A stretch of 64,000 nt of DNA from Fodinibius saliphilus (GTDB lineage Bacteria; Bacteroidota; Rhodothermia; Balneolales; Balneolaceae), in contig NZ_VAWF01000004.1 in NCBI RefSeq assembly GCF_005869845.1, forward strand, positions 310,001 to 374,000, read 5' to 3'. The translations under genes and the position numbers were made by a program. How positions within the stretch are numbered: the first letter of the stretch is position 1; the number at the start of each line of letters is the position of its first letter. The notes under the pieces are model-generated. The model saw only the letters and a list, made by a program, of their open reading frames with translations, was not told the DNA's origin and did no database searches. This document shows, piece after piece, positions 1-64,000 of the stretch.

Positions 1-2015
1 ATTCCAAAACGACTACCGAGTCTCTTTTTGACGAATTTCCTCCGACCTCTACAAAAGAGTGGGAAGAGGTTATTTCCAAAGATCTTAACGGGGCCGATTA
101 TAAAGAGAAACTCCGATGGGATACCGGCGAAGGCATTTCTCCACTTCCTTTTTATCGCCGAGAAAATCTCTCCTCTATTAATCGAGAATCGGTCATACAC
201 AAACAGTATTCGGATAAAACCCACAACTCATGGGAAATCCGGGCACCTATTTTTGCCCACTCTATAGAAGAGGCAAACAAAAAGGCCCTACAAGCTTTAA
301 ATCGTGGAGCTGATGGCGTTCAATTCTTTATTCATGTCCAGCGACCGGAAGGAGCCTTAGGCGGTGACCTACGTGGAATACCACTACAGAATCAAAAAGA
401 TTTTACTGATCTTTGTACTGATCTTTCACTTGAAAATACGGCAATCCATTTTGATGCAGGACTTGCGTCTCCTGCGGTATTGGCGATGCTTCGGAATGAA
501 GTTAATAACCGAACGATCAATGCGAACAATGTCCAGGCCACATTTACCTACGACCCTTTTTCTTACATCCTCAAAAAAGGGCAATATCCAAAGGATAAAG
601 AACAGATTTATCGACATCTCCATCAGTTAACTGACTTTACCACTAATCACTTCCCGGGCGTTCAGCCCCTCTGTATTGATGCACGTTTTTATCATAACAC
701 GGGAGGCACTATTGCACAAGAGTTGGGATATGCTCTTTCAGCTGCTTCAGAATATTTATCAATACTTAGCGAGAAGGGGGACAACATTGATGATGTAGCT
801 GACATGCTGCATTTTAACTTTTCTGTGGGATCTAACTATTTTTTGGAAATTGCCAAATTACGAGCTGCACGTCTGCTTTGGAAAAACCTATTGGATGCCT
901 ATGGCGGTGATACCAATCAGCAGGTGTACCTTCATAGTGAAACTTCCCAGTGGAATAAAACACTCTATGATCCCTATACCAATATGTTGCGTACCTCAAC
1001 CGAAGGTATGGCCGCTGCTATAGCAGGTTGCGATGCTATGACGGTCCTCCCATTTGACCAACATTTTCGTCAACCAGATGAGTTTTCTCAACGTATTGCC
1101 CGTAACCAACAGCTTATTCTCAGTGAAGAGGCACACCTCGACAAAGTAGCGGACCCGTCAGCAGGCTCCTACTATATTGAAAAACTTACTGATGCTATCG
1201 GTAAAGAGGCATGGAAACTATTTCAGGATGTAGAAGCGGAAGGGGGGCTATTTAAGGCTATCGAAAATGGCACTGTTCAATCAGCAATTCATGACGCCCA
1301 GAATATGAGAGATCAACAAGTTGCTTCTCGCGGACGAACTTTTGTAGGAACCAACCAGTACTCAAACGCTGACGAAGAAATGAAGGATAAAGTAGAGAAC
1401 ACGCAACATTCGGTTTCACTCGATACTTCCGATACAGACTTTGACCCTAATACAGAAAAATTGTTAGACGATCTCACCACCGCTTTTGCTGATGGGGCTC
1501 AGCTAGGGGATGTAGTTCCTGCACTATTCAACTTCGGCCGCCATCAAATTACTACTATTGCCCCCTATCGCGGCTCACTAGCTTTTGAGGTACTGCGAGT
1601 CGCCACCGAGGAGCATTCATTTACCCCACAAGTGTTAACTTTACCAATGGGAGATAACAAATGGCGGAAAGCACGTTCTACCTTTTCAGCAAACTTCTTT
1701 GGCTGTGCCGGTTACAATATTGAAGAACCTATTGGTTTTGAAAATGTGGATGCAGCTCTTAGTGAAATCAAAGAACAGCAGCCTGATATTGTTGTGCTCT
1801 GCAGTTCCGACAAGGAATACAATGAGCTGGTTCCAAACATTTGTGAGGCCATTGACAAACTCCATAACCGCCCTATTCTTGTTCTGGCAGGGTATCCTAA
1901 AGAACAGGTAAACGATTTTAAAGAAGCGGGAATAGATGAGTTTATTCATGCAAAATGCAATGTTCTCGAAACGCTCAAACGCTTTCAAGAAAAGTTGAAT
2001 ATAACTGTTAATTAG
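1..2015 (+). CDS. mutA: Methylmalonyl-CoA mutase small (beta) subunit, 5' partial
   Basis: The small subunit pairs with the catalytic large subunit encoded next to it; together they interconvert succinyl-CoA and methylmalonyl-CoA. The frame is already open at base 3 and runs 670 codons to the TAG at 2013-2015, so only a few N-terminal residues lie outside the window. An internal ATG at 480 is not the start, because good mutase sequence precedes it (for example the RGADGVQFFIHVQ stretch around bases 303-342). The TIM-barrel part includes NYFLEIAKLRAARLLW and the DPSAGSYYIE motif. The C-terminal B12-fold domain lacks the DxHxxG cobalamin-ligand motif, as is normal for the non-catalytic subunit. 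The next gene is the large subunit, 43 bases downstream. Confidence 0.95.
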   Translation, partial: SKTTTESLFDEFPPTSTKEWEEVISKDLNGADYKEKLRWDTGEGISPLPFYRRENLSSINRESVIHKQYSDKTHNSWEIRAPIFAHSIEEANKKALQALNRGADGVQFFIHVQRPEGALGGDLRGIPLQNQKDFTDLCTDLSLENTAIHFDAGLASPAVLAMLRNEVNNRTINANNVQATFTYDPFSYILKKGQYPKDKEQIYRHLHQLTDFTTNHFPGVQPLCIDARFYHNTGGTIAQELGYALSAASEYLSILSEKGDNIDDVADMLHFNFSVGSNYFLEIAKLRAARLLWKNLLDAYGGDTNQQVYLHSETSQWNKTLYDPYTNMLRTSTEGMAAAIAGCDAMTVLPFDQHFRQPDEFSQRIARNQQLILSEEAHLDKVADPSAGSYYIEKLTDAIGKEAWKLFQDVEAEGGLFKAIENGTVQSAIHDAQNMRDQQVASRGRTFVGTNQYSNADEEMKDKVENTQHSVSLDTSDTDFDPNTEKLLDDLTTAFADGAQLGDVVPALFNFGRHQITTIAPYRGSLAFEVLRVATEEHSFTPQVLTLPMGDNKWRKARSTFSANFFGCAGYNIEEPIGFENVDAALSEIKEQQPDIVVLCSSDKEYNELVPNICEAIDKLHNRPILVLAGYPKEQVNDFKEAGIDEFIHAKCNVLETLKRFQEKLNITVN

Positions 2016-2046
2016 GAATCGGGGCTCATACCCTCCTCATTCCTAA
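2012..2046 (+). terminator. Hairpin between mutA and mutB
   Basis: TTAGGAAT (2012-2019) and ATTCCTAA (2039-2046) form a perfect 8-bp stem. A possible inner GGG/CCC pairing (2022-2024 with 2031-2033) lies inside, and a T-rich run follows (2048-2052). The left arm covers the mutA stop codon and the right arm ends 12 bases before the mutB ATG. It has the form of an intrinsic terminator, but its place inside an evident operon suggests partial termination, attenuation or mRNA-end protection. Confidence 0.4.
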
Positions 2047-2058
2047 ATTTTTATTCTT

Positions 2059-4191
2059 ATGAGACCAGATTTTTCCGATATACCTTTTACCAGCAGTTTT
2101 GATTCCAAGCAATCTGCCAATAACGATAGTTGGGAGACCCCTGAGAAGATCCCTGTAAAACCACAGTTTGATGTCTCTGATATCGAGAATTTAGAACACC
2201 TTGATTACGCAGCAGGAATTCCGCCCTACCTTCGCGGCCCTTACGCTACAATGTATACCTTTCGTCCGTGGACGATTCGTCAATATGCGGGCTTTTCTAC
2301 TGCCGAAGAATCCAACAAATTTTATCGAAAAGCATTGGCCCAGGGACAAAAAGGGCTATCCGTAGCCTTTGACCTTGCCACCCACCGCGGCTACGACTCT
2401 GATCACCCCCGTGTTTCCGGCGATGTAGGAAAAGCCGGCGTGGCTATCGATTCAATATTGGATATGAAGGTTCTGTTCGACCAGATTCCCTTGGATGAGA
2501 TGTCAGTATCCATGACGATGAACGGAGCCGTTATCCCGATTATGGCATTTTATATTGTCACGGCCGAAGAGCAAGGCGTATCCAAAGAAAAGCTGGCCGG
2601 GACCATCCAGAATGACATCCTCAAGGAGTTTATGGTTCGGAATACGTATATCTACCCACCGCGGCCGTCTATGCGAATCATCGGTGATATTTTTGAATAT
2701 ACCTCGCAGTATATGCCTAAGTTTAACTCTATCAGTGTAAGCGGTTATCATATGCAGGAGGCCGGTGCCACATGCGATATTGAACTGGCCTATACCTTGG
2801 CTGACGGCTTGGAATACCTGCGCAAGGGTATTGATGCCGGACTCAACATCGATGACTTTGCTCCGCGTATTTCATTCTTTTGGGCTATTGGGATGAATCA
2901 TTTTATGGAAATTGCAAAGATGCGTGCTGCCCGACTTCTCTGGGCAAAGCTTGTCAAACAGTTCAATCCGGATAACCCTAAGTCGATGTCACTGCGTACG
3001 CACAGCCAAACATCGGGCTGGAGTCTTACCAAACAGGATCCCTATAACAATGTAGCTCGTACCACTACAGAAGCAATGGCCGCGGCACTCGGCCACACCC
3101 AATCGTTACATACGAATGCCCTTGATGAAGCCATTGCCCTTCCTACTGATTTCTCAGCCCGTATTGCCCGGAATACGCAGATCTACCTGCAAGAAGAAAC
3201 GGGTATTACCAAGGCAGTAGATCCGTGGGGTGGCTCTTACTATGTAGAATATCTGACAGACCGCATTGCACGACGTGCCTGGGAACTTATCGAAGAAGTG
3301 GAAGAACTGGGCGGCATGGCCAAAGCTATTGAAACCGGGGTCCCCAAAATGCGTATCGAAGAAGCTGCCGCCCGTAAACAAGCTCGTATCGACTCAGGGC
3401 AAGAAACCATTGTGGGCGTCAACAAATATCAGCTTGACAAAGAAGAACCGATTGATATTCTTGAAGTGGACAATGAAAAGGTTCGTAACAAACAAATTGA
3501 ACGACTTGAAAAATTGCGTGACAAACGCAACGAAGATGAAGTTAACTCGGCCCTAAGTGCCATAACAAAGGCGGCAGCAAGTGGCGAAGGCAATCTCTTG
3601 GAATTAGCCGTTAAAGCAGCCCGAAAGCGAGCAACACTTGGCGAAATTTCCGATGCGATGGAGATAGAGTTCGGGCGTTACAAAGCAACCGTTAGATCAG
3701 TATCAGGCGTGTATTCTTCAGAAATAGACAAAGACGAAAACTTTAAAAAAGCCCAACAACTTGCTGACGACTTTGCCGAACTGGCCGGACGACGCCCCCG
3801 TATTATGGTTGCCAAAATGGGACAAGACGGACACGATCGGGGAGCAAAAGTGATCTCTACCAGCTTTGCTGACCTTGGCTTTGATGTAGATATCGGCCCG
3901 CTGTTCCAAACTCCGGAAGAGGCAGCACGACAAGCAGCAGAAAATGACGTACATATCTTGGGAGTTTCGAGTTTAGCAGCGGGCCATAAAACCCTGATTC
4001 CACAAGTTATTGATGAACTAAAAAAACTGGGTCGCGATGATATTATGGTTATTGTAGGTGGCGTTGTTCCTGAACAGGATTATGAATTTCTCTATGATAA
4101 GGGTGTTGTGGGTATTTTTGGCCCGGGCACAGTTATTTCACTGGCTGCACAACAAATATTGGAGATACTAATCGACAGCCATAATCATTAA
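2059..4191 (+). CDS. mutB: Methylmalonyl-CoA mutase large (alpha) subunit
   Basis: This is the adenosylcobalamin-dependent catalytic subunit (710 residues, the usual family length) that rearranges methylmalonyl-CoA and succinyl-CoA in propionate metabolism. The N-terminal substrate-binding TIM barrel contains [26 protein letters not shown] and the [13 protein letters not shown] motif. The C-terminal B12-binding domain has DGHDRG (D590, H592, G595), whose His is the lower axial cobalt ligand, followed by GVSSLAAGH and the GGVVPEQD loop. There is no Shine-Dalgarno sequence before the ATG. It is co-directional with mutA and is followed after 138 bases by the mutase chaperone meaB. No methylmalonyl-CoA epimerase gene is in view. 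Confidence 0.97.
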
Positions 4192-4329
4192 ATTAAAACC
4201 TGGAAAGTTTGAGAAGACTACTCAAAATAAATCGTTGAGACACCTCCGCCCCTCTTCAGTGAGGGATTCTATGTTCATCATCACAATTTTTTACGGCACA
4301 TAACGAAGTGAGCACGCTTATACGTTACA

Positions 4330-5430
4330 ATGGCTAAAAACCCTAATTCAAATAACGACACAAACCTCTCTGTAAATAAAGGAGTAGATCAAAATACCTC
4401 CATTAACACCAAAGGATTGGATCGTTTCAAAAACAAGCGTAAATCCTTAAACATTGATGATTATGTGTCAGGGATTAAGAATGGAGACCGCACGATTCTC
4501 AGCCAGGCCATAACACTTATTGAAAGCACTAAATCATCTGATCGCGAACTGGCACAAGATATTATTGAAGAATGCCTGCCTGAGACCGGCAACTCTATTC
4601 GCATTGGTATTACCGGTGTTCCTGGTGTAGGAAAGAGTACTTTTATTGAAGCACTGGGTAATTACATTATTGAAGAGGGAAATAAACTAGCGGTATTGGC
4701 AATTGACCCCAGCAGTACCCGAACCAAAGGAAGCATACTGGGCGATAAAACACGTATGGAGACCTTGGCAACCAATGACAATGCTTTTATACGCCCCTCC
4801 CCGACTTCGGGCTCTCTGGGTGGGGTAGCACGTAAGACACGCGAAACGATCTACTTGTGTGAGGCTGCCGGATATGACACTATATTTATTGAAACCGTGG
4901 GAGTAGGCCAATCAGAAACTTCTGTACATTCTATGGTGGATTTCTTTCTGCTTCTTATGCTGGCTGGTGCCGGTGATGAATTGCAGGGTATTAAAAGAGG
5001 TATCATGGAGATGGCAGATACTATCGCTATTAATAAAATTGATGAGACCGCGAAAAAGACGGTTAATCAAGCGGTACAGGAGTATAAAAATGCGTTACAT
5101 CTATATCCTGAAACAGCGTCCGGCTGGTCCCCGGAAGTCACCACCTGTTCGGCCCTTGCAGAGGAAGGTATAAGCGACATCTGGGATATTATCGGCGAGT
5201 ATATAGAGCTTACTAAATCGAATGGCTATTTCGAAGAACAACGAAATAAACAGGCCAAACATTGGATGTATGATACCATCAGCAACCAATTAACGGAGCA
5301 CTTCTATGATAACCCGGATGTAAAGAAGCAACAAGAATCCATTGAAAAAAGGGTATTGCAGGGAAAACTCAGCTCGTTTAAAGCAGCTCAAATGCTTTTA
5401 GAATTATACTTTGAAAGTATCAGCACATAA
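4330..5430 (+). CDS. meaB: Methylmalonyl-CoA mutase-associated GTPase MeaB (ArgK family)
   Basis: MeaB is a G3E-family P-loop GTPase that guards and reloads methylmalonyl-CoA mutase with adenosylcobalamin. The 366-residue protein has a Walker A motif GVPGVGKST (residues 96-104), the AIDPSSTRTKGSILGDKTRM switch region, ETVGVGQSE, and an NKID base-specificity motif. The N-terminal extension of about 35 polar residues (Asn/Lys-rich) is less conserved, so the true start could be a little further in. Its position just after mutAB fits the role. A bidirectional terminator follows at 5529-5564. Confidence 0.95.
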   Translation: MAKNPNSNNDTNLSVNKGVDQNTSINTKGLDRFKNKRKSLNIDDYVSGIKNGDRTILSQAITLIESTKSSDRELAQDIIEECLPETGNSIRIGITGVPGVGKSTFIEALGNYIIEEGNKLAVLAIDPSSTRTKGSILGDKTRMETLATNDNAFIRPSPTSGSLGGVARKTRETIYLCEAAGYDTIFIETVGVGQSETSVHSMVDFFLLLMLAGAGDELQGIKRGIMEMADTIAINKIDETAKKTVNQAVQEYKNALHLYPETASGWSPEVTTCSALAEEGISDIWDIIGEYIELTKSNGYFEEQRNKQAKHWMYDTISNQLTEHFYDNPDVKKQQESIEKRVLQGKLSSFKAAQMLLELYFESIST

Positions 5431-5528
5431 ATGAAAGTTGGGTGGGGAACGCTGCGGAAGGCCAATTCCCTTAATGCTTATCTTTGGAGCTGCTGCCTGA
5501 CAGTTTTACCAAAAATACACTATAAACA

Positions 5529-5564
5529 ATAAAGGTGACTACCCATCCCAGCAGTCACCTTTAT
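5529..5564. terminator. Bidirectional intrinsic terminator between meaB and the convergent minus-strand gene
   Basis: ATAAAGGTGACT (5529-5540) is perfectly complementary to AGTCACCTTTAT (5553-5564), a 12-bp stem with a 12-base loop. It lies between two convergent genes and has A-rich and T-rich flanks, so it can end transcription from either side. Confidence 0.75.
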
Positions 5565-5590
5565 ATACTAACCTAATTGTTCTACTTCCT

Positions 5591-6463
5591 TTACATAGTA
5601 CGCAGTTCAACGTCACCGTCGTCAATATCGATCTCAACACGTGCCTCTCCACCCGAAAGTCGATAAAGTGATCGTCGCTCATCTTTGTCTAGCTCTTCGA
5701 ACATATTATCTGTTCTTATACTGGCATTATCATGGCTGATATCAAAGTCGCCGCCGCCACCGGTAATATTCAATTCCAGCTCGCCATCATCGAAATCAAA
5801 GATATAGAGCCCGTCATTGGCGAGCGAAGTTGTGATATCCATCTCCCCATCATCAAAATCCGCGTCAATTTCATTAAACGCAGCCTGCCGCACATAAACA
5901 TCACCGTCATCCATTCTTACCTTAAGATCACCACGGCCTTCATCCATTCGGATACTGCCATCATCAAGATCAAAGCTAAAGTCATTTCCGGTCATGCCGC
6001 TCAGATCCAAGTCAGAATCATCCGCATTCACAGAAAGAGCGCCCTCAATATCTGATATCTCATAGTCATCATCATCGCCCTGCAAGTCCAGAGAAACATT
6101 GGACGGAACTTCCAAAGTAATACGGTATTCTGATTCCACGCTACCAAACAACATTCTAAATTTCTCTGAATCTACTTCCCTGATATAAAGATCACCTCCG
6201 CGTTCCTCCACTTCAATATCAAATTCTCCACTGGATCCCAGCTTCCAACCATCCACATCGATATTTCGATAGACCACCAAATGGACATTAGAACGATCGG
6301 ATCCTTCAATAGTCACATCTGCATCATCACTGTTGAGGTGCACTGTGCCACCGCTGTCAATTTCATATTCCCTGTCAAGGTTAAAAACGCCATCCTGTGC
6401 ATAAACAGAGATTGACAATATTAGCGTAGCTACTAAAAGAAATAAAAACTTCAATAATTTCAT
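5591..6463 (-). CDS. Exported acidic DUF4097-like beta-repeat protein
   Basis: The protein has 290 residues with a clear signal peptide (about residues 1-22, ending VYAQ). The rest is built of short beta-strand repeats rich in Asp. DDG occurs at residues 167, 185, 204, 225 and 281, with DDAD at 46 and DDSD at 148. This is the pattern of DUF4097-type putative adhesin or beta-solenoid proteins, which predicts a right-handed beta ladder on the periplasmic side or cell surface. The strong acidity could bind cations or reflect adaptation to salt. The exact function is unknown. It lies downstream of cdaA on the same strand, with 82 bases between them. Confidence 0.7.
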   Translation of the reverse strand: MKLLKFLFLLVATLILSISVYAQDGVFNLDREYEIDSGGTVHLNSDDADVTIEGSDRSNVHLVVYRNIDVDGWKLGSSGEFDIEVEERGGDLYIREVDSEKFRMLFGSVESEYRITLEVPSNVSLDLQGDDDDYEISDIEGALSVNADDSDLDLSGMTGNDFSFDLDDGSIRMDEGRGDLKVRMDDGDVYVRQAAFNEIDADFDDGEMDITTSLANDGLYIFDFDDGELELNITGGGGDFDISHDNASIRTDNMFEELDKDERRSLYRLSGGEARVEIDIDDGDVELRTM

Positions 6464-6545
6464 GGTAATACTGATCGGTTTTAATTATTAGTCAGCATAC
6501 CGATACGAGAAAAAGAGTGAATTGTTTTAAATTCTTCGAAAAGAA

Positions 6546-7364
6546 TTAGCTCAAGTTAAGCTCAGACTGGCTGGGAGAAAATGCGACCTCTTCATCTTCG
6601 ATCTCTTGTTCACCAAGCGCTTCCTTCATTTCACTTCGCAACTTTTGTATAGTAAGCCCACTGGTAAGGGATCCATTACGGGCAATAGATATGCGCCCTG
6701 TTTCTTCGGATACCACAACTACAAACACATTGTTAGTTTCTGTAATCCCCACCGCCGCTCGGTGGCGTGTTCCAAACACTGATGATATGTTCTGGTTTTG
6801 TGAAATAGGCAGATAACAACTAGCTGCTACCATCCTATTATTTCTGATCACCACAGCTCCGTCATGCAGGGGCGTATGCTTATTAAATATTGTTTGCAAC
6901 AGCTGACTGTTTACTTTGGCATCCAGCTTAACCCCTACATCAACCAAATCTTGCAGCGAAGAAGTACGGGCAAAAACGATAAGAGCACCTGTTTGTGACT
7001 GGGCCATGGTTCGCACCGCATCAATCACCTCATCGATAATGGTATCTGGGTTTGAACGGACAAAAAGACGATCAAGGTTGGTGTTTTGGCCTAGCCTATA
7101 GAGCAGCTTGCGAATTTCAGGTTGGAATATGATAAATACGGCCAAGACTCCAACATCTAATATACCGCGCAGAATAAAATTAATGGTAGTAAGTCCGGCC
7201 GCACTTACTACGGCATTAATAACAATAATAAATACAAGGCCAACAGCTGCTTGAATGGCAAAGGTTCCCCGTATCCATCGGTATAGATAAAACAATACCA
7301 TGGTAATAATCAGGACTTCGATAAAGTCCTTAATACCAAATTCCAAGAAACCTATGGGAATCAA
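6546..7364 (-). CDS. cdaA: Diadenylate cyclase CdaA (c-di-AMP synthase)
   Basis: CdaA condenses two ATP into cyclic di-AMP, the second messenger that controls potassium and osmolyte balance. The 272-residue protein has three N-terminal membrane segments (about 13-28, 38-55 and 65-82), then the DAC domain with the catalytic DGA (168-170, in LHDGAVVI) and RHRAA (200-204, in GTRHRAAVGITE). The C-terminal tail is acidic. It lies downstream of folP on the same strand with a 118-base gap, an arrangement also seen in Bacteroidota. No CdaR-like or GlmM gene is adjacent, unlike in Firmicutes. Confidence 0.95.
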   Translation of the reverse strand: MIPIGFLEFGIKDFIEVLIITMVLFYLYRWIRGTFAIQAAVGLVFIIVINAVVSAAGLTTINFILRGILDVGVLAVFIIFQPEIRKLLYRLGQNTNLDRLFVRSNPDTIIDEVIDAVRTMAQSQTGALIVFARTSSLQDLVDVGVKLDAKVNSQLLQTIFNKHTPLHDGAVVIRNNRMVAASCYLPISQNQNISSVFGTRHRAAVGITETNNVFVVVVSEETGRISIARNGSLTSGLTIQKLRSEMKEALGEQEIEDEEVAFSPSQSELNLS

Positions 7365-7482
7365 TGGGGTTACCTCAATTAACTAAATATTCCTTTTACA
7401 AGAATATAACGATAAATTAGAGAAGTTTTTTGTGGTACTGAAATAAATAAAATTGAAAGCACCTAAGAAAGGAATAGTGGTA

Positions 7483-8343
7483 CTATTTCTCTTTTTCAGA
7501 GATAGCCTTATAAACCAATAATGAATCATGGGCTTCTTTCACATCGTGAACACGTATTATTTTAGCCCCTTTTCTCATTGCATCGTAGTGCAATGCTACG
7601 GTTCCGGTAACACGTCCTTCTGTTGGGCGGTCGTTCAGAATAGCACCCAACATTGACTTACGTGATGCGCCAACCATTACGGGATGTCCCAAAGCCTTGA
7701 ACTTATCCAGGTGTGCCAACAACTCCAGGTTGTGATCCAACGTTTTGCCAAATCCAATACCGGGATCTACTATAACATTCTCGAGCCCCTTTTTTCTAAG
7801 CTGATCCAGCTGATCTTCAAAAAAGTGGTAAATATCATTAACCACATTTTTGTAACTGGGATCGTCTTGCATGTTTTTGGGATTACCCTGCGAATGCATC
7901 ATAATGTAAGCAGCATCAAACTCCAGGCATAGATCTGCAAAACGTGGTTCTTTTTGCAAACCACTTATATCATTGATAAAATGTGTGCCCAAATTCAGGG
8001 CTTCTTTAGCAACCTTATATTTCGTGGTGTCCACCGAGAAGAAGGTATCCGGGAACTGAGGAATGGCTTTCTCCAGAATGGGTATTACCCTATTCAATTC
8101 CTCTTTTTCAGCAACAGGATCAGAACCTGGTCGTGTGGATTCTCCCCCCACATCAATAATAGAAGCACCATTGGCAACCATCGATGCAATGCGCTCCAGG
8201 GCATCATCCAGTTCATTAAATTCTCCCCCGTCTGAAAAGGAATCAGGGGTCGCATTCAAAATCCCCATAATTTGTGGAGAAGAAAGGTCGAGCCTTTGGT
8301 CTCTTATTAGAAAAGTTTGTTTCGCGGGAGAGCTTTGCTTCAT
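7483..8343 (-). CDS. folP: Dihydropteroate synthase
   Basis: FolP joins 6-hydroxymethyl-dihydropterin pyrophosphate to p-aminobenzoate in folate synthesis and is the target of sulfonamides. The 286-residue protein shows the two family signatures: MGILNATPDSFSDGG (26-40) and DVGGESTRPGS (64-74). Further motifs are SVDTTK, NDISG, DPGIGFGKT and the late RVHDV motif. It is complete and of normal length. The gene lies upstream of cdaA on the minus strand. Confidence 0.96.
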   Translation of the reverse strand: MKQSSPAKQTFLIRDQRLDLSSPQIMGILNATPDSFSDGGEFNELDDALERIASMVANGASIIDVGGESTRPGSDPVAEKEELNRVIPILEKAIPQFPDTFFSVDTTKYKVAKEALNLGTHFINDISGLQKEPRFADLCLEFDAAYIMMHSQGNPKNMQDDPSYKNVVNDIYHFFEDQLDQLRKKGLENVIVDPGIGFGKTLDHNLELLAHLDKFKALGHPVMVGASRKSMLGAILNDRPTEGRVTGTVALHYDAMRKGAKIIRVHDVKEAHDSLLVYKAISEKEK

Positions 8344-8425
8344 TAATTGCCGGATATGAGATTACGTTACAAAGTGATTAGGCAACTACACTTAAAAACA
8401 TAATCACCTAAACACTGCATATATA

Positions 8426-8761
8426 CTACCAGGTTTCTTGAAGATGTTCGAGCTTTTCTTCGACTTCTGCCCATTCATCGGCATCTTCCATCTCTTCTGT
8501 GGTTTGATTAATTATATGATCAGCCCACTCTTCGGCCAGCTGTTCATTAAGATCGATATAGTGCTCCCATTCCATAGGTACTTCATCATCGGGATAAATC
8601 GCTTCTACCGGGCATTCTGCCACACAAGCATCACAATCAATACATTCAAGCGGATCAATCGTCAGGAAGTTGGGGCCTTCCCGAAAGGCATCAACCGGGC
8701 ACACTGCTGCGCAATTTGTATACTTACAGTTAATGCATGGTTCTGTTACTACGTAGGCCAT
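8426..8761 (-). CDS. fdxA: Seven-iron ferredoxin (3Fe-4S / 4Fe-4S), FdxA type
   Basis: This is a small electron carrier. The cysteines at 9, 12, 17, 21, 40, 43, 46 and 50 follow the Azotobacter ferredoxin I pattern shifted by one. By analogy C9, C17 and C50 hold the 3Fe-4S cluster, and C21, C40, C43 and C46 hold the 4Fe-4S cluster. The linker DAFREGPNFLTIDPLECIDC is typical of FdxA. The C-terminal half (about 60-111) is very acidic and probably helical, as in FdxA. It stands alone between folP and the phosphodiesterase, so its redox partner cannot be read from the context. Confidence 0.9.
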   Translation of the reverse strand: MAYVVTEPCINCKYTNCAAVCPVDAFREGPNFLTIDPLECIDCDACVAECPVEAIYPDDEVPMEWEHYIDLNEQLAEEWADHIINQTTEEMEDADEWAEVEEKLEHLQETW

Positions 8762-8848
8762 TAGGTTCTTCTATTCTATTGCTGTTTTAAATTTGGACTA
8801 AATATCTCGGCTTCAGCGGATAGATGCAATGTTGATCGGCAAGAAACC

Positions 8849-10090
8849 TTAATTTAGAAGAACTCTAACGCTATCGATCGCGCCATCGTTCTGTGCCGGT
8901 GTGGTCCCCATTAAATGGTTTATTAATTCGTATATATGAATATTCTGGAAAGCTGCTACCGTTGAACCTGTTTTAAAAGCCGGACCTCGTGCTAAAAACA
9001 GTGCCTGCATTTCTTTATTCTTATTATCATAACCATGAGTGGCACGAGGCAGCGAATTTAGAAACTGTTGTTTATAATCCTCATCAAGAATGGTATAACC
9101 TAAATCAGCTACCATTACGATATCTTCCACACGTCGATGGTTCTTCAAATGATACCGTTCGGGCAACTCCTCTTTTTTATAAACTTTATAATTATTTTCA
9201 GCGGCCTTTAATGCTTGATACACCTTCTCACTTTTCTCTTCCGCAGGCTGAATCATCGTCATAGGTCCCCAAAGTACCCGTTCAACATCATTCATTTTAA
9301 TGATCTTATCCAAGCTGATAATCTTATCAGCGGCTTGATTGACCATACCATGGTCAGATACGATCAGGATATTGGTTTTTCCCCAGATTCCTTTCTCTTT
9401 CATTCTCATCTTGAGATAACCAACCAGTTCATCTGAAAGTCGGATTGCGTTTTTCAGCGAATCAGACTGGATGCCATATCGGTGTCCTTTGGTATCTACG
9501 TAACTATAATAGAGAGTAGCAAAATCTACATCCTTACCAGCAGGCATCGTCATCCATTTTATAACGGTATCAATACGGGCTCGCAGCCTCATATCTGCAT
9601 CATATGGTTTCCAATACGTTGGATACATGTCCTGTATATCAGCTTCAGAACCTACCCAAAACATGGTACCGGTACGCACACCCTGTTTTTCGAGCGTATT
9701 CCATATTGGTTCCCCACCATACCACTTGCCATTTTCAACAGCCTCACGATCTCGTATGCGGTACCACTCATCCCATTTAGGATCGTACATGGTATTACCA
9801 ATAAAACCAGTATTCTCTGGATATAATCCCGTAGCTATAGAATAGTGGTTGGGAAAGGTTTTGCTTGGGAATACGGGAATTAACCCCTCAGATTGCACGC
9901 CCCCGGCAACCAGTGAATCGAAGTGTGGGGTATCAACCTTATTGAGATAATCATATCGAAAACCGTCAAAAGAAATTAACAGTGTCTTTTGATCTGGCAA
10001 AAGGGTATCAGTCGTTGACTTATTACACCCAAAGCTGACAAAAGACGTTGCAATAACTAAAACGATGGCTAGTGCTCTTTTCGTCATCAA
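8849..10090 (-). CDS. Exported nucleotide pyrophosphatase/phosphodiesterase (alkaline phosphatase superfamily)
   Basis: The 413-residue enzyme is of the NPP (type I phosphodiesterase) family, which hydrolyses nucleotide or lipid phosphodiesters outside the cytoplasm using two zinc ions. The N-terminus is a signal segment with a Cys at 22, possibly a lipoprotein although the lipobox is loose. Metal and catalytic motifs are SFDGFRYDYL (metal Asp 42), FPSKTFPNH with the Thr nucleophile at 78, ATGLYPENTGFIGN, SDHGM, and the late THGYDN. The substrate cannot be told from sequence. It lies 87 bases from the ferredoxin gene with no clear functional link. Confidence 0.88.
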   Translation of the reverse strand: MMTKRALAIVLVIATSFVSFGCNKSTTDTLLPDQKTLLISFDGFRYDYLNKVDTPHFDSLVAGGVQSEGLIPVFPSKTFPNHYSIATGLYPENTGFIGNTMYDPKWDEWYRIRDREAVENGKWYGGEPIWNTLEKQGVRTGTMFWVGSEADIQDMYPTYWKPYDADMRLRARIDTVIKWMTMPAGKDVDFATLYYSYVDTKGHRYGIQSDSLKNAIRLSDELVGYLKMRMKEKGIWGKTNILIVSDHGMVNQAADKIISLDKIIKMNDVERVLWGPMTMIQPAEEKSEKVYQALKAAENNYKVYKKEELPERYHLKNHRRVEDIVMVADLGYTILDEDYKQQFLNSLPRATHGYDNKNKEMQALFLARGPAFKTGSTVAAFQNIHIYELINHLMGTTPAQNDGAIDSVRVLLN

Positions 10091-10188
10091 AAAAATAGAG
10101 GATTAAATGAATTATATTACAAGGTTAGAAAGGTACAAAATAATGTGCAGAAGCAGCGCTTAGAGAATAACTTTTTACGCAAAAATAC

Positions 10189-10216
10189 AAAAGGCAGCCC
10201 GGATGGACTGCCTTTT
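10189..10216 (-). terminator. Intrinsic terminator of the first TonB receptor gene
   Basis: On the minus strand AAAAGGCAGTCC pairs with GGGCTGCCTTTT around an ATCC tetraloop, with one G-T pair. The wobble is a mismatch on the plus strand, so the hairpin is built for minus-strand transcripts. The core (10193-10212) is identical to that of the terminator at 13740-13771. Confidence 0.8.
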
Positions 10217-10239
10217 AATACAATAGTTAAGATTGCTTT

Positions 10240-13200
10240 TTAAAACGTATAGCGTATTCCAAACTGCATTAACCAACGTGAACTATAGGTTCCGAAATCC
10301 TGTATGCTTTGCTGGAACATATCATCTGTATTTTTAATGCTATTCGGATCATAATTCAGATTATATACAGGAGTATAATCTCCATTACCGGGATCTTGGA
10401 ACTCTATAAACTCTATGGGTTCATAGGTTCCCCCAACATTATATCGGCTTCCCCAACTTTTATCAAACAGATCTCCCAACAACGCTGTGAAGTTAAATAT
10501 ATCCAGGGTAAACTCGAGCTTATGTCTGCGATTCATAAAATCAGCAAACAGCTCTTGCTCAACCTTAAGGTCAATAATGTGTTCGAAAGGTGCCCTGGAT
10601 GCGTTGCGCTCGGCATATTGCCCACGCCGACTACTCAAATAATCACTGCTTTCAATGAACTCATTAAATGCTGCTATCTGTTCCGATACAGTGTATATAA
10701 CATTGTTGTTGCCATCCGTTATTGGAGCCCATGTTAAATTTGATGCATCTTCGGGAACATAAATCAATGAAGCATCATCACCGCCTTCATTTACCAAGTT
10801 TTCACTTTGGTCAATAACATAAGAGAATGGTCTTCCTGAAGTGCCTTCATAGAAGAGTGATATAGTTGTAGCCAGATTACCCAAGAACTGTTTACGATAA
10901 ACCAACGATGCAGTGAGACGATGCCCCATTGAGAAATCTGACCGACTCAATGACAGATTATTAGCACCATTGACATGCTCTTGACCATCCCAGAGCGAAT
11001 TAATTTGTGAAGAAGTACCCTCATTCAAGACATAAGAATCTCCATATGTCCATGCAACATTTGTTCTGAAATTATCACTGAAGCTCTTTCGAAGCTGAAC
11101 TGTAAAATCATAAGCATGTCCATCATTGGTATTACTAACTACATGAATATTTGAATATCGGGAATCGATGTATCGATCAGAGCCACTATAATTGTAAAAT
11201 GGTCGGGTATCGGGGCCATCCAACGTTCCATTTTGAGACTTTAAGTTCACGTTCTCGATAACAATATTATTTACCGTCTTAGTATACTGCACTTCGAAAG
11301 TACCGATAATGTCATATGGCAAGCGTTGATCAACCCCTATGCTGGTTCGAAAAACCGTTGGATATCTGAAATCATCAGCAAACATTTCTAAACGACCACT
11401 TGGAATACCGGGCTGACCAAAGTCTTCAAGGGTTAACCCATTTGTGGGATCAGGTCGGAATGGAATAGGATCTCCATTATCCAAAGTAAATTCACCCTCG
11501 AAAATACCTGCCTCGATAATACCTGTATTCGCCCCGTTGTTTAAAAACATACCTCCCGGCCACACAAAAGGCACACGCCCCAAAAAGACACCGGCCCCTG
11601 CACGTAGTTGGGTAGTTCCTTCTCCATCTACATCCCAATTAACCCCAAAACGTGGTGAAATATAGAGCTGTGCCTTCGGAGTTTCTCCCGGACGAGCTCC
11701 TTTTAGATTTTTACCCGCTGCCTGCAAGTCTGGTATCGTAGTATTAAATACATCATCTGCATAACCGGGGTCTGTACTAACCTTCGGCATATCAAACCGA
11801 AGCCCCCCTGTCAGACGTAAGTCGTCTGTTACTTGCCATTCATCCTGTACATATAGCCCAAGCTGATATGCTTTAAAAGCCCCCGTATTTTGCGCTGCAT
11901 CACCAATAGTATTTTGACCTCCAACGAGAGAAACACCGCGAAGGTAAAGAGCAGGAGTAGCAGGACTTATATTTGGATCGTTCACTGCACGCACAGACTG
12001 CAAAAAGTCATCAGCCCCAAAATAAAAATACCACCCATTATTGAATGGGATAAATTGGTTTGCCATGTCGTAAAACTCGTTATGGGTACCAATAGTTATG
12101 GTATGATCTCCAGCAAAAATGTTAAAATCATTGGTGACAGTCAGTATCTGCTGATCTAACAAGTTCGATGTTGAGAATGGCTCATTACCCAACGAAATAT
12201 CGCCATCACCATCAAAAATAGTTACCGTTGGAAATGCTTCTCCAGCAAAATCACGATCATCCAGCACATCTGTATAACCGATGGTCAACTTGTTCGCCAT
12301 CCTGTCTCCAAGAGAACTTGTTAATTCCAAAGCAGTAGAATGGGTAGTATTGGGAAAAACTTCGCTGTTCTTTTTGTAATTAATTGTCCCTACTCCGCTT
12401 TGGAACCGGTCTGTATTATCAGAAGCAGTGTAACTGTGTCGCAACATCAACTTATGATCTTTATTGATGTTCCAGTTCAACTTAAACAGTGCTTTATCGC
12501 TATCCAATGAACTGTTCTTATCACGAAACGTACCTGGATCATATCCCACTTCATTTTGCAAGGTAGTACTTATTTCTTCAAGCTTTGAAATAGTAGCATC
12601 TCCCTGGTAACTGTTGATTCCCAAAAATGGTCGCGGAGATTGCGATCTGAGCATTTCAAGATTGGCAAAGAAAAATAGCTTGTCTTCTATGATAGGTCCC
12701 CCCAGACGAAAACCAAACCGGTTATTCTTAAAAGCAGGTAATGCTTCACGGTCACTGTTATTAAAATTGGCAAGACCAATAGGAGTTTTTCCTGCCAATC
12801 CCTCATTCCTATTAAACCAGTATGCTGAACCTTCAAACTTATTAGTTCCGCTACGGGTTATTGCATTTATTGCTCCCCCGGTAAAACCACCCTGTGTTAC
12901 ATCAAACGGGGAACTATTAATTTGAAACTGTTCAATGGCATCCATACTAATAGGCGATGCACCTGTCTGACCACCATTTGTCCCTTGGGCAGAAAGACCA
13001 AACACATCATTATTAACAGCCCCATCAATAAAAATGGAGTTGAACCTGTTATTTTGACCTGCAATGGATATGGCGGCCCCGTCATCATCACTATTTACTA
13101 CAAATGCCTGTGGATTTAACCGGGTATAATCTGCCAATGACCTACCCACTGTAGGTGCATCCTCGATATCTTCAGTAGAAACGTTTTTACCTATACCGGT

Positions 13201-13593
13201 TTTTGTTTTGTTAAATACATCTCCCGCTGCAGTTACCGTTACTTCTCCAAGCTCAGTAGAACCTTCAGAAAGGCTAACTTCGAGACTTAATGTTTCTCCC
13301 AACTCTAGTTGAAAACCTTCTCTTACATAGGCATCATACCCTACAAATGTAACCCTGATTCTATAGGGACCACCTGCCCTCATGTTACGAATATTAAAAG
13401 CGCCGTTAGAATTAGTAGCTGCTCCATATTCCGTTCCCGTAGGCAAATGTCGTGCTAATATATTGGCCCCCGGTAGCGATTCGCCTGACTCACTAACTAC
13501 CGTTCCTTTTATTGAAGAAGTTGTAACCCCTTGACCCAATCCAATTAACGGTATAAGTAAAAACATCAGTAGTACAATCGAATAACGTTTCAT
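10240..13593 (-). CDS. TonB-dependent receptor, Oar-like, with N-terminal carboxypeptidase-regulatory-like domain
   Basis: This 1117-residue outer-membrane protein has a signal peptide (about 1-20, ending GLGQ), a carboxypeptidase-D regulatory-like beta sandwich (about 27-110, GTVVSESGESLPGANI), a plug domain (about 130-250, with GQNNRFNSIFIDGAVNNDVFG and GGFTGGAINAITRSGTN) and a long beta barrel that ends in an aromatic residue (RYTF). The plug resembles Oar/OmpA-related receptors of Bacteroidota and Myxococcus, whose ligands are mostly unknown. There is no SusD-like partner, so it is not a classic glycan-uptake pair. Leader and terminator elements are shared with the next upstream receptor. 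Confidence 0.92.
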   Translation of the reverse strand: MKRYSIVLLMFLLIPLIGLGQGVTTSSIKGTVVSESGESLPGANILARHLPTGTEYGAATNSNGAFNIRNMRAGGPYRIRVTFVGYDAYVREGFQLELGETLSLEVSLSEGSTELGEVTVTAAGDVFNKTKTGIGKNVSTEDIEDAPTVGRSLADYTRLNPQAFVVNSDDDGAAISIAGQNNRFNSIFIDGAVNNDVFGLSAQGTNGGQTGASPISMDAIEQFQINSSPFDVTQGGFTGGAINAITRSGTNKFEGSAYWFNRNEGLAGKTPIGLANFNNSDREALPAFKNNRFGFRLGGPIIEDKLFFFANLEMLRSQSPRPFLGINSYQGDATISKLEEISTTLQNEVGYDPGTFRDKNSSLDSDKALFKLNWNINKDHKLMLRHSYTASDNTDRFQSGVGTINYKKNSEVFPNTTHSTALELTSSLGDRMANKLTIGYTDVLDDRDFAGEAFPTVTIFDGDGDISLGNEPFSTSNLLDQQILTVTNDFNIFAGDHTITIGTHNEFYDMANQFIPFNNGWYFYFGADDFLQSVRAVNDPNISPATPALYLRGVSLVGGQNTIGDAAQNTGAFKAYQLGLYVQDEWQVTDDLRLTGGLRFDMPKVSTDPGYADDVFNTTIPDLQAAGKNLKGARPGETPKAQLYISPRFGVNWDVDGEGTTQLRAGAGVFLGRVPFVWPGGMFLNNGANTGIIEAGIFEGEFTLDNGDPIPFRPDPTNGLTLEDFGQPGIPSGRLEMFADDFRYPTVFRTSIGVDQRLPYDIIGTFEVQYTKTVNNIVIENVNLKSQNGTLDGPDTRPFYNYSGSDRYIDSRYSNIHVVSNTNDGHAYDFTVQLRKSFSDNFRTNVAWTYGDSYVLNEGTSSQINSLWDGQEHVNGANNLSLSRSDFSMGHRLTASLVYRKQFLGNLATTISLFYEGTSGRPFSYVIDQSENLVNEGGDDASLIYVPEDASNLTWAPITDGNNNVIYTVSEQIAAFNEFIESSDYLSSRRGQYAERNASRAPFEHIIDLKVEQELFADFMNRRHKLEFTLDIFNFTALLGDLFDKSWGSRYNVGGTYEPIEFIEFQDPGNGDYTPVYNLNYDPNSIKNTDDMFQQSIQDFGTYSSRWLMQFGIRYTF

Positions 13594-13602
13594 AACTAAA
13601 TA

Positions 13603-13615
13603 AGATATGTTCGTT
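13603..13615 (-). promoter_or_regulatory. Shared leader motif, copy 1
   Basis: On the minus strand this reads AACGAACATATCT and ends 9 bases before the ATG of the 1117-residue TonB receptor. The same 13 bases lie 7 bases before the ATG of the 910-residue receptor (16545-16557). It may be a promoter element, an mRNA leader or a regulator site; the sequence alone does not decide. Confidence 0.45.
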
Positions 13616-13739
13616 AGAATTTACGACTGCTATATATTGTGACCCTCCTTTAACATTAAAAGAATTTAACACTATTAAATTGTTTTTACATAATCAAATT
13701 TCTTACAGAGAATACTGGGCAAAGTATATTCATATAAAA

Positions 13740-13771
13740 AAAAAGGGCAGCCCGGATGGACTGCCCTTTTT
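13740..13771 (-). terminator. Intrinsic terminator of the second TonB receptor gene
   Basis: On the minus strand AAAAAGGGCAGTCC pairs with GGGCTGCCCTTTTT around an ATCC tetraloop, followed by a long T run. Its 20-base core GGCAGCCCGGATGGACTGCC (13746-13765, plus strand) is identical to that at 10193-10212. Confidence 0.85.
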
Positions 13772-13804
13772 GCTTAACCTAATTTTAAACCTTATAACGG
13801 CAAT

Positions 13805-16537
13805 TTAGAATTCGTACTTCAGCGATGCATTCCAAGTTCTACCAAAGCCAAACCATACAAAGTTTCGCTTATCAATACCATTCCAGGTTGGGTCGCCAGA
13901 CTCAGCATGAATATTAGTATTAGACTCAGCGATATAGGTAGTATTAAAGAGATTATTAACATTAACCCGTAACGAAGCTGATTGACCAAATAGGTCAAAC
14001 CGGTATGTAGAACCGAGGTCAACCAAACCGTAGGAAGGAAGCTTCAACGCACCTTTATTATCGGGTTGTTTAAAAGCATCTTCAGTAATACTATAGTCAG
14101 CATATAAATTATCTACATGGCGATAGCCCGCATCAACACTAAGATCGCCGAAACGGTAATCTGCCTGAATTGAGCCGACAAACTGTGCGGCATCTCCAAT
14201 CTTAACATCTTTGGTATAGAGTGTAGCTGTACCAACTTGATTTTGATTATCATCAAAAAGGGTAGCGTCGAAGTTATTGGTATATTTCCAATCACCTATA
14301 GACAACATACCTTCAATTTTCAAGTTAGATATTGGTCGGTAAGTGGTTTCAAGCTCAATCCCGTTATGACGCTGATCCACATCGTCGAACTGGGCAGTAC
14401 CAGAAGATCCCTGTCCGATAGGAAAACCTGTTTCAATAAATCGGTTACCCCAAACAGTAGAATAAAGATTCAGACTGACATCAAGGTTATAAGAGGTATA
14501 ACCATATCCTAACTCAATAGAAGTAATCTTCTCATTTTGAAGATCCGGGTTGACATCATTCTGAAAACTGGGAAACACACCATCAAAAGTTGGCTGTCGT
14601 GAAATGAATCCGGCATTAGCAAATACATTATGCCGATCATTTATATTGTAGTTTACACCACCTTTAACATAACCGCCAGGTACATTTTTCTTTTTAGAAA
14701 GTGCATTACCGGACTCAGCGAAAAAGTCTTCACGCTGGTAGGACTTATTAGACAATCCACCCTGCAGCACTGCAGATATATTACCATTGTCATACTCAAC
14801 CATCCCGTTAGCGCCCTGCCAATTAACAAAACCTATATTGTAATAGTCTATCTTAGGACCCGTCAGACCAGTATCCTTAAAAGGAGAGGCATCGATAGTA
14901 AGGTCAGGCTCAATAATTTGACCCCTAGAGTTATCATTACCACTAACAAAATAACCATCCAGACCTAACAGATCATTCATCGCGCGGTAGTGATAACCGG
15001 TGTACTTACGAAGATCAACCCCTAATGAAAAGGTAAAGTTATCTACTTCAGCTTTAAGCTTTGATATTCCTCCAATCCAGTTGTGAGAGTTCATTGATGC
15101 CCGTCGCATCATAACGGCGTTATTAACCCCGTTCTGGCTGTAGCCATCACCCCCAATCTTCTGACCTTGATAAGGTAAAGATCCTGTGTAGCCAGATGTT
15201 GTGGATTGGTTACTGTCCACAATGTTATCAAAATTAATTGTACCATCGTTATTCCGTACACCTGTACCATCACCTTCTTCTATAAAATGTTCCGTAAGGT
15301 CTTCATCGGGATCCCAATCAGGGCTGAAAGGATAAGCATCAATACTTGAATTAAAATAGTATTCACCACGTGGTCCAGTTCCTCCACCTCGACCGGCGGA
15401 ACCGTACAATGATGTAGCAAGTGTTACATTTTCACTAATCTCCCAATCCCAGTTAAAGGTAGCCAGAGGTTTGTTATAGAAGTTACGTTCCATGTTATAC
15501 TCTTCACCGTTTAAAGTACCGCCATTGGTATTCCATCGGGGATCAATACCGTCATCACCAAAGTTTTCAAAGTCTCGAATTGAAACATTTGTACTTCGCT
15601 GGTGGTGCCACTGTCCAGCTCCTAAAACAGAAAAGTTAAAAGCGTGACTATCGTTTGGTTCATAGCCGATTGCAGCGAAATAGGTCCACCCTTCTCCACT
15701 CGTGTTATTAACATATCCATTCCCTTGCCAGCGGCTCAAGAGTAATGATGCTGACCATCCATTTTCACTAAGGCCAGTATTATAAGAAGCAGTAGATTTA
15801 ATGTATCCATCATTCCCTACCATCTGTGAAACAGAACCGCCTTGTTCTTTCTCAGCAGTTTTTGTGAAAATAGAAACAGTTCCACCTACAGAGGGTACAG
15901 CAAGCATTGAGGCTCCGAGACCACGCTGAATTTGAATTCCGGAAGCAACATCTGTCAAACCTTGCCAGTTAGACCAATAGACCCAACCATTTTCCATATC
16001 ATTTACAGGCTGACCATTAATTAAGAAAGCTGTATTACTTTGGTCAAACCCACGCAAAGAAATACGGGAATCTCCATACCCACCACCCTGCTTCGTTGCA
16101 TAAGCACCGGGAGTGTCATTCATGATTTCCGGGAACTCCAAATTACCCACTTCTTCAGATATTTCTGATGGAGAAATTGTAGAAACAGCAATAGGAGTTT
16201 GGCGAGCCCGTGCAATATCAACTGTTTTTGTTGACACTACAATTTCACCTAATACCTTTTCATTCGGTTCAAGAGTTACAACCATCCCATCTTCTGCGGA
16301 AACTTCTTTTGAAGTATACCCTACAAATGAGATAACCAGAACATCTCCTTCTTCCGCATTAATTGTAAATGTACCATCTACTCCTGCAGAGGTTCCCGTT
16401 TGGGTTCCTTTAATAACTACATTTGCACCTGGTAATGGGTCGTTTGAATCTGCCTCTAGTACACGTCCGCTAATTTGAGCTGACGCCAGAAGAGGAAACA
16501 GTACCAAAGCAAAAAGAATGCTTATGTAACGTTTCAT
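13805..16537 (-). CDS. TonB-dependent receptor with carboxypeptidase-regulatory-like domain
   Basis: This 910-residue outer-membrane receptor has a signal peptide (about 1-20, LLASAQ), a regulatory-like beta sandwich (about 22-95, GRVLEADSNDPLPGANVVIKG), a plug (about 108-230, with ISLRGFDQSNTAFLINGQPVND) and a 22-strand-type barrel ending in a C-terminal aromatic (LKYEF). The shape is that of siderophore/vitamin-type receptors, but the substrate is not evident. The protein is only distantly similar to the adjacent 1117-residue receptor, although the two N-termini (MKRYSI, MKRYIS) and flanking control elements match. Confidence 0.92.
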   Translation of the reverse strand: MKRYISILFALVLFPLLASAQISGRVLEADSNDPLPGANVVIKGTQTGTSAGVDGTFTINAEEGDVLVISFVGYTSKEVSAEDGMVVTLEPNEKVLGEIVVSTKTVDIARARQTPIAVSTISPSEISEEVGNLEFPEIMNDTPGAYATKQGGGYGDSRISLRGFDQSNTAFLINGQPVNDMENGWVYWSNWQGLTDVASGIQIQRGLGASMLAVPSVGGTVSIFTKTAEKEQGGSVSQMVGNDGYIKSTASYNTGLSENGWSASLLLSRWQGNGYVNNTSGEGWTYFAAIGYEPNDSHAFNFSVLGAGQWHHQRSTNVSIRDFENFGDDGIDPRWNTNGGTLNGEEYNMERNFYNKPLATFNWDWEISENVTLATSLYGSAGRGGGTGPRGEYYFNSSIDAYPFSPDWDPDEDLTEHFIEEGDGTGVRNNDGTINFDNIVDSNQSTTSGYTGSLPYQGQKIGGDGYSQNGVNNAVMMRRASMNSHNWIGGISKLKAEVDNFTFSLGVDLRKYTGYHYRAMNDLLGLDGYFVSGNDNSRGQIIEPDLTIDASPFKDTGLTGPKIDYYNIGFVNWQGANGMVEYDNGNISAVLQGGLSNKSYQREDFFAESGNALSKKKNVPGGYVKGGVNYNINDRHNVFANAGFISRQPTFDGVFPSFQNDVNPDLQNEKITSIELGYGYTSYNLDVSLNLYSTVWGNRFIETGFPIGQGSSGTAQFDDVDQRHNGIELETTYRPISNLKIEGMLSIGDWKYTNNFDATLFDDNQNQVGTATLYTKDVKIGDAAQFVGSIQADYRFGDLSVDAGYRHVDNLYADYSITEDAFKQPDNKGALKLPSYGLVDLGSTYRFDLFGQSASLRVNVNNLFNTTYIAESNTNIHAESGDPTWNGIDKRNFVWFGFGRTWNASLKYEF

Positions 16538-16544
16538 AATCGAT

Positions 16545-16557
16545 AGATATGTTCGTT
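16545..16557 (-). promoter_or_regulatory. Shared leader motif, copy 2
   Basis: On the minus strand AACGAACATATCT lies 7 bases before the ATG of the 910-residue TonB receptor and is identical to the copy at 13603-13615. The bases 5' of it are also similar (ATTTA here against ATTCT there). Confidence 0.45.
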
Positions 16558-16772
16558 TAAATTAGTGATTTGATAAGTGAATCTATTCGTGATCACTCAT
16601 GGGATTTTTACCTGCTTTAACCTTATAAGCATATAATTTGAGAGTGGAAGATAATCTTAAATTCCTACCATCCCCTTTCCCAGAGCGATGTTAAAATAAA
16701 AAATCTAAGATTAGCATACTGTTAACTCTGAATTAACGAAATTCGGTTTAGAGGCAGTTAACGGTGTTATCC

Positions 16773-17459
16773 CTATTGGAGTGTTTTTTCTTTGAGCGAC
16801 AACAAATATTCTTGTTCTACCCCTAAAAAGTAGAGTGAATAGATAAGAAAAAATACCAGTTGCAACTTGACTACCCCCACTTTGCGATATGAACGTGCCG
16901 AAGTTGTAACTACATTATCCAATATAACAAACGTGGTATCCCTTTTAATGCGCCGGATAATTTCATTGTCTTCCATAAGCAAATGATCCTCCCGGAACCC
17001 ACCTATATCTTGAAATAATCCCTTTTCAATGAATAAACTTTGATCCCCAAAACGAAAAGCATCTATATCGAACTTCGTAAACCAGGCATAACTTTGGAGT
17101 AACCAGTGGTTATCATCAAAAGCCAGCTGAAAGCAACCGGCTGGAATCTCTCTATGGACGGCGTCAACAATCTCTTGATCAAAGTCTTGGGGAGGCACGC
17201 TATCAGCATGCAAAAAATACAGCACTTCCGATGCTGCCTGTTCTGCCCCATAGTTCATTTGTGCCGCCCGTCCCTTTCTGGGAGAACTAATTACCTTTGC
17301 TGATGTCTCCTTTGCCTTATATACGGTCTCGTCCGAGCTTCCGCCATCAACTACAATAATTTCGTCAACCGTCTCTCCCGAGTTTTCTATGACTGCAGAT
17401 ATTGTATTTACAATACAATGCTGCTCATTATAAGTTGGGATAATTACACTAATTTTCAT
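16773..17459 (-). CDS. Family 2 glycosyltransferase, rSAM/selenodomain-associated type (TIGR04283-like)
   Basis: This is a 228-residue GT-A fold transferase. It starts with the nucleotide-sugar motif SVIIPTYNE (3-11), followed by VVDGGSSDET (37-45) and the acidic FLHADS motif in place of a DxD. The C-terminal hydrophobic stretch (LQLVFFLIYSLYFLG) probably lies at the membrane. Its start overlaps the end of the upstream gene by 11 bases, so the two are translationally coupled. This transferase and the TIGR04282-type protein are a recurring pair; the natural product is not known. Confidence 0.85.
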   Translation of the reverse strand: MKISVIIPTYNEQHCIVNTISAVIENSGETVDEIIVVDGGSSDETVYKAKETSAKVISSPRKGRAAQMNYGAEQAASEVLYFLHADSVPPQDFDQEIVDAVHREIPAGCFQLAFDDNHWLLQSYAWFTKFDIDAFRFGDQSLFIEKGLFQDIGGFREDHLLMEDNEIIRRIKRDTTFVILDNVVTTSARSYRKVGVVKLQLVFFLIYSLYFLGVEQEYLLSLKEKTLQ

Positions 17460-18069
17460 TGCCCTTAACTCTTAACCGTGATTCCATCAGATCTTTCTCG
17501 GTATCAATGTCATTAAGCTCTTCTACTGCTTCGTACATCAAGTTCATCCTTTTAATACGCCGGATGGTTTCATCATAGACCGATGGAGTGCTCCATTCCA
17601 TATTTTCAAAAAGATCGGGCAGATACTGATTCATCCCTAACAAGTAATAACCGCCATCTTGGGATGGCCCAATAACAACATCATGGTTCTGCAAGATGCT
17701 ATATGCATTTACCAGGTGGCTTTTCTTGAGTGCTGCACAATCACTTCCAATAATAACGGCGTGTTCATAGCCCTCCATAAAGGCCTGCTCAAAAGCATTA
17801 CTCATCCGTTCACCTAAATTTTGGCCATGCTGTAGTTTCTTTCTATAGTGCTCTTCGCTCCAGCGATCATCATTATCAATATATTCAGAATACCACAGTT
17901 GTCTGTCGCAGTTTACCTTGCTTGTAACATTTCGTGTTATCTCTAATAACTGCTCATATACCAAACATGCTGTTTCGGGACCAACTGATTTTGCCAGCCG
18001 TGTTTTTACTTTACCGAACTCGGGATTTTTTATAAAAATAAGAAGCACATCTTGTTCGGAACTATTCAT
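17449..18069 (-). CDS. DUF2064 / TIGR04282-type nucleotidyltransferase-fold protein
   Basis: The 206-residue protein has a glycosyltransferase-A/CofC-like fold. Motifs are KNPEFGKVKTRLA (14-26), GSDCAAL and GPSQDGGYYLLGM, the signatures of the rSAM/selenodomain-associated transferase 1 family (DUF2064). It is the first gene of a two-gene minus-strand operon with the family 2 glycosyltransferase. The reaction is not established; a nucleotide-sugar or phospholactate guanylyltransferase-like activity is possible from the fold. Confidence 0.85.
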   Translation of the reverse strand: MNSSEQDVLLIFIKNPEFGKVKTRLAKSVGPETACLVYEQLLEITRNVTSKVNCDRQLWYSEYIDNDDRWSEEHYRKKLQHGQNLGERMSNAFEQAFMEGYEHAVIIGSDCAALKKSHLVNAYSILQNHDVVIGPSQDGGYYLLGMNQYLPDLFENMEWSTPSVYDETIRRIKRMNLMYEAVEELNDIDTEKDLMESRLRVKGNEN

Positions 18070-18230
18070 CTTTCAAGCTTTGTTTAAGTATTTTCTAATA
18101 GCATCAGGTGGTTAATAATCCTACTCATTTCAATAATTTAGCTTGGAACATCTCGCCTGCCAATCAATTTAATTGGACTAATGATCTAGAAAATATCTTA
18201 CTAATTAATTCTGAAATAATTTCTCAAATT

Positions 18231-18701
18231 ATGAAAAAGCTACTAACGGTAACAATACTGTCAGCTTTTCTAGTCCTTTCGTTAAATACCATTTCAAATG
18301 CTCAAGATGCCAATAAAGATCTTGGGGTCGGATTTATAATCGGCGAACCAACAGGTCTCAGCCTCAAGAGCTGGACCGGTGGAGGCAATGCCATAGATGC
18401 CGGTTTGGCATGGTCTTTTGGCCGCTATGATGCTATCAACATACATGCCGACTATCTCTGGCATAATTACGAAACTTTTAATAAAGTAGACTCAGGCTCA
18501 TTACCCCTTTACTATGGTATAGGCGGACGCTTGGTATTGGGAGACTCCAGCTTTATTGGTGCCCGGCTTCCAATCGGTTTGAACTACCTGCTCGAAGATT
18601 CTCCAGTCGGCTTTTTCTTTGAAGTTGCTCCCATCATTAATATTGCCCCTGCAACCAGTTTTGATGTTGACGGTGGATTAGGAGTCCGATTTTATCTATA
18701 A
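18231..18701 (+). CDS. Small outer-membrane beta-barrel protein (DUF3996/BAPKO_0422-like)
   Basis: I place the start at the ATG at 18231, which gives 156 residues with a proper signal peptide (MKKLLTVTILSAFLVLSLNT, then SNAQ). The longer frame from 18108 puts 41 polar residues in front of it. The mature part has alternating strands with GFIIGEPTGLSLKSW near the N-terminus and ends in a barrel-type aromatic motif, GVRFYL. This resembles the small eight-stranded barrels of the DUF3996 type. Function unknown. A bidirectional terminator follows. Confidence 0.75.
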   Translation: MKKLLTVTILSAFLVLSLNTISNAQDANKDLGVGFIIGEPTGLSLKSWTGGGNAIDAGLAWSFGRYDAINIHADYLWHNYETFNKVDSGSLPLYYGIGGRLVLGDSSFIGARLPIGLNYLLEDSPVGFFFEVAPIINIAPATSFDVDGGLGVRFYL

Positions 18702-18720
18702 AATAGGTTTTGAACCTGCG

Positions 18721-18752
18721 AAAAAGGGGTGCTAAATAAGCATCCCTTTTTT
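18721..18752. terminator. Bidirectional intrinsic terminator
   Basis: AAAAAGGGGTGCT (18721-18733) pairs with AGCATCCCTTTTT (18739-18751) with one G-T pair and a 5-base loop, with A and T runs on the two sides. It separates the small barrel gene from the convergent metallo-hydrolase gene and overlaps the latter's stop codon. Confidence 0.75.
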
Positions 18753-19614
18753 AAATTAAGAGCTGTGTCCCTTCTTTAGCAAGCTCAATGGTATTAAAAA
18801 AGGGGGCATATTTTCGCTGCAATTTTTGATCCAGCTCTGCCAAGTCTTGATCTGTAGAATCAGGATCATGATGTGTTATAAATAGGTTTTTCACCTTTGC
18901 TTGCCGGGCAAAATCAACGACAATTTCCCAGGCCGAATGTCCCCATCCATGCTTTCCTTCATAAGATTCCAAACTATACTGCCCATCATGAATTAAAATA
19001 TCCGCACCCTCAAAAAAGGATTCTAACTTAGCATAATAATCCCTTCCTGCCTTAATAGCCTCAGGTTCAAGCTCATTATCAGGACAAAAAATTATAGTGG
19101 TACCATCAATTTCGATCTTGTAAATAGCGGTATTGGTGGTGTGGTTCGCCAGCATATATTCTACACTATAACCGTCATACTCAACCTTTTCAGGAGACTG
19201 AGTTACATATTTAAGGTTGGCGTCAATCATCTCTAAGGTTACCGGGAAAAATGTTTTCGTTAAATGTCCCGATAAAATCTCTTTACACCCCCCATCTTCT
19301 TGTTCAGGCATATGGATCTCAAATTGATTCTTGGAACCATATATAGGTTTAAAGAATGGGAATCCCTGGATATGATCCCAATGCGGGTGAGTAATAAATA
19401 TACGTCCCCTAACTTTGGTGTTACCATTCTGTCTATTTCCCAGATTGCGAATACCCGTACCGCTATCAAGAATTAGCAATTCATCAGATTGAGGAATAGT
19501 CACCTGCACACAGGTCGTATTTCCTCCGTAAACCATATTTTCTTTATTCGCACATGGAGTCGACCCTCGGACTCCCCAAAAAATAATACTTATCTGATTA
19601 TTCTTTTTGCCCAT
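18751..19614 (-). CDS. MBL-fold metallo-hydrolase
   Basis: This is a 287-residue metallo-beta-lactamase-fold hydrolase with the metal-binding HPHWDH motif (76-81), the early FWGVRGSTP and GGNTTC motifs, and later LANHT, CPDNE, DILIHDGQY, GHS and ITHHDP. The WGVRGSTP opening is shared with a subgroup that includes cyclic-nucleotide phosphodiesterase-like and PhnP/RNase Z-like enzymes, so a phosphodiesterase is likely. The substrate is unknown. It stands as a single minus-strand gene. Confidence 0.85.
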   Translation of the reverse strand: MGKKNNQISIIFWGVRGSTPCANKENMVYGGNTTCVQVTIPQSDELLILDSGTGIRNLGNRQNGNTKVRGRIFITHPHWDHIQGFPFFKPIYGSKNQFEIHMPEQEDGGCKEILSGHLTKTFFPVTLEMIDANLKYVTQSPEKVEYDGYSVEYMLANHTTNTAIYKIEIDGTTIIFCPDNELEPEAIKAGRDYYAKLESFFEGADILIHDGQYSLESYEGKHGWGHSAWEIVVDFARQAKVKNLFITHHDPDSTDQDLAELDQKLQRKYAPFFNTIELAKEGTQLLI

Positions 19615-19761
19615 GCAAATACTTTGGAAATTAAACAGTTACTACCAATACAGCCTATCTATCATCTTTTTTATTAGCCCTAATACTTTTATTAAAAAGA
19701 CAGGCAAACTCTTTAAATGTTGTAAAAAAATAGCAGAACCTGTCAGAAAAGCAAACTTTAC

Positions 19762-21915
19762 TTACTCTACTGAACCTTCACGGATATCATCCATTTGATC
19801 CGTTAAATCCTCCATTTTTTGGCGCTTCTGTTCTATCTCCTCTTCAATATTTTCAATTTTCTTTTCGACCTCATCTAACAAGCTGTTACCTCCATTGGTA
19901 GGCTTAAAATAGGTCTTCTTCTCTTCATATTGGAGTGCTTCTTTTTCTAAGCTGCGGACCTCTTTTTTGATCGCTTTATATTCTTTCCGCAACTCTTGAA
20001 TTTGGTTACGATCCTCAGGGTTCAAGTCTGCCTTAGCTAACTCCTGGTCAAACTTATCTCCTGACTTGGCTGCCCGCATACGATCATAAATAACGTCACA
20101 GACCTCACGGTACTGCTTCCACATTTTATTCTTATGCTTTATGGGCACATACCCTACATTCTTAAACTTTTCTTGTAAGTCCTTTGCAAGATCAACAGCC
20201 TTGATAGGATCTTCGTGACTACCGAGTTCTCTAAGCTCTTCCAGAATCTCTTTTTTCTTTTTGAGGTTTTCTTTACGCTCTTCCTTTACCTCCTTAAAAT
20301 GTTCGCGACGGCGATCATAGAATTCATCCATCGCCCCTTTAAACTTCTTCCAAATTTTATTGGATTTTTTTCGAGGCACAGGACCAATTTTTTTCCAGCG
20401 ATCCATATAGCTCTGCATCTTTGAATGCCCCTTCTCAAAATCATCGGTCTCTTTAATGGCATTAGCTTTATCGATAAGCTCCAACTTTTGTTGGTAATGC
20501 TCCTCTTCGAGCTCCTCAATTTTATCTCGATTATTAGATTTCTTTTCATTGAAAGCATCCGTTGCCGCTTTAAAACGGTTCCATAACTTATCTTCTGTCC
20601 GTTGTGGCAAATTCCCTACTTTCTTCCAACGGCGGTGTAGTTTATTAATCTTTCGGGCGGCAATTGCTAAATCATCTTCTTCGAGAAGGGCTTCTGCTTC
20701 TTCACAAAGCTTTTCTTTTTTATGATAAAAACGGTCTACCTTAGACTGGTGCTCAGGATCATGCTTATATTTTTGATCGTAATATTTGTCTTGAGCGGCT
20801 TTATACCGTTCCCAAACATTATTTGCTTTATCCTTCGGAACCCTACCAATTTTTTTCCACTGTTTTGTAAGGTCTTCGAACTGCTCTTCCAGCTCATCCC
20901 ATTCAGTAGTTTCATGATTGATAGACTCGGCCACATTTTCCATCTTTTCAAGCACCGTCAGCTTTAGCATCAGGTTGTCTTCTTCTTTTTGGCGCTTTTG
21001 AACAAGCCGATCTACTTTATGTTCGTTAAAAGTATCAAGCAGCTCTTCAAATCGCTCATCAAGCTCCTCGCCTTTGCCAGAGGGTAGTGGGCCTGTACTG
21101 TTCCACTGCTGCTTCATCTGGCCTACTCGTTTAGTAGCTGTCCAGGTTTCGTTAGAAACAATACCTTCAAACTCTTTAAGAAGCTTCTTCTTAGTCTCTA
21201 AGTTCTGTTGCCGCTTCTCTTTCTGCTTTTTGTAATAAGCTTCCTTTTTCTCCTCATAGTCATCAACAATCTTATTAAACTTCTGAAAAAGTTTCTTGAC
21301 CTTCTCAGAATCAGTAGTGGGACCGTCAGCCCATTTATGGCTAAGGTTATTCAACTCACCAGACACATATGACCAATCATCTTGCTCGGCAAGCTCTTGA
21401 GCCTTGCTAATAATATTCCTATAAAATGTTACGGGATCCTCATCATTTTCTTCGTTTGATAACTCTTCGGTAGGCTCTTCTGCTTCTCCCGTATTTTCTT
21501 CCTCAATAACATCCTCCTTGGCTTTCTCAGTATCTTCTTCACTTGATTCCTTATCAACCGTCCCTGCCTCATCAATACGACTGAGCAGGCTATCAAAATC
21601 CCCAATTGCTACTGTTTCCTGAACATCCTTTTTTAAAGAAGCAAGCAACTCACTTGTAACTTCCTGGTCAGAAATTGCCTGTTCAACCTTCTCCTCTAAT
21701 GCACTAAAGGCACCCTTGAAGTTAGCAATTTTTTCTTCGACCTGATTAGCCGGGACCTCACATAACTTCCGTTGGTCTCCCTGCCCCCCATCCTTTAAAA
21801 AAAGCTCATTATTTTCAGTTAAAAATACGTATTCATCCTCATATAAAAATTCGGATGTCTTTTCTTTTTCTTCCATAGTTGTATTCACAGAAACCTCTGT
21901 TGTAGCTCTTGGCAA
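19762..21915 (-). CDS. DUF349 multi-repeat coiled-coil protein
   Basis: The 717-residue protein is highly charged and almost wholly helical. After an acidic region (about 100-160) it carries five or more DUF349 repeats. Each has a WKKIG-x-VP core followed by a W-x-x-(F/Y)-K stretch: QWNSTGPLP, QWKKIGRVPKDKANNVWERYK, RWKKVGNLPQRTEDKLWNRF, RWKKIGPVPRKKSNKIWKKF and NVGYVPIKHKNKMWKQY. DUF349 proteins are common in Bacteroidota and their biochemical role is unsettled. The C-terminus (about 650-717) is a plain coiled coil. There is no signal peptide, so it is cytoplasmic. It stands alone with 231 bases upstream of it. Confidence 0.9.
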   Translation of the reverse strand: MPRATTEVSVNTTMEEKEKTSEFLYEDEYVFLTENNELFLKDGGQGDQRKLCEVPANQVEEKIANFKGAFSALEEKVEQAISDQEVTSELLASLKKDVQETVAIGDFDSLLSRIDEAGTVDKESSEEDTEKAKEDVIEEENTGEAEEPTEELSNEENDEDPVTFYRNIISKAQELAEQDDWSYVSGELNNLSHKWADGPTTDSEKVKKLFQKFNKIVDDYEEKKEAYYKKQKEKRQQNLETKKKLLKEFEGIVSNETWTATKRVGQMKQQWNSTGPLPSGKGEELDERFEELLDTFNEHKVDRLVQKRQKEEDNLMLKLTVLEKMENVAESINHETTEWDELEEQFEDLTKQWKKIGRVPKDKANNVWERYKAAQDKYYDQKYKHDPEHQSKVDRFYHKKEKLCEEAEALLEEDDLAIAARKINKLHRRWKKVGNLPQRTEDKLWNRFKAATDAFNEKKSNNRDKIEELEEEHYQQKLELIDKANAIKETDDFEKGHSKMQSYMDRWKKIGPVPRKKSNKIWKKFKGAMDEFYDRRREHFKEVKEERKENLKKKKEILEELRELGSHEDPIKAVDLAKDLQEKFKNVGYVPIKHKNKMWKQYREVCDVIYDRMRAAKSGDKFDQELAKADLNPEDRNQIQELRKEYKAIKKEVRSLEKEALQYEEKKTYFKPTNGGNSLLDEVEKKIENIEEEIEQKRQKMEDLTDQMDDIREGSVE

Positions 21916-22146
21916 TTCTGATTTACGTTATATGCTAATAACGTGTAACTAAGATAATATTTCTAAAGAACTTATTACAATTGAGATGAGAATTACACCA
22001 TCAACCCGATAAAAATGACATAGCCTACCGATAGTTAGGTACAATCACCGTACTAAAAGTGACTTTAAATCCTTAAAGCTTGCCCTGAGGTGCTCCTTAC
22101 AAAGCTTAACTTTTGTTATGTCTTCCCCCAAAAATCTCTACTAAAA

Positions 22147-22998
22147 TTAACTTTCTTCTTTATGAAGGTAAACATCTTTAGAGGGATATGGAAAGCTAAT
22201 TCCTTCTTCATCAAACCGTTCCTTAATGCGCTTTATCAGATCATATTTTAAAGACCAAAAATCTTCTTGTTTTGCCCAGGGACGCACCATAAGATTTACC
22301 GAGCTACCACCTAGTTCAGAAACAGCCACTTTGGGTTCAGGCTCCTCCAAAATTCGATCTTCGTTATCAAGAATATTCTTAATTGTTTCTATCGCATGAT
22401 CGATATCATCATCATATCCAAAGCCAATCACCAAATCGATACGTCTTTTATCATTGGCCGACATATTTTTAATGTTACTCCCCCATACATTGGAGTTAGG
22501 CATCACAATAGCCACATTATCAAAGGTATTTACCTTAGTCATCACTACCCCAATCTCTTCAACAGTGCCAGACGTTCCGTCTACCTCTATTGAGTCACCA
22601 ACATTAAATGGCCGCATCACTAAAAGCATAACTCCTGCAGCTATATCTGAGAGCGTACCCTGCCAGGCTAAACCGGCTGCAAGCCCGGCTGCTCCTAAGA
22701 CGGCTACAAGACTTGCCGTTTGGATACCCACCATGTTTAATACAAAAATAACAACCACTGTTAGCCCCAGAATCTTCGTAACTTTGGCCAACAGGGGAGT
22801 TAACGTATCATCAATTGTTTCTGAACTTTCACACTGTCGTTGTACTTTTTTGCTAAGCCATCCAGCAACAATCCATCCCACCACTAAAACAAATATTGCC
22901 CCTACTACTTTTAAACCGTACTCAACCAATTGAGGCATAACACTTTCAAAGAGCGATTGAAATTCTTCCATATTTACAGCAGTCTTTTTAAAATTCAA
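22147..22998 (-). CDS. Small-conductance mechanosensitive channel, MscS family
   Basis: The channel opens under membrane tension to release solutes on osmotic downshock. The 283-residue protein is close in length to E. coli MscS and has three membrane helices (about 28-48, 75-92 and 96-128). The pore helix is Gly/Ala-rich (VLGAAGLAAGLAWQGTLSDIAAG), and the MRPFNVGDSIEVDG start of the cytoplasmic beta domain follows. It is a separate transcription unit: a terminator for the upstream genes lies just before its start. Confidence 0.92.
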   Translation of the reverse strand: MNFKKTAVNMEEFQSLFESVMPQLVEYGLKVVGAIFVLVVGWIVAGWLSKKVQRQCESSETIDDTLTPLLAKVTKILGLTVVVIFVLNMVGIQTASLVAVLGAAGLAAGLAWQGTLSDIAAGVMLLVMRPFNVGDSIEVDGTSGTVEEIGVVMTKVNTFDNVAIVMPNSNVWGSNIKNMSANDKRRIDLVIGFGYDDDIDHAIETIKNILDNEDRILEEPEPKVAVSELGGSSVNLMVRPWAKQEDFWSLKYDLIKRIKERFDEEGISFPYPSKDVYLHKEES

Positions 22999-23010
22999 TT
23001 TATAAATAAA

Positions 23011-23038
23011 TAAGGCAGTACATCAATGTACTGCCTTA
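23011..23038 (-). terminator. Intrinsic terminator of the dps operon
   Basis: TAAGGCAGTACA (23011-23022) and TGTACTGCCTTA (23027-23038) form a perfect 12-bp stem with a TCAA loop. On the minus strand it is followed by a T-rich tract (TTTATTTAT). It lies 22 bases past the stop of the coiled-coil gene. Confidence 0.8.
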
Positions 23039-23060
23039 TAAACTAAAGGGAAATATCGAT

Positions 23061-23351
23061 TTATTTTTGAATAATCTCTCGGATTTCAGCTAAACCTTTT
23101 TTTACATCACCCCAAAGCTGTTCGGTATCAGACTTAATATCTTCAAGAGTTTTATCTCCAGATTCTTTTATCTGGTTCAGTTTTAACTTAAGGGCTTCGC
23201 GTTTTTTTGTTAATATTTCGATTCGCTCTTCGAGCTTAACTTTCAGACCTTGCGACTCTTCATTTGCCTTCTCTTGTAGCTCATCGATCTGTGTGTTCCA
23301 CTCTCTGAGCTTCGTTTCCAACTTATTTATGTACTCTTCTCGTGTAGCCAT
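23061..23351 (-). CDS. Small coiled-coil protein downstream of Dps
   Basis: This is a 96-residue, fully helical, highly charged protein with heptad-like spacing (KLETKLREW, LQEKANEES, LEERIEILTKKREALKLKLNQI). It has no signal peptide and no known catalytic motif. Only 41 bases separate it from the upstream dps gene and a single terminator follows both, so the two are probably one operon. A role in Dps assembly, chromatin packing or stress response is possible but is inferred from position only. Confidence 0.6.
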   Translation of the reverse strand: MATREEYINKLETKLREWNTQIDELQEKANEESQGLKVKLEERIEILTKKREALKLKLNQIKESGDKTLEDIKSDTEQLWGDVKKGLAEIREIIQK

Positions 23352-23392
23352 AATTATTGTAGTTATATTAATATTTCTATAAAGCCCAACAA

Positions 23393-23890
23393 CTATTCAA
23401 GATGGCTTCGCAACATCCAAGCTGTCTTAGAATGCACGTGCAACCGCTGAGTTAACAAGTCAACAGTAGCCTCATCTTCGGCTTCTTTTGCCGGTTCAAG
23501 GGCCTGCCGCGCCGTGCGAAGAACCTGTTCGTTGCCAAGTGCCAACCGTCGAACCATCTCTAATGCTTCGGGCTCTTCTTGTTCCTCCTTAATAGAAGTT
23601 AACTCATTAAACTCTTTAAATGTTCCCGGCGCCCGATATCCCAAAGCACGAATACGTTCTGCGATCTCATCAATGGCATCAGCAAGTTCGGTGTACTGTT
23701 GCTCAAACTGCTCGTGCAATGAATGGAAAAGCTCACCGGTTACATTCCAGTGGTAGTTGTGCGTTTTAAGATACAACATATATGAATCTGCCAATACTTT
23801 TGAGAGTTCGTTGGCTATAGCCCTTCGACTCTCCTCATTAATACCAATATTGATATCCATCTCTTTCTTTTCTATCGTAGTGGTACTCAT
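23393..23890 (-). CDS. dps: Dps family ferritin-like DNA protection protein
   Basis: Dps forms dodecamers that store iron and protect DNA in starvation and oxidative stress. The 165-residue protein has the four-helix ferritin fold with the inter-subunit ferroxidase motif THNYHWNVTG (about 44-53) and the acidic residues of QYTELADAIDEIAERIRALG. The C-terminal helix ends TAWMLRSHLE. It lacks a long Lys-rich N-terminal tail, so DNA binding by the tail is doubtful. It is the first gene of a two-gene operon, with no clear OxyR or PerR box seen upstream. Confidence 0.92.
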   Translation of the reverse strand: MSTTTIEKKEMDINIGINEESRRAIANELSKVLADSYMLYLKTHNYHWNVTGELFHSLHEQFEQQYTELADAIDEIAERIRALGYRAPGTFKEFNELTSIKEEQEEPEALEMVRRLALGNEQVLRTARQALEPAKEAEDEATVDLLTQRLHVHSKTAWMLRSHLE

Positions 23891-24155
23891 TTCTGAACAC
23901 CTCGTATTTGTTTTTAATTATTGCATTTGCAGTTCCAGCTACAATCTCTAGTCCCATCTGTACTCAATTCAACGATTTCTGCAATCAACTCGCAAAAAAA
24001 CTCTTTTAATACTTGTATAACCATAATTCTTTGTTACTCTTAAATTGTTGGACTATCACTACATGAATATCCCGCTAATCATTCCAATAGACCAATAGAA
24101 GGTATTTATCAAACAGATAGGAAGTATCTTATACCAAGAATAGGGTGACAGCTTT

Positions 24156-24866
24156 TTAGCTTGTGTGTTTTTCTTTATTCCAGCGGAACTGATCGATAAG
24201 GCGAAGCATATCGGCAGGAATCTTTGCCTCACACTTTACCGTTTTGCTCTTCCGGGGATGTTTAAAAGAAAGTTGATATGCGTGAAGGGCCTGGCGATCA
24301 ATCAGCGGTTCCTTCTCCTCTTCGGGAGCATAATGTTGATCTCCCACTAATTGGTGCCCAACATGTTCAAACTGAACACGGATCTGATTTTTAAGTCCGG
24401 TATCCAGCTGGACTTCAACCAATGTATTCTCAAAAAACCGTTCTTTCACCTTGTAGGATAACCGGGCAGGCGTAGCCCCCTCTTCACTTGGATCTACTAC
24501 GATATTACGAAAACCTTCTTTAATAAGCTTAAGATGATGTTCAAGCGTACCTTCATCTTTTTCTATGATGCCTCGCACGATAGCAAGGTACGTACGCTTG
24601 GGCTCATGATTTCGAAATTTTTTATAAAGGTCGTCATACGCCCGCTTATTTTTGGCAAAGACCATCAAGCCGCTGGTATATCGATCTATGCGATGCACAC
24701 ACCCTACCCGCACTCCATGCTTGCCAAGATGGTCAGCAACAAGGTCATATAGATTTTTCACATTACTGTCAGGAATAGGAACAGCTAATAACCCGGCAGG
24801 CTTATCAACTACAAAAATATCCTTATCCTGTTCAACAATATAGAATGGGCGTTTTTTTGCAGCCAT
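24156..24866 (-). CDS. RluA-family pseudouridine synthase
   Basis: The enzyme isomerises uridine to pseudouridine in rRNA or tRNA. The 236-residue protein is the catalytic domain only, without an S4 domain. It has the active-site motif HRIDRYTSGLMVFAKN with catalytic Asp61, the preceding DKPAGLLAVP (21-30), and the C-terminal GLKNQIRVQFEHVGHQLVGD. The target base cannot be read from the sequence. It is followed on the other side by a small gene of unknown function on the same strand. Confidence 0.9.
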   Translation of the reverse strand: MAAKKRPFYIVEQDKDIFVVDKPAGLLAVPIPDSNVKNLYDLVADHLGKHGVRVGCVHRIDRYTSGLMVFAKNKRAYDDLYKKFRNHEPKRTYLAIVRGIIEKDEGTLEHHLKLIKEGFRNIVVDPSEEGATPARLSYKVKERFFENTLVEVQLDTGLKNQIRVQFEHVGHQLVGDQHYAPEEEKEPLIDRQALHAYQLSFKHPRKSKTVKCEAKIPADMLRLIDQFRWNKEKHTS

Positions 24867-24903
24867 AACACGAACGGTATAAAACTAAGATATCGTATAC
24901 TAC

Positions 24904-25254
24904 TTAAGCATCGATATCATGTACCTCTTTTAGAATTGCTTTTGCCTCTTTATCGCCACCTTGCATTACTTTATGCTGCAAATTTGTAACAATCTCTTGT
25001 TGGGCGTTTTCAAAAGCCATCTCTTTTGCCTGCTTTTCAGTTCCCGTTCGCAACAGTTCGAAGACGTCATCTGCACGAATAACGCTATACAGCTTATCCT
25101 CATTAAATGCATGCGAACGCAACTCTTCATATTCTTCAAAGAGCTTAGGGAATTCTGAAGTTTCCTCAGCGCGATCAATTACCTCAACATCTTTGGGGCC
25201 TTCTGCGCTTAGAGGTATTTTACAGAGATAGAAAAACTTATGCTCATATTTCAT
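24904..25254 (-). CDS. Hypothetical protein, 116 residues
   Basis: I do not recognise this protein. It begins MKYEHKFFYLCKIPL, then is acidic and probably mixed alpha/beta, with a helical C-terminal half (EKQAKEMAFENAQQEIVTNL). There is no signal peptide or membrane segment. It lies 37 bases upstream of the pseudouridine synthase start on the same strand, so co-transcription is likely. Codon use matches the neighbours and the frame has no internal stop, which supports a real gene. Confidence 0.55.
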   Translation of the reverse strand: MKYEHKFFYLCKIPLSAEGPKDVEVIDRAEETSEFPKLFEEYEELRSHAFNEDKLYSVIRADDVFELLRTGTEKQAKEMAFENAQQEIVTNLQHKVMQGGDKEAKAILKEVHDIDA

Positions 25255-25377
25255 ATTCGAACAACCTTAATCTTTTATAATCCTTTCAAAAGTTATATCG
25301 CTTTAATGTAAGAAAAAATCTTCGCACCTTCTTAAAGCTTCGCCACCAAATATAAGCATCTAATCAGATAAATCAGC

Positions 25378-27624
25378 ATGTATCAATCAGGAAAATTGTG
25401 CCGGCTAATTATTCCCTTTTTTTTTCTTGCAGGAATTGTACCATCGGGATGCGCATCCTCCTCTTCGGTACAACAGCAAGAGGCTCAAGCACAATCGCAC
25501 ACCCCTTTTGGGGATAGCACAGCCCCAGACGACCAAGGAATGTGGCTACTTCCCAACATTGAAGAAGCCATATTTAACGAGTTAAAAAGCAAAGGCTTAC
25601 AAGTCCAAAAATCGGATTTATACCATCCCCGCGAACCATCATTAAACCAAAGTATTGTGCGCATAAATATTGATGGCAACAGCAGTGGCACGGGCTCCTT
25701 TGTATCTCCCAACGGTCTTATCCTTACTTCTTACCAAACCGCCTATCCCGGGATTACGGCTGCAAGTATAATGAAGGAAAAATATCTTACAAAGGGGTTT
25801 AACGCGGACAGTATGAACGCAGAAATCCCCCTTCAAAACTTTACGCTTTACATTACCGTTGAGCAAAAAGATGTAACCTCCAAAATACAATCCCAGCTAG
25901 CCGATACGCTCACTTTTTACCAGCAAGAGCAAAAAGCAAAGACTATTAAGAAAGAACTTATAGCTGAACGAAAAGGGGATAATAGTAATCTGGTTGTAGA
26001 AATAGATGATATCTGGTCGGGAAACCGACAATTAATGTCGATATATAAAATTATCCGTGATGTACGGCTGGCTCATGTGCCTCCTACATCAATTGGTTTA
26101 TATAACAATGACTTTGAAAACTGGCACTGGCCGACCCATGCCGGAGATTTTGCTTTCCTGCGTGCTTATGTAGATCCCAGCGGGCAGAGCCAATCATATA
26201 ACTCCTCTAACATCCCATTCCAACCTTCTTTTCACCTAACTATAGACAATTCGGGAGCTGAACCCCACAGCTTTACCATGACGTTGGGCTTCCCCGGACA
26301 AACGTACAGAAACGAAAGTAGCTTCGCCTTTGAATTTTATAACAATTACCGCAACCCAATCCTGATTGAATCTTACCAAGCCATACTTAAAAGCCTGCGA
26401 CATGCGGCCCAACAAGATTCTGTTAAAGCTCTTAAAAGTGCCTCTAAGCGAGCATCAATAGCTAATGCTCTTAAATACTACCGGGAAATACAACGCGGAT
26501 TTAGCAACCAAAATATTCTTGAAAAGAAAAGGGCAACAGAGCAGTATTTTGAACAGTGGATACGAAAAGATTCTTTGCGCTACCAACAGTACCGGAGGGT
26601 ATTTCGGCAATTGAAACAATCCTACGATATTGCCTCTCAATCAGGCGACCTGTTATATGGGTTGGTGCAGGCAATAAACAATAACAAATTGTTGAAAATT
26701 GCCGGATTTTATAATGCATATCGTAACCATCGAGCTGATAATTCTAATATAGATTTAACGAAAGAACAAAAAAGAAATCTAATAACTCAGCATAAAAAAG
26801 TATTAGAAAATATAGATATCGAAGCACAAAAAATGATGCTTTCAGAAATGCTGTATTCACTGGCAACACTCCCCGATGGTAAAGTAATGTTCTATCTGGT
26901 TCGACTTTTTGATGAAAAAGAAGGCCATAATCTTAAAAATGAGATCAAAAGTTATGTAGATTCTCTGGAACAAAGCTCTATTATATTTGACCTGCACAAA
27001 GCTAAAAGATTTACAGCCCTTCCCATTGATAGCGCTCGATCTAACTCCATTGATCCTATGGTAAAACTCTATAAAGAGATGATAGAAACCTACCAGTTTA
27101 GCCGTAAGAATTACCTGCAACATTTACCGTATTTGCGTCCCGCGCAACGCCGATATACGGAGGGGATGCTATCATTTCAGCAAGATTCCACAGCCTACCC
27201 TGATGCTAATGCAACGCTTAGACTTAGTGGTGGACATATTGCCGGCTATACAGACACAAATAACAACTACCACCCCCCTTTTACTACCCTCAGTGGATTA
27301 TTTGATAAAATTGGCACAGATGATTCATTTGATATATCTGATAAGCTTGCAGCTTATGCAGACTCTACAGATTACCAACCCGTAAACTTTCTGTCCAGTA
27401 ATGATATAACCGGCGGCAATTCCGGAAGCCCTGTCATGAACAAAGAGGGAGAAATTATTGGCTTAACCCTTGATAGCAATAGAAAAGGAATAATTGGAGA
27501 CTATTATTACGACAAACGCTTCAAACGAGCCATTAACGTTGATATCAGATATATTCTTTTTCTATTAGAAGAAATTACAGGAGGCGATCAGTTGTTAAAA
27601 GAAATGCAGAAGAGAACTGAATAA
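25378..27624 (+). CDS. S46-family (DPP7/DPP11-like) peptidase homologue lacking the catalytic His
   Basis: The S46 family are periplasmic dipeptidyl-peptidases with a His-Asp-Ser triad. This 748-residue protein has an N-terminal export segment with Cys25 (possible lipoprotein). It keeps the chymotrypsin-like start GTGSFVSPNGLILT (104-117), the Asp region NWHWPTHAGDFAFLRAY, and the serine motif GGNSGSPVM with Ser682. Where active members have TNHHC, it reads TSYQT (117-121), so both His residues are gone. The DNA here is unambiguous and the frame is intact, so this is substitution, not a frameshift. It may be an inactive homologue with a binding or chaperone-like role, or use another residue. 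Confidence 0.85.
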   Translation: MYQSGKLCRLIIPFFFLAGIVPSGCASSSSVQQQEAQAQSHTPFGDSTAPDDQGMWLLPNIEEAIFNELKSKGLQVQKSDLYHPREPSLNQSIVRINIDGNSSGTGSFVSPNGLILTSYQTAYPGITAASIMKEKYLTKGFNADSMNAEIPLQNFTLYITVEQKDVTSKIQSQLADTLTFYQQEQKAKTIKKELIAERKGDNSNLVVEIDDIWSGNRQLMSIYKIIRDVRLAHVPPTSIGLYNNDFENWHWPTHAGDFAFLRAYVDPSGQSQSYNSSNIPFQPSFHLTIDNSGAEPHSFTMTLGFPGQTYRNESSFAFEFYNNYRNPILIESYQAILKSLRHAAQQDSVKALKSASKRASIANALKYYREIQRGFSNQNILEKKRATEQYFEQWIRKDSLRYQQYRRVFRQLKQSYDIASQSGDLLYGLVQAINNNKLLKIAGFYNAYRNHRADNSNIDLTKEQKRNLITQHKKVLENIDIEAQKMMLSEMLYSLATLPDGKVMFYLVRLFDEKEGHNLKNEIKSYVDSLEQSSIIFDLHKAKRFTALPIDSARSNSIDPMVKLYKEMIETYQFSRKNYLQHLPYLRPAQRRYTEGMLSFQQDSTAYPDANATLRLSGGHIAGYTDTNNNYHPPFTTLSGLFDKIGTDDSFDISDKLAAYADSTDYQPVNFLSSNDITGGNSGSPVMNKEGEIIGLTLDSNRKGIIGDYYYDKRFKRAINVDIRYILFLLEEITGGDQLLKEMQKRTE

Positions 27625-27696
27625 CGATTTATAAATTTCAAGATAGGTTTATCCTGTCCATTAATCACTATTTTGCAAAAAAAATGATGGCTTCGC

Positions 27697-29475
27697 ATGT
27701 CATTCGAAATTATTTTTGTATTTGCTCTGCTTGGATTAGCATTATTTCTTTTTGCAACAGACTATGTATCCTTTGACGTAGCAGCACTTATCTTATTGGT
27801 CTCTCTTTTAGCTTCAGGCATACTTACTCCTAAAGAGGGATTTGCGGGAGTAAGTAACCCAGCTACTATTACGATTGCAGCAATGTTTGTTATCAGTGAA
27901 GGGCTTCGGAGAACCGGACTTTTAAACAAAGCCGGCAATTTCTTTTGTGAAAAGATGAAAGACAATTTCTGGCTTTGGCTTTTCGTAATGCTGCTGTTTG
28001 TTAGTTTTACCTCATCTTTCATGAACAACACGGCGGTTATAATGATTTTTATACCCGTCATTATTGATATCTCTGCCAGAATTGGAGTTAGCGCCTCTAA
28101 GCTGCTCATGCCATTAGCCTTTGCAGGAATCATGGGGGGTATCCATACCCTGATAGGGACCTCAACTAACCTATTAGTTAGCTCCATAGTTCAGGATAGG
28201 GGCGGCCAGGGCTTTGCCATGTTCGATTTTATGCCCATGGCCCTCATATTTCTCTGTGCAGGTTTTCTCTATATGTATTTTGTGGGAGTAGATTTAATCC
28301 CCCCCCGACGCAAAGACGATGAGCTCACTGCTGATTTTAAGATGCAAGGATACCTAACAGATCTAAAAGTTAAAGACGAATCAAATTTAGTAGGTAAATA
28401 TTTAGATGAAGGAGGATTAACTGAAGAACTCGATCTCGACGTATTAAGAATCTTCAAACCCGACAGTGATTCTTCTGCACAAAGGACCGAAACCAAAGTT
28501 GAATCCGGAGATATTCTGCGCATTCGCGGGAGTGCATCTGAAATTGATAAACTGTTACGCCGCGAAGACCTTGCTTTAATCCCCAGTAAAAAGTGGATAG
28601 ATGTAGACTTAAAGCATGGCCGGGATGCACTGGTAGAAGCAGCAGTAGCACCGGAATCTACATTAGAGGGCAGGGAATTAAGTGATATTGACTTTTACGA
28701 ACGATTTGGTGCTGTACCTCTGGCCATCCGCCACCACGGAGAGTTGAAACAAGAAGAGCTAGGAAACATTCACCTGGCTGGCGGAGACACACTCTTGCTA
28801 AGTATGAGCAAGGAAAGAATCCACGAAATAAATAACGATCCCTCTTTCGTCATATCTTCCGAAGTAGATGTTATGCGTCCGCGTACCGACAAAACCCACA
28901 TTGCTGTAGGAATACTTGCCGCGGTTGTAGGACTAGCAGCACTTAATATTCTGCCTATCATGGTAAGTGCACCCGCCGGCGTAATTATGATGATACTAAC
29001 GGGCTGCCTCACCACTGAAGAAGCTTATACTGCTGTAAACTGGAAGGTGATCATGTTACTTGTAGGGGTACTTCCACTCGGTACGGCCATGGATAAAACC
29101 GGAGCCGCCGGACTTATTGCAGATTCGATGATTGGGATGCTTTATGACTTTGGCCCTGTAGCGGTACTCTCCGGCTTTTACCTTTTCACCATGATGATAA
29201 CAGCTATTATTTCCACCAATGCATCCGTAGCATTACTCGCCCCCATTGCTTTTGAGGTTGCCAATCAAATAGGAGTGAATACCGAACCAATGGTCCTTGC
29301 GGTCAGCTATGCAGCCTGCTTAACCTTTATTACCCCTTTCGGTCACCATGCAAACACCTTAGTTTACGGATCGGGACAATATGAGTTTACTGACTTTACT
29401 AAAATTGGACTGCCTCTTAATATTATATTCTGGATACTAGCCACTATATTCATACCTATCATCTGGCCTTTATAA
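27697..29475 (+). CDS. SLC13/DASS-type anion transporter with TrkA-C domains
   Basis: This is a 592-residue inner-membrane permease of the SLC13 (divalent anion:Na+ symporter) group. N-terminal and C-terminal membrane halves flank two cytoplasmic TrkA-C (RCK_C) domains (about 205-290 and 295-375; VKDESNLVGKYLDEGGL and AAVAPESTLEGRELSDIDF). Conserved membrane motifs are SSFMNNTAVIMIFIPV, LIGTSTNLLVSSI and, in the second half, STNASVALLAPIAF and ITPFGHHANTLVYG. Substrates in this group are sulfate or dicarboxylates. The sulfate option is favoured by the nearby SulP gene. A decayed copy of the same gene follows. Confidence 0.9.
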   Translation: MSFEIIFVFALLGLALFLFATDYVSFDVAALILLVSLLASGILTPKEGFAGVSNPATITIAAMFVISEGLRRTGLLNKAGNFFCEKMKDNFWLWLFVMLLFVSFTSSFMNNTAVIMIFIPVIIDISARIGVSASKLLMPLAFAGIMGGIHTLIGTSTNLLVSSIVQDRGGQGFAMFDFMPMALIFLCAGFLYMYFVGVDLIPPRRKDDELTADFKMQGYLTDLKVKDESNLVGKYLDEGGLTEELDLDVLRIFKPDSDSSAQRTETKVESGDILRIRGSASEIDKLLRREDLALIPSKKWIDVDLKHGRDALVEAAVAPESTLEGRELSDIDFYERFGAVPLAIRHHGELKQEELGNIHLAGGDTLLLSMSKERIHEINNDPSFVISSEVDVMRPRTDKTHIAVGILAAVVGLAALNILPIMVSAPAGVIMMILTGCLTTEEAYTAVNWKVIMLLVGVLPLGTAMDKTGAAGLIADSMIGMLYDFGPVAVLSGFYLFTMMITAIISTNASVALLAPIAFEVANQIGVNTEPMVLAVSYAACLTFITPFGHHANTLVYGSGQYEFTDFTKIGLPLNIIFWILATIFIPIIWPL

Positions 29476-29717
29476 AGAGCAAAAAATAAATAAAAATTTA
29501 TTTCCAGCTGTTGTAAAACCTTACAAACTAATAATTAGTAAACAGTTAGAATAACATTACTTATAACCAATGTCTTACAAACAATATTTTTGTGCTCCCT
29601 ATGATATTATTACAAAATAACCTGATTTTGCAGTAAAAGTTATTTACAATTTTCCTAAAAGTAGTAACTCGTTACTATACCGAGAGTATTTAGCCAAAAA
29701 TTAAGTGAGAGTGAAAA

Positions 29718-30161
29718 ATATCATTCGAAATTATTTTCGTATTTGCTCTTGTTATAGTAGCATTCTTTCTTTTTAAATCGGCTATGTTTCATTTGATGTA
29801 GCAGCATTAATTTTACTTGTGAACCTTGTTGCCATGCTTGCCAACCATATTATTGCACTACTTTTCAGATTTAGGGTCGCGCGCCGTACTATCCAGATTT
29901 TTTCTATTACCAATGGGCATCACAGCATTCATGTCAAACAATGCTTCTGCCGCACCCCTTGCCCCTATTGCCATAATATCAGCCACAGCGATGAACATTA
30001 CCCCTTATCCTTTTTATTTGCTGTTACGTTTGCAGCATCCCTCAGTTTTATCACTCCCTTTGGTTATCAAACAAACACCTTGATTTACGGGGCAGGGCAA
30101 TATAAATTTAGTGACTTCACAAAAGTTGGATTACCCTTAAATATTTTGGCCTTTTTAGTAC
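29718..30161 (+). pseudogene. Decayed, internally deleted duplicate of the SLC13 transporter gene
   Basis: The DNA from 29721 matches the start of the gene at 27697 almost base for base (SFEIIFVFAL), but its start codon is ATA. A frameshift follows near 29780, after which [13 protein letters not shown] is recovered. The homology then jumps to the C-terminal part of the transporter (AVLSRFFLL... [12 protein letters not shown]), and after a second shift near 30000 it continues as [34 protein letters not shown]. About 470 codons of the middle are missing. It ends at the start of the SulP gene. It is not translatable as one protein. Confidence 0.88.
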
Positions 30162-31895
30162 ATGGAAGAGTGGCTCAAAAAAACGTTTAAAATCTCAGGA
30201 TGGCTACCTGATTACAATAGTCAGAAGTTTCGCGGTGATCTGACTGCAGGAATTACGACCGGCGTAATGTTTATACCTCAGGGGATGGCTTATGCCGTTA
30301 TCGCAGGAGTGCCTCCTATATATGGTCTTTATGCCGGTGTAATCCCCTTGCTTATCTATCCTCTTTTGGGTACTTCTAAAAACCTTTCCATTGGTCCAGT
30401 TGCCATCGATATGCTTATCGTTGCCGCGGGGGTTTCTTTGCTTGCCGAACCCAACACGGAGCGCTATATAACGCTCACTATTCTACTTACGATGATGGCC
30501 GGAGGACTGCAACTGCTCATGGGGTCCATGCGGTTGGGTTCAGTATTAAATATTTTCTCAAGACCGGTAATTGCCGGCTTTACTCTTGCTGCTCCCCTTA
30601 TTATTGCAGCAAGCCAGCTTAATAATCTTTTAGGCATTGAACTACCCCAAACTCAATATGTGATCGTTATCATTGAAGAAGTTTTAAGAAATATTGATCA
30701 TGTCCATTTACAAACGTTCCTTTGGGGAGGCATTGCTATCGCCTTACTTGCCTTTATAAAGCACGTAAAACCTATATTCCCAGCCTCTGTGCTTATACTC
30801 GGCGGTAGTATTCTCATTTCGTGGAGTGCCGGAGCACAAGCAGTAGGCATTCAACTGGTAGGAGACATCCCCATGGGACTACCCACATTTGGCCTGCCGG
30901 AAATAAACTTTAACAACATGCGGGAACTACTGCCCACTGCACTTACGCTCGCACTGGTTCAGTTTATGAGTGTAGCATCACTGGGACAAACTTTCGCGAA
31001 GAAAAATAATTATATCATCGATGCCAATCATGAGCTTGTAGCACTTGGAGCTTCAAACTTCTTCGGCAGTTTATTTAAGTCTATTCCTGTATCTGGCAGT
31101 TTCTCACGTTCAGCGGCATCAGATCAGGCAAATGTAAAAACACCATTGGCAAATATAATTACATCCGCAGTAATTATAGCTACTCTACTATTACTCACAC
31201 CTGTCTTCTACTTTTTACCCATGCCGATACTGGCAGCTATAATCATTGTATCGGCCCTAAATCTTATTGATATATCGGAATTTATATTCCTCTATACAAC
31301 AAGACGCAGTGAAGGGCTTATCGCTATTTTCACAGCTGCCTGCACATTACTTATTGGTATTCAAGAAGGAATATTACTTGGGGTCGTTGCCTCTATGATC
31401 CATATGCTTTACAAATACAGCCGGCCCAATGTAGCCGAACTGGGTATAATACCCAACACCCGTTTGTTTAAAAACCTGGATCGAAATCCCGAGGCAAAAC
31501 CAATTGACGGACTGATGATCTTACGGGTAGACGCTTCGTTCTCTTTTGTTAATGCTGATTTTTTCAGAGACTATATAATTGAAAAAAGCAGGGAGCGGAA
31601 TAAGTCCACTCACTATGTTGTTATCGATGGTAGTACAATAAACTCCCTTGACACCACAGCTATTGAACAGATTAAAACAATGGCCGGCACCCTTCAAAAT
31701 TGGGATATTGAACTCTATATTGCCGGGCTCAAAGGACCGGTACGAGACATCATTAACAAAGCGGGATTAAAAGAATACTTGGGAGAAGACCATTACTTTA
31801 GAGATCCTCATGAAGCAGTCTCGCATATTCTAAAACTAATGGACAAAGAGGATGAAAAATCACGACTGGCCGATTATAAAGATATAACCGGCTAA
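30162..31895 (+). CDS. SulP family anion permease with STAS domain
   Basis: The 577-residue SulP (SLC26-type) transporter probably carries sulfate, or bicarbonate in some members. The Sulfate_transp core begins [21 protein letters not shown] (about 26-46), with [18 protein letters not shown] and IGPVAIDML, and shows about 10-12 membrane helices up to residue 420. A cytoplasmic STAS domain follows (about 445-560, [19 protein letters not shown]). The ATG sits at the end of the decayed SLC13 copy, so it may use transcription from the SLC13 gene. A bicarbonate role cannot be excluded. Confidence 0.92.
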
Positions 31896-31910
31896 TAACT
31901 TGTGAAGGCG

Positions 31911-32429
31911 TCAATCGATATCAAGCTTCCGTAAAATTTCTGGCTCCATCATCCATCGGAAGCGAGCTGTCCCAGGCCGTACCTGTCCCCATTTCACTGC
32001 CGGATGTTCCATGCACACCAATGAAGCCGTAGACATCCGGGCAGTATATTCGCCTTCCCTATTACAAAGAGTAGCAACCACTTGCTCCAATAGGGGGTTA
32101 TGCCCAACTAGCAATACGGTATCTACACTATTTGGGGATTCTTGGATAGCCTTTAAATAGTTTTGCACCCCACCATGATAAAGTTCCTTATCCCAGGTAA
32201 TGACCGATTCATCAATTCCTGCTGATTCCACTAAAATTGTTGTTGTTTCATTCGCACGTTGGGCCGGAGAACTTACCAAATGGGCAGGTACGTTATCCGT
32301 TTGCTGTATAAAGGCACCCAGTCGCAATGCATCCTCTCGGCCTCTTTGAGCTAAAGGACGATCAAAATCTTTTTGTCCGTGGGTTGCATGTGGCGACTGG
32401 GCGTGCCGCAACAACATAATTGTTTTCAT
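31911..32429 (-). CDS. SixA-like histidine phosphatase
   Basis: This is a 172-residue member of the histidine phosphatase superfamily. The catalytic motif is LRHAQS with His9; RHA instead of RHG is normal in the SixA-like group. The second active-site His is in LVGHNPLLE. SixA removes phosphate from phosphohistidine in phosphotransfer proteins; for this homologue the target is unknown. It is a single gene, ending 15 bases from the convergent SulP gene. Confidence 0.85.
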   Translation of the reverse strand: MKTIMLLRHAQSPHATHGQKDFDRPLAQRGREDALRLGAFIQQTDNVPAHLVSSPAQRANETTTILVESAGIDESVITWDKELYHGGVQNYLKAIQESPNSVDTVLLVGHNPLLEQVVATLCNREGEYTARMSTASLVCMEHPAVKWGQVRPGTARFRWMMEPEILRKLDID

Positions 32430-32474
32430 AATTTAACAGTTTTTAGATCTAGCTAAATACCTTAGCTATTATTT

Positions 32475-33779
32475 TTAAGCTGTGTGCACTTTTAAAATAT
32501 GCTTCGGGGCAAAATATGTGAGCGTAGCTCCCCTTGCTAACATAAACAATGTCATAGCAAGCCAAAGAGCATGGTTACCCAAAAAGTGAACTCCTATAGC
32601 ATAAACAGGTATAAAGATCGTCAACGTAGCAATAATCATAGAATCCCGCATAGGGCCTGTGGCTGTTGCCCCAATAAAAATCCCATCCCATATATACGAA
32701 AAACTACTTACTATGGGCCCTGCAATAGTCCATAAAAAATAAACCATTGCAGTATCAATCACATCTTTCTGATCAGTGAAAAGCCATATAATATGTACAT
32801 CAAAAATGGCATATATTGCAGAAGCCAGTACTCCAATACCCGTACCCCATACAAAACAATACTTAACTGTCAGATTTATGCGCTTCTGCTGACCAGAACC
32901 AGTGTATCGACCGATAAGACTCTCGGCTGCATATGCAAATCCATCTATGCCGTACGATACCATCATCCACAACTGTAACAAAATTGAATTTGCTGCCAAC
33001 ACTACATTACCAAACTCAGCAGATTTAGCTGTAAAAAAAGAAAAGGTAAAGATCAGGCAGAGGGTACGAATAAAAATATCACGGTTTACCGAAAAGAATT
33101 TTTTAATTGCTTTAACTTCAAGTAAAAGCTCGTGCACATAGCCGGATAACCAATTCCGATATTGGTAAACCAGGAGTATTACGGCAAGAATGAGCCCCGC
33201 ATACCGGGCAATAAGCGTTCCCATAGCTACTCCATCAACATTCAAACCCATCCCATAGACAAAAAACACATCTAGGGCAATATTCAGGGCATTCAGAAAT
33301 ATAGTCACGATCATTGGATAACGGGCATTCTGCATTCCCAAAAACCAGCCGTTGATAGCATATAAGCAAAGCGTGGCAGGAGCAGTAAATATTCTAATCT
33401 CAAAATAGATACGAGTATACCGTTCTACCTCAGGAGAAGCTTCCACAAGCCAAAAGCTGAAGTCAGCAATCCAGGCCTGCAGTATCACAATTACTATTCC
33501 GAAAAAAACAGCTACCGCTAATGCGCGCGCCAAAGTCATAATACTGTCGGTTTTCTCGTCCTCACCAAAAGCCTGTGCAGTAAGTCCCGTGGTACCCATT
33601 CGTAAGAAACCGAATCCCCAAAAAATGAAGTTAAAAATCATACTTCCCACGGCAATGGCTCCTAAATAATAGGCTTCATCCAAGTGGCCCACCAATGCAG
33701 TGTCTACGGCACCCAGAAGGGGTACAGAAAGATTACTAATGATGTTGGGAATCGCCAGGTTCAGGATTTTCCGGTTCAA
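32475..33779 (-). CDS. MATE family efflux transporter (DinF-like)
   Basis: The 434-residue protein has 12 membrane segments in two MATE halves. The first half opens NLAIPNIISNLSVPLLGAVDTALVGHL, the family's usual start, and the second has AANSILLQLWMMVSYGIDGFAYAAESLIGRYTG. MATE proteins export drugs or cationic metabolites using Na+ or H+ gradients. The DinF-like branch fits the spacing of motifs. It lies downstream of the mgtC-like gene on the same strand with an 18-base gap, so the two are probably co-transcribed. Confidence 0.92.
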   Translation of the reverse strand: MNRKILNLAIPNIISNLSVPLLGAVDTALVGHLDEAYYLGAIAVGSMIFNFIFWGFGFLRMGTTGLTAQAFGEDEKTDSIMTLARALAVAVFFGIVIVILQAWIADFSFWLVEASPEVERYTRIYFEIRIFTAPATLCLYAINGWFLGMQNARYPMIVTIFLNALNIALDVFFVYGMGLNVDGVAMGTLIARYAGLILAVILLVYQYRNWLSGYVHELLLEVKAIKKFFSVNRDIFIRTLCLIFTFSFFTAKSAEFGNVVLAANSILLQLWMMVSYGIDGFAYAAESLIGRYTGSGQQKRINLTVKYCFVWGTGIGVLASAIYAIFDVHIIWLFTDQKDVIDTAMVYFLWTIAGPIVSSFSYIWDGIFIGATATGPMRDSMIIATLTIFIPVYAIGVHFLGNHALWLAMTLFMLARGATLTYFAPKHILKVHTA

Positions 33780-33797
33780 CGAATCGGGGTATAATCT

Positions 33798-34289
33798 TTA
33801 TTTTTTAGAATTTTCGTCGTACAGGCGGTTTCTCAGCCTTTTAATGAAGCGCTCAATATAACCCAATCCGAACAAAATTACGATTGCAATAACTGTAAGA
33901 ATACCTGCCAGCAAATACTGTTGCAAAGCTACTGCGATACCAATAGCAGCTGCAAATAATATTGATGCCGCTGTTGTAAGTCCCTCAACCGTTTCCTGCT
34001 GATTTCTAAAAATTATGGTTCCGGCCCCCAGAAAGCTAATTCCGGTAATTATTGCTTCCATAATACGAATGGGATCGGCCTGTATTGCCTTAACCATAGA
34101 GCTACTGCTATAATTAACAATCATAATATCTCCCAACACTACCAGCAGCGAAGAGGCCCCGGCAACAAGCATATGTGTTCGTAATCCAGCCGGTTTTCTG
34201 GCTAGTTCTCGCTCTAACCCTATGAGCCCACCTAAAAACATAGCAAATACTACTTTTACTATCGGCATCCAAATAAAATTTAAATCCAT
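33798..34289 (-). CDS. MgtC/SapB family membrane protein
   Basis: The 163-residue protein has four or five membrane segments and the MgtC family signature GGLIGLERELARKPAGLRTHMLV (20-42), followed by GISFLGAGTIIFR and LTTAASILFAAAIGIAVA. It lacks the long C-terminal soluble domain of virulence MgtC and so is of the short SapB-like type. A role in low-Mg2+ or acid adaptation is known for relatives, not for this type. It is the first gene of a probable operon with the MATE transporter. Confidence 0.9.
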   Translation of the reverse strand: MDLNFIWMPIVKVVFAMFLGGLIGLERELARKPAGLRTHMLVAGASSLLVVLGDIMIVNYSSSSMVKAIQADPIRIMEAIITGISFLGAGTIIFRNQQETVEGLTTAASILFAAAIGIAVALQQYLLAGILTVIAIVILFGLGYIERFIKRLRNRLYDENSKK

Positions 34290-34352
34290 GCTTATCCTGT
34301 ATTATTATCTTGATACCATAACATTATACTCTTTGACGAATCTCATATCATT

Positions 34353-35012
34353 ATGGAATTAAGTTATTGGCAGAGTCGCTGGCAAAAAAACAATACCGGT
34401 TGGCATATGGAAACAGTATATCCCCAATTACCAAAACTCTGGCCTTATTTATCTATTGACAAAAATTCGGAGGTTCTTGTTCCCCTTTGCGGAAAAAGCC
34501 GGGACATAAGGTGGCTTCTCGAAGAAGGGCACACTGTTACAGGAGTAGAGATCTCGTCAAAAGCGATACAGAAAATTAAAGAAAATTATCCGCACACATT
34601 CTCAAAAGAACGTAGTCACGGTTTCATCGTTCATAGCTCAGATCAACTAACATTATGGGAGGGAGATTTCTTAACGCTTCCTCCCGATCAAGTTCCCGCT
34701 CCTGCTGCTATTTATGACAAAGCCGCTATTGTAGCATTACCACCTGCCATGCGTGAAAAATACGCACAAAAAATTATGGCACTATGTGATCCCCAAACCC
34801 AAATTCTGCTCCAAACCTTTGAATACGAGCAAGATGAAATGACCGGACCGCCCTTCTCAGTCCCAGAATCAGAAATTCATAAAAGGTTTGGCAGTCATTT
34901 TTCACTTCATCTGTTACACGAACAGTCTAAGTTTGATCAGTTAAAGAAATTTCAGCAGCGTGGCCTGTCTTCAGGCCTAATGGAAAAGGTATTTTTGCTA
35001 ACACCCTCATAG
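34353..35012 (+). CDS. tpm: Thiopurine S-methyltransferase family protein
   Basis: The 219-residue class I SAM-dependent methyltransferase of the TPMT group has the N-terminal YWQSRWQKNNTGWH motif (5-18), the SAM-binding region VLVPLCGKSRDIRWLLEEGHTVTGVEIS, and the YDKAAIVALPPAMREKYA active-site region. Bacterial members methylate thiols, selenium or tellurium compounds. It is complete at the normal length and stands as a single gene, divergent from mgtC. Confidence 0.92.
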   Translation: MELSYWQSRWQKNNTGWHMETVYPQLPKLWPYLSIDKNSEVLVPLCGKSRDIRWLLEEGHTVTGVEISSKAIQKIKENYPHTFSKERSHGFIVHSSDQLTLWEGDFLTLPPDQVPAPAAIYDKAAIVALPPAMREKYAQKIMALCDPQTQILLQTFEYEQDEMTGPPFSVPESEIHKRFGSHFSLHLLHEQSKFDQLKKFQQRGLSSGLMEKVFLLTPS

Positions 35013-35158
35013 AAGCCCTCTTTTTTACACTTTTAGTAAAAAATTAGATTTCGTCCCAAATAACAGCATTTTTCAGTTCTAGTTGCATATCAACAAGTCG
35101 GAATGTATTTTCAAAGTCATATTTTCGCAAAACACTATAATTACACATTTACCGGCAC

Positions 35159-35641
35159 ATGGATGTACAAAAGCGTAACCAACTGTTTAGTATTGTACTA
35201 GGTATCATCATCATCATCGGCCTGGCATATTGGCTGTACCAATCTATCGTAGGCCCTTACCAAGAAGTTATTGAACGCGAACAAATGACAGAGCGTGTTC
35301 GCCACCAAATGAGTAATGTTCGTGAAGCACTCATCCAGTACGAACGTACTAACGATGAGTTCCCGCCAACAGAAGGAGGGCTCGACTCATTAGTGACATT
35401 TCTTAAAACGGATTCGGCAATGATTGCTAATGGCGATTCTCTGTTTAAGCCTTTACTACCCAACGTTTCATATAACCCCGATTCCCTTATTTATTCTCCG
35501 CGTCCACCGCATCCTAAGTTTGAATATACTCTGAACGACACGCTTCGTCCTCAGATTTACTTATTGAAAGATCCGGCAACTGACGACCAAATTGGGTCCC
35601 TTGAAAAAACTACCAGACTTAATTCCGGTAACTGGGAATAA
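35159..35641 (+). CDS. Membrane-anchored pseudopilin (GspG)-like protein
   Basis: The 160-residue protein has one N-terminal membrane helix (about 10-30, very Ile-rich) after a short cytoplasmic MDVQKRNQ. The periplasmic part begins with a helix and ALIQYERTNDEFPPTEGGLDSLV, which resembles the start of the GspG/type II pseudopilin domain (an alpha helix, then Y-x-x-x-x-x-x-x-P-T-x-x-GL). It has no prepilin-peptidase site (no G/A followed by F-x-x-x-E), so it would keep its membrane anchor unprocessed. The next gene starts 6 bases after its stop. The family relation is a guess from pattern. Confidence 0.55.
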   Translation: MDVQKRNQLFSIVLGIIIIIGLAYWLYQSIVGPYQEVIEREQMTERVRHQMSNVREALIQYERTNDEFPPTEGGLDSLVTFLKTDSAMIANGDSLFKPLLPNVSYNPDSLIYSPRPPHPKFEYTLNDTLRPQIYLLKDPATDDQIGSLEKTTRLNSGNWE

Positions 35642-35647
35642 CTTTGC

Positions 35648-36511
35648 ATGAAGGATCAATATCCTAGTCTAGGGCTCTGTTTTTTTGGCAAACGGTTATA
35701 CTATGCCGTTAACGACCCTGCCAAACCACAAAAACTTGCCCACATAGGATCTTATGATTTTAATATTGATGTAACCGAGACGCTGCTCGGTAATACCGAG
35801 CAGCATTTTCGGGGCATTAAAGAAACCGTTACCCAACTCAAAGAAGAATACGATATACAGCGCCTTCGTGTTCTATCTTTTCCCACCCAAGAATGCTGGA
35901 CCGCTGTCCCCAAAATTGTTTATGACAATTCCGACGAGCGTGAAAAGCATATCAGTATTCTGATGAGCGGTGTTGAACGCAAAAAAATTCACCCCACTTG
36001 GTATAACCTCAGCAACCAAGACTATAAATTTTTGCTCCTGCGTAACAGCGATTCGATGCATTTAATGCAGGAACTTGCCTCAGACACTTCTACTACCGAC
36101 CTTATTAGTAACTTTGAAATAGGAAGTCGCTGGGTGCAACATGCCAATCCCGGTGGTTCCTTTATGACTATCTGCTGCTTTAATAACTGCATCTCTATCT
36201 CTTCATTTATTTTAGGAAAACTTCGGGGCGCAACCTTCATTCCTTATGACAATATCCAAGATTTGCCTTACCTGTGGCTGCAGCGCACCAAAGCATTAAA
36301 CTGGATGAAAGGGTTACATGAAGAGATTTATGTCTACGGCTCTAAAGCTTACCGCACCATTGAAATACTAAAACCATTTTGGGATGAGGCCGGCACGGTT
36401 ACTAAAATGGATACACTCGAAAAAATGCAAATTGATGCGGATGAAGAAACCTATGGCTTTAACCTTGAAAACGCTTTCCCTGCGATAATGCTAGCTCTAG
36501 ACTGCAACTAA
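35648..36511 (+). CDS. DUF3822-like protein
   Basis: The 287-residue cytoplasmic protein of unknown function precedes rsmD and coaD, an arrangement seen in Bacteroidota where DUF3822 proteins hold this place. Sequence features agree with that family: SLGLCFFGKRLYYAV at the N-terminus, a central RVLSFPTQECWTAVPK, and a C-terminal IYVYGSKAYRTIEILKPFW. The fold is thought to resemble actin-like ATPase domains (PilM/GspL type), although no clean ATPase motif is visible. It is preceded at 6 bases by a pseudopilin-like gene. Confidence 0.65.
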   Translation: MKDQYPSLGLCFFGKRLYYAVNDPAKPQKLAHIGSYDFNIDVTETLLGNTEQHFRGIKETVTQLKEEYDIQRLRVLSFPTQECWTAVPKIVYDNSDEREKHISILMSGVERKKIHPTWYNLSNQDYKFLLLRNSDSMHLMQELASDTSTTDLISNFEIGSRWVQHANPGGSFMTICCFNNCISISSFILGKLRGATFIPYDNIQDLPYLWLQRTKALNWMKGLHEEIYVYGSKAYRTIEILKPFWDEAGTVTKMDTLEKMQIDADEETYGFNLENAFPAIMLALDCN

Positions 36512-36553
36512 CAAAGGATCTAGGGGGATCCATTAAGTCCCACAACATTATTT

Positions 36554-36581
36554 TTGTTACCTTAGGGCTAAAATGATTTTG
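36554..36581 (+). promoter_or_regulatory. Possible Bacteroidota-type promoter for rsmD
   Basis: TTG (36554-36556), then 17 bases, then TGATTTTG (36574-36581), which has one mismatch from TAnnTTTG. The rsmD ATG is 20 bases further on. This is a candidate only. Confidence 0.3.
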
Positions 36582-36601
36582 CACAATCAAAGTACAACTA
36601 C

Positions 36602-37156
36602 ATGCGTATTATTACCGGCCTGCTGAAAGGCAGACAGATAAATATTCCAAAAACCTTAAATGTCCGCCCTACTTCTGCCCGAACCAAAGAGGGCTTATTT
36701 TCTATATTGGAAGCTCGAAAATATATTCGTGGAGCACATGTGCTTGACCTTTTTGCCGGCTCCGGGAATCTCGGTATTGAAGCAATATCTCGGGGTGCCG
36801 AAAAAGTATTATTTGTAGACAATGACCGCCGTAATACCCAACACATCGAAAAAATAAGTGAAGAGTTCGGTATTTCAGACCAAATTCGTACGGCCAGCAC
36901 TCCTGTTGAACGATTTCTGGAAGGCATGCCACTGCCCTATGATATCATATTTTCTGATCCTCCATACGATTTCCCCCTCATGCACGAGATGGTTAATACA
37001 ATAACTACTGATGGCTGGTTGGCCGAAAACGGATGGCTCATCCTGGAACATGACAAGCGTCATAATTTTACCGATCACCCCCATTGTGCCTATTACAAGG
37101 AATACGGTCGTACACATGTAAGTATCTTTCTGGCTGAAGAAGGAATAGAATTTTAA
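36602..37156 (+). CDS. rsmD: 16S rRNA (guanine(966)-N(2))-methyltransferase
   Basis: RsmD methylates G966 of 16S rRNA in the 30S subunit. The 184-residue protein begins MRIITGLLKGRQI, has the RPTSARTKEGLF substrate-contact region, the SAM motif DLFAGSGNLGIEA (49-61) and the N6/N2-type catalytic motif DPPY (119-122). It is complete. coaD follows after 13 bases, so the two form an operon, as in many bacteria. Confidence 0.96.
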   Translation: MRIITGLLKGRQINIPKTLNVRPTSARTKEGLFSILEARKYIRGAHVLDLFAGSGNLGIEAISRGAEKVLFVDNDRRNTQHIEKISEEFGISDQIRTASTPVERFLEGMPLPYDIIFSDPPYDFPLMHEMVNTITTDGWLAENGWLILEHDKRHNFTDHPHCAYYKEYGRTHVSIFLAEEGIEF

Positions 37157-37169
37157 CAAATCTACTATT

Positions 37170-37670
37170 ATGGAAACGTTGGCTCTATATCCCGGTTCTT
37201 TTGACCCCATCACCTACGGGCACCTTGACATCTTAGAACGTGCCACCGACCTTTTTGATGAAGTAATTATCACCGTAGCTGTAAATAAACAGAAAGAAAC
37301 GGTGTTTTCCGGGGATGAAAGAGAAGCACTTATCAAAACATGCCTGGCCGATAAGGAGTGGGCAAAAAGGGTTGAGATCCAACAATTTACCGGTCTGCTC
37401 GTTGATTTTGCCAAAGAAAAAGATGCCCAAACTTTAGTACGTGGTGTTCGGCAGGTTTCTGATTTTGAATATGAGTTCCGGATGGCATTAACCAACCGAC
37501 GATTGGCCCCTGATGTAGATACCGTTTTTCTAATGCCCAATGAACAACTCACCTTCATTTCCGCTTCATTGGTTAAAGAAATTGGCTATTGGGGAGGCGA
37601 CCTATCCTCTTTTGTGCCCGACCACGTAGCGGAAGCACTGCACGAAAAATTCAAGGATCAGAAACAGTAG
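37170..37670 (+). CDS. coaD: Pantetheine-phosphate adenylyltransferase (PPAT)
   Basis: CoaD transfers AMP from ATP to 4'-phosphopantetheine, the penultimate step of coenzyme A synthesis. The 166-residue protein has the nucleotidyltransferase motif YPGSFDPITYGHLDI (7-21, His18 of the TxGH motif), the QTLVRGVR region, and the ISASLVKEI motif near the C-terminus. It is of normal length and follows rsmD closely. A GC-rich hairpin lies 76 bases downstream. Confidence 0.97.
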   Translation: METLALYPGSFDPITYGHLDILERATDLFDEVIITVAVNKQKETVFSGDEREALIKTCLADKEWAKRVEIQQFTGLLVDFAKEKDAQTLVRGVRQVSDFEYEFRMALTNRRLAPDVDTVFLMPNEQLTFISASLVKEIGYWGGDLSSFVPDHVAEALHEKFKDQKQ

Positions 37671-37746
37671 TTTTAGACCCGCCGATCAGATAAATCATTT
37701 ACGCTCGGCCTCACAAATAAGAAACTGCTATTATTAGACATTAAAA

Positions 37747-37778
37747 CGCCCGACAGGGCTATTAATTCCCGCCGGGCG
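37747..37778. terminator. GC-rich hairpin between coaD and the convergent matrixin gene
   Basis: CGCCCG (37747-37752) pairs with CGGGCG (37773-37778), with a further GGG/CCC pairing inside past an ACA mismatch. On the minus strand it is followed by TTTTAA, so it best fits a terminator of the minus-strand metalloprotease gene, but it could serve both. Confidence 0.5.
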
Positions 37779-37804
37779 CTACCCGTAAAGCTTGCATAAA
37801 TCCA

Positions 37805-38824
37805 TTAGTTATTTTCAACACTAAGCGGACCACCGCCCCCGCTCGGATCGCAGTCGGTGCACGTAACCCTTACGCTACTGCTGCCATTTCGCTGGGACCC
37901 GTCACTGACATCAACGCGAATATCCAGTGTGTAGCCGTCAAAATCATACATTTGAGTAGAATAGGAGTCTGTATAGCTGACCGGCCCATCCCACTGGTTG
38001 TTCGTATCATCCGAGCGGTAGTACCACTCGTAGGAGTAGTTGCCGTCTCCGTCGGACACGGAGGCTGACCAGGTGCCCTGCTGGCCTTTCGACAGCGAGC
38101 TAGGGCCACTAATTGTAACCTCAAGTGGAGGAGGACCATATAAATTTTGAATGCCATCTATATCATCTTGAGAAAGGTAACGATGAGAACCATCATAGTA
38201 AGCATACATTAATGAGCCTTGAACCTGCGAATGGCCTAAACCCAATGAATGACCTAATTCATGAGCTGCTACAGTTGTTAAATCCATTGGTTGACTGGAG
38301 CTTGATCTCTCTGAAAGCGTCCATGTTTCAGCATCGTCGAAATGGGAATCACCGGCATAAGTACCATTCGGGGGTGGATAAAAAGCATGAGCTAATACGC
38401 CCCCTCGACCGTCAAATGCAGAACCATCTCCATGACTTCCTGTTGCCCATTTAATAATTATATCAACTTGAGAAGCGGAACTAACCTCCCTAAATGTTAA
38501 ACCAGATACCTCTTCCCATAAATCTGTGGCATCTGCAATTGCTTGTTGTTCTTGATTTCCTGAGATATCTCCCGTTCCATTTGAAAAATAATAAGTTAGA
38601 TTTTTGTGGTTCCACTTCCTTCCCTCCGCTACATAATCAGCACCATCAGGCAAATCGTCATAACGAACGGAAGTTGAAGATTCGGTAGTTGTCTTTTCCG
38701 TTTCTTTATTACTGTTAAAATTTGGAATGTTTCCCGATTGAGTCGGAGAAAAACTATTTTGACCGCAAGAGAAAGAAAAAACAGCTGCTAAAAATACTAT
38801 ACTTACCTTCTTGATATATTTCAT
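37805..38824 (-). CDS. Matrixin-type (M10A-like) zinc metalloprotease lipoprotein with C-terminal Ig-like domain
   Basis: The 339-residue protein has a lipoprotein signal (Cys20 in FSFSC), a Ser/Thr-rich linker, and a matrixin catalytic domain (about 68-230). The zinc motif HELGHSLGLGH is complete (188-198, H188, E189, H192, H198), with a Met-turn at SLMY (M206) and a structural metal site (HGDG, AHAFYP, HFDD). There is no cysteine-switch propeptide. Residues 232-325 form an Ig-like domain whose DNA is much richer in GC than the catalytic part (68% against 40% in two 60-base counts), which suggests a mosaic gene. Likely a surface or periplasmic protease. Confidence 0.88.
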   Translation of the reverse strand: MKYIKKVSIVFLAAVFSFSCGQNSFSPTQSGNIPNFNSNKETEKTTTESSTSVRYDDLPDGADYVAEGRKWNHKNLTYYFSNGTGDISGNQEQQAIADATDLWEEVSGLTFREVSSASQVDIIIKWATGSHGDGSAFDGRGGVLAHAFYPPPNGTYAGDSHFDDAETWTLSERSSSSQPMDLTTVAAHELGHSLGLGHSQVQGSLMYAYYDGSHRYLSQDDIDGIQNLYGPPPLEVTISGPSSLSKGQQGTWSASVSDGDGNYSYEWYYRSDDTNNQWDGPVSYTDSYSTQMYDFDGYTLDIRVDVSDGSQRNGSSSVRVTCTDCDPSGGGGPLSVENN

Positions 38825-39057
38825 AACCTCATCTTTTATTTATTTTTAAATTAAATCGATGAGATAGCCTTTCGTTATTCGTAATACTTAGGTGGTATAT
38901 CCCTATCTAAGGGACCAAATGGAGCTTCTACTATCCCAAGTGAAACTACTCTACTTTACTGAATAACATGGATTACACTAATGATTACTTTTTTTTGCAA
39001 ACATTTAATAGGTTAAAACGGATTTTCAACTTAATTAGATTGAAGAGAGGTAGAATA

Positions 39058-39621
39058 ATGGCACTTTCTAAAATTCATATACTCATTGTTGCTTTCGCGA
39101 TCCTATTAGCCGGTAGTTGCAATACCACTGACAAGGGAAAATCTTCGAATGCCGTTGAAACTGGTACCTACGCACTTCAGGCGCAACGTACTACAATCAA
39201 CGAAAATGTCGTTTCGGCTGGCAGGATGGGCGGAGGGTATTTTGCAGAGCAGTTCGAATTTTTAAAAAACGATGGTCTACAAATTGAAATAAAATCCGAT
39301 ATCGTAAATGAAAATGGTCAGGCAGAAGCAACATATCAGATACAAAATTCCCACCTTTCAGTAACCATTGAAGAGTCAACCACATCTATATATAAGACCG
39401 GCGATAAAATCACTTTTACCAGCTTCAATTTTGTCGATGAATCTTTCTCCGAAACCTTTCAAATAATTGGCAAATCCTACACTTTTGAAGGTCCTGGATT
39501 ACTGTTGGAACAACAATATCCCGACCAGCAAGACTTAGATGATGATGGCAACACTTCTGAAATGACGACACTAACCAAATACTATAGTCGGCTAGTTCGC
39601 TACGATGACGGCGGTAAATAA
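39058..39621 (+). CDS. Small lipoprotein of unknown function
   Basis: I choose the ATG at 39058. It is preceded 7 bases upstream by AGAGAGG (39044-39050), one of the few Shine-Dalgarno-like sequences in the window, and gives a lipoprotein signal MALSKIHILIVAFAILLAGSC (lipobox LAGSC) of 187 residues. An earlier in-frame ATG at 38968 would hide that signal behind 30 residues. The mature part is rich in polar beta-strand segments (NGQAEATYQIQNSHLSVTI). No known family is recognised. It stands between the matrixin gene and a GC-rich micro-ORF. Confidence 0.7.
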   Translation: MALSKIHILIVAFAILLAGSCNTTDKGKSSNAVETGTYALQAQRTTINENVVSAGRMGGGYFAEQFEFLKNDGLQIEIKSDIVNENGQAEATYQIQNSHLSVTIEESTTSIYKTGDKITFTSFNFVDESFSETFQIIGKSYTFEGPGLLLEQQYPDQQDLDDDGNTSEMTTLTKYYSRLVRYDDGGK

Positions 39622-39751
39622 AACCTTTTTAATCTTTACTGAAGACCTCTGGTAACTTGTTCATCAAGTTCCCGACATTTCAGAATGTAGCAAAAACTTC
39701 CAAAATAGATCATCTTAGCCACTGGAGTACAAACTAATAATAATATCGATC

Positions 39752-39823
39752 ATGGTAGACCACCGGCAGGTGTTCTACCTCGGCACCTATATAGGCGTCT
39801 ACAGCTACCAGTTTGAGGAGTAA
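39752..39823 (+). CDS. GC3-rich micro-ORF (23 codons) ahead of a strong terminator
   Basis: The frame begins at ATG 39752 and ends TAA 39821-39823; an in-frame stop at 39716-39718 bounds it upstream. Its peptide is aromatic-rich with the core QVFYLGTYIGVYSYQFEE. Most third positions are C or G, unlike the AT-rich genes around it, and a strong terminator begins 13 bases after the stop. It could be a small protein, a regulatory leader peptide, or the 3' remnant of a lost gene. No Shine-Dalgarno sequence is seen. Unproven. Confidence 0.35.
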   Translation: MVDHRQVFYLGTYIGVYSYQFEE

Positions 39824-39835
39824 AAGACAATACAA

Positions 39836-39870
39836 TCCCGCAAGATTTTTAGAAACCTTGCGGGGTTTTT
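39836..39870 (+). terminator. Strong intrinsic terminator after the micro-ORF
   Basis: CCCGCAAG (39837-39844) pairs perfectly with CTTGCGGG (39857-39864); a T-G wobble extends the stem, the loop is 12 bases, and a TTTTT run follows at once. It is the clearest plus-strand terminator in the window. It ends either the lipoprotein transcript at 39058-39621 or a short transcript that carries the micro-ORF. Confidence 0.8.
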
Positions 39871-39988
39871 AGTTTGTAGAGCGATTTGGCTAATCTCTCT
39901 ACAAAATCTTGTGACGCTTATTACTTTTGTCCACTTTTTTCTATTTTCAGTTCTGCCATAATTCTACCCGTCAACGAAGAATAGAATA

Positions 39989-41182
39989 ATGATCTCAAAG
40001 CGTGCGCAATCGGTTTCTCCCTCAGAAACACTGAAAATTTCAGCCAAAGCAAAAGAGCTCAAGCGAGAAGGAAAATCTATTATCTCGCTTAGTGCCGGTG
40101 AACCCGACTTTAATACTCCAGAACATATTTGTGACAATGCCATCAACGCAATAAAGGATGGTTTCCACGGATATACCATGAATACCGGAACTCCGGAACT
40201 CCGCGAGAGTATTAGCAATAAATTAAAACGCGATAACAATTTAGATTATGCTCCTTCTCAAATTGTCTGTACCAACGGCGCAAAACAGGCCTTAGGCTTT
40301 AGCATACTTGCCATGGTTGATGAAGGGGATGAAGTGATTATTCCTGCCCCATATTGGGTCTCCTACCCCCAAATGGTGAAAGTGGCCGGAGCAACACCGG
40401 TAACGGTACGCACCTCCTTTGAAAATAACTTCCGCATAACCGCAGAGCAACTGGAAGAGACTATTACAGAAGATACGAAAGCTTTTATGCTCTGCTCACC
40501 CTCGAACCCCACCGGCACATGCTATTCTAAGCAAGAGCTTAAAGCAATAGCAGATGTATTAGCTGACCACCCAGAAATAAATATTATTTCTGATGAGATC
40601 TATGAATATATCGTCTTTGAGGGAGAACATGTAGGCATTTTGAATGCTGCTCCGGAATTAAAGGATCGCACTGTAGTAATTAACGGTTTTTCAAAAGGAT
40701 TTGCGATGACAGGCTGGCGTCTTGGATATCTTGCAGCCCCCCAACAGTTTGCAGATGCTGTTGCGAAAATCCAAAGCCAAGAAACATCTGCTCCTTCCAG
40801 CATCTCACAAAAGGCAGGCGAAGCTGCCTATACCGGCAGCCTTGACCCTGTCAGAGATATGCGAGATTCATTCCGAGAACGGCGTAATTTTATTACAGAA
40901 CAACTCTCTTCTATGGACGGGGTTAAATGCTTTAAACCGTCAGGGGCCTTTTATGTGTTCCCCGACATTTCATACTACCTGGGCACAACGGCTACTAATG
41001 GTGATACCATTGATAGCAGCACAGCACTCTGCATGTATCTTATTGAGGAGCATGGATTAGCAGCTGTTCCCGGTGATGCTTTCGGAGAGCCCAATGGCGT
41101 ACGTTTGAGCTACGCTTCCTCGATGGATGATCTTAAAGAAGCCATGCATCGCCTGCAAAAAGGGTTATCAGAGCTATCATAA
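39989..41182 (+). CDS. aspC: Aspartate aminotransferase (class I/II, PLP-dependent)
   Basis: This enzyme moves the amino group between aspartate and 2-oxoglutarate. The 397-residue protein is the Igamma type. It has SLSAGEPDFNTPEHI (31-45), the PYWVSYPQM region, the CSPSNPTGT loop, and the PLP lysine K236 in NGFSKGFAMTGWRLGY. The C-terminal RLSYASSMDDLKEA contains the conserved substrate arginine. It may also act on other amino or keto acids. It is a single gene, preceded 60 bases upstream by a possible -7 element TACTTTTG (39922-39929) with no good -33 element. Confidence 0.95.
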   Translation: MISKRAQSVSPSETLKISAKAKELKREGKSIISLSAGEPDFNTPEHICDNAINAIKDGFHGYTMNTGTPELRESISNKLKRDNNLDYAPSQIVCTNGAKQALGFSILAMVDEGDEVIIPAPYWVSYPQMVKVAGATPVTVRTSFENNFRITAEQLEETITEDTKAFMLCSPSNPTGTCYSKQELKAIADVLADHPEINIISDEIYEYIVFEGEHVGILNAAPELKDRTVVINGFSKGFAMTGWRLGYLAAPQQFADAVAKIQSQETSAPSSISQKAGEAAYTGSLDPVRDMRDSFRERRNFITEQLSSMDGVKCFKPSGAFYVFPDISYYLGTTATNGDTIDSSTALCMYLIEEHGLAAVPGDAFGEPNGVRLSYASSMDDLKEAMHRLQKGLSELS

Positions 41183-41270
41183 TACTGAAATTTTGTACAA
41201 ACACACCAGTTTGGCACATTTTATGCTTGTATCAGGTGCTAAACAATGAAAGAAATATCTTTTTACCCTT

Positions 41271-41579
41271 ATGCCTACATATAAATATAAACGAGAAGAC
41301 GGAACAACTTTTGAAATACGACAAAGTATTAACGACAATGCACTGGAGGAGTGTCCCGACACCGGTCAAAAAGTAAAACGTGTTATTAGTGGCGGTGGCG
41401 GTGTAGTCTATAAAGGAGACGGTTGGTACGTCACAGATTATAAAGATAGCGACCGCAAAGAAAAACGTGCTAAGGAAGCGGATCAAAAAAATGGCCAAAG
41501 CAGTGCTTCAAATAATGGAACTGCAAACAACACTGCAGACACCTCTTCATCAACAACAGCCAAAAGCACATCCAGCTAA
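41271..41579 (+). CDS. FmdB-like small protein with degenerate zinc ribbon
   Basis: The 102-residue protein starts MPTYKYKREDGTTFEI, like FmdB putative regulatory proteins, and keeps the family's hallmark RVISGGGGVVYKGDGWYVTDY (42-62). The zinc-binding cysteines are mostly gone: the first CxxC is replaced by REDGT and the second by CPDTG with only one Cys, so zinc binding is doubtful. The C-terminal third is a low-complexity Asn/Thr/Ser tail. It stops one base before the ATG of the MarR-like gene (TAAATG), so the genes are tightly coupled. Confidence 0.8.
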   Translation: MPTYKYKREDGTTFEIRQSINDNALEECPDTGQKVKRVISGGGGVVYKGDGWYVTDYKDSDRKEKRAKEADQKNGQSSASNNGTANNTADTSSSTTAKSTSS

Positions 41580-42182
41580 ATGGCAAATTCCACTCGCTCC
41601 CAAACCCATGAAGAAGCATTAGAGCAATTCGTATTGCTATGGGGCGAGATGGCATCAGCCTGGGGTATCAATAAAACGATGGCCCAAATTCATGCCCTGC
41701 TGTATGCCGAAGCAGAACCATTGGATACCGATACAATTATGGAGCAGCTGGATATCAGCAGAGGGAATGCAAATATGAACTTGCGTAATCTTTTGCAGTG
41801 GCAGCTTATTCACAAAGTACATTTTAAAGGAAAACGAAAAGACTTCTTCACGGCCGAAAAAGACGTTTGGACCATCGTTTCCACGATCATTCGAGAACGG
41901 CAACAGCGTGAAGTGGCACCTATCCGGGAAAACCTCAATGGCACCCTCGACCTGTTGGATGAAAAAGCGGACCTGACCGATGAGGAACAAGCGTTTCAAG
42001 AACGCATTGAAAACTTCACTCAGTTCCTGGAAATGTTTGAACGTTTTACTGAGGCCCTGTTACCTTATATAAACAAGAAAAACCTCAAGTTTTTAAAACA
42101 CTTGGTTAAACTGGCCGAAATGAAACATACCATCACTGGCAAAAAACCCGGCACAAACGTATCTCCAGATAATGATGAGTAA
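41580..42182 (+). CDS. GbsR/MarR-like transcriptional regulator
   Basis: The 200-residue protein has an N-terminal winged helix-turn-helix (about 20-90). Its core is LLYAEAEPLDTDTIMEQLDISRGNANMNLRNLLQW, typical of GbsR-type MarR relatives that sense osmoprotectants or metabolites. The C-terminal half is helical and likely dimerises (QREVAPIRENLNGTLDLL). It starts immediately after the FmdB-like stop and overlaps yraN by 11 bases, so the three genes are an operon. Its target genes cannot be told from the sequence. Confidence 0.85.
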   Translation: MANSTRSQTHEEALEQFVLLWGEMASAWGINKTMAQIHALLYAEAEPLDTDTIMEQLDISRGNANMNLRNLLQWQLIHKVHFKGKRKDFFTAEKDVWTIVSTIIRERQQREVAPIRENLNGTLDLLDEKADLTDEEQAFQERIENFTQFLEMFERFTEALLPYINKKNLKFLKHLVKLAEMKHTITGKKPGTNVSPDNDE

Positions 42183-42555
42183 GAAAACAACACGAGAAAT
42201 TGGTGATGAAGGCGAAGAGCTGGCCACCGCATACCTGGAATCAAAAGGATATACCATCCTTGAACGCAACTATCACTTTGAACATGCCGAAGTGGATATT
42301 GTTGCCTATAACAATGCCTCACACATCGTTTTTGTAGAAGTAAAAAAACGCTCTACAAACCGCTACGGAGCACCGGAAGAGTATGTGAATGAAGAGAAAA
42401 TTCAGAACGTTTACAAAGCTGCCGAGGCCTGGCTCTATGAACGAAAAATGGATGGCTCACCTGTGCGGTTTGATGTTATTGCCATACTCCAAAAAGGCAA
42501 TGAAGCACCGGATATTAAGCACTATGAAAATGCATTTAGGCCGGGCCGATCATAG
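42172..42555 (+). CDS. yraN: YraN / UPF0102 family predicted endonuclease
   Basis: The 127-residue protein of the Holliday-junction-resolvase-like fold has RREIGDEGEELA-type sequence (TREIGDEGEELATAYLES), AEVDIVAYN (acidic active site) and the VFVEVKKRS motif, together a PD-(D/E)xK core. The family is widespread and often sits next to DNA repair or rsmI genes; the activity is not well proven. The frame overlaps the MarR-like gene by 11 bases, with a second ATG at 42175 that could also be the start. Confidence 0.9.
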   Translation: MMSKKTTREIGDEGEELATAYLESKGYTILERNYHFEHAEVDIVAYNNASHIVFVEVKKRSTNRYGAPEEYVNEEKIQNVYKAAEAWLYERKMDGSPVRFDVIAILQKGNEAPDIKHYENAFRPGRS

Positions 42556-42585
42556 CACCTAATCCAGATCAATATAGTCAGCTTT

Positions 42586-43539
42586 TTAGCTTCCAAGTTG
42601 CGCATTACGAAATACACGCTCTATAGTAGACTTTCCGGTTGACCAGTACCAGCTTAAGCCCAGGCCGGTTACTACATGCCATAGGCCCCACCACGCTGCT
42701 ACCAGTGCCATACCACCAAGTCCATCAAAAAAATTAAAAATAAGCAGTAGTCCTAATCCTGAATTTTGGATGCCAGTTTCAATAGCAATAGAACGTCGAT
42801 CTTTTTCAGGAAGAGCAAATATTGAGGCCAACCCATAACCGCCTGTCAGAGCAAAGGCATTATGGAAAAACACTAATAAAATCACCAAATGCACATAGCT
42901 CAGGAAATTTTCAAAGTTCATCGCAAAAGCTACGAGTACAAATCCGGCAAAAAATAGTATCCCAAAATTCTTAATCCATTTTGCTATTCGCCGAGCCAAA
43001 TTCTCTTTAAAATGGCGCACCGTCATGCCCAATATTAACGGGGCGCCCAGTATTAAACCTATTATTTTAAAGACCTCCCAAAGGTTGATATGAATATCTC
43101 TCATAATCATTTGCGTTGGCTCATATAAACTAGCCCATATAGTAAAGTTTAAAGGGGTAGTTACGATAGCTAGTGAAGTAACTACTGCTGTCATACTCAC
43201 CGAAAGAGCTGCATTTCCTTTGCCTAACAGAGAGAAAAAGTTTGAGATATTTCCACCGGGACATGCTGCAACCATAAACATTCCAAGGGCCAAGCTTGGA
43301 TGAGGCTCAAATAAAAGAACCAATAAAAACGTCACAGCCGGTAATAATACAAGTTGAGAAAAAAGTCCAACTAATGTTGGCTTTGGATTTGTCAATAGGC
43401 GCCGAAAATTCTTTACAGATAGTTCAAGAGCTACACCAAACATGATAATCGCCAGTGATATATTCATCACCAGCAATCCCTCATCCCCTAAGTTCAATTG
43501 TATGGCATCAATAGATTCACCCATAAAACAGCAATTCAA
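42586..43539 (-). CDS. Bile acid:sodium symporter family protein (SLC10-like)
   Basis: The 317-residue protein has about ten membrane helices. Conserved motifs are ACPGGNISNFFSLLGKGNAALSVSMTAV (about 92-119), the Na+-binding crossover of the BASS/SLC10 family, and a second half with IAIETGIQNSGLGLLLIF, again typical. Bacterial members carry organic anions such as pantoate or bile-acid-like compounds. The ATG at 43539 gives MNCCFMGES; the in-frame ATG at 43524 is an alternative. It is a single minus-strand gene. Confidence 0.9.
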   Translation of the reverse strand: MNCCFMGESIDAIQLNLGDEGLLVMNISLAIIMFGVALELSVKNFRRLLTNPKPTLVGLFSQLVLLPAVTFLLVLLFEPHPSLALGMFMVAACPGGNISNFFSLLGKGNAALSVSMTAVVTSLAIVTTPLNFTIWASLYEPTQMIMRDIHINLWEVFKIIGLILGAPLILGMTVRHFKENLARRIAKWIKNFGILFFAGFVLVAFAMNFENFLSYVHLVILLVFFHNAFALTGGYGLASIFALPEKDRRSIAIETGIQNSGLGLLLIFNFFDGLGGMALVAAWWGLWHVVTGLGLSWYWSTGKSTIERVFRNAQLGS

Positions 43540-43596
43540 TAAAATCTTCTAATTGTATGGTGCATGAATAAACAAACTTTTTCTAATAAAACCATT

Positions 43597-45540
43597 TTAC
43601 TCTATTACCACATTCGGACGAAGCTTCTGTAATGTTTTTGGCCCAATACCCCTAATATTCTGTAACTGATCGATATCAATAAATTGTCCGTGCTTTTTTC
43701 TATATGTAACTATTCTCTTGGCATAGGCCGGTCCAACACCCGGCAATAGATCTAATAAGGCCTCGTCAGCTGTATTAATATTTATTGGAAAGGCATCAGA
43801 TGGCTTTGCTTGTAGGCCCACTATCTTTGCACGCAAATATCTTTTACCGACCTTTTCCGATTGCTTCCAGATCCCCTTTTTCTTCTTCTTTGCCTCTTTC
43901 ACATACTTTTTAAAGGCATTAACAGAATCAGGATGTTGAACCAAAAAGTTTGAAAAATCACCCAAGCCTCGCCGTAACATTCTTTTATTTAGGGATATCG
44001 TTTTATCATGGTTTTTAAGCGTTATATAAGCATAAAATGCGCCATAACGTGTATTGGGGACCTCTCTGGTTGGTCCCTGTAACCTCACTTTTTTTCCTGA
44101 TATCAAATTGCGCATATATTCTGCAGCTTCAGCTGAATAATACTCTGAGGAGTCACGGCCTGCATATAGGCGTGGCACATCAACCCCTAATAATCGGACG
44201 TTATATTGAAAGCCGGGAGCTATTTCTACTGCGAATTGGCTACCGTCACTCACCTCCTTAACAGTATACCATTTCTCACTATCAAGAGGGGGAGAAGGAA
44301 TGGGCGCTTTGCCCTGCGCTCTTCTTATTACCCCACAAAAGTCTTGATAATACTGATTGGTAATATAATCCGAATGGATAATCAACAGATTCTCATCATT
44401 ATTAACTTCTGCATTTTTTGAGAAGTTATAAGAACCAGCAATCGTTATTCCTTGGTCTGTAGAATCAGGATGATTAGCATCCACTAGCATCACTTTATGA
44501 TGCAACTTTCTCATCTCATTTGCAGGTAAAATTAATCGATTAGAAAGCTTAGCCTCTCGTGAAGCCCAAATATCCCCTTTACTTTTATAACGATAATAAA
44601 ACATAGGATCTATAGCTCCATTGAGCGATATTTCACCAGTTGCAGACCTCTTCCAAATTGTTCTGCTTAATGGTATAAAGGGAGTGATGGCAAAAGCTTG
44701 GAATACAACATCATGTTGTGACTCTTCTCGGATAACTTCTACCAAGCGTTTCATTATACTGGGCTTTGTACCATCGCGATTTATCGGAGAAAAGAAAACC
44801 TCAACCTTTGTACCACCTACATAGTAGTAATGATTGCTAACCTCTTTTTTATCTTTATGGAACAGTGCCCGATCAGGGTTAGGTAAATTATCGTCTCCGC
44901 CCCACATCTGTTCAAACTCTTGAAGATACGCTTCCGCAATACCACTATCCTTGATAATGATTGTATTATTGGTATTGTATACACCTGTGTATGTCATATT
45001 AGTAGATCCTGTCCAAACGACATCATCTTGTTTTGAACTACTTTTAGCATCTATTACAGCAAATTTATGATGCATATCAGCTCCGGAATTGGTAAGTGAG
45101 TAATCGGCAATTCCCCCATCAGCGTTATATACATCACCATCATCATCTATTGAACTGATATCCGCTTCTCTCAAAACAGCCCACATCGTTGAATCAATTT
45201 CTTTTGCATCGGTTCGGTTGTAGTTATCGGTGACAACCCTGACTCGCACACCTCGTTGTTTTGCTTCCGCCAACGCCTCTCCAATACGGATATGCTCCAG
45301 ATCGTAAATAGCAAGATCGACACTATGTTTAGCAGAACCTATAAGTGACTCTAATGTACCCACTAAGTCAACATTACTGTTACTCATATTAGCCGGTTGT
45401 GCCACTGAGTAATCAGCAGGCATATTAAAATACACCTTTATCCATTCTACATTGCTGGTATCGGAGTGCACTGTTTGAGTATGCCCACATAAAGAAACTA
45501 CCAGAAATAGAAGTAGCAATGATAATTGCCTAAAAATCAT
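43597..45540 (-). CDS. Exported phospholipase D-like / SNase-like / helix-hairpin-helix fusion protein
   Basis: The 647-residue protein has a signal peptide (about 1-21). Two PLD domains carry full HKD motifs: H157-K159-D164 with GSTN, and H347-K349-D354 with GSYN, so this part should cut phosphodiesters. An SNase-like domain (422-562) keeps R449 and D454 but has Ser434 for D21, Arg457 for the general base E43 and Ala501 for R87 (S. aureus numbering), so it is probably inactive. The C-terminus (585-645) is a ComEA-type double helix-hairpin-helix (LPGVGPAYAKRI, IRGIGPKTLQKL) that should bind DNA. Likely a secreted or periplasmic DNA-processing nuclease. Confidence 0.85.
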   Translation of the reverse strand: MIFRQLSLLLLFLVVSLCGHTQTVHSDTSNVEWIKVYFNMPADYSVAQPANMSNSNVDLVGTLESLIGSAKHSVDLAIYDLEHIRIGEALAEAKQRGVRVRVVTDNYNRTDAKEIDSTMWAVLREADISSIDDDGDVYNADGGIADYSLTNSGADMHHKFAVIDAKSSSKQDDVVWTGSTNMTYTGVYNTNNTIIIKDSGIAEAYLQEFEQMWGGDDNLPNPDRALFHKDKKEVSNHYYYVGGTKVEVFFSPINRDGTKPSIMKRLVEVIREESQHDVVFQAFAITPFIPLSRTIWKRSATGEISLNGAIDPMFYYRYKSKGDIWASREAKLSNRLILPANEMRKLHHKVMLVDANHPDSTDQGITIAGSYNFSKNAEVNNDENLLIIHSDYITNQYYQDFCGVIRRAQGKAPIPSPPLDSEKWYTVKEVSDGSQFAVEIAPGFQYNVRLLGVDVPRLYAGRDSSEYYSAEAAEYMRNLISGKKVRLQGPTREVPNTRYGAFYAYITLKNHDKTISLNKRMLRRGLGDFSNFLVQHPDSVNAFKKYVKEAKKKKKGIWKQSEKVGKRYLRAKIVGLQAKPSDAFPININTADEALLDLLPGVGPAYAKRIVTYRKKHGQFIDIDQLQNIRGIGPKTLQKLRPNVVIE

Positions 45541-45545
45541 TGAAA

Positions 45546-45577
45546 TTGTTTTTCATCTATAAATTGTAGTATTTTTG
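45546..45577 (+). promoter_or_regulatory. Bacteroidota-type promoter upstream of ftsB
   Basis: TTG (45546-45548), 21 bases, then TATTTTTG (45570-45577), an exact TAnnTTTG with accepted spacing (17-23). Transcription would begin near 45583, 40 bases before the ATG at 45623. This also argues against translation from the earlier ATG at 45575. Confidence 0.55.
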
Positions 45578-45622
45578 CAGCGTAAATGTACGATAATAAC
45601 AGGCCATTTAGCAATTACATCA

Positions 45623-45928
45623 ATGAACCTTCAGCTATTAAATCCATTACGCTGGCGCAAGTCGTTTCTCGCTCTCATTTTGGGAGGTTTTTTGCTTATC
45701 TGGTTTACATTTATCGATACCTATAGTATATGGACTCGAGTCGAGCTAAATCAACGAAAAAGCGAGCTTCAAGAAAAAAAACAAGAACTTAGAAAGGAAA
45801 CAGCTATCCTAAAGAAAAAAATAGAAAAGCTGAAAACAGACCCTTTTCTACTTGAACGTATTGCTCGTGAAGAATATGGTATGAAAAGAGAAGGAGAGTA
45901 CATTTATAAAATCAAAGAAGTTGATTAG
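45623..45928 (+). CDS. ftsB: FtsB/DivIC-type septum formation initiator
   Basis: This is a bitopic division protein that joins the FtsL/FtsQ complex. From the ATG at 45623 it has 101 residues: a short cytoplasmic end (MNLQLLNPLRWRK), one membrane helix (LALILGGFLLIWFTF), a periplasmic coiled coil (LNQRKSELQEKKQELRKETA) and the conserved tail FLLERIAREEYGMKREGEY, the DivIC family signature. I prefer this start to the ATG at 45575 because of the promoter at 45546-45577. It is followed by the lptD-like gene. Confidence 0.88.
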   Translation: MNLQLLNPLRWRKSFLALILGGFLLIWFTFIDTYSIWTRVELNQRKSELQEKKQELRKETAILKKKIEKLKTDPFLLERIAREEYGMKREGEYIYKIKEVD

Positions 45929-46050
45929 TTATTACTGTTACATCTTCTTTCCCCTTCACTTCTTAATTGTTCTACCTTATACTATAGCCATCTTATTCGT
46001 GTTAATAATACTCCACATTTTTTAAAACCCTTTTTAGCAACAGTATCTAC

Positions 46051-48777
46051 ATGAATAGAACTGCTACATACAGTGCTTTTTATTCGGCTTTGTTGCTGTT
46101 GCTACTATTAGGATTCTCCTCTTCATTGATAGCCCAGGTTAACCGCCCCCCTATACAAGAAAGACAAACGACTCAACCAGATACAACGAAGCAATCAGCA
46201 CGTACGGGTAGTTCACAAGCTCAACAACAAGAGGGCCAAATTAACTTTGAAGCTAGCGACTCACTGGTTTTTAAAAATAAAAAAAACCGCATAGCCACAC
46301 TCTATGGATCCTCATCGGTGGTGCACAATTCAGGTGAACTGCAGTCCGGCAAAATATCAATGAATCTAGACAGCTCTCTTGTAAGTGCTAATACGCAAAC
46401 ACCACAAGACACCCTTTCTCAGCCGGTATTAATTCGCGAAAATGATCGAGTACGGAGCAATAAAATAGATTTCAACTATAAAACTGAGAAAGGACGATTT
46501 GAAGTTGCTCGTGTTGAAGTGCAAGATGGTAACTTAATAGGTACAAAAGTTAAAAATACTGGCCGTCATGTGGTCTTCCTTGAAGATGCAATTTATTCCA
46601 CATGCCAATTAGATCATCCCCACTATTACATCCAGGCAAAACGAATGAAAGTGGTAGATCGAGAAAAGATATTTTTTGAGCAAGCTCGTCTCTTTATTCT
46701 CGATATACCATACCCATTGGTATTTCCCTTTGGCTATCTGCCCGGAAAATTCGACAAAAAACAATCGGGCATTCTTGAACCCACGTATGCCTACCAAAAC
46801 AGACAAAATCGGGGTATTGGGCTACAAAACCTAGGCTGGTTTCAATACTTTAATGATTACCTAACAGGACAAGCCTCCTTTGATATCTTTACTTCTGGTG
46901 ATTTCTTTGTTGATAGCCGAGTACGGTACCGCATTCGAAATAAATTAAGTGGCAATGCCCAGATTGGATATTCACGAAATAACAGCGGCCTTGAGCCATC
47001 TGACCCAGACTTTAGTTCCAGAGTTGCTAAAGAAATTCAGATTAGTCATAACCAAGATTTTTCGCCCTATGCCAGCTTTAACTCCAGTATTCATCTGCGC
47101 ACGGAAAACTTTAATAAAATAAATGCTAATGATCCTACTGCAATAGCAGAAACTGATGCCAGCTCTAGTATCAACTATAAATATAGACATCCCGAAAGTC
47201 TTTATTCACTAAATGCTTCTATTCGACAGAATCAAAACTTTGCTACTAATACGACAAACATTACCGGACCGGAGTTAAACTTCAGCTTAAAGCGACTTTC
47301 ACCTTTTAAAAATGAAGAAACAACGGGAGATGAGGATAAATGGTATGAATCTATCTCCGTTAATTACAGCAATTCTTTTAATTCCAAATTCCGATACAAC
47401 CCTATAGATGCCGATTCAGCCCGTTATAATTGGTTCGATGCCCTAAAAGCTCCTTCAATATATCGTGAAGCCACAGGGAAGTCTGATCACTACCGTTTTG
47501 GATTCAAACAAAATGCCGGTATAAGCATGAACCAGCTGTTGCCCAGTCGTTTTTTGAATACGAGCTTAAACTTTCGTTATAACGACTATTGGTATCCTAC
47601 AACTACACGAAAAACCTTCAACAGTGATTCGGCTGAAGTGGTAGAACAACAAGTTCGAGGGCTTACATCAGCGCATGAATTCAATATGAGTCTCAATTTC
47701 TCGACACGAATTTATGGGTTAATGAATCTCAGATTGGGAAACCTCACAAGCTTCAGACATACCCTGAAACCTTCTATTGGGTTTAGCTACCAACCGGATT
47801 TTAGTAAAGATCTTTGGGGCTATTATAGAACAGTACAAACAGATACTGTAAGCCAACCCGGCCAACCCGTACCCACCCAACGGTATTCAATATTTGAAAA
47901 TGAAATATTCGGAGGGCCCGGAAGAGGCGAACAACAACAGTTAAATTTCAGACTCGGAAATGTATTTGAAGCTAAATCTGTGAAGCGTGACTCTACCGGA
48001 GAAAAAAAGGAAAATGTAATTAGTCTTATAGACCAACTAGACTTTAGATCAAGCTATAATTTTGCAGCTGACAGCCTAAAACTATCGGATTTAAACTCTA
48101 GCCTCAGAGCAAAAATATTACCTGGCATGAATATTAATGCCAGTGCTAACTTTAATTTTTATAAACGCAATTCTGAAGGCCGTAAGATTGATAAGTTTCT
48201 TATCACCAACTCAAAAAAAATGCTTGAACTCACTCGATTTCAAGTTAGCACCAGTTATTCAGTGCAGCTCGGTGAGAAAGGGTTTCAGCCTAATAACAAA
48301 CCGCATTATCCGGCTAACTACGACCCACTAAACCAAAGTATCTTCCGGCCTGTAGATCCCCATTTTAATACACAACCCATTCAGGATTTTAAGTCACCTT
48401 TTTCATTTTCAATTAACTTCAGTTATAACTGGCGTTTAAACCCTACGGGCAAAAACAATAAAAGCGCGACGATAAATGCCAGGAATATAAACTTAAAACT
48501 TACTCCCAAATGGGACTTTCGTACCCAAATAGGATATGACTTCGTTCGTAAGGAACTCACTCCTTCCCAATTTTCGTTAAACAGAAAGCTACATTGCTGG
48601 GACCTCTCTTTTACCATGAACCCTTTTGGAGAAAGAAAGTACTATTTCTTTTCCTTGCGAATTAATGCCAGTCGCCTGCAGGGCATCATCCAAAAGCTCC
48701 CGGGACTCAATAACCTTGAGAGGGGATCTCGTGGTACCGGTAGGTCACCACGCGGCTTTGGTGGTGGAAATTTTTAA
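46051..48777 (+). CDS. LptD-like LPS-assembly outer-membrane protein
   Basis: LptD puts lipopolysaccharide into the outer leaflet of the outer membrane. The 908-residue protein has a signal peptide (about 1-28), a Gln/Thr-rich linker and an OstA-like beta-jellyroll (about 65-200; SDSLVFKNKKNRIATLYGSSSV, LIGTKVKNTGRHVVFLEDAIYST). A long barrel follows with the LptD signature IPYPLVFPFGYLPGK, SGILEPTY. The tail is Gly/Arg-rich. It is the divergent Bacteroidota-type LptD. The last 4 bases overlap the convergent ribE gene. Confidence 0.85.
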   Translation: MNRTATYSAFYSALLLLLLLGFSSSLIAQVNRPPIQERQTTQPDTTKQSARTGSSQAQQQEGQINFEASDSLVFKNKKNRIATLYGSSSVVHNSGELQSGKISMNLDSSLVSANTQTPQDTLSQPVLIRENDRVRSNKIDFNYKTEKGRFEVARVEVQDGNLIGTKVKNTGRHVVFLEDAIYSTCQLDHPHYYIQAKRMKVVDREKIFFEQARLFILDIPYPLVFPFGYLPGKFDKKQSGILEPTYAYQNRQNRGIGLQNLGWFQYFNDYLTGQASFDIFTSGDFFVDSRVRYRIRNKLSGNAQIGYSRNNSGLEPSDPDFSSRVAKEIQISHNQDFSPYASFNSSIHLRTENFNKINANDPTAIAETDASSSINYKYRHPESLYSLNASIRQNQNFATNTTNITGPELNFSLKRLSPFKNEETTGDEDKWYESISVNYSNSFNSKFRYNPIDADSARYNWFDALKAPSIYREATGKSDHYRFGFKQNAGISMNQLLPSRFLNTSLNFRYNDYWYPTTTRKTFNSDSAEVVEQQVRGLTSAHEFNMSLNFSTRIYGLMNLRLGNLTSFRHTLKPSIGFSYQPDFSKDLWGYYRTVQTDTVSQPGQPVPTQRYSIFENEIFGGPGRGEQQQLNFRLGNVFEAKSVKRDSTGEKKENVISLIDQLDFRSSYNFAADSLKLSDLNSSLRAKILPGMNINASANFNFYKRNSEGRKIDKFLITNSKKMLELTRFQVSTSYSVQLGEKGFQPNNKPHYPANYDPLNQSIFRPVDPHFNTQPIQDFKSPFSFSINFSYNWRLNPTGKNNKSATINARNINLKLTPKWDFRTQIGYDFVRKELTPSQFSLNRKLHCWDLSFTMNPFGERKYYFFSLRINASRLQGIIQKLPGLNNLERGSRGTGRSPRGFGGGNF

Positions 48778-49367
48778 GATTCGCGATTTTCGAGATACTT
48801 TAACACATATTTGCCAAGAATATCGAACTCCAGGTTTACCGTATCACCCACTTTTTTTGTGCACAGATTGGTATGTTCATAGGTGTAAGGAATTATCGCA
48901 ACACGGAAACTATTTTCCTGCTCATTAGCGACTGTCAAGCTAATACCATCTATGGAAATACTTCCTCGTCCTACAATTAACCCCGAATGCTCTTGGGGAT
49001 ATTCAATAGTAAAAAGCCAATCGGTACCTTCTTTCTTAATATCTGTTACTGTACCCGTTGCATCTACATGCCCCTGTACTATATGACCATCCAATAATTG
49101 GTCGAGACGCAAGGATCGCTCCAGGTTAACCAATGACTCCTTTTCCAAGTCCCCAATATTAGTTTTTCGAAGCGTCTCTTCTACACTTTGCACTGTAAAA
49201 GATACGTTGTCACAGCCTGTTACCGTATGACAAACACCATTAATACAGATACTTTGATCAATATCCAGCTTATCCGCGAAATCAGCTACAATAGTGATCT
49301 CTTTGCCGCCATCCAGGTTCGTTACCTGTTTTACATTACCAACTGATTTTATTATTCCTGTAAACAT
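48774..49367 (-). CDS. ribE: Riboflavin synthase, alpha subunit
   Basis: The enzyme dismutates 6,7-dimethyl-8-ribityllumazine to riboflavin. The 197-residue protein has two lumazine-binding repeats, starts MFTGIIKSVGNV, and shows SICINGVCHTVTGCD in repeat 1 and SISIDGISLTVAN in repeat 2. It is complete. The ribD gene lies 15 bases upstream on the same strand. Its stop codon overlaps the end of the lptD-like gene by 4 bases. Confidence 0.95.
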   Translation of the reverse strand: MFTGIIKSVGNVKQVTNLDGGKEITIVADFADKLDIDQSICINGVCHTVTGCDNVSFTVQSVEETLRKTNIGDLEKESLVNLERSLRLDQLLDGHIVQGHVDATGTVTDIKKEGTDWLFTIEYPQEHSGLIVGRGSISIDGISLTVANEQENSFRVAIIPYTYEHTNLCTKKVGDTVNLEFDILGKYVLKYLENRES

Positions 49368-49382
49368 ATTGCTATCTGAAAA

Positions 49383-50498
49383 TTAAAAATAACCGCTAAA
49401 TAAGATATCATCACCGACCTGTTTCCACTCCACTTCCCGAAACTCCATTATCTCCGACATATGATTTATCCCCACGCCCAAAACTGATCTTGTGCCTCCC
49501 CCCAGCATTTTGGGAGCAATAAAACATTCAACTTTATCAACCAAGTTTTCACGAAGTAAAGCCGAAGCCAAACTCTGCCCTGCTTCTACTAAAATTGAGG
49601 TAATCGGTTGTTTCCCCAGTTCTTTTAAAGCATCAGCCAAATTGGTATGCCCATTTTTTTCATCTACCAGCAAAGTAGATCCACGAAAGTAGTCTGACTT
49701 TAACATATTAAGCATAGGATCAGCTTCTTCTCGGTACTTTTGCTCATTATGTGTAATTACAATTGTTTTTTCTTCATACTGATCGGTAAATAAATTTAGA
49801 TCATCAGGCAATTCCAATGGTCCGTCAATCACTACTCGCTTAGGTTGCCGCCCTTCTACATGCCGAACCGTAAGCCGGGGGTTATCCAACAAGGCGGTAT
49901 TTCTGCCAACCATTACGGCATCATACTTACTCCGCCATTTATGTACCAGAGCCCTTGAGTGCTGGCCGCTAATCCACTCAGAATCCCCATCCGGGGCGGC
50001 AATATACCCATCTAATGTTTGTGCAATCTTTAGCGCAACAAACGGTCGCCCCCATTTTTGGTGATGCAGAAAAAACTCATTCAACCTTTCTGCCTGCTCT
50101 TCCAATATACCAACCTTAACATCAATATCATGATCCCGGAGATATTCAATGCCTTTTCCTGCAACCTTGGGGGTGGGATCTTCCATAGCCACCACAACCC
50201 GACCTATCGGTAGCTCTGCTAATAACTCACAGCAGGGAGGAGTATTCCCATGATGGGCACAGGGCTCTAACGTTACATAAACAGTAGCTCCATCTAACAA
50301 CTCTTTATTTGAAACTGAATTTACCGCATTTCTCTCGGCATGAGCCTGTCCATATTGCTCGTGGATACCCTGTGCTATTTTCTCCCCCTCTGCCGATACA
50401 ATCACGCAACCGACCATGGGGTTGGGTGAGACGTAGCCCGCCCCCCTATCGGCAATTTCGAGGGCCAGACTCATCCATTTCTTATCTTCTTCGTTCAT
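49383..50498 (-). CDS. ribD: Bifunctional riboflavin biosynthesis deaminase/reductase
   Basis: RibD performs the deamination and reduction steps after GTP cyclohydrolase II. The 371-residue protein has an N-terminal cytidine-deaminase-like zinc domain: HAERNAV (53-59), LEPCAHHGNTPPCC (77-90, zinc ligands H53, C80, C89). From about residue 148 there is a reductase domain, with VALKIAQTLDGYIA and DSEWISG. It is complete, and upstream of ribE in a two-gene operon. I see no FMN riboswitch in the 151 bases before it. Confidence 0.95.
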   Translation of the reverse strand: MNEEDKKWMSLALEIADRGAGYVSPNPMVGCVIVSAEGEKIAQGIHEQYGQAHAERNAVNSVSNKELLDGATVYVTLEPCAHHGNTPPCCELLAELPIGRVVVAMEDPTPKVAGKGIEYLRDHDIDVKVGILEEQAERLNEFFLHHQKWGRPFVALKIAQTLDGYIAAPDGDSEWISGQHSRALVHKWRSKYDAVMVGRNTALLDNPRLTVRHVEGRQPKRVVIDGPLELPDDLNLFTDQYEEKTIVITHNEQKYREEADPMLNMLKSDYFRGSTLLVDEKNGHTNLADALKELGKQPITSILVEAGQSLASALLRENLVDKVECFIAPKMLGGGTRSVLGVGINHMSEIMEFREVEWKQVGDDILFSGYF

Positions 50499-50600
50499 AA
50501 TTTCATGAAAAATATAAATAAGGATTTAAACTATAACCATTACAAGGCCCTTAACTTAACAATCAAAAAAAGCTGTGAGGGAAACACTTAAAATACAAAA

Positions 50601-50625
50601 GGGCAAGAAGAATTCCTTCTTGCCC
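50601..50625 (-). terminator. Intrinsic terminator of the PpiD-like gene
   Basis: GGGCAAGAAG (50601-50610) and CTTCTTGCCC (50616-50625) form a perfect 10-bp stem with a 5-base loop. On the minus strand it is followed by TTTTGTATTTT. It lies 25 bases beyond the stop of the foldase gene. Confidence 0.85.
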
Positions 50626-50649
50626 TCAAGATTAAAAACCGAATAGGAT

Positions 50650-52425
50650 TTATCCTCGTAAAACCTGAGCCCTGTTATCTTCGATATCAGCTTCTTCTTT
50701 TAATTGCTCAATCCAGGTGCTCATAAATGCCGAACTCTTTTCACGCTGAAGTTGACGGCGGATCTGCTGGCGAGCAGAAGATGTCAAATTTGAAACATCA
50801 GCTTCACGAAGCTTATCAATCTTGACGATAAAAGCCGCACTTTTCCCTTCGATAGCAGAAGAACGCTCACCTTCCTCAAGACCAAAAACCATACCAATTA
50901 CTCTTGGTTCTCGCCCTGCTCCGGGAATAGTACTAGCATCTTGTGTAAGAGACTGTGCCGTAGCAAGTTCTTTACCTGCCGCTTCTGCCAAGGCGCTCAT
51001 ACTTTCATTTTCTGATGCCAGCTTATCGGCCCGGTCCAACATAACTTGCTTACGCTTGTTATTTTCAACAAGGGTCTGAATCTGATTTTTCACCTCTTCA
51101 AAAGGTCGCGTACCGGGAGGGGTAATTTCAGATACTTTCAGAACCACAAACTGCCCTGCCAATTCGATTGTATTAGAAATATCTCCTTCCTCCGCATTTT
51201 CCAGGAAATTCATAATTTGGCGACTTTGGCCAATACCGGAAATAAAGTTATTTCCTTTTGTAGCAAAAGCCTCCTTAACGTTCAGAGAACGACGTTCAAC
51301 CTCTGTCTCAAACCCTTCCTGTTCTGCGAAAAAACTGAAGTCATCTGCTTTTTCTGCTCGTTTATCAATAGTAGCAATAGGATCTGCAGTAATATCCTGG
51401 CTAAAAACAACAAAGCGAACTTCATCTGATGTTTCTTCCAGCTTTTTCAACAAATACAAGCGACCACCATCTTTAATAAGATCAGTCACTCCCCCCTCAT
51501 CAACCTGAATAACGGGCCGAAAGAGTTCTCGAACATCTTCCTTAGGAACAAGTTCTGCACTGTATTCCGTGGTCGATTGATATCGGTTTAAGAATAAAGA
51601 GTCATTCTCTGCTTTAGCAAAATCTGACTTTAGTTGCTTCATATCCCTAATTGTACGGGCTGTATCCTGTGCCGTAGGTTTTTTGTCAAAAGAAATATAT
51701 TTAAAACGATAAGACTCTTTACGTTTATATTTATCAGAATTCGAATTATAATATTCCCGCATTTCGTCTTCAGTAACCGCAACTTCGCTCTCTGTGGCCT
51801 CTGCATAGGGGAACCGAACAAAAGAAATATCTGTCGAGGTATTACGTCGAATATATTCTTGCTCAACTTCGTAATCACTTACTTCCATTGAGGACTGCAG
51901 GTAGTTTGTCATCTTCTGCTGACGACGTTTTTGGCGCATCTGCTGCTCAATTTGAATCCAAACCTGCTTATTCTCCGGAGATTCAATAGCATTTTGAAGG
52001 GCAACACGATCAATAGTACCATCTTCTCTAGCAAACTGTTTGCGAATAAAGGGATCAGGATTAGGTCCGGTAATCATATCAACGACCTCTTGGTCCGTAA
52101 CTTTTATTCCCAAAGCATCCATCTTTTGCTGAATCAGCTTCCCTGTCACAAGTTCATTCCAAACCTGCTCCTGGTACTGAGCACGTACTTCCGGAGTCAT
52201 GGAATTGCCACTTTGCTGGTTGTACTGCCGAGTATAATACTGCATTCGGTTATTATACTCCTCAAGTGAAATTGTTTCACCATTAACAGCGCCAAGCGAT
52301 CGTGGACCACGCTGTAGCACGCTAAAAAAGTCGGTGTCCTGCAACATCCAAAGTATACCGAATGAGAAAATAAGCACCCATAGAATAACTCCGGTACCTT
52401 TCCTCATTTTTTCCATTACACCCAT
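50650..52425 (-). CDS. PpiD/SurA-like periplasmic foldase (peptidyl-prolyl isomerase family)
   Basis: The 591-residue protein is anchored by one N-terminal helix (about 13-28) and otherwise lies in the periplasm. It begins like PpiD (MRKGTGVILWVLIFSFGILW) and has a SurA_N-type chaperone domain (about 45-230, with NGETISLEEYNNRMQYY). A central parvulin-like region and a second C-terminal repeat (IPGAGREPRVIGMVFGLEEG) follow. It assists folding of exported and outer-membrane proteins. The parvulin active-site motif is weak, so chaperone use without isomerase activity is possible. Confidence 0.85.
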   Translation of the reverse strand: MGVMEKMRKGTGVILWVLIFSFGILWMLQDTDFFSVLQRGPRSLGAVNGETISLEEYNNRMQYYTRQYNQQSGNSMTPEVRAQYQEQVWNELVTGKLIQQKMDALGIKVTDQEVVDMITGPNPDPFIRKQFAREDGTIDRVALQNAIESPENKQVWIQIEQQMRQKRRQQKMTNYLQSSMEVSDYEVEQEYIRRNTSTDISFVRFPYAEATESEVAVTEDEMREYYNSNSDKYKRKESYRFKYISFDKKPTAQDTARTIRDMKQLKSDFAKAENDSLFLNRYQSTTEYSAELVPKEDVRELFRPVIQVDEGGVTDLIKDGGRLYLLKKLEETSDEVRFVVFSQDITADPIATIDKRAEKADDFSFFAEQEGFETEVERRSLNVKEAFATKGNNFISGIGQSRQIMNFLENAEEGDISNTIELAGQFVVLKVSEITPPGTRPFEEVKNQIQTLVENNKRKQVMLDRADKLASENESMSALAEAAGKELATAQSLTQDASTIPGAGREPRVIGMVFGLEEGERSSAIEGKSAAFIVKIDKLREADVSNLTSSARQQIRRQLQREKSSAFMSTWIEQLKEEADIEDNRAQVLRG

Positions 52426-52592
52426 ATATAAATCCTCTTATCTACGTCTTAATTGGTTCAAAAAAATATTGGCAGAATAAACCACCTATTTATAAGCTTC
52501 CAAATATACAAGAAGCCTTTGCTAAGAGCAATTTCACTGCTTCAGAAACTTACTGTTGATCAATCTTGCTCGAACTGTACGATTCTCTACGG

Positions 52593-53522
52593 TTAAAATA
52601 CCTCAATAAGCCGCATATGCTTGAGATATTTTCTGGGATTTTCGTTGATATTTTTTATCAATAAATCCATCTCGCCCGACATCGACTCCAAGTTATTGTA
52701 GAGAGTAGAATCATTAACGAGCTTACCCAAACTGCCTTCCCCATTATTAATCTTGGTCAATATTTGATTAAGCTGGCTATTGGTCTTCTGGAGATCTGTA
52801 CTCAAACGTTCCAGCTCTTCCAATGAATTCTCAAATCCGATCATTACCGAATCTACCCGAGACTTATTGCGCATACTTACCGTATCCACATTCGCCAAAA
52901 AGTTACTCGCATGCCCGATACTGGACTCCAAATCTTCTTTCTTACGCTCAAAAAGAGAAGCCATATCGTTCGTCGTACTGCGTAGATCTTCTATTACTTT
53001 GTCTACCTTGCCTTGATTTTCTTTGTCCACAATTTTGTTCAACTGTTCAAGTAACTCATTCAACTTTCCAAAGGACTCAGAAACATCTTCACTAAGTTGC
53101 TCACCTTCCTCTTTTAATGTTTCCATCATACCGGTATTATAAACGCCCTTCAGGGTATCTCCATACTTCAAGTTTTTTGGTGAATTTCCTCGCTCCACCA
53201 CAATTGCTTTTTCATTAAGCAGACCGGAAGATTCCAGATGAGCTACTGAATTTTCAGGAATTCCTACATCCAGATCAAAACTCATTGTCACCTTTACGCT
53301 GTCATTATTCGCCAGCTGCAATTTTTTTACGGACCCTACTTTTACCCCATTGATATAGATATAATTACCGGGTGAAAGTCCATCCGTACGATCAAAATAT
53401 GAGTGTACTACCTTAGACTGGCGAAGCAGGGGAAGGTCACTCATTATACGATAGCCGATAAAGCCAAAAACTATGGCAGCTAATATTGTTAGTGCTACTT
53501 TTAATTCATTACTTATTTTCAA
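52593..53522 (-). CDS. mlaD: MlaD-family (MCE domain) lipid-transport protein
   Basis: The 309-residue protein has one N-terminal membrane helix (about 8-26), an MCE domain (about 36-115; RTDGLSPGNYIYINGVKVGSV, VPENSVAHLESSGLLNEKAIVV-like sequence), and a long helical C-terminal coiled coil with a late GEGSLGKLVNDSTLY repeat. This is the periplasmic ring of Mla-type ABC phospholipid transporters. The gene is the last of mlaE-mlaF-mlaD. No mlaB or mlaC gene is present in the window. Confidence 0.9.
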   Translation of the reverse strand: MKISNELKVALTILAAIVFGFIGYRIMSDLPLLRQSKVVHSYFDRTDGLSPGNYIYINGVKVGSVKKLQLANNDSVKVTMSFDLDVGIPENSVAHLESSGLLNEKAIVVERGNSPKNLKYGDTLKGVYNTGMMETLKEEGEQLSEDVSESFGKLNELLEQLNKIVDKENQGKVDKVIEDLRSTTNDMASLFERKKEDLESSIGHASNFLANVDTVSMRNKSRVDSVMIGFENSLEELERLSTDLQKTNSQLNQILTKINNGEGSLGKLVNDSTLYNNLESMSGEMDLLIKNINENPRKYLKHMRLIEVF

Positions 53523-53533
53523 AATATCTCCTG

Positions 53534-54274
53534 TTAATTTCTTATTTGATACTCACTGGCAGTTACAAAACTTATAACATCTTCGCTGTCACTGTTTCGT
53601 AATTCTTCAACAGTTCCATACCAGGCAAGACGTTGGTTTTCTAAAAATGCCACTTTTGTTGCAATTTTAAGAACGCTATGTATATCGTGTGTTACTACAA
53701 TAGATGTAATATTTAAATTTTTTGACATAGAAATGATGAGCTGATTTATCTCCTCAGAAGTTTTAGGATCAAGACCTGAAGTAGGCTCATCATATATTAA
53801 AAAGTCGGGCTGTAAAATTGTAGCTCGTGCAAGAGCCACTCGGCGCCGCATCCCACCAGAAAGCTCAGCCGGCGATTTTTCACTAGTTCCCGCCAGATTT
53901 ACCATTCCCAGGGCTTCCATCACTTTATCAGTTATTTCCTCTTCGTTAAGTTCGGTAAAATAACGAAGTGGGAAAGCGATATTTTCGAAGGTATTCAGGG
54001 AATCAAATAAGGCCGACCCCTGAAATAGCACCCCAAATCGCTGGCGCATCTTTCTCAACGCTATATATTCGAGATCAAACACATTTCTGCCATCAATAAT
54101 AACTTCTCCAGAATCGGGGTACATAAGAGCATTTAAGTGCTTTACCAGCACCGACTTACCACACCCGGACCGCCCAATGATAGCAACCGTTTCTCCATCC
54201 TCTATAGAAAAAGAAACGTCTTTCCAGACGAGGTTTGAACCGAAACTTTTTGTGAGATTACGTATCTCTATCAT
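53534..54274 (-). CDS. mlaF: ABC transporter ATPase, MlaF type
   Basis: The 246-residue ATPase powers the Mla lipid transporter. It has Walker A GRSGCGKSVLVKHL, a Q-loop, the signature LSGGMRRRVALARA, Walker B FLIYDEPTSGLD and the VTHDI switch His. The GGMRRR form of the signature is typical of MlaF (Mkl) proteins. It lies 15 bases after mlaE and 11 bases before mlaD, in one operon. Confidence 0.94.
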   Translation of the reverse strand: MIEIRNLTKSFGSNLVWKDVSFSIEDGETVAIIGRSGCGKSVLVKHLNALMYPDSGEVIIDGRNVFDLEYIALRKMRQRFGVLFQGSALFDSLNTFENIAFPLRYFTELNEEEITDKVMEALGMVNLAGTSEKSPAELSGGMRRRVALARATILQPDFLIYDEPTSGLDPKTSEEINQLIISMSKNLNITSIVVTHDIHSVLKIATKVAFLENQRLAWYGTVEELRNSDSEDVISFVTASEYQIRN

Positions 54275-54289
54275 TCTTCCTTACTAAAA

Positions 54290-55036
54290 TTATAAAAATA
54301 CCGCAGCCAATACGAAATCAGCTAATAGTACATATATACAGCTTAAAACTGTAGCTTGGGTTGTGCTGTTTCCTACACCTTCAGCTCCTCCGCTTGCATA
54401 GTATCCCTTGAAACAAGAGATAGAAGTTATAACATATCCAAAAACAAAGGCTTTGAGAAGACCAAAGGTAACATCCCAAGGATAAAACAGGGCACGCGCC
54501 CCCTCTACATACTCGGCAGGTGTAACTGCTCCTGACATGAAACCGGCTACTAACCCCCCTAAAATACCTGATATACTTGCAAAAATATATAACATAGGAA
54601 ACATAATAAGTCCTGACAATACACGGGGTAGAACTAAAAAAGAGACCGAGTTAAACCCCATCGATTCAAGGGCATCTATCTGCTCGCTCACTCGCATAGT
54701 TCCCAGCTCGGTTGCAATACGGGCCCCCACTTTACCGGCCAGCACCAAACTGGTTATTACTGCTGCCAACTCAATAAGCAGTGATTCGGCAGTTATAGAT
54801 CCAATAAACGATTTTGAGATAAATGCTGAATCCAGCTGGTATGCTGTTTGTATCGTCATCACTGCGCCGGTAAAAATACCCGTCAATAGTACAATTGGCA
54901 CAGATTCGTAGCCTATTTTAAGTAGCTCGTGAACTAAGTTCTTTTTATATGTATTAAATTCATACAACGAGCGTAGCGACCGATATAACAGCAGACTGTA
55001 TCTTCCTAGTTTTTCAAGTGCTTCCATAAATAACAT
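54290..55036 (-). CDS. mlaE: ABC transporter permease, MlaE type
   Basis: The 248-residue membrane protein has five or six helices. The MlaE family core is ELAAVITSLVLAGKVGARIATELGTMRVSEQIDALESMG (about 89-127), with the EQIDALE coupling helix and the C-terminal GAEGVGNSTTQATV. It moves phospholipids between membranes with MlaF and MlaD. It is the first gene of the operon and starts divergently from the K+ channel gene. Confidence 0.94.
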   Translation of the reverse strand: MLFMEALEKLGRYSLLLYRSLRSLYEFNTYKKNLVHELLKIGYESVPIVLLTGIFTGAVMTIQTAYQLDSAFISKSFIGSITAESLLIELAAVITSLVLAGKVGARIATELGTMRVSEQIDALESMGFNSVSFLVLPRVLSGLIMFPMLYIFASISGILGGLVAGFMSGAVTPAEYVEGARALFYPWDVTFGLLKAFVFGYVITSISCFKGYYASGGAEGVGNSTTQATVLSCIYVLLADFVLAAVFL

Positions 55037-55148
55037 TTTACTAAAATAACGCTTGGAAACTATTAAATTTCCACGTAGTTGTCATTTCGTGCGCTTTATT
55101 TTTTCAACTATATTACATCCATCTTAAATTCCGGCGATTACAAACTCT

Positions 55149-56255
55149 ATGCAAGGATTTTACAACAATATTATTGATAATATTATAGCCCGAAGAATCG
55201 CTATAGCCACAACCATCTTGGTTATTGTTTTTATCGTAGGCTCGCTCGGGTATCATTTTGTTGAAGGGATGGCCTTTTTTGATGGATTTTACATGACCTT
55301 TATCACTATTACCACCATCGGTTTCTCTGAAGTTACGCAGATGTCTTCAGCCGGCCGTATATTAACGATGGTTGTATTTGTAATGGGTATTGGTGTTATC
55401 TCATATATTGCATCACAAACTACACAGCTGATCTTTGAAAGCGAAATATTCAAAAAACGAGCTATGAAGAAACAACTCGAAAAAATGGAGCAACACTATA
55501 TTGTCGCTGGATACGGGCGCATTGGTCACCGTATCGCTGAAGTTTTAAAAGAAGCAGACATCCCTATTGTTGTTATCGAAAACCGTGAAAGCAGTATTGA
55601 ACGTATACAAGATGACCAACTGCTTTATGTTGAAGGAGATGCCCAAGATGAATCTGTCTTACGAGAAGCAGGTATTAACAGAGCCAAAGGACTAGTATGT
55701 GCACTCTCCCGTGATCAAGATAATGTTTTTGTTACCCTTATCGCCCGCGAGATCAATGACGATATCTTTATTCTCGTACGAACAAATGAACATCAAAACA
55801 CAAAAAAAATCCTGCGAGCAGGAGCTAATAAAGTAATTTCGCCCTATGAAATCGGGGCCGACCGAATGGCAAATGTTATTCTTCGTCCTCATGTTGACCA
55901 ATTTATGGATCGTCTTCGGAAAAATCCGGAGCAAGATCACATTTTTGATGAAGTTAAAATTTTTGACGGCTCTCCCCTCGCCGGTAAAACGCTGGCAGAA
56001 GCAGAAATTAGACAAAAATATTTTGTGGTAATTATTGCAATTATCCCAGAGGGTAAAGATAACATCCATTTTAACCCCGGAAGTAACGACAAAATTAATA
56101 TTGGAGACTCGCTGATTGTACTCGGTGATATTGATCGCATTAAACACCTCCGTGAACAAGGATGTAAAGATTTTCGCACGCTCGAAGAACGTGTATCCAA
56201 GCACGACTTTATGAAACATATTAACCCACATCAAAGTAATACCCAATCTGCATGA
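55149..56255 (+). CDS. Two-helix potassium channel with RCK (TrkA-N/TrkA-C) domains
   Basis: The 368-residue protein has two membrane helices (about 16-35 and 70-90) around a pore loop with TTIGFSEV (55-62). A K+ channel RCK domain follows (HYIVAGYGRIGHRIAEVL, 116-133, Rossmann GxGxxG) and a TrkA-C domain (about 280-345). The filter is TIGFS, not the canonical TVGYG: Ser60 replaces the second Gly. The stop overlaps the aroC start (ATGA), so the two are translationally coupled. Some bacterial channels of this form exist, so it may still pass K+. Confidence 0.88.
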   Translation: MQGFYNNIIDNIIARRIAIATTILVIVFIVGSLGYHFVEGMAFFDGFYMTFITITTIGFSEVTQMSSAGRILTMVVFVMGIGVISYIASQTTQLIFESEIFKKRAMKKQLEKMEQHYIVAGYGRIGHRIAEVLKEADIPIVVIENRESSIERIQDDQLLYVEGDAQDESVLREAGINRAKGLVCALSRDQDNVFVTLIAREINDDIFILVRTNEHQNTKKILRAGANKVISPYEIGADRMANVILRPHVDQFMDRLRKNPEQDHIFDEVKIFDGSPLAGKTLAEAEIRQKYFVVIIAIIPEGKDNIHFNPGSNDKINIGDSLIVLGDIDRIKHLREQGCKDFRTLEERVSKHDFMKHINPHQSNTQSA

Positions 56256-57430
56256 TACGATATTTAACAGCCGGTGAATCACACGGGCCACAATTAACTG
56301 GCATTTCAGAAGGCGTTCCGGCAGGGCTCCCTATAACAGAAGACGAAATAGCATTACACCTTGCCCGTCGCCAAAAAGGTTACGGACGCGGCGGCCGTAT
56401 GGCGTTCGAAAAAGATCGGGCTACCTTTCTCTCCGGCGTTCGTTTTGGAAAAACCACCGGGGCCCCTATTGCAATGAGCATCCCTAATCGGGCCCATGAA
56501 AAAGATGATTCAAACTGGCCCAAAGTACTTAACAAAGAAGGCGACGGCAGTGATGTAGAAGCCATTACCGTACCGCGTCCCGGACACGCCGACCTTACGG
56601 GAGTGCAGAAGTACCGGTATGATGATATTCGACCCGCTATTGAGCGCTCCAGTGCTCGCGAAACTGCTATGCGAGTAGCGTGTTGCTCTATTGCTCGCCA
56701 ATTCCTCAAGCATTTTGGAATCGAAATAGGCGGACATGTAACAAGGATCGGAAGTGTAGGCTACGAAAATTCCTGGGAAGATGTTCGGAAACGGGTAGAT
56801 CCCATGCTGGACGATGGAGCCGAAACGGTATTTGAAGAAGCCGACCAATCGCCTGTTCGTTGCCTGGATGAGGGGCTCACCCAGCAGATGCGCGATCTTA
56901 TAATAAAACGTCGCAAAGAGGGAAGTTCACTGGGCGGCCACTGGGAAGTAATTGTTACCGGACTACCCGCAGGGCTTGGTAGCTTTGTACACTGGGACCG
57001 TAAGCTGGATGGAAAAATTGCACAAGCCATTATGGGTACCCAGGCAATGAAAGGAGTGGAGATTGGACAAGGCTTTGAATCGGGCCGTCGCCACGGGCAG
57101 GAGGTTCACGATGAAATTATCTATAAGGACGATGACTTTAAGCGCCGCACCAATCGCATGGGCGGTATTGAGGGAGGAATCTCCACGGGTATGCCCTTAA
57201 TTGTGCGCGGTGTTATGAAACCGATACCCACCATGCTCACCCCCATTGATACGGTTGATTTCAAATCTAAGGAAAAGAAAGATACTCGTTATGAGCGATC
57301 AGACGTCTGTGCCCTGCCTCGTGCCATCGTTGTAGTCGAAAGTGTTATTGCTACAGTGTTGGCCAATGCGTTCCTGGAAAAGTTCGGCGGCGACTCGATC
57401 GAAGAAATTGAGGAGCGCTATAAAAAGTAA
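56252..57430 (+). CDS. aroC: Chorismate synthase
   Basis: AroC forms chorismate from 5-enolpyruvylshikimate 3-phosphate with reduced FMN, the last step of the shikimate pathway. The 392-residue protein has the three signatures: TAGESHGPQL (6-15), RKRVDP... RRPGHADLTG-type sequence (PRPGHADLTGVQKY), and RSDVCALPRAIVVVES near the C-terminus. It overlaps the upstream K+ channel gene by 4 bases. The paired hairpins at 57514-57579 lie downstream. Confidence 0.97.
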   Translation: MIRYLTAGESHGPQLTGISEGVPAGLPITEDEIALHLARRQKGYGRGGRMAFEKDRATFLSGVRFGKTTGAPIAMSIPNRAHEKDDSNWPKVLNKEGDGSDVEAITVPRPGHADLTGVQKYRYDDIRPAIERSSARETAMRVACCSIARQFLKHFGIEIGGHVTRIGSVGYENSWEDVRKRVDPMLDDGAETVFEEADQSPVRCLDEGLTQQMRDLIIKRRKEGSSLGGHWEVIVTGLPAGLGSFVHWDRKLDGKIAQAIMGTQAMKGVEIGQGFESGRRHGQEVHDEIIYKDDDFKRRTNRMGGIEGGISTGMPLIVRGVMKPIPTMLTPIDTVDFKSKEKKDTRYERSDVCALPRAIVVVESVIATVLANAFLEKFGGDSIEEIEERYKK

Positions 57431-57513
57431 TTTCTTTCCCCGGTGTTATTTGGATACCAGGAATATCGATTATTGGATTACTATGTGCCAAAAGACCAAC
57501 GACTGCCCTAACC

Positions 57514-57579
57514 TCCCCTTGAGGGGAGTACCACAAAGCGGGAAGGGTGTCTAATTTCCTAATAAACAATTAGGGAATT
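57514..57579 (+). repeat. Paired hairpins downstream of aroC (REP-like candidate)
   Basis: Hairpin 1 is CTCCCCT-TG-AGGGGAG (57514-57529). Hairpin 2 is AATTTCCTAAT-AAACA-ATTAGGGAATT (57553-57579), an 11-bp stem with one T-G wobble. The 23 bases between are GC-rich. This looks like the short GC-rich interspersed palindromes found between genes in Bacteroidota; it may also stop aroC transcription. Only one copy is present in the window. Confidence 0.45.
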
Positions 57580-57711
57580 TAAGTACAAAAAGACGAAAGA
57601 AAAAGGGCAAATAGACTACTTCATTTAATTTTTTAACAAAGAATTAACACTGTGCAATTATATTTGCTCAATCTAAACATCATAAAAAAATCGGGATGAT
57701 TAATGCATTAA

Positions 57712-59286
57712 TCACTTAATTAACTGCATTTTAAGTTCTTCAATGAACTGCTCCCCAGATTCCCCATTCAGGAATAAATAATGTAGCTTCCCCTCGGAAT
57801 CTCTCCTCCGGGTCACAAGTTGTTGATGATATAAGGAACCCGGCGAAGTATTGCCATAGGTATTGGGCGGAGCAGTTCCCTCTCCCACAGAAGTCCTTGG
57901 TATTGCGATCTCTACTAACCGAGAATTTCGTTTAGAGCCCGGGCCTTTAAGCTCTGGCAGATCACGAATATATGCGAACTTTTTTCCAACAACAGGGTCA
58001 CCATAGGCTGAACTCCAGCTCAATAACATCGAGGATTTCATGGCGTTTTTATTACCGTCATCAATAGGGGGCGTATTTCCGTCAGGTGTAGCAATATTAG
58101 CATGCCACTTTAACGGAGCCAGAAATTTTGAATAGCGGAATGGATCTATCCCATCCCCATGCGGGGGATCATTTAATAAATTATTAGCCCTGACAACATG
58201 CCAAAAAGGAATCACTCTCCGTAAAGCTATATCAAAATAGTACGATCCTTCGGCCCAAAAAGGCTTCCCGCCATCTGTTTGATACCACCAATAGTTATAA
58301 CGTTTATCTCCACTATCGGTATAATGAAATGCCGTTGATTTCATAGCCCGATCGAAAATAGAATCAAGATCATGGAACTCCATATCATCGTCATCAATAA
58401 TGGGCGTAAACGGACCATTAAAGCCCAGGGCAACATAGCCCGTGGCTACAAATGATATTAACGGCCAATTACCAGCCTGAATCTCATGCATCTGTACTCC
58501 CGCCGAATAGGGATCATCCCAAATTGTTGGCAAGTTACCATTAGAATCTTGCCACAGAATTTTCAGTTCACTGTATATATAGTCATTCCACCATTGCTTG
58601 TCTGACTGGTTTAATAACAACCCAAGATTTCCACCCAGATCTTCATAGGCATTTTCCAGGGCCAGATAAAGGTCCCAGGCCCGGGCCACTTTCATCAGTG
58701 AGTTAGAACGCTTAAAGGCATTGCCCTTCGAGACGTCACGGACGTAATTCCCACGATTGTGTAAGGCAGTGATGAAATCAATCAGGACTTCAGAATGCGA
58801 GGGCATGTTAACAAACAAATCCTTGAGAGAAGATGTGAATATGTTTGGTTCCCCATTATCTCCATCATTCTCTTCAATTATTAAAGTCATAAGAGCTACA
58901 AATGCCATTGACTCCAAAACAGCGCTATTATATTCTGCATTGGCTGTTGTAAATACTTTCAATCCATCATCATGTAACCCAATTATTTTCCTAAAGGGTT
59001 TTGTAACTGTTAAATCTCTTGCTTGTTCAATTCCATAAGCTTTTTCAAGTACCTGTTTAACTCCAAATGTAGTAGAACTATAGTGATGCTGATAGGAATC
59101 GTTCTTGGTATTATCAAAGCCCCGCATTGACAGGGCTGGTCGGGGGATATCAAATTGATCACTGGTAAACCGGGTATTCTTTCGGTTATCCGGCAAGTTC
59201 CATGTTTGCCCAAAGGCTAACTTAGCTCCCATTAAAGAATACAAGCATAGAAATAGTACCACCAATACATTGCGCCAACGTAGCAT
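57712..59286 (-). CDS. Secreted protein of unknown function, 524 residues
   Basis: I do not recognise this protein. It has a signal peptide (about 1-26, ending LAFGQ) and a large, Trp/Tyr-rich, mainly helical body (YWWYQTDGGKPFWAEGSYYF, GNWPLISFVATGYVALGF, SSMLLSWSSAYGDPV). The spread of aromatic residues and helices recalls the alpha/alpha-toroid folds of polysaccharide lyases, but I see no known catalytic motif. It has no type IX secretion C-terminal domain. It is 31 bases downstream of the lipoprotein gene at 59318-59722, so the pair is probably one operon. Confidence 0.6.
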   Translation of the reverse strand: MLRWRNVLVVLFLCLYSLMGAKLAFGQTWNLPDNRKNTRFTSDQFDIPRPALSMRGFDNTKNDSYQHHYSSTTFGVKQVLEKAYGIEQARDLTVTKPFRKIIGLHDDGLKVFTTANAEYNSAVLESMAFVALMTLIIEENDGDNGEPNIFTSSLKDLFVNMPSHSEVLIDFITALHNRGNYVRDVSKGNAFKRSNSLMKVARAWDLYLALENAYEDLGGNLGLLLNQSDKQWWNDYIYSELKILWQDSNGNLPTIWDDPYSAGVQMHEIQAGNWPLISFVATGYVALGFNGPFTPIIDDDDMEFHDLDSIFDRAMKSTAFHYTDSGDKRYNYWWYQTDGGKPFWAEGSYYFDIALRRVIPFWHVVRANNLLNDPPHGDGIDPFRYSKFLAPLKWHANIATPDGNTPPIDDGNKNAMKSSMLLSWSSAYGDPVVGKKFAYIRDLPELKGPGSKRNSRLVEIAIPRTSVGEGTAPPNTYGNTSPGSLYHQQLVTRRRDSEGKLHYLFLNGESGEQFIEELKMQLIK

Positions 59287-59317
59287 AATTGTTCCTCTCT
59301 TTTTGTTAATTTGTTAT

Positions 59318-59722
59318 TTAATCAACTTGTTTAACAGGTATATCTATTAATTTTGTTACTGCAACAGAATCTTCTGAACCGTTATCTACTCGGACATCTC
59401 CCCCCACAATTGTTACCTCCCCTGCTTCCAAATATTCAAATCCACTTGCTTTCCATCTAATTTTCGGACCGGTGATAGTACCATTAATGGGTATTAATCG
59501 TTCTTCGTCTAAGCTCCAATAAAATTTAAACCGCTCATCCAAGCTGTCCTCTATTACACAATGAATCAACACCGTATCCCCCACGGCAGCGGTATCGGGC
59601 GTCAATCGTATCTCCAGGATTTCAGTCTGGGGAATGGGTTCCGGGTCCGGCCCGGTGCCACAATTGGCCACCAGAAATAATACTAACATGGCAAGAAGCA
59701 GATTGCTTAGGTCTCTTTTCAT
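59318..59722 (-). CDS. Small lipoprotein of unknown function
   Basis: I choose the ATG at 59722, which gives 134 residues starting MKRDLSNLLLAMLVLFLVANC with a lipobox (VANC, Cys21). An earlier in-frame ATG at 59851 adds 43 residues with no signal. After a Pro/Glu linker the mature part looks like one beta-sandwich (Ig-like) domain (ILEIRLTPDTAAVGDTVLIHC and VTIVGGDVRVDNGS). It is the first gene of a probable two-gene operon with the secreted 524-residue protein. Confidence 0.65.
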   Translation of the reverse strand: MKRDLSNLLLAMLVLFLVANCGTGPDPEPIPQTEILEIRLTPDTAAVGDTVLIHCVIEDSLDERFKFYWSLDEERLIPINGTITGPKIRWKASGFEYLEAGEVTIVGGDVRVDNGSEDSVAVTKLIDIPVKQVD

Positions 59723-60218
59723 AGCTGTAAGTATTGATTGGTGATTAAGTACCAAGTAACAAAATTGCAATGTAACAAAGAAACAGAGACCACTGATGAC
59801 CGACAACCGCCTCTTTGCCCTAAGGGAGTAGCCGGCACAACCTTTTACCATCGACCCTGTGATTGACTATTTAGGTGATTTTATCACAAAATATGCAATG
59901 CAATTAGTACCTTATTGGTAACCCTTGGCAGAGAACAAAAAACGAGCATCCAAACCCTCATTTCTTAATTTTAAATTTTTAATTCAACCACCTATCCTAT
60001 CGACTGGTTAAAATTTAAAGGTGTCGTAAGTGCCACTACCTTAAAACTCAAAAAAATACCGGCATATCTTTTCATCCTTATAGTTTATAAATTCAACGTA
60101 CATCATTAGTTTCTCTAAAGAGAGTTGAATCTCTTTGCATCTGAGGCACGTATATTTTTTGTGGCCTCTTGATGAAACATAGAATACCATCCCAAGCTAT
60201 ACGTTAGCGTAACTGGTT
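59723..60218. other. 496-base intergenic stretch, no gene recognised
   Basis: This lies between the divergent lipoprotein gene (minus) and the TPR gene (plus). An in-frame ATG at 59851 could extend the lipoprotein, but its first 43 codons do not look like a secreted start. I see a small dyad, GTGAT-TTT-ATCAC (59875-59887), and AAAGAGA-GTTGAA-TCTCTTT (60117-60136). Otherwise the region is AT-rich, without repeats, tRNA or a good promoter match. It should hold the promoters of both operons. Confidence 0.5.
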
Positions 60219-60566
60219 ATGAGTGAAGACAATAAATCCAAGATCAAACAGCTGGCAAGGCAAATAAAGAACAATCCCGGTGATTCGTTTTCAAAATTTG
60301 CCCTGGCCCTGGAATTTCGCAAAAACGGAGAATTTAAAAAGGCACGAATTCTTTTCGAGGATATTTTGAGCAGCGACCCGGAGTATGTCGGAGTTTATTA
60401 CCATCTTGGGAAGCTATATGAAGCCTTAGATCGACTAAAAGATGCCAAAAAACTTTATACGAAAGGAATTGATATTGCGCAGAAGCAAAATAAAGGGCGT
60501 ACAAAAACAGAATTAAAAGAAGCGCTGAGCCAAGTAGAAATCGAAATTGAACAACGAACAACTTAA
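60219..60566 (+). CDS. Small TPR protein
   Basis: The 115-residue protein has tetratricopeptide-like helices (FSKFALALEFRKNGEFKKARILF, YVGVYYHLGKLYEALDRLKDAKKLY) with the usual W/L-G-Y-A-F/P spacing and probably two or three repeats. It has no signal peptide, so it is cytoplasmic. It overlaps the next gene by one base (TAATG), so it is translationally coupled to the LysM protein. TPR proteins act as scaffolds; the partner here is not known. Confidence 0.8.
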   Translation: MSEDNKSKIKQLARQIKNNPGDSFSKFALALEFRKNGEFKKARILFEDILSSDPEYVGVYYHLGKLYEALDRLKDAKKLYTKGIDIAQKQNKGRTKTELKEALSQVEIEIEQRTT

Positions 60567-61687
60567 TGACCAAGCAACAAACTGTTTTCGTAAAATCCAT
60601 TATCCCACTTTTGGCATTACTTCTGATGGTAACGATGGTATCTTTGGCCCAGAGCACAACACATACCGTTAAGAAAGGTGAAACTCTGTTTAGTATTGCC
60701 CAAAAGTATGGAGTAGAAATCCCACAGCTTAAAAAGTGGAACGACATAACGGCCGAAAATCTATCGGTCGGACAATCGCTGGTTATTCGCTCTACCAATA
60801 CCGATAACAAAGATAAAACTACCCATACTGTAGAAGAGCAAGAGACGTTATTTTCGATCTCTAAATCCTATAATGTGAGTATTGCAGAGATAAAATCTTG
60901 GAATGACTTATCATCAAATAATTTATCAGTAGGGCAAAAACTGGTCATCTATCCGAGTAAAGAACAAGGCAATATCCAACAATCCATAGTTGCAGAAGAC
61001 AATACTCAACAAAACACTTATTACACTGTTAAAAGTGGAGACTCACTTTATCGTATTGCCCAAGCTCATAACATGACGATTACTGAGCTTAAGGAACTTA
61101 ACGATCTCTCTTCTAATACGATCCGTATTGGTCAAAAACTAACAGTAAGAGGCCAAGGCGATGACACTACACCCTCGATAGCCTCCAAAGCGAACTCCTC
61201 TCCACAGGGTAAATTTATTTCTCATGAAATTTCCGGCAGTTCACAACCCCTTGATGTGTTACTCAAAAAATTTCAGATGACTGAAACAGAGTTTCGCGCA
61301 CTTAATCCCGGTGTTGAAGGCACCACTTTATATCCCGGCCAAAACCTTACTGTTTTAGCCCCCCCTTCAAAAAAGTATCAAAATCCGTATCTCAATGATT
61401 CGAATATGCAAAGCCTGGGGACCACTCCCGTTTCTAAATACAGCGAAAAAGAAAAGGCAACTCCTACCACCAATGGTGAGCTCTACAATCCTGCAGCCCT
61501 GACAGCTGCACATTCAAATATCTCACTGGGGTCGGTCGTCTATATTGAAAATCCCAACAATAATAAGGGAGTTTTTGTACGTATTAATGATCGCAACTCC
61601 GGCAATACGCTCAAACTATCTTCTACTGCCTGGCAGCTCCTAGAATTTAGCAGCAGTGAACCAACGGTAACGATCTATCAAAATTAA
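60566..61687 (+). CDS. Exported LysM / RlpA-like (DPBB) peptidoglycan protein
   Basis: The 373-residue protein has a signal peptide (about 1-30), three LysM domains (about 32-75, 86-129, 152-195; each HTVKKGETLFSIAQKYGV-like), a fourth degenerate LysM (about 216-264), and a C-terminal double-psi beta-barrel of RlpA type (302-371). The latter keeps the RlpA catalytic pair, His316 in LTAAHS and Asp342 in VRINDRN, so lytic transglycosylase activity is possible. It would bind and perhaps cut peptidoglycan. It overlaps both neighbours by one base. Confidence 0.85.
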   Translation: MTKQQTVFVKSIIPLLALLLMVTMVSLAQSTTHTVKKGETLFSIAQKYGVEIPQLKKWNDITAENLSVGQSLVIRSTNTDNKDKTTHTVEEQETLFSISKSYNVSIAEIKSWNDLSSNNLSVGQKLVIYPSKEQGNIQQSIVAEDNTQQNTYYTVKSGDSLYRIAQAHNMTITELKELNDLSSNTIRIGQKLTVRGQGDDTTPSIASKANSSPQGKFISHEISGSSQPLDVLLKKFQMTETEFRALNPGVEGTTLYPGQNLTVLAPPSKKYQNPYLNDSNMQSLGTTPVSKYSEKEKATPTTNGELYNPAALTAAHSNISLGSVVYIENPNNNKGVFVRINDRNSGNTLKLSSTAWQLLEFSSSEPTVTIYQN

Positions 61688-62415
61688 TGACTAATACCAC
61701 AAAAAGTATTCGGAATTATTTTTCTACTACTCACTCATTGTTGTACAGCTACCTGATTAGCTTGCCTCTGCTGTTGGCCTATGAAGTGCTTATTTTTATT
61801 GCTCAGCCTAATTCCGAACAAGTGGTACGCATCTCTGTTGATGTATGGGTTAAAACCCTGTTCTCTTATATTGGCCAAGACGTACTTTCCATAACCCTCA
61901 TATTTGTAGCTTTATTAGGGATCTATGTACTCTACAGTGAAAGAGAACAACTCTCATCCTTGAAGTTACGTTACTTTGGTGGCATGATCTTCGAATCATC
62001 GGTATATGCCTTTATTCTCGGCCTCATGCTTACGGTTACGGTAAGCAACTTGCTACAGATGCTGCAAACTTCGCCTATTGAAAGCCTTTCAATGCTACAA
62101 CAGTTTGCGCTATCATTGGGGGCTGGATTGTATGAAGAACTTTTCTTTCGCGTAATTCTGGTATCTGCACTGCTCTACATTTTTAAAAGATTTTTTTCTA
62201 ACAAATATATCTCTTTTGGATCTGCAATTATATTTGCGGCACTTATTTTTAGCCTTGTGCACTATATAGGAGTCATGGGCGATCCATTCACTATGGGATC
62301 ATTCCTATTTCGATTTCTCTTTGGACTAGCACTCAATGCAATTTACATTTGGCGTGGGTTTGGAGTTGCAGCATGGACTCATGCTATTTATGATATCATG
62401 GTTATTATCTACTAG
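61687..62415 (+). CDS. CPBP-family intramembrane metalloprotease (CAAX-like)
   Basis: The 242-residue protein has about seven membrane helices. The motif EELFFRVIL supplies the glutamate pair and Arg of CPBP/Abi proteases, and two later His motifs follow (FSLVHYIG and AAWTHAIYD). Relatives cleave prenylated proteins or bacteriocin-related peptides. It overlaps the LysM-RlpA gene by one base, so its substrate may be a cell-wall or membrane protein made by the same operon; this is inference. Confidence 0.85.
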   Translation: MTNTTKSIRNYFSTTHSLLYSYLISLPLLLAYEVLIFIAQPNSEQVVRISVDVWVKTLFSYIGQDVLSITLIFVALLGIYVLYSEREQLSSLKLRYFGGMIFESSVYAFILGLMLTVTVSNLLQMLQTSPIESLSMLQQFALSLGAGLYEELFFRVILVSALLYIFKRFFSNKYISFGSAIIFAALIFSLVHYIGVMGDPFTMGSFLFRFLFGLALNAIYIWRGFGVAAWTHAIYDIMVIIY

Positions 62416-62523
62416 GAACGTTGTAGATATTGCACAACCAGTTACTATTTTCTTGGTAAGAAAAAGAATTCAAAAACCATCAGTATATATAAAACCATAT
62501 ATTAGCTTTTTACGTATTAAATT

Positions 62524-62566
62524 ATGACTATATAGGTCATCTAGTAAAACGATTAACCTTTTAATC
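62524..62566 (+). promoter_or_regulatory. Two small dyads upstream of the ECF sigma gene
   Basis: ATGAC-7 bases-GTCAT (62524-62540) and GATTAA-CCTT-TTAATC (62551-62566) are both perfect inverted repeats, about 120-160 bases upstream of the sigma factor ATG. They could be regulator sites or hairpins. No link to a known regulator can be made. Confidence 0.3.
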
Positions 62567-62686
62567 TTATAATTGATATACTATAAGTGTAAAAATGTAG
62601 AAAGGAATTAGGGATGTCTTAAAAGTGTACCATTATTTCGTGCGACTGCGCTAATAGGATCTTTCAATAAACCGTTATCCATCGGG

Positions 62687-63268
62687 ATGGCTAAACTAAC
62701 AAAAGAGGAAATCCAAAAGCAGGAAGATTTCGAAGAAGAAATCATTCCGCACTTGGATGCCATGTATAATTTTGCATTGCGCCTTACATCGGATCCCAGC
62801 GATGCTGAAGATCTGGTGCAGGATACTATTGTCAAAGCATTTCGCTTCTTTAGCAGTTATGAAAAAGGGACCAATGCTAAAGCCTGGCTGTTTCGAATCC
62901 TGAAAAATTCATACATCAATAACTATCGCAAAAAGTCGAAGCAACCGAGCCAGGTTGACTACGACGAAGTAGCCACTTTTTATGAAACAATAAGGGCCGA
63001 ACGTACCGACACTTCGGACCTGGAAGACAAAATGTTCCGGGATCTTATTGATGATGATATCTCCAATGCCTTGGAGGAACTACCTGAAGATTTCCGAACT
63101 GTGGTCTTATTGTGTGATATCGAAGATTTCACGTATGAAGAGATTGCCAATATGCTTGATGTACCCATCGGTACCATACGTTCTCGCTTGCACCGGGGAC
63201 GAAACTTGCTTAAAGACCAGCTGGTTGAATATGCTGAAAAACGCGGCTACCAACCTGATCCGGAATAA
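62687..63268 (+). CDS. Sigma-70 family (ECF-type) RNA polymerase sigma factor
   Basis: The 193-residue sigma factor has region 2 (about 27-95; YNFALRLTSDPSDAEDLVQDTIVKAFRFF, AWLFRILKNSYINNYRKK) and region 4 (about 128-180; LEELPEDFRTVVLLCDIEDFTYEEIANML, GTIRSRLHRGRNLL). There is no region 1 or 3, so it is ECF-like. No anti-sigma gene lies directly next to it; the next gene is a convergent histidine kinase. Its regulon is not evident. Confidence 0.92.
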   Translation: MAKLTKEEIQKQEDFEEEIIPHLDAMYNFALRLTSDPSDAEDLVQDTIVKAFRFFSSYEKGTNAKAWLFRILKNSYINNYRKKSKQPSQVDYDEVATFYETIRAERTDTSDLEDKMFRDLIDDDISNALEELPEDFRTVVLLCDIEDFTYEEIANMLDVPIGTIRSRLHRGRNLLKDQLVEYAEKRGYQPDPE

Positions 63269-63324
63269 CCCTTTCTGAAAATAGAGATCGAAACTAGGAG
63301 TCTGTTAGCTAAGTTTGACGCCCC

Positions 63325-64000
63325 CTAAGTACTTTGCAGTTCCTGCTTATTTTCACCAGGATCACTTGATAATATTATCCGAATACTTGTTCCACTCCCC
63401 AACTCAGACTCATACAGTACTAGCTTCCCACGGTGGTAATCTTCAATTATACGTTGTGTAAGGCTCAATCCTAACCCCCAGCCTCTCTTTTTCGTGCTAT
63501 AGCCGGGTTTGAAAATTTCGCTGTGATACTTTTTTTCAATACCCACTCCAGTATCTTTCACATCAATATACACCTCATCACCAACCCTTTTTAGTATTAT
63601 TGACACCTGTGATTTTGCTGCTTTTGAATGAATTGCATCCATCGCATTCTTGACTAGGTTTTCCATCGCCCACTGAAACAAATCAGGATTTACCTTTGCC
63701 TGTACGCTTTCATCCAGTTTACGATAGACATCTACATTTTTTTTCAACTGGGGCAATCGTTGTTCCATATAATCTAGAACCTCTCTCAAAATGGGAGCTA
63801 ATTTATGACGCTTAAGTTCGGGCTCCGAACCAATTTTATTAAAACGTTCAGCCACTCCCCGCAATCTGGAAATATCATTATCCAACTCACTACATATCCG
63901 CTGGGTAAACGCATCATCTTTTTTTTCTTCTCTCAATAGTTCTACCCAACCATATAAACTCGATAAGGGGGTTCCCAGTTGGTGGGCAGCTTCTTTGGTC
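63325..64000 (-). CDS. Sensor histidine kinase, 5' partial
   Basis: The frame is open from 63997-63999 to the stop, so the N-terminal sensor part is outside the window. It contains the HisKA phosphoacceptor box HQLGTPLSSL (the His codon is 63982-63984), then an HATPase domain with the N box NLVKNAMDAI, G1 DTGVGI and G2 GWGLGLSL, and ends near SGTSIRIIL. A TTG at 63934-63936 is an apparent internal start but lies after the H box, so it is not the start. It signals to a response regulator not in view. Confidence 0.9.
   Translation of the reverse strand, partial: TKEAAHQLGTPLSSLYGWVELLREEKKDDAFTQRICSELDNDISRLRGVAERFNKIGSEPELKRHKLAPILREVLDYMEQRLPQLKKNVDVYRKLDESVQAKVNPDLFQWAMENLVKNAMDAIHSKAAKSQVSIILKRVGDEVYIDVKDTGVGIEKKYHSEIFKPGYSTKKRGWGLGLSLTQRIIEDYHRGKLVLYESELGSGTSIRIILSSDPGENKQELQST

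Follow-up and report, generated by a model that had tools for sequence, protein, structure and literature searches.

The window, by which we mean the whole 64,000-nucleotide stretch of Fodinibius saliphilus DNA analysed here, encodes at positions 43597 to 45540 of the minus strand a 647-aa, putatively exported protein (ATG at 45540, stop at 43597) that combines a phospholipase D (PLD) core, a staphylococcal nuclease (SNase)-like domain and a ComEA-type double helix-hairpin-helix (HhH)2 tail. These coordinates agree with the original prediction, to which the strand is added. On the same strand, a Sec signal peptide-like leader of approximately residues 1 to 24 (45469 to 45540) is followed by the PLD core (residues 31 to 410, 44311 to 45450), a single chain of two PLDc_2 halves, by an SNase-fold (OB) domain with degenerated catalytic residues (residues 424 to 562, 43855 to 44271) and by the (HhH)2 tail (residues 583 to 647, 43600 to 43794). 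All three domains exceed their Pfam gathering scores, with PLDc_2 matching in two stretches (E 8.6e-33, 113 bits versus a cut-off of 27), SNase at residues 447 to 560 (E 6.1e-15, 56 bits versus 21) and HHH_3 at residues 585 to 644 (E 4.6e-21, 75 bits versus 27). Since the architecture recurs in 23 of 58 relatives, the window genome included, the fusion is a genuine gene and no chance open reading frame. For family comparisons, we used 39 distinct rows, left after near-identical copies had been removed from a set of 55 retrieved copies plus the window protein (one row, L026, ends at a contig end). Mean pairwise identity across these rows is highest in the PLD core (60%) and the HhH tail (57%), followed by the SNase domain (47%) and the linkers (32 to 38%), and amounts to just 17% over residues 1 to 30. 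The whole-protein model has a mean pLDDT of 81.5. Within the window we found no tRNA and no Rfam match at the gathering score; promoter-like sites are uninformative (7 versus 9.0 expected), and there are 4 terminator-like sites versus 1.4 expected.

The PLD core is apparently intact as a phosphodiester-cutting enzyme, judging from its residues. The two complete HKD motifs that had been predicted, H157/K159/D164 (45049 to 45072) and H347/K349/D354 (44479 to 44502), are indeed present and invariant in 39/39 distinct members, so that the protein combines the two HxKxxxxD motifs with the fold by which the PLD superfamily is defined. Enzymes of this family bring both HKD motifs of a chain together in one metal-free active site, which works through a phospho-histidine intermediate. 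The predicted model of the core matches PLD3 (Z 31.3), phospholipase D (7e0m, Z 30.7) and F13 (Z 30.2) within 1.1 Z units, and the fold therefore leaves the substrate, and with it the choice between nuclease and lipase, undecided. By sequence profile, the closest PDB relatives are MitoPLD, Nuc (1byr) and NucT (6ehi), with PLD3 and PLD4 absent from the 10 matches up to E 10 even though the fold is near-tied between PLD3 and other PLDs. The fusion has HKD chemistry in common with Nuc, NucT and the lysosomal PLD3 and PLD4, whose family is defined by 5'-3' exonuclease activity on ssDNA and ssRNA. It differs from NucT in score, reaching 42.7 bits against a cut-off of 297 for the NucT equivalog NF010492. 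To our knowledge, none of these four enzymes has an SNase domain or an (HhH)2 tail.

Exported PLD proteins homologous to the fusion core form a broad family in Bacteroidota (L027, L028, L081, L082, L064-L083); many of its members have T9SS tails, DUF5689 or fn3 parts occur in some, and two genomes (G037 and G043) hold both kinds of PLD protein. The T9SS-tailed members share a homologous core and export with the fusion, but have that tail and N-terminal additions of their own. When 43 PLD cores were placed in a tree (23 non-fusion rows plus 20 of the 39 fusions), the fusions came together in one group, supported at 100/100 and separate from the Bacteroidota proteins with T9SS tails; the T9SS label is here a loose motif, carried by 19 of the 23 non-fusion rows, and three rows without it sit near the fusion side with no firm support. 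Among 10 scanned proteins with a homologous or similar core, seven have a T9SS tail and three have DUF5689 (Pfam), one shows a weak OB-fold match below the cut-off, and neither SNase nor HHH_3 was found in any of the 10.

With respect to the SNase-like domain, the alignment confirms the three predicted losses, S434 for D21, R457 for E43 and A501 for R87, the latter two being read against Staphylococcus aureus nuclease and all three being seen in comparison with two stand-alone SNases in which D21, R35, D40, E43 and R87 are intact. Only R35 (R449) and D40 (D454) are thus retained in the window protein. Across the family, D21 and E43 are kept in 0/39 members, R87 in 14/39, R35 in 21/39 and D40 in 20/39; three of these five residues is the most that any member keeps, and the full catalytic set of active staphylococcal nuclease is absent from all 39, indicating that the loss is family-wide and no decay private to one genome. 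The fold itself is intact: modelled separately (pLDDT 82.5), the domain superposes on S. aureus nuclease with Z 18.2 and an rmsd of 2.3 over 132 aligned residues, and SND1 chains are among its Foldseek matches. The domain is under constraint, yet less conserved than the PLD and HhH parts. An Asp at the D19 position, G452, P456, S464 and G525 are invariant (39/39), and a hairpin with E439 (37/39), P442 (36/39), G443 (34/39) and F444 (35/39) is missing from the two stand-alone SNases in the alignment. Any SNase at all occurs in 24 of the 58 relatives, and 23 of these are the fusion genomes; a stand-alone SNase (L084) with all five catalytic residues occurs in one genome of the order (G046) that yielded no fusion. 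The net charge of the domain has a family median of −3 and is positive in 7/39 members, with the window protein (+11) representing the family maximum. The description of this domain as probably dead holds as far as the textbook residues are concerned, and the domain is presumably inactive. However, Caenorhabditis elegans TSN, in which most catalytic residues are likewise degenerated, is still a ribonuclease (PMC5900569), so that losing textbook residues is no proof of inactivity; by the same token, the accompanying statement that Tudor-SN keeps inactive SNase folds is right about degeneration but somewhat too strong on inactivity.

The ComEA-type tail was likewise recognized correctly, its best PDB match being ComE operon protein 1 (E 5.9e-13); the profile search also yields EEPD1 (9yi2), likewise a nuclease equipped with an HhH of this kind. 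The whole-protein ComEA model TIGR01259, which aligns to residues 576 to 645 only, falls short of its cut-off (61.9 bits versus 152.35). The G-I-G of the second hairpin is conserved in 38/38 rows with data, and G601 of the first hairpin in 33/38. The HhH part together with its linker has a median charge of +1 and is positive in 20/39 members, meaning that neither this tail nor the SNase domain is strongly basic family-wide and that strong backbone binding is not obvious. In the window genome, we observe one full-length match to the fusion and three more that hit the HhH part only, and comEC is also present, as is an independent ComEA-like protein whose N-terminal part includes a hydrophobic stretch. 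The same genome holds a long exported-looking protein (L003, G000:C1:1443976-1444161) in which an N-terminal HhH is followed by a part that appears, by eye, beta-rich and outer membrane-like.

The fusion is a conserved gene of Balneolales. In a set of 58 genomes (relatives plus its own), 25 match at E 1e-30, comprising 22 full-length fusions, one fusion truncated where a contig ends (in G057) and two proteins matched by PLD alone, and within the genus Fodinibius the fusion is present in 7 of 12 genomes. Of the carriers with a name, Fodinibius halophilus 2W32 is the closest, at 78% identity. A search of 395 genomes sampled from the phylum yields 77 with a match at E 1e-25, of which 33 have full-length fusions, all inside Balneolales, and 44 match in the PLD part alone. 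At class level, a profile of the SNase and HhH parts matches 218 of 244 genomes, mostly through HhH alone, among the matches listed, which extend down to weak HhH-only scores. The combined SNase and HhH part is present in 55 of the 244 among the same listed matches (counted by hand), again all in Balneolales, an order that makes up 128 of the 244 if 6 unmatched genomes absent from the list fall outside it, as the list order suggests. Spread beyond the phylum was covered by a species scan limited to short peptide patterns and by searches of phages and plasmids. The scan of 84,980 species returned 20 loci, of which 18 are fusions (17 with Balneolota names and one MAG), one is a cyanobacterial PLD-only protein and one is SNase-only. 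Carriers that have a name come from genera regarded as marine or halophilic. A phage origin was considered and rejected, as a tblastn search of 50,697 phage records found 14 with a match, the best 10 of which match the HhH part only, and so was a plasmid origin (72,556 records searched, 486 matching, none covering 80% of the query, with the best 15 of the 486 matching the PLD part). No relative was found among 158 pattern matches in the viral_contigs scan.

In all 18 fusion loci of the species scan, the fusion and divIC face each other in head-to-head orientation, and lptD lies further on (45575 to 50498 in the window, names by Pfam). ribD and ribE are nearby in 15 of the 18, one of the remaining three loci being short, and the transporter that adjoins the fusion in the window recurs in only 2/18. 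This conserved divIC/lptD neighbourhood points to vertical inheritance, and to neither a competence nor a defence cluster. A defence role was also tried and rejected: the NCBIfam model of the DISARM protein DrmC gives 34.6 bits versus a cut-off of 133, 13 PADLOC hits (best E 2.1e-9) are confined to the PLD or SNase parts, and the neighbours are housekeeping genes. Elsewhere in the window, positions 37805 to 38824 (minus strand) encode a Matrixin-type protease (Peptidase_M10, E 1.5e-51) with an N-terminus that appears leader-like by eye.

We infer export from the leaders, which in the 39 rows resemble the Sec type when read by eye (the start is uncertain in L018 and L024), in line with the predicted signal peptide; 3/39 carry a lipobox-like motif. 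A C-terminal Por_Secre_tail sorting domain, as expected of T9SS cargo, was not found up to E 1 (Pfam). According to the emended description of the genus, no Fodinibius species can hydrolyse DNA (PMC9909488). This is a genus-level statement that covers F. halophilus as a member species, and F. halophilus 2W32 encodes the fusion (L029), posing a contradiction between a conserved, exported nuclease-like gene and a genus described as non-hydrolysing for DNA. Together with the missing T9SS tail, the negative genus description favours a periplasmic enzyme, a specialist for ssDNA or RNA such as PLD3 and PLD4 are described to be (PMC8497607), or a gene that is silent on plates. The protein is probably periplasmic.

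The reading that we favour, with slightly better than even confidence, is that of an exported, probably periplasmic PLD-type nuclease, in which the SNase-like OB fold and the HhH tail hold nucleic acid. The PLD core would cut phosphodiesters through the single metal-free site and phospho-histidine chemistry of its two HKD motifs, the SNase fold, having lost its metal-ion and catalytic residues, would act as an OB-fold platform, and the C-terminal (HhH)2 would grip the DNA backbone. Both tail domains would prevent nucleic acid from leaving the enzyme, an effect that should count most where ionic strength is high. The substrates would probably be DNA or oligonucleotides that have reached the periplasm, single-stranded DNA or RNA included, and the cleavage products may serve nucleotide and phosphate recovery. 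The original proposal that one domain cuts and two hold thus stands as the best reading, though as one deduced from an intact cutter, a degenerated OB-fold SNase and a DNA-binding tail, together with two precedents; nuclease rather than lipase activity, and the purpose, are equally deduced. In Vibrio cholerae, the secreted nuclease Xds requires an OB fold for activity (PMC6746945), although Xds has an EEP catalytic domain and a lamin-tail domain, and its OB fold lies on the N-terminal side. The second precedent is DNaseTA, for which the study (PMC4777378) reports activity up to 4 M NaCl with a C-terminal ComEA-derived (HhH)2, and a raised salt tolerance of bovine DNaseI given such tails (to 4 M or ~1.6 M depending on the tail). 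As Fodinibius species grow at 3 to 25% NaCl (PMC9909488), the tail is perhaps a clamp for work in brine. The salt precedents are limited, since the benefit of the Bacillus subtilis ComEA tail ends at ~1.6 M NaCl and no fusion detectably cut a 16-bp substrate at 1.2 M or above (PMC4777378). The favoured reading is further weakened by the DNA-hydrolysis-negative genus, the tail domains that are not strongly basic, the lower conservation of the SNase domain and the near-ties in core fold.

A freely secreted DNase acting on environmental or biofilm DNA, as first proposed, would agree with the signal-like leader, but we consider it unlikely, as Fodinibius is described as DNA-hydrolysis negative (PMC9909488) while F. 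halophilus carries the gene, as 7 of the 10 scanned related-core proteins have the T9SS sorting tail that the fusion lacks, and as the chains terminate 0 to 11 residues past the P642 column in the 39 rows (one ending at a contig end). It is quite unlikely that the protein is instead a component of DNA uptake that degrades or trims competence-bound DNA in the periplasm. The ComEA-type tail and the presence of comEC and a separate ComEA-like protein in the same genome speak for this role, which the original prediction had also named; against it, the neighbours are divIC and lptD with no competence gene among them, and, among the matches listed, every one of the 55 class genomes that hold the fusion shows one or more additional HhH matches, and HhH without the SNase-HhH part occurs in 163 of the 189 others, indicating that ComEA-like proteins do not track the fusion.

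It appears very unlikely that the protein is a phospholipase D or cardiolipin hydrolase that acts on lipids and carries additions for binding nucleic acid: the near-tie of the core fold with 7e0m and F13 and the mitochondrial cardiolipin hydrolase chains among the best sequence matches point that way, but Nuc is an equally good sequence match, NucT is matched too, and a ComEA-type tail and an SNase fold would have no evident use in lipid hydrolysis. We regard as highly improbable a two-nuclease enzyme whose SNase domain is a weak or altered metal-dependent nuclease; the conserved D19-position Asp and E439 and the RNA cutting by mostly degenerated C. elegans TSN (PMC5900569) would suit such an enzyme, and the loss of D21 and E43 in 39/39 members and of R35, D40 and R87 in 18, 19 and 25 of 39 argues against it. 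Least probable, and put forward as speculation, is a PLD3/PLD4-like periplasmic single-strand exonuclease that would be tethered by its ComEA tail to incoming DNA and destroy the non-imported strand during transformation, with the SNase domain turned into a strand-holding OB clamp with its own hairpin (E439, PGF 442-444). DNA-hydrolysis-negative plates would fit such a single-strand exonuclease, and we know of no Gram-negative nuclease identified as destroying the strand that is not taken up.

Returning to the favoured nuclease with two holding domains, its closest parallel in design is found in the DNaseTA-type nucleases, which also join a catalytic nuclease domain to a C-terminal ComEA-type (HhH)2 in a salt-loving bacterium. 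Their catalytic domain is EEP/DNaseI-like, as opposed to PLD without any EEP hit (Pfam) in the fusion, which has an extra SNase-fold domain between core and tail. The Fig. 2 legend of that study (PMC4777378) lists PLDc_SF among the domains occurring with this HhH domain. In searches of one open-access library, we found no description of a PLD, SNase and HhH chain, nor of a degenerated SNase between PLD and HhH. Because relatives within one order keep the design and PLD together with this HhH is already on record in the legend (PMC4777378), the fusion is a new combination of known parts and no new kind of system. It is one more example of a testable design rule, in which differing nuclease cores share a ComEA-type tail, perhaps for working in salt. 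Furthermore, a whole SNase domain has been retained across the order despite its lost catalytic residues, so that the role of a pseudo-SNase for its enzyme partner can be asked directly.
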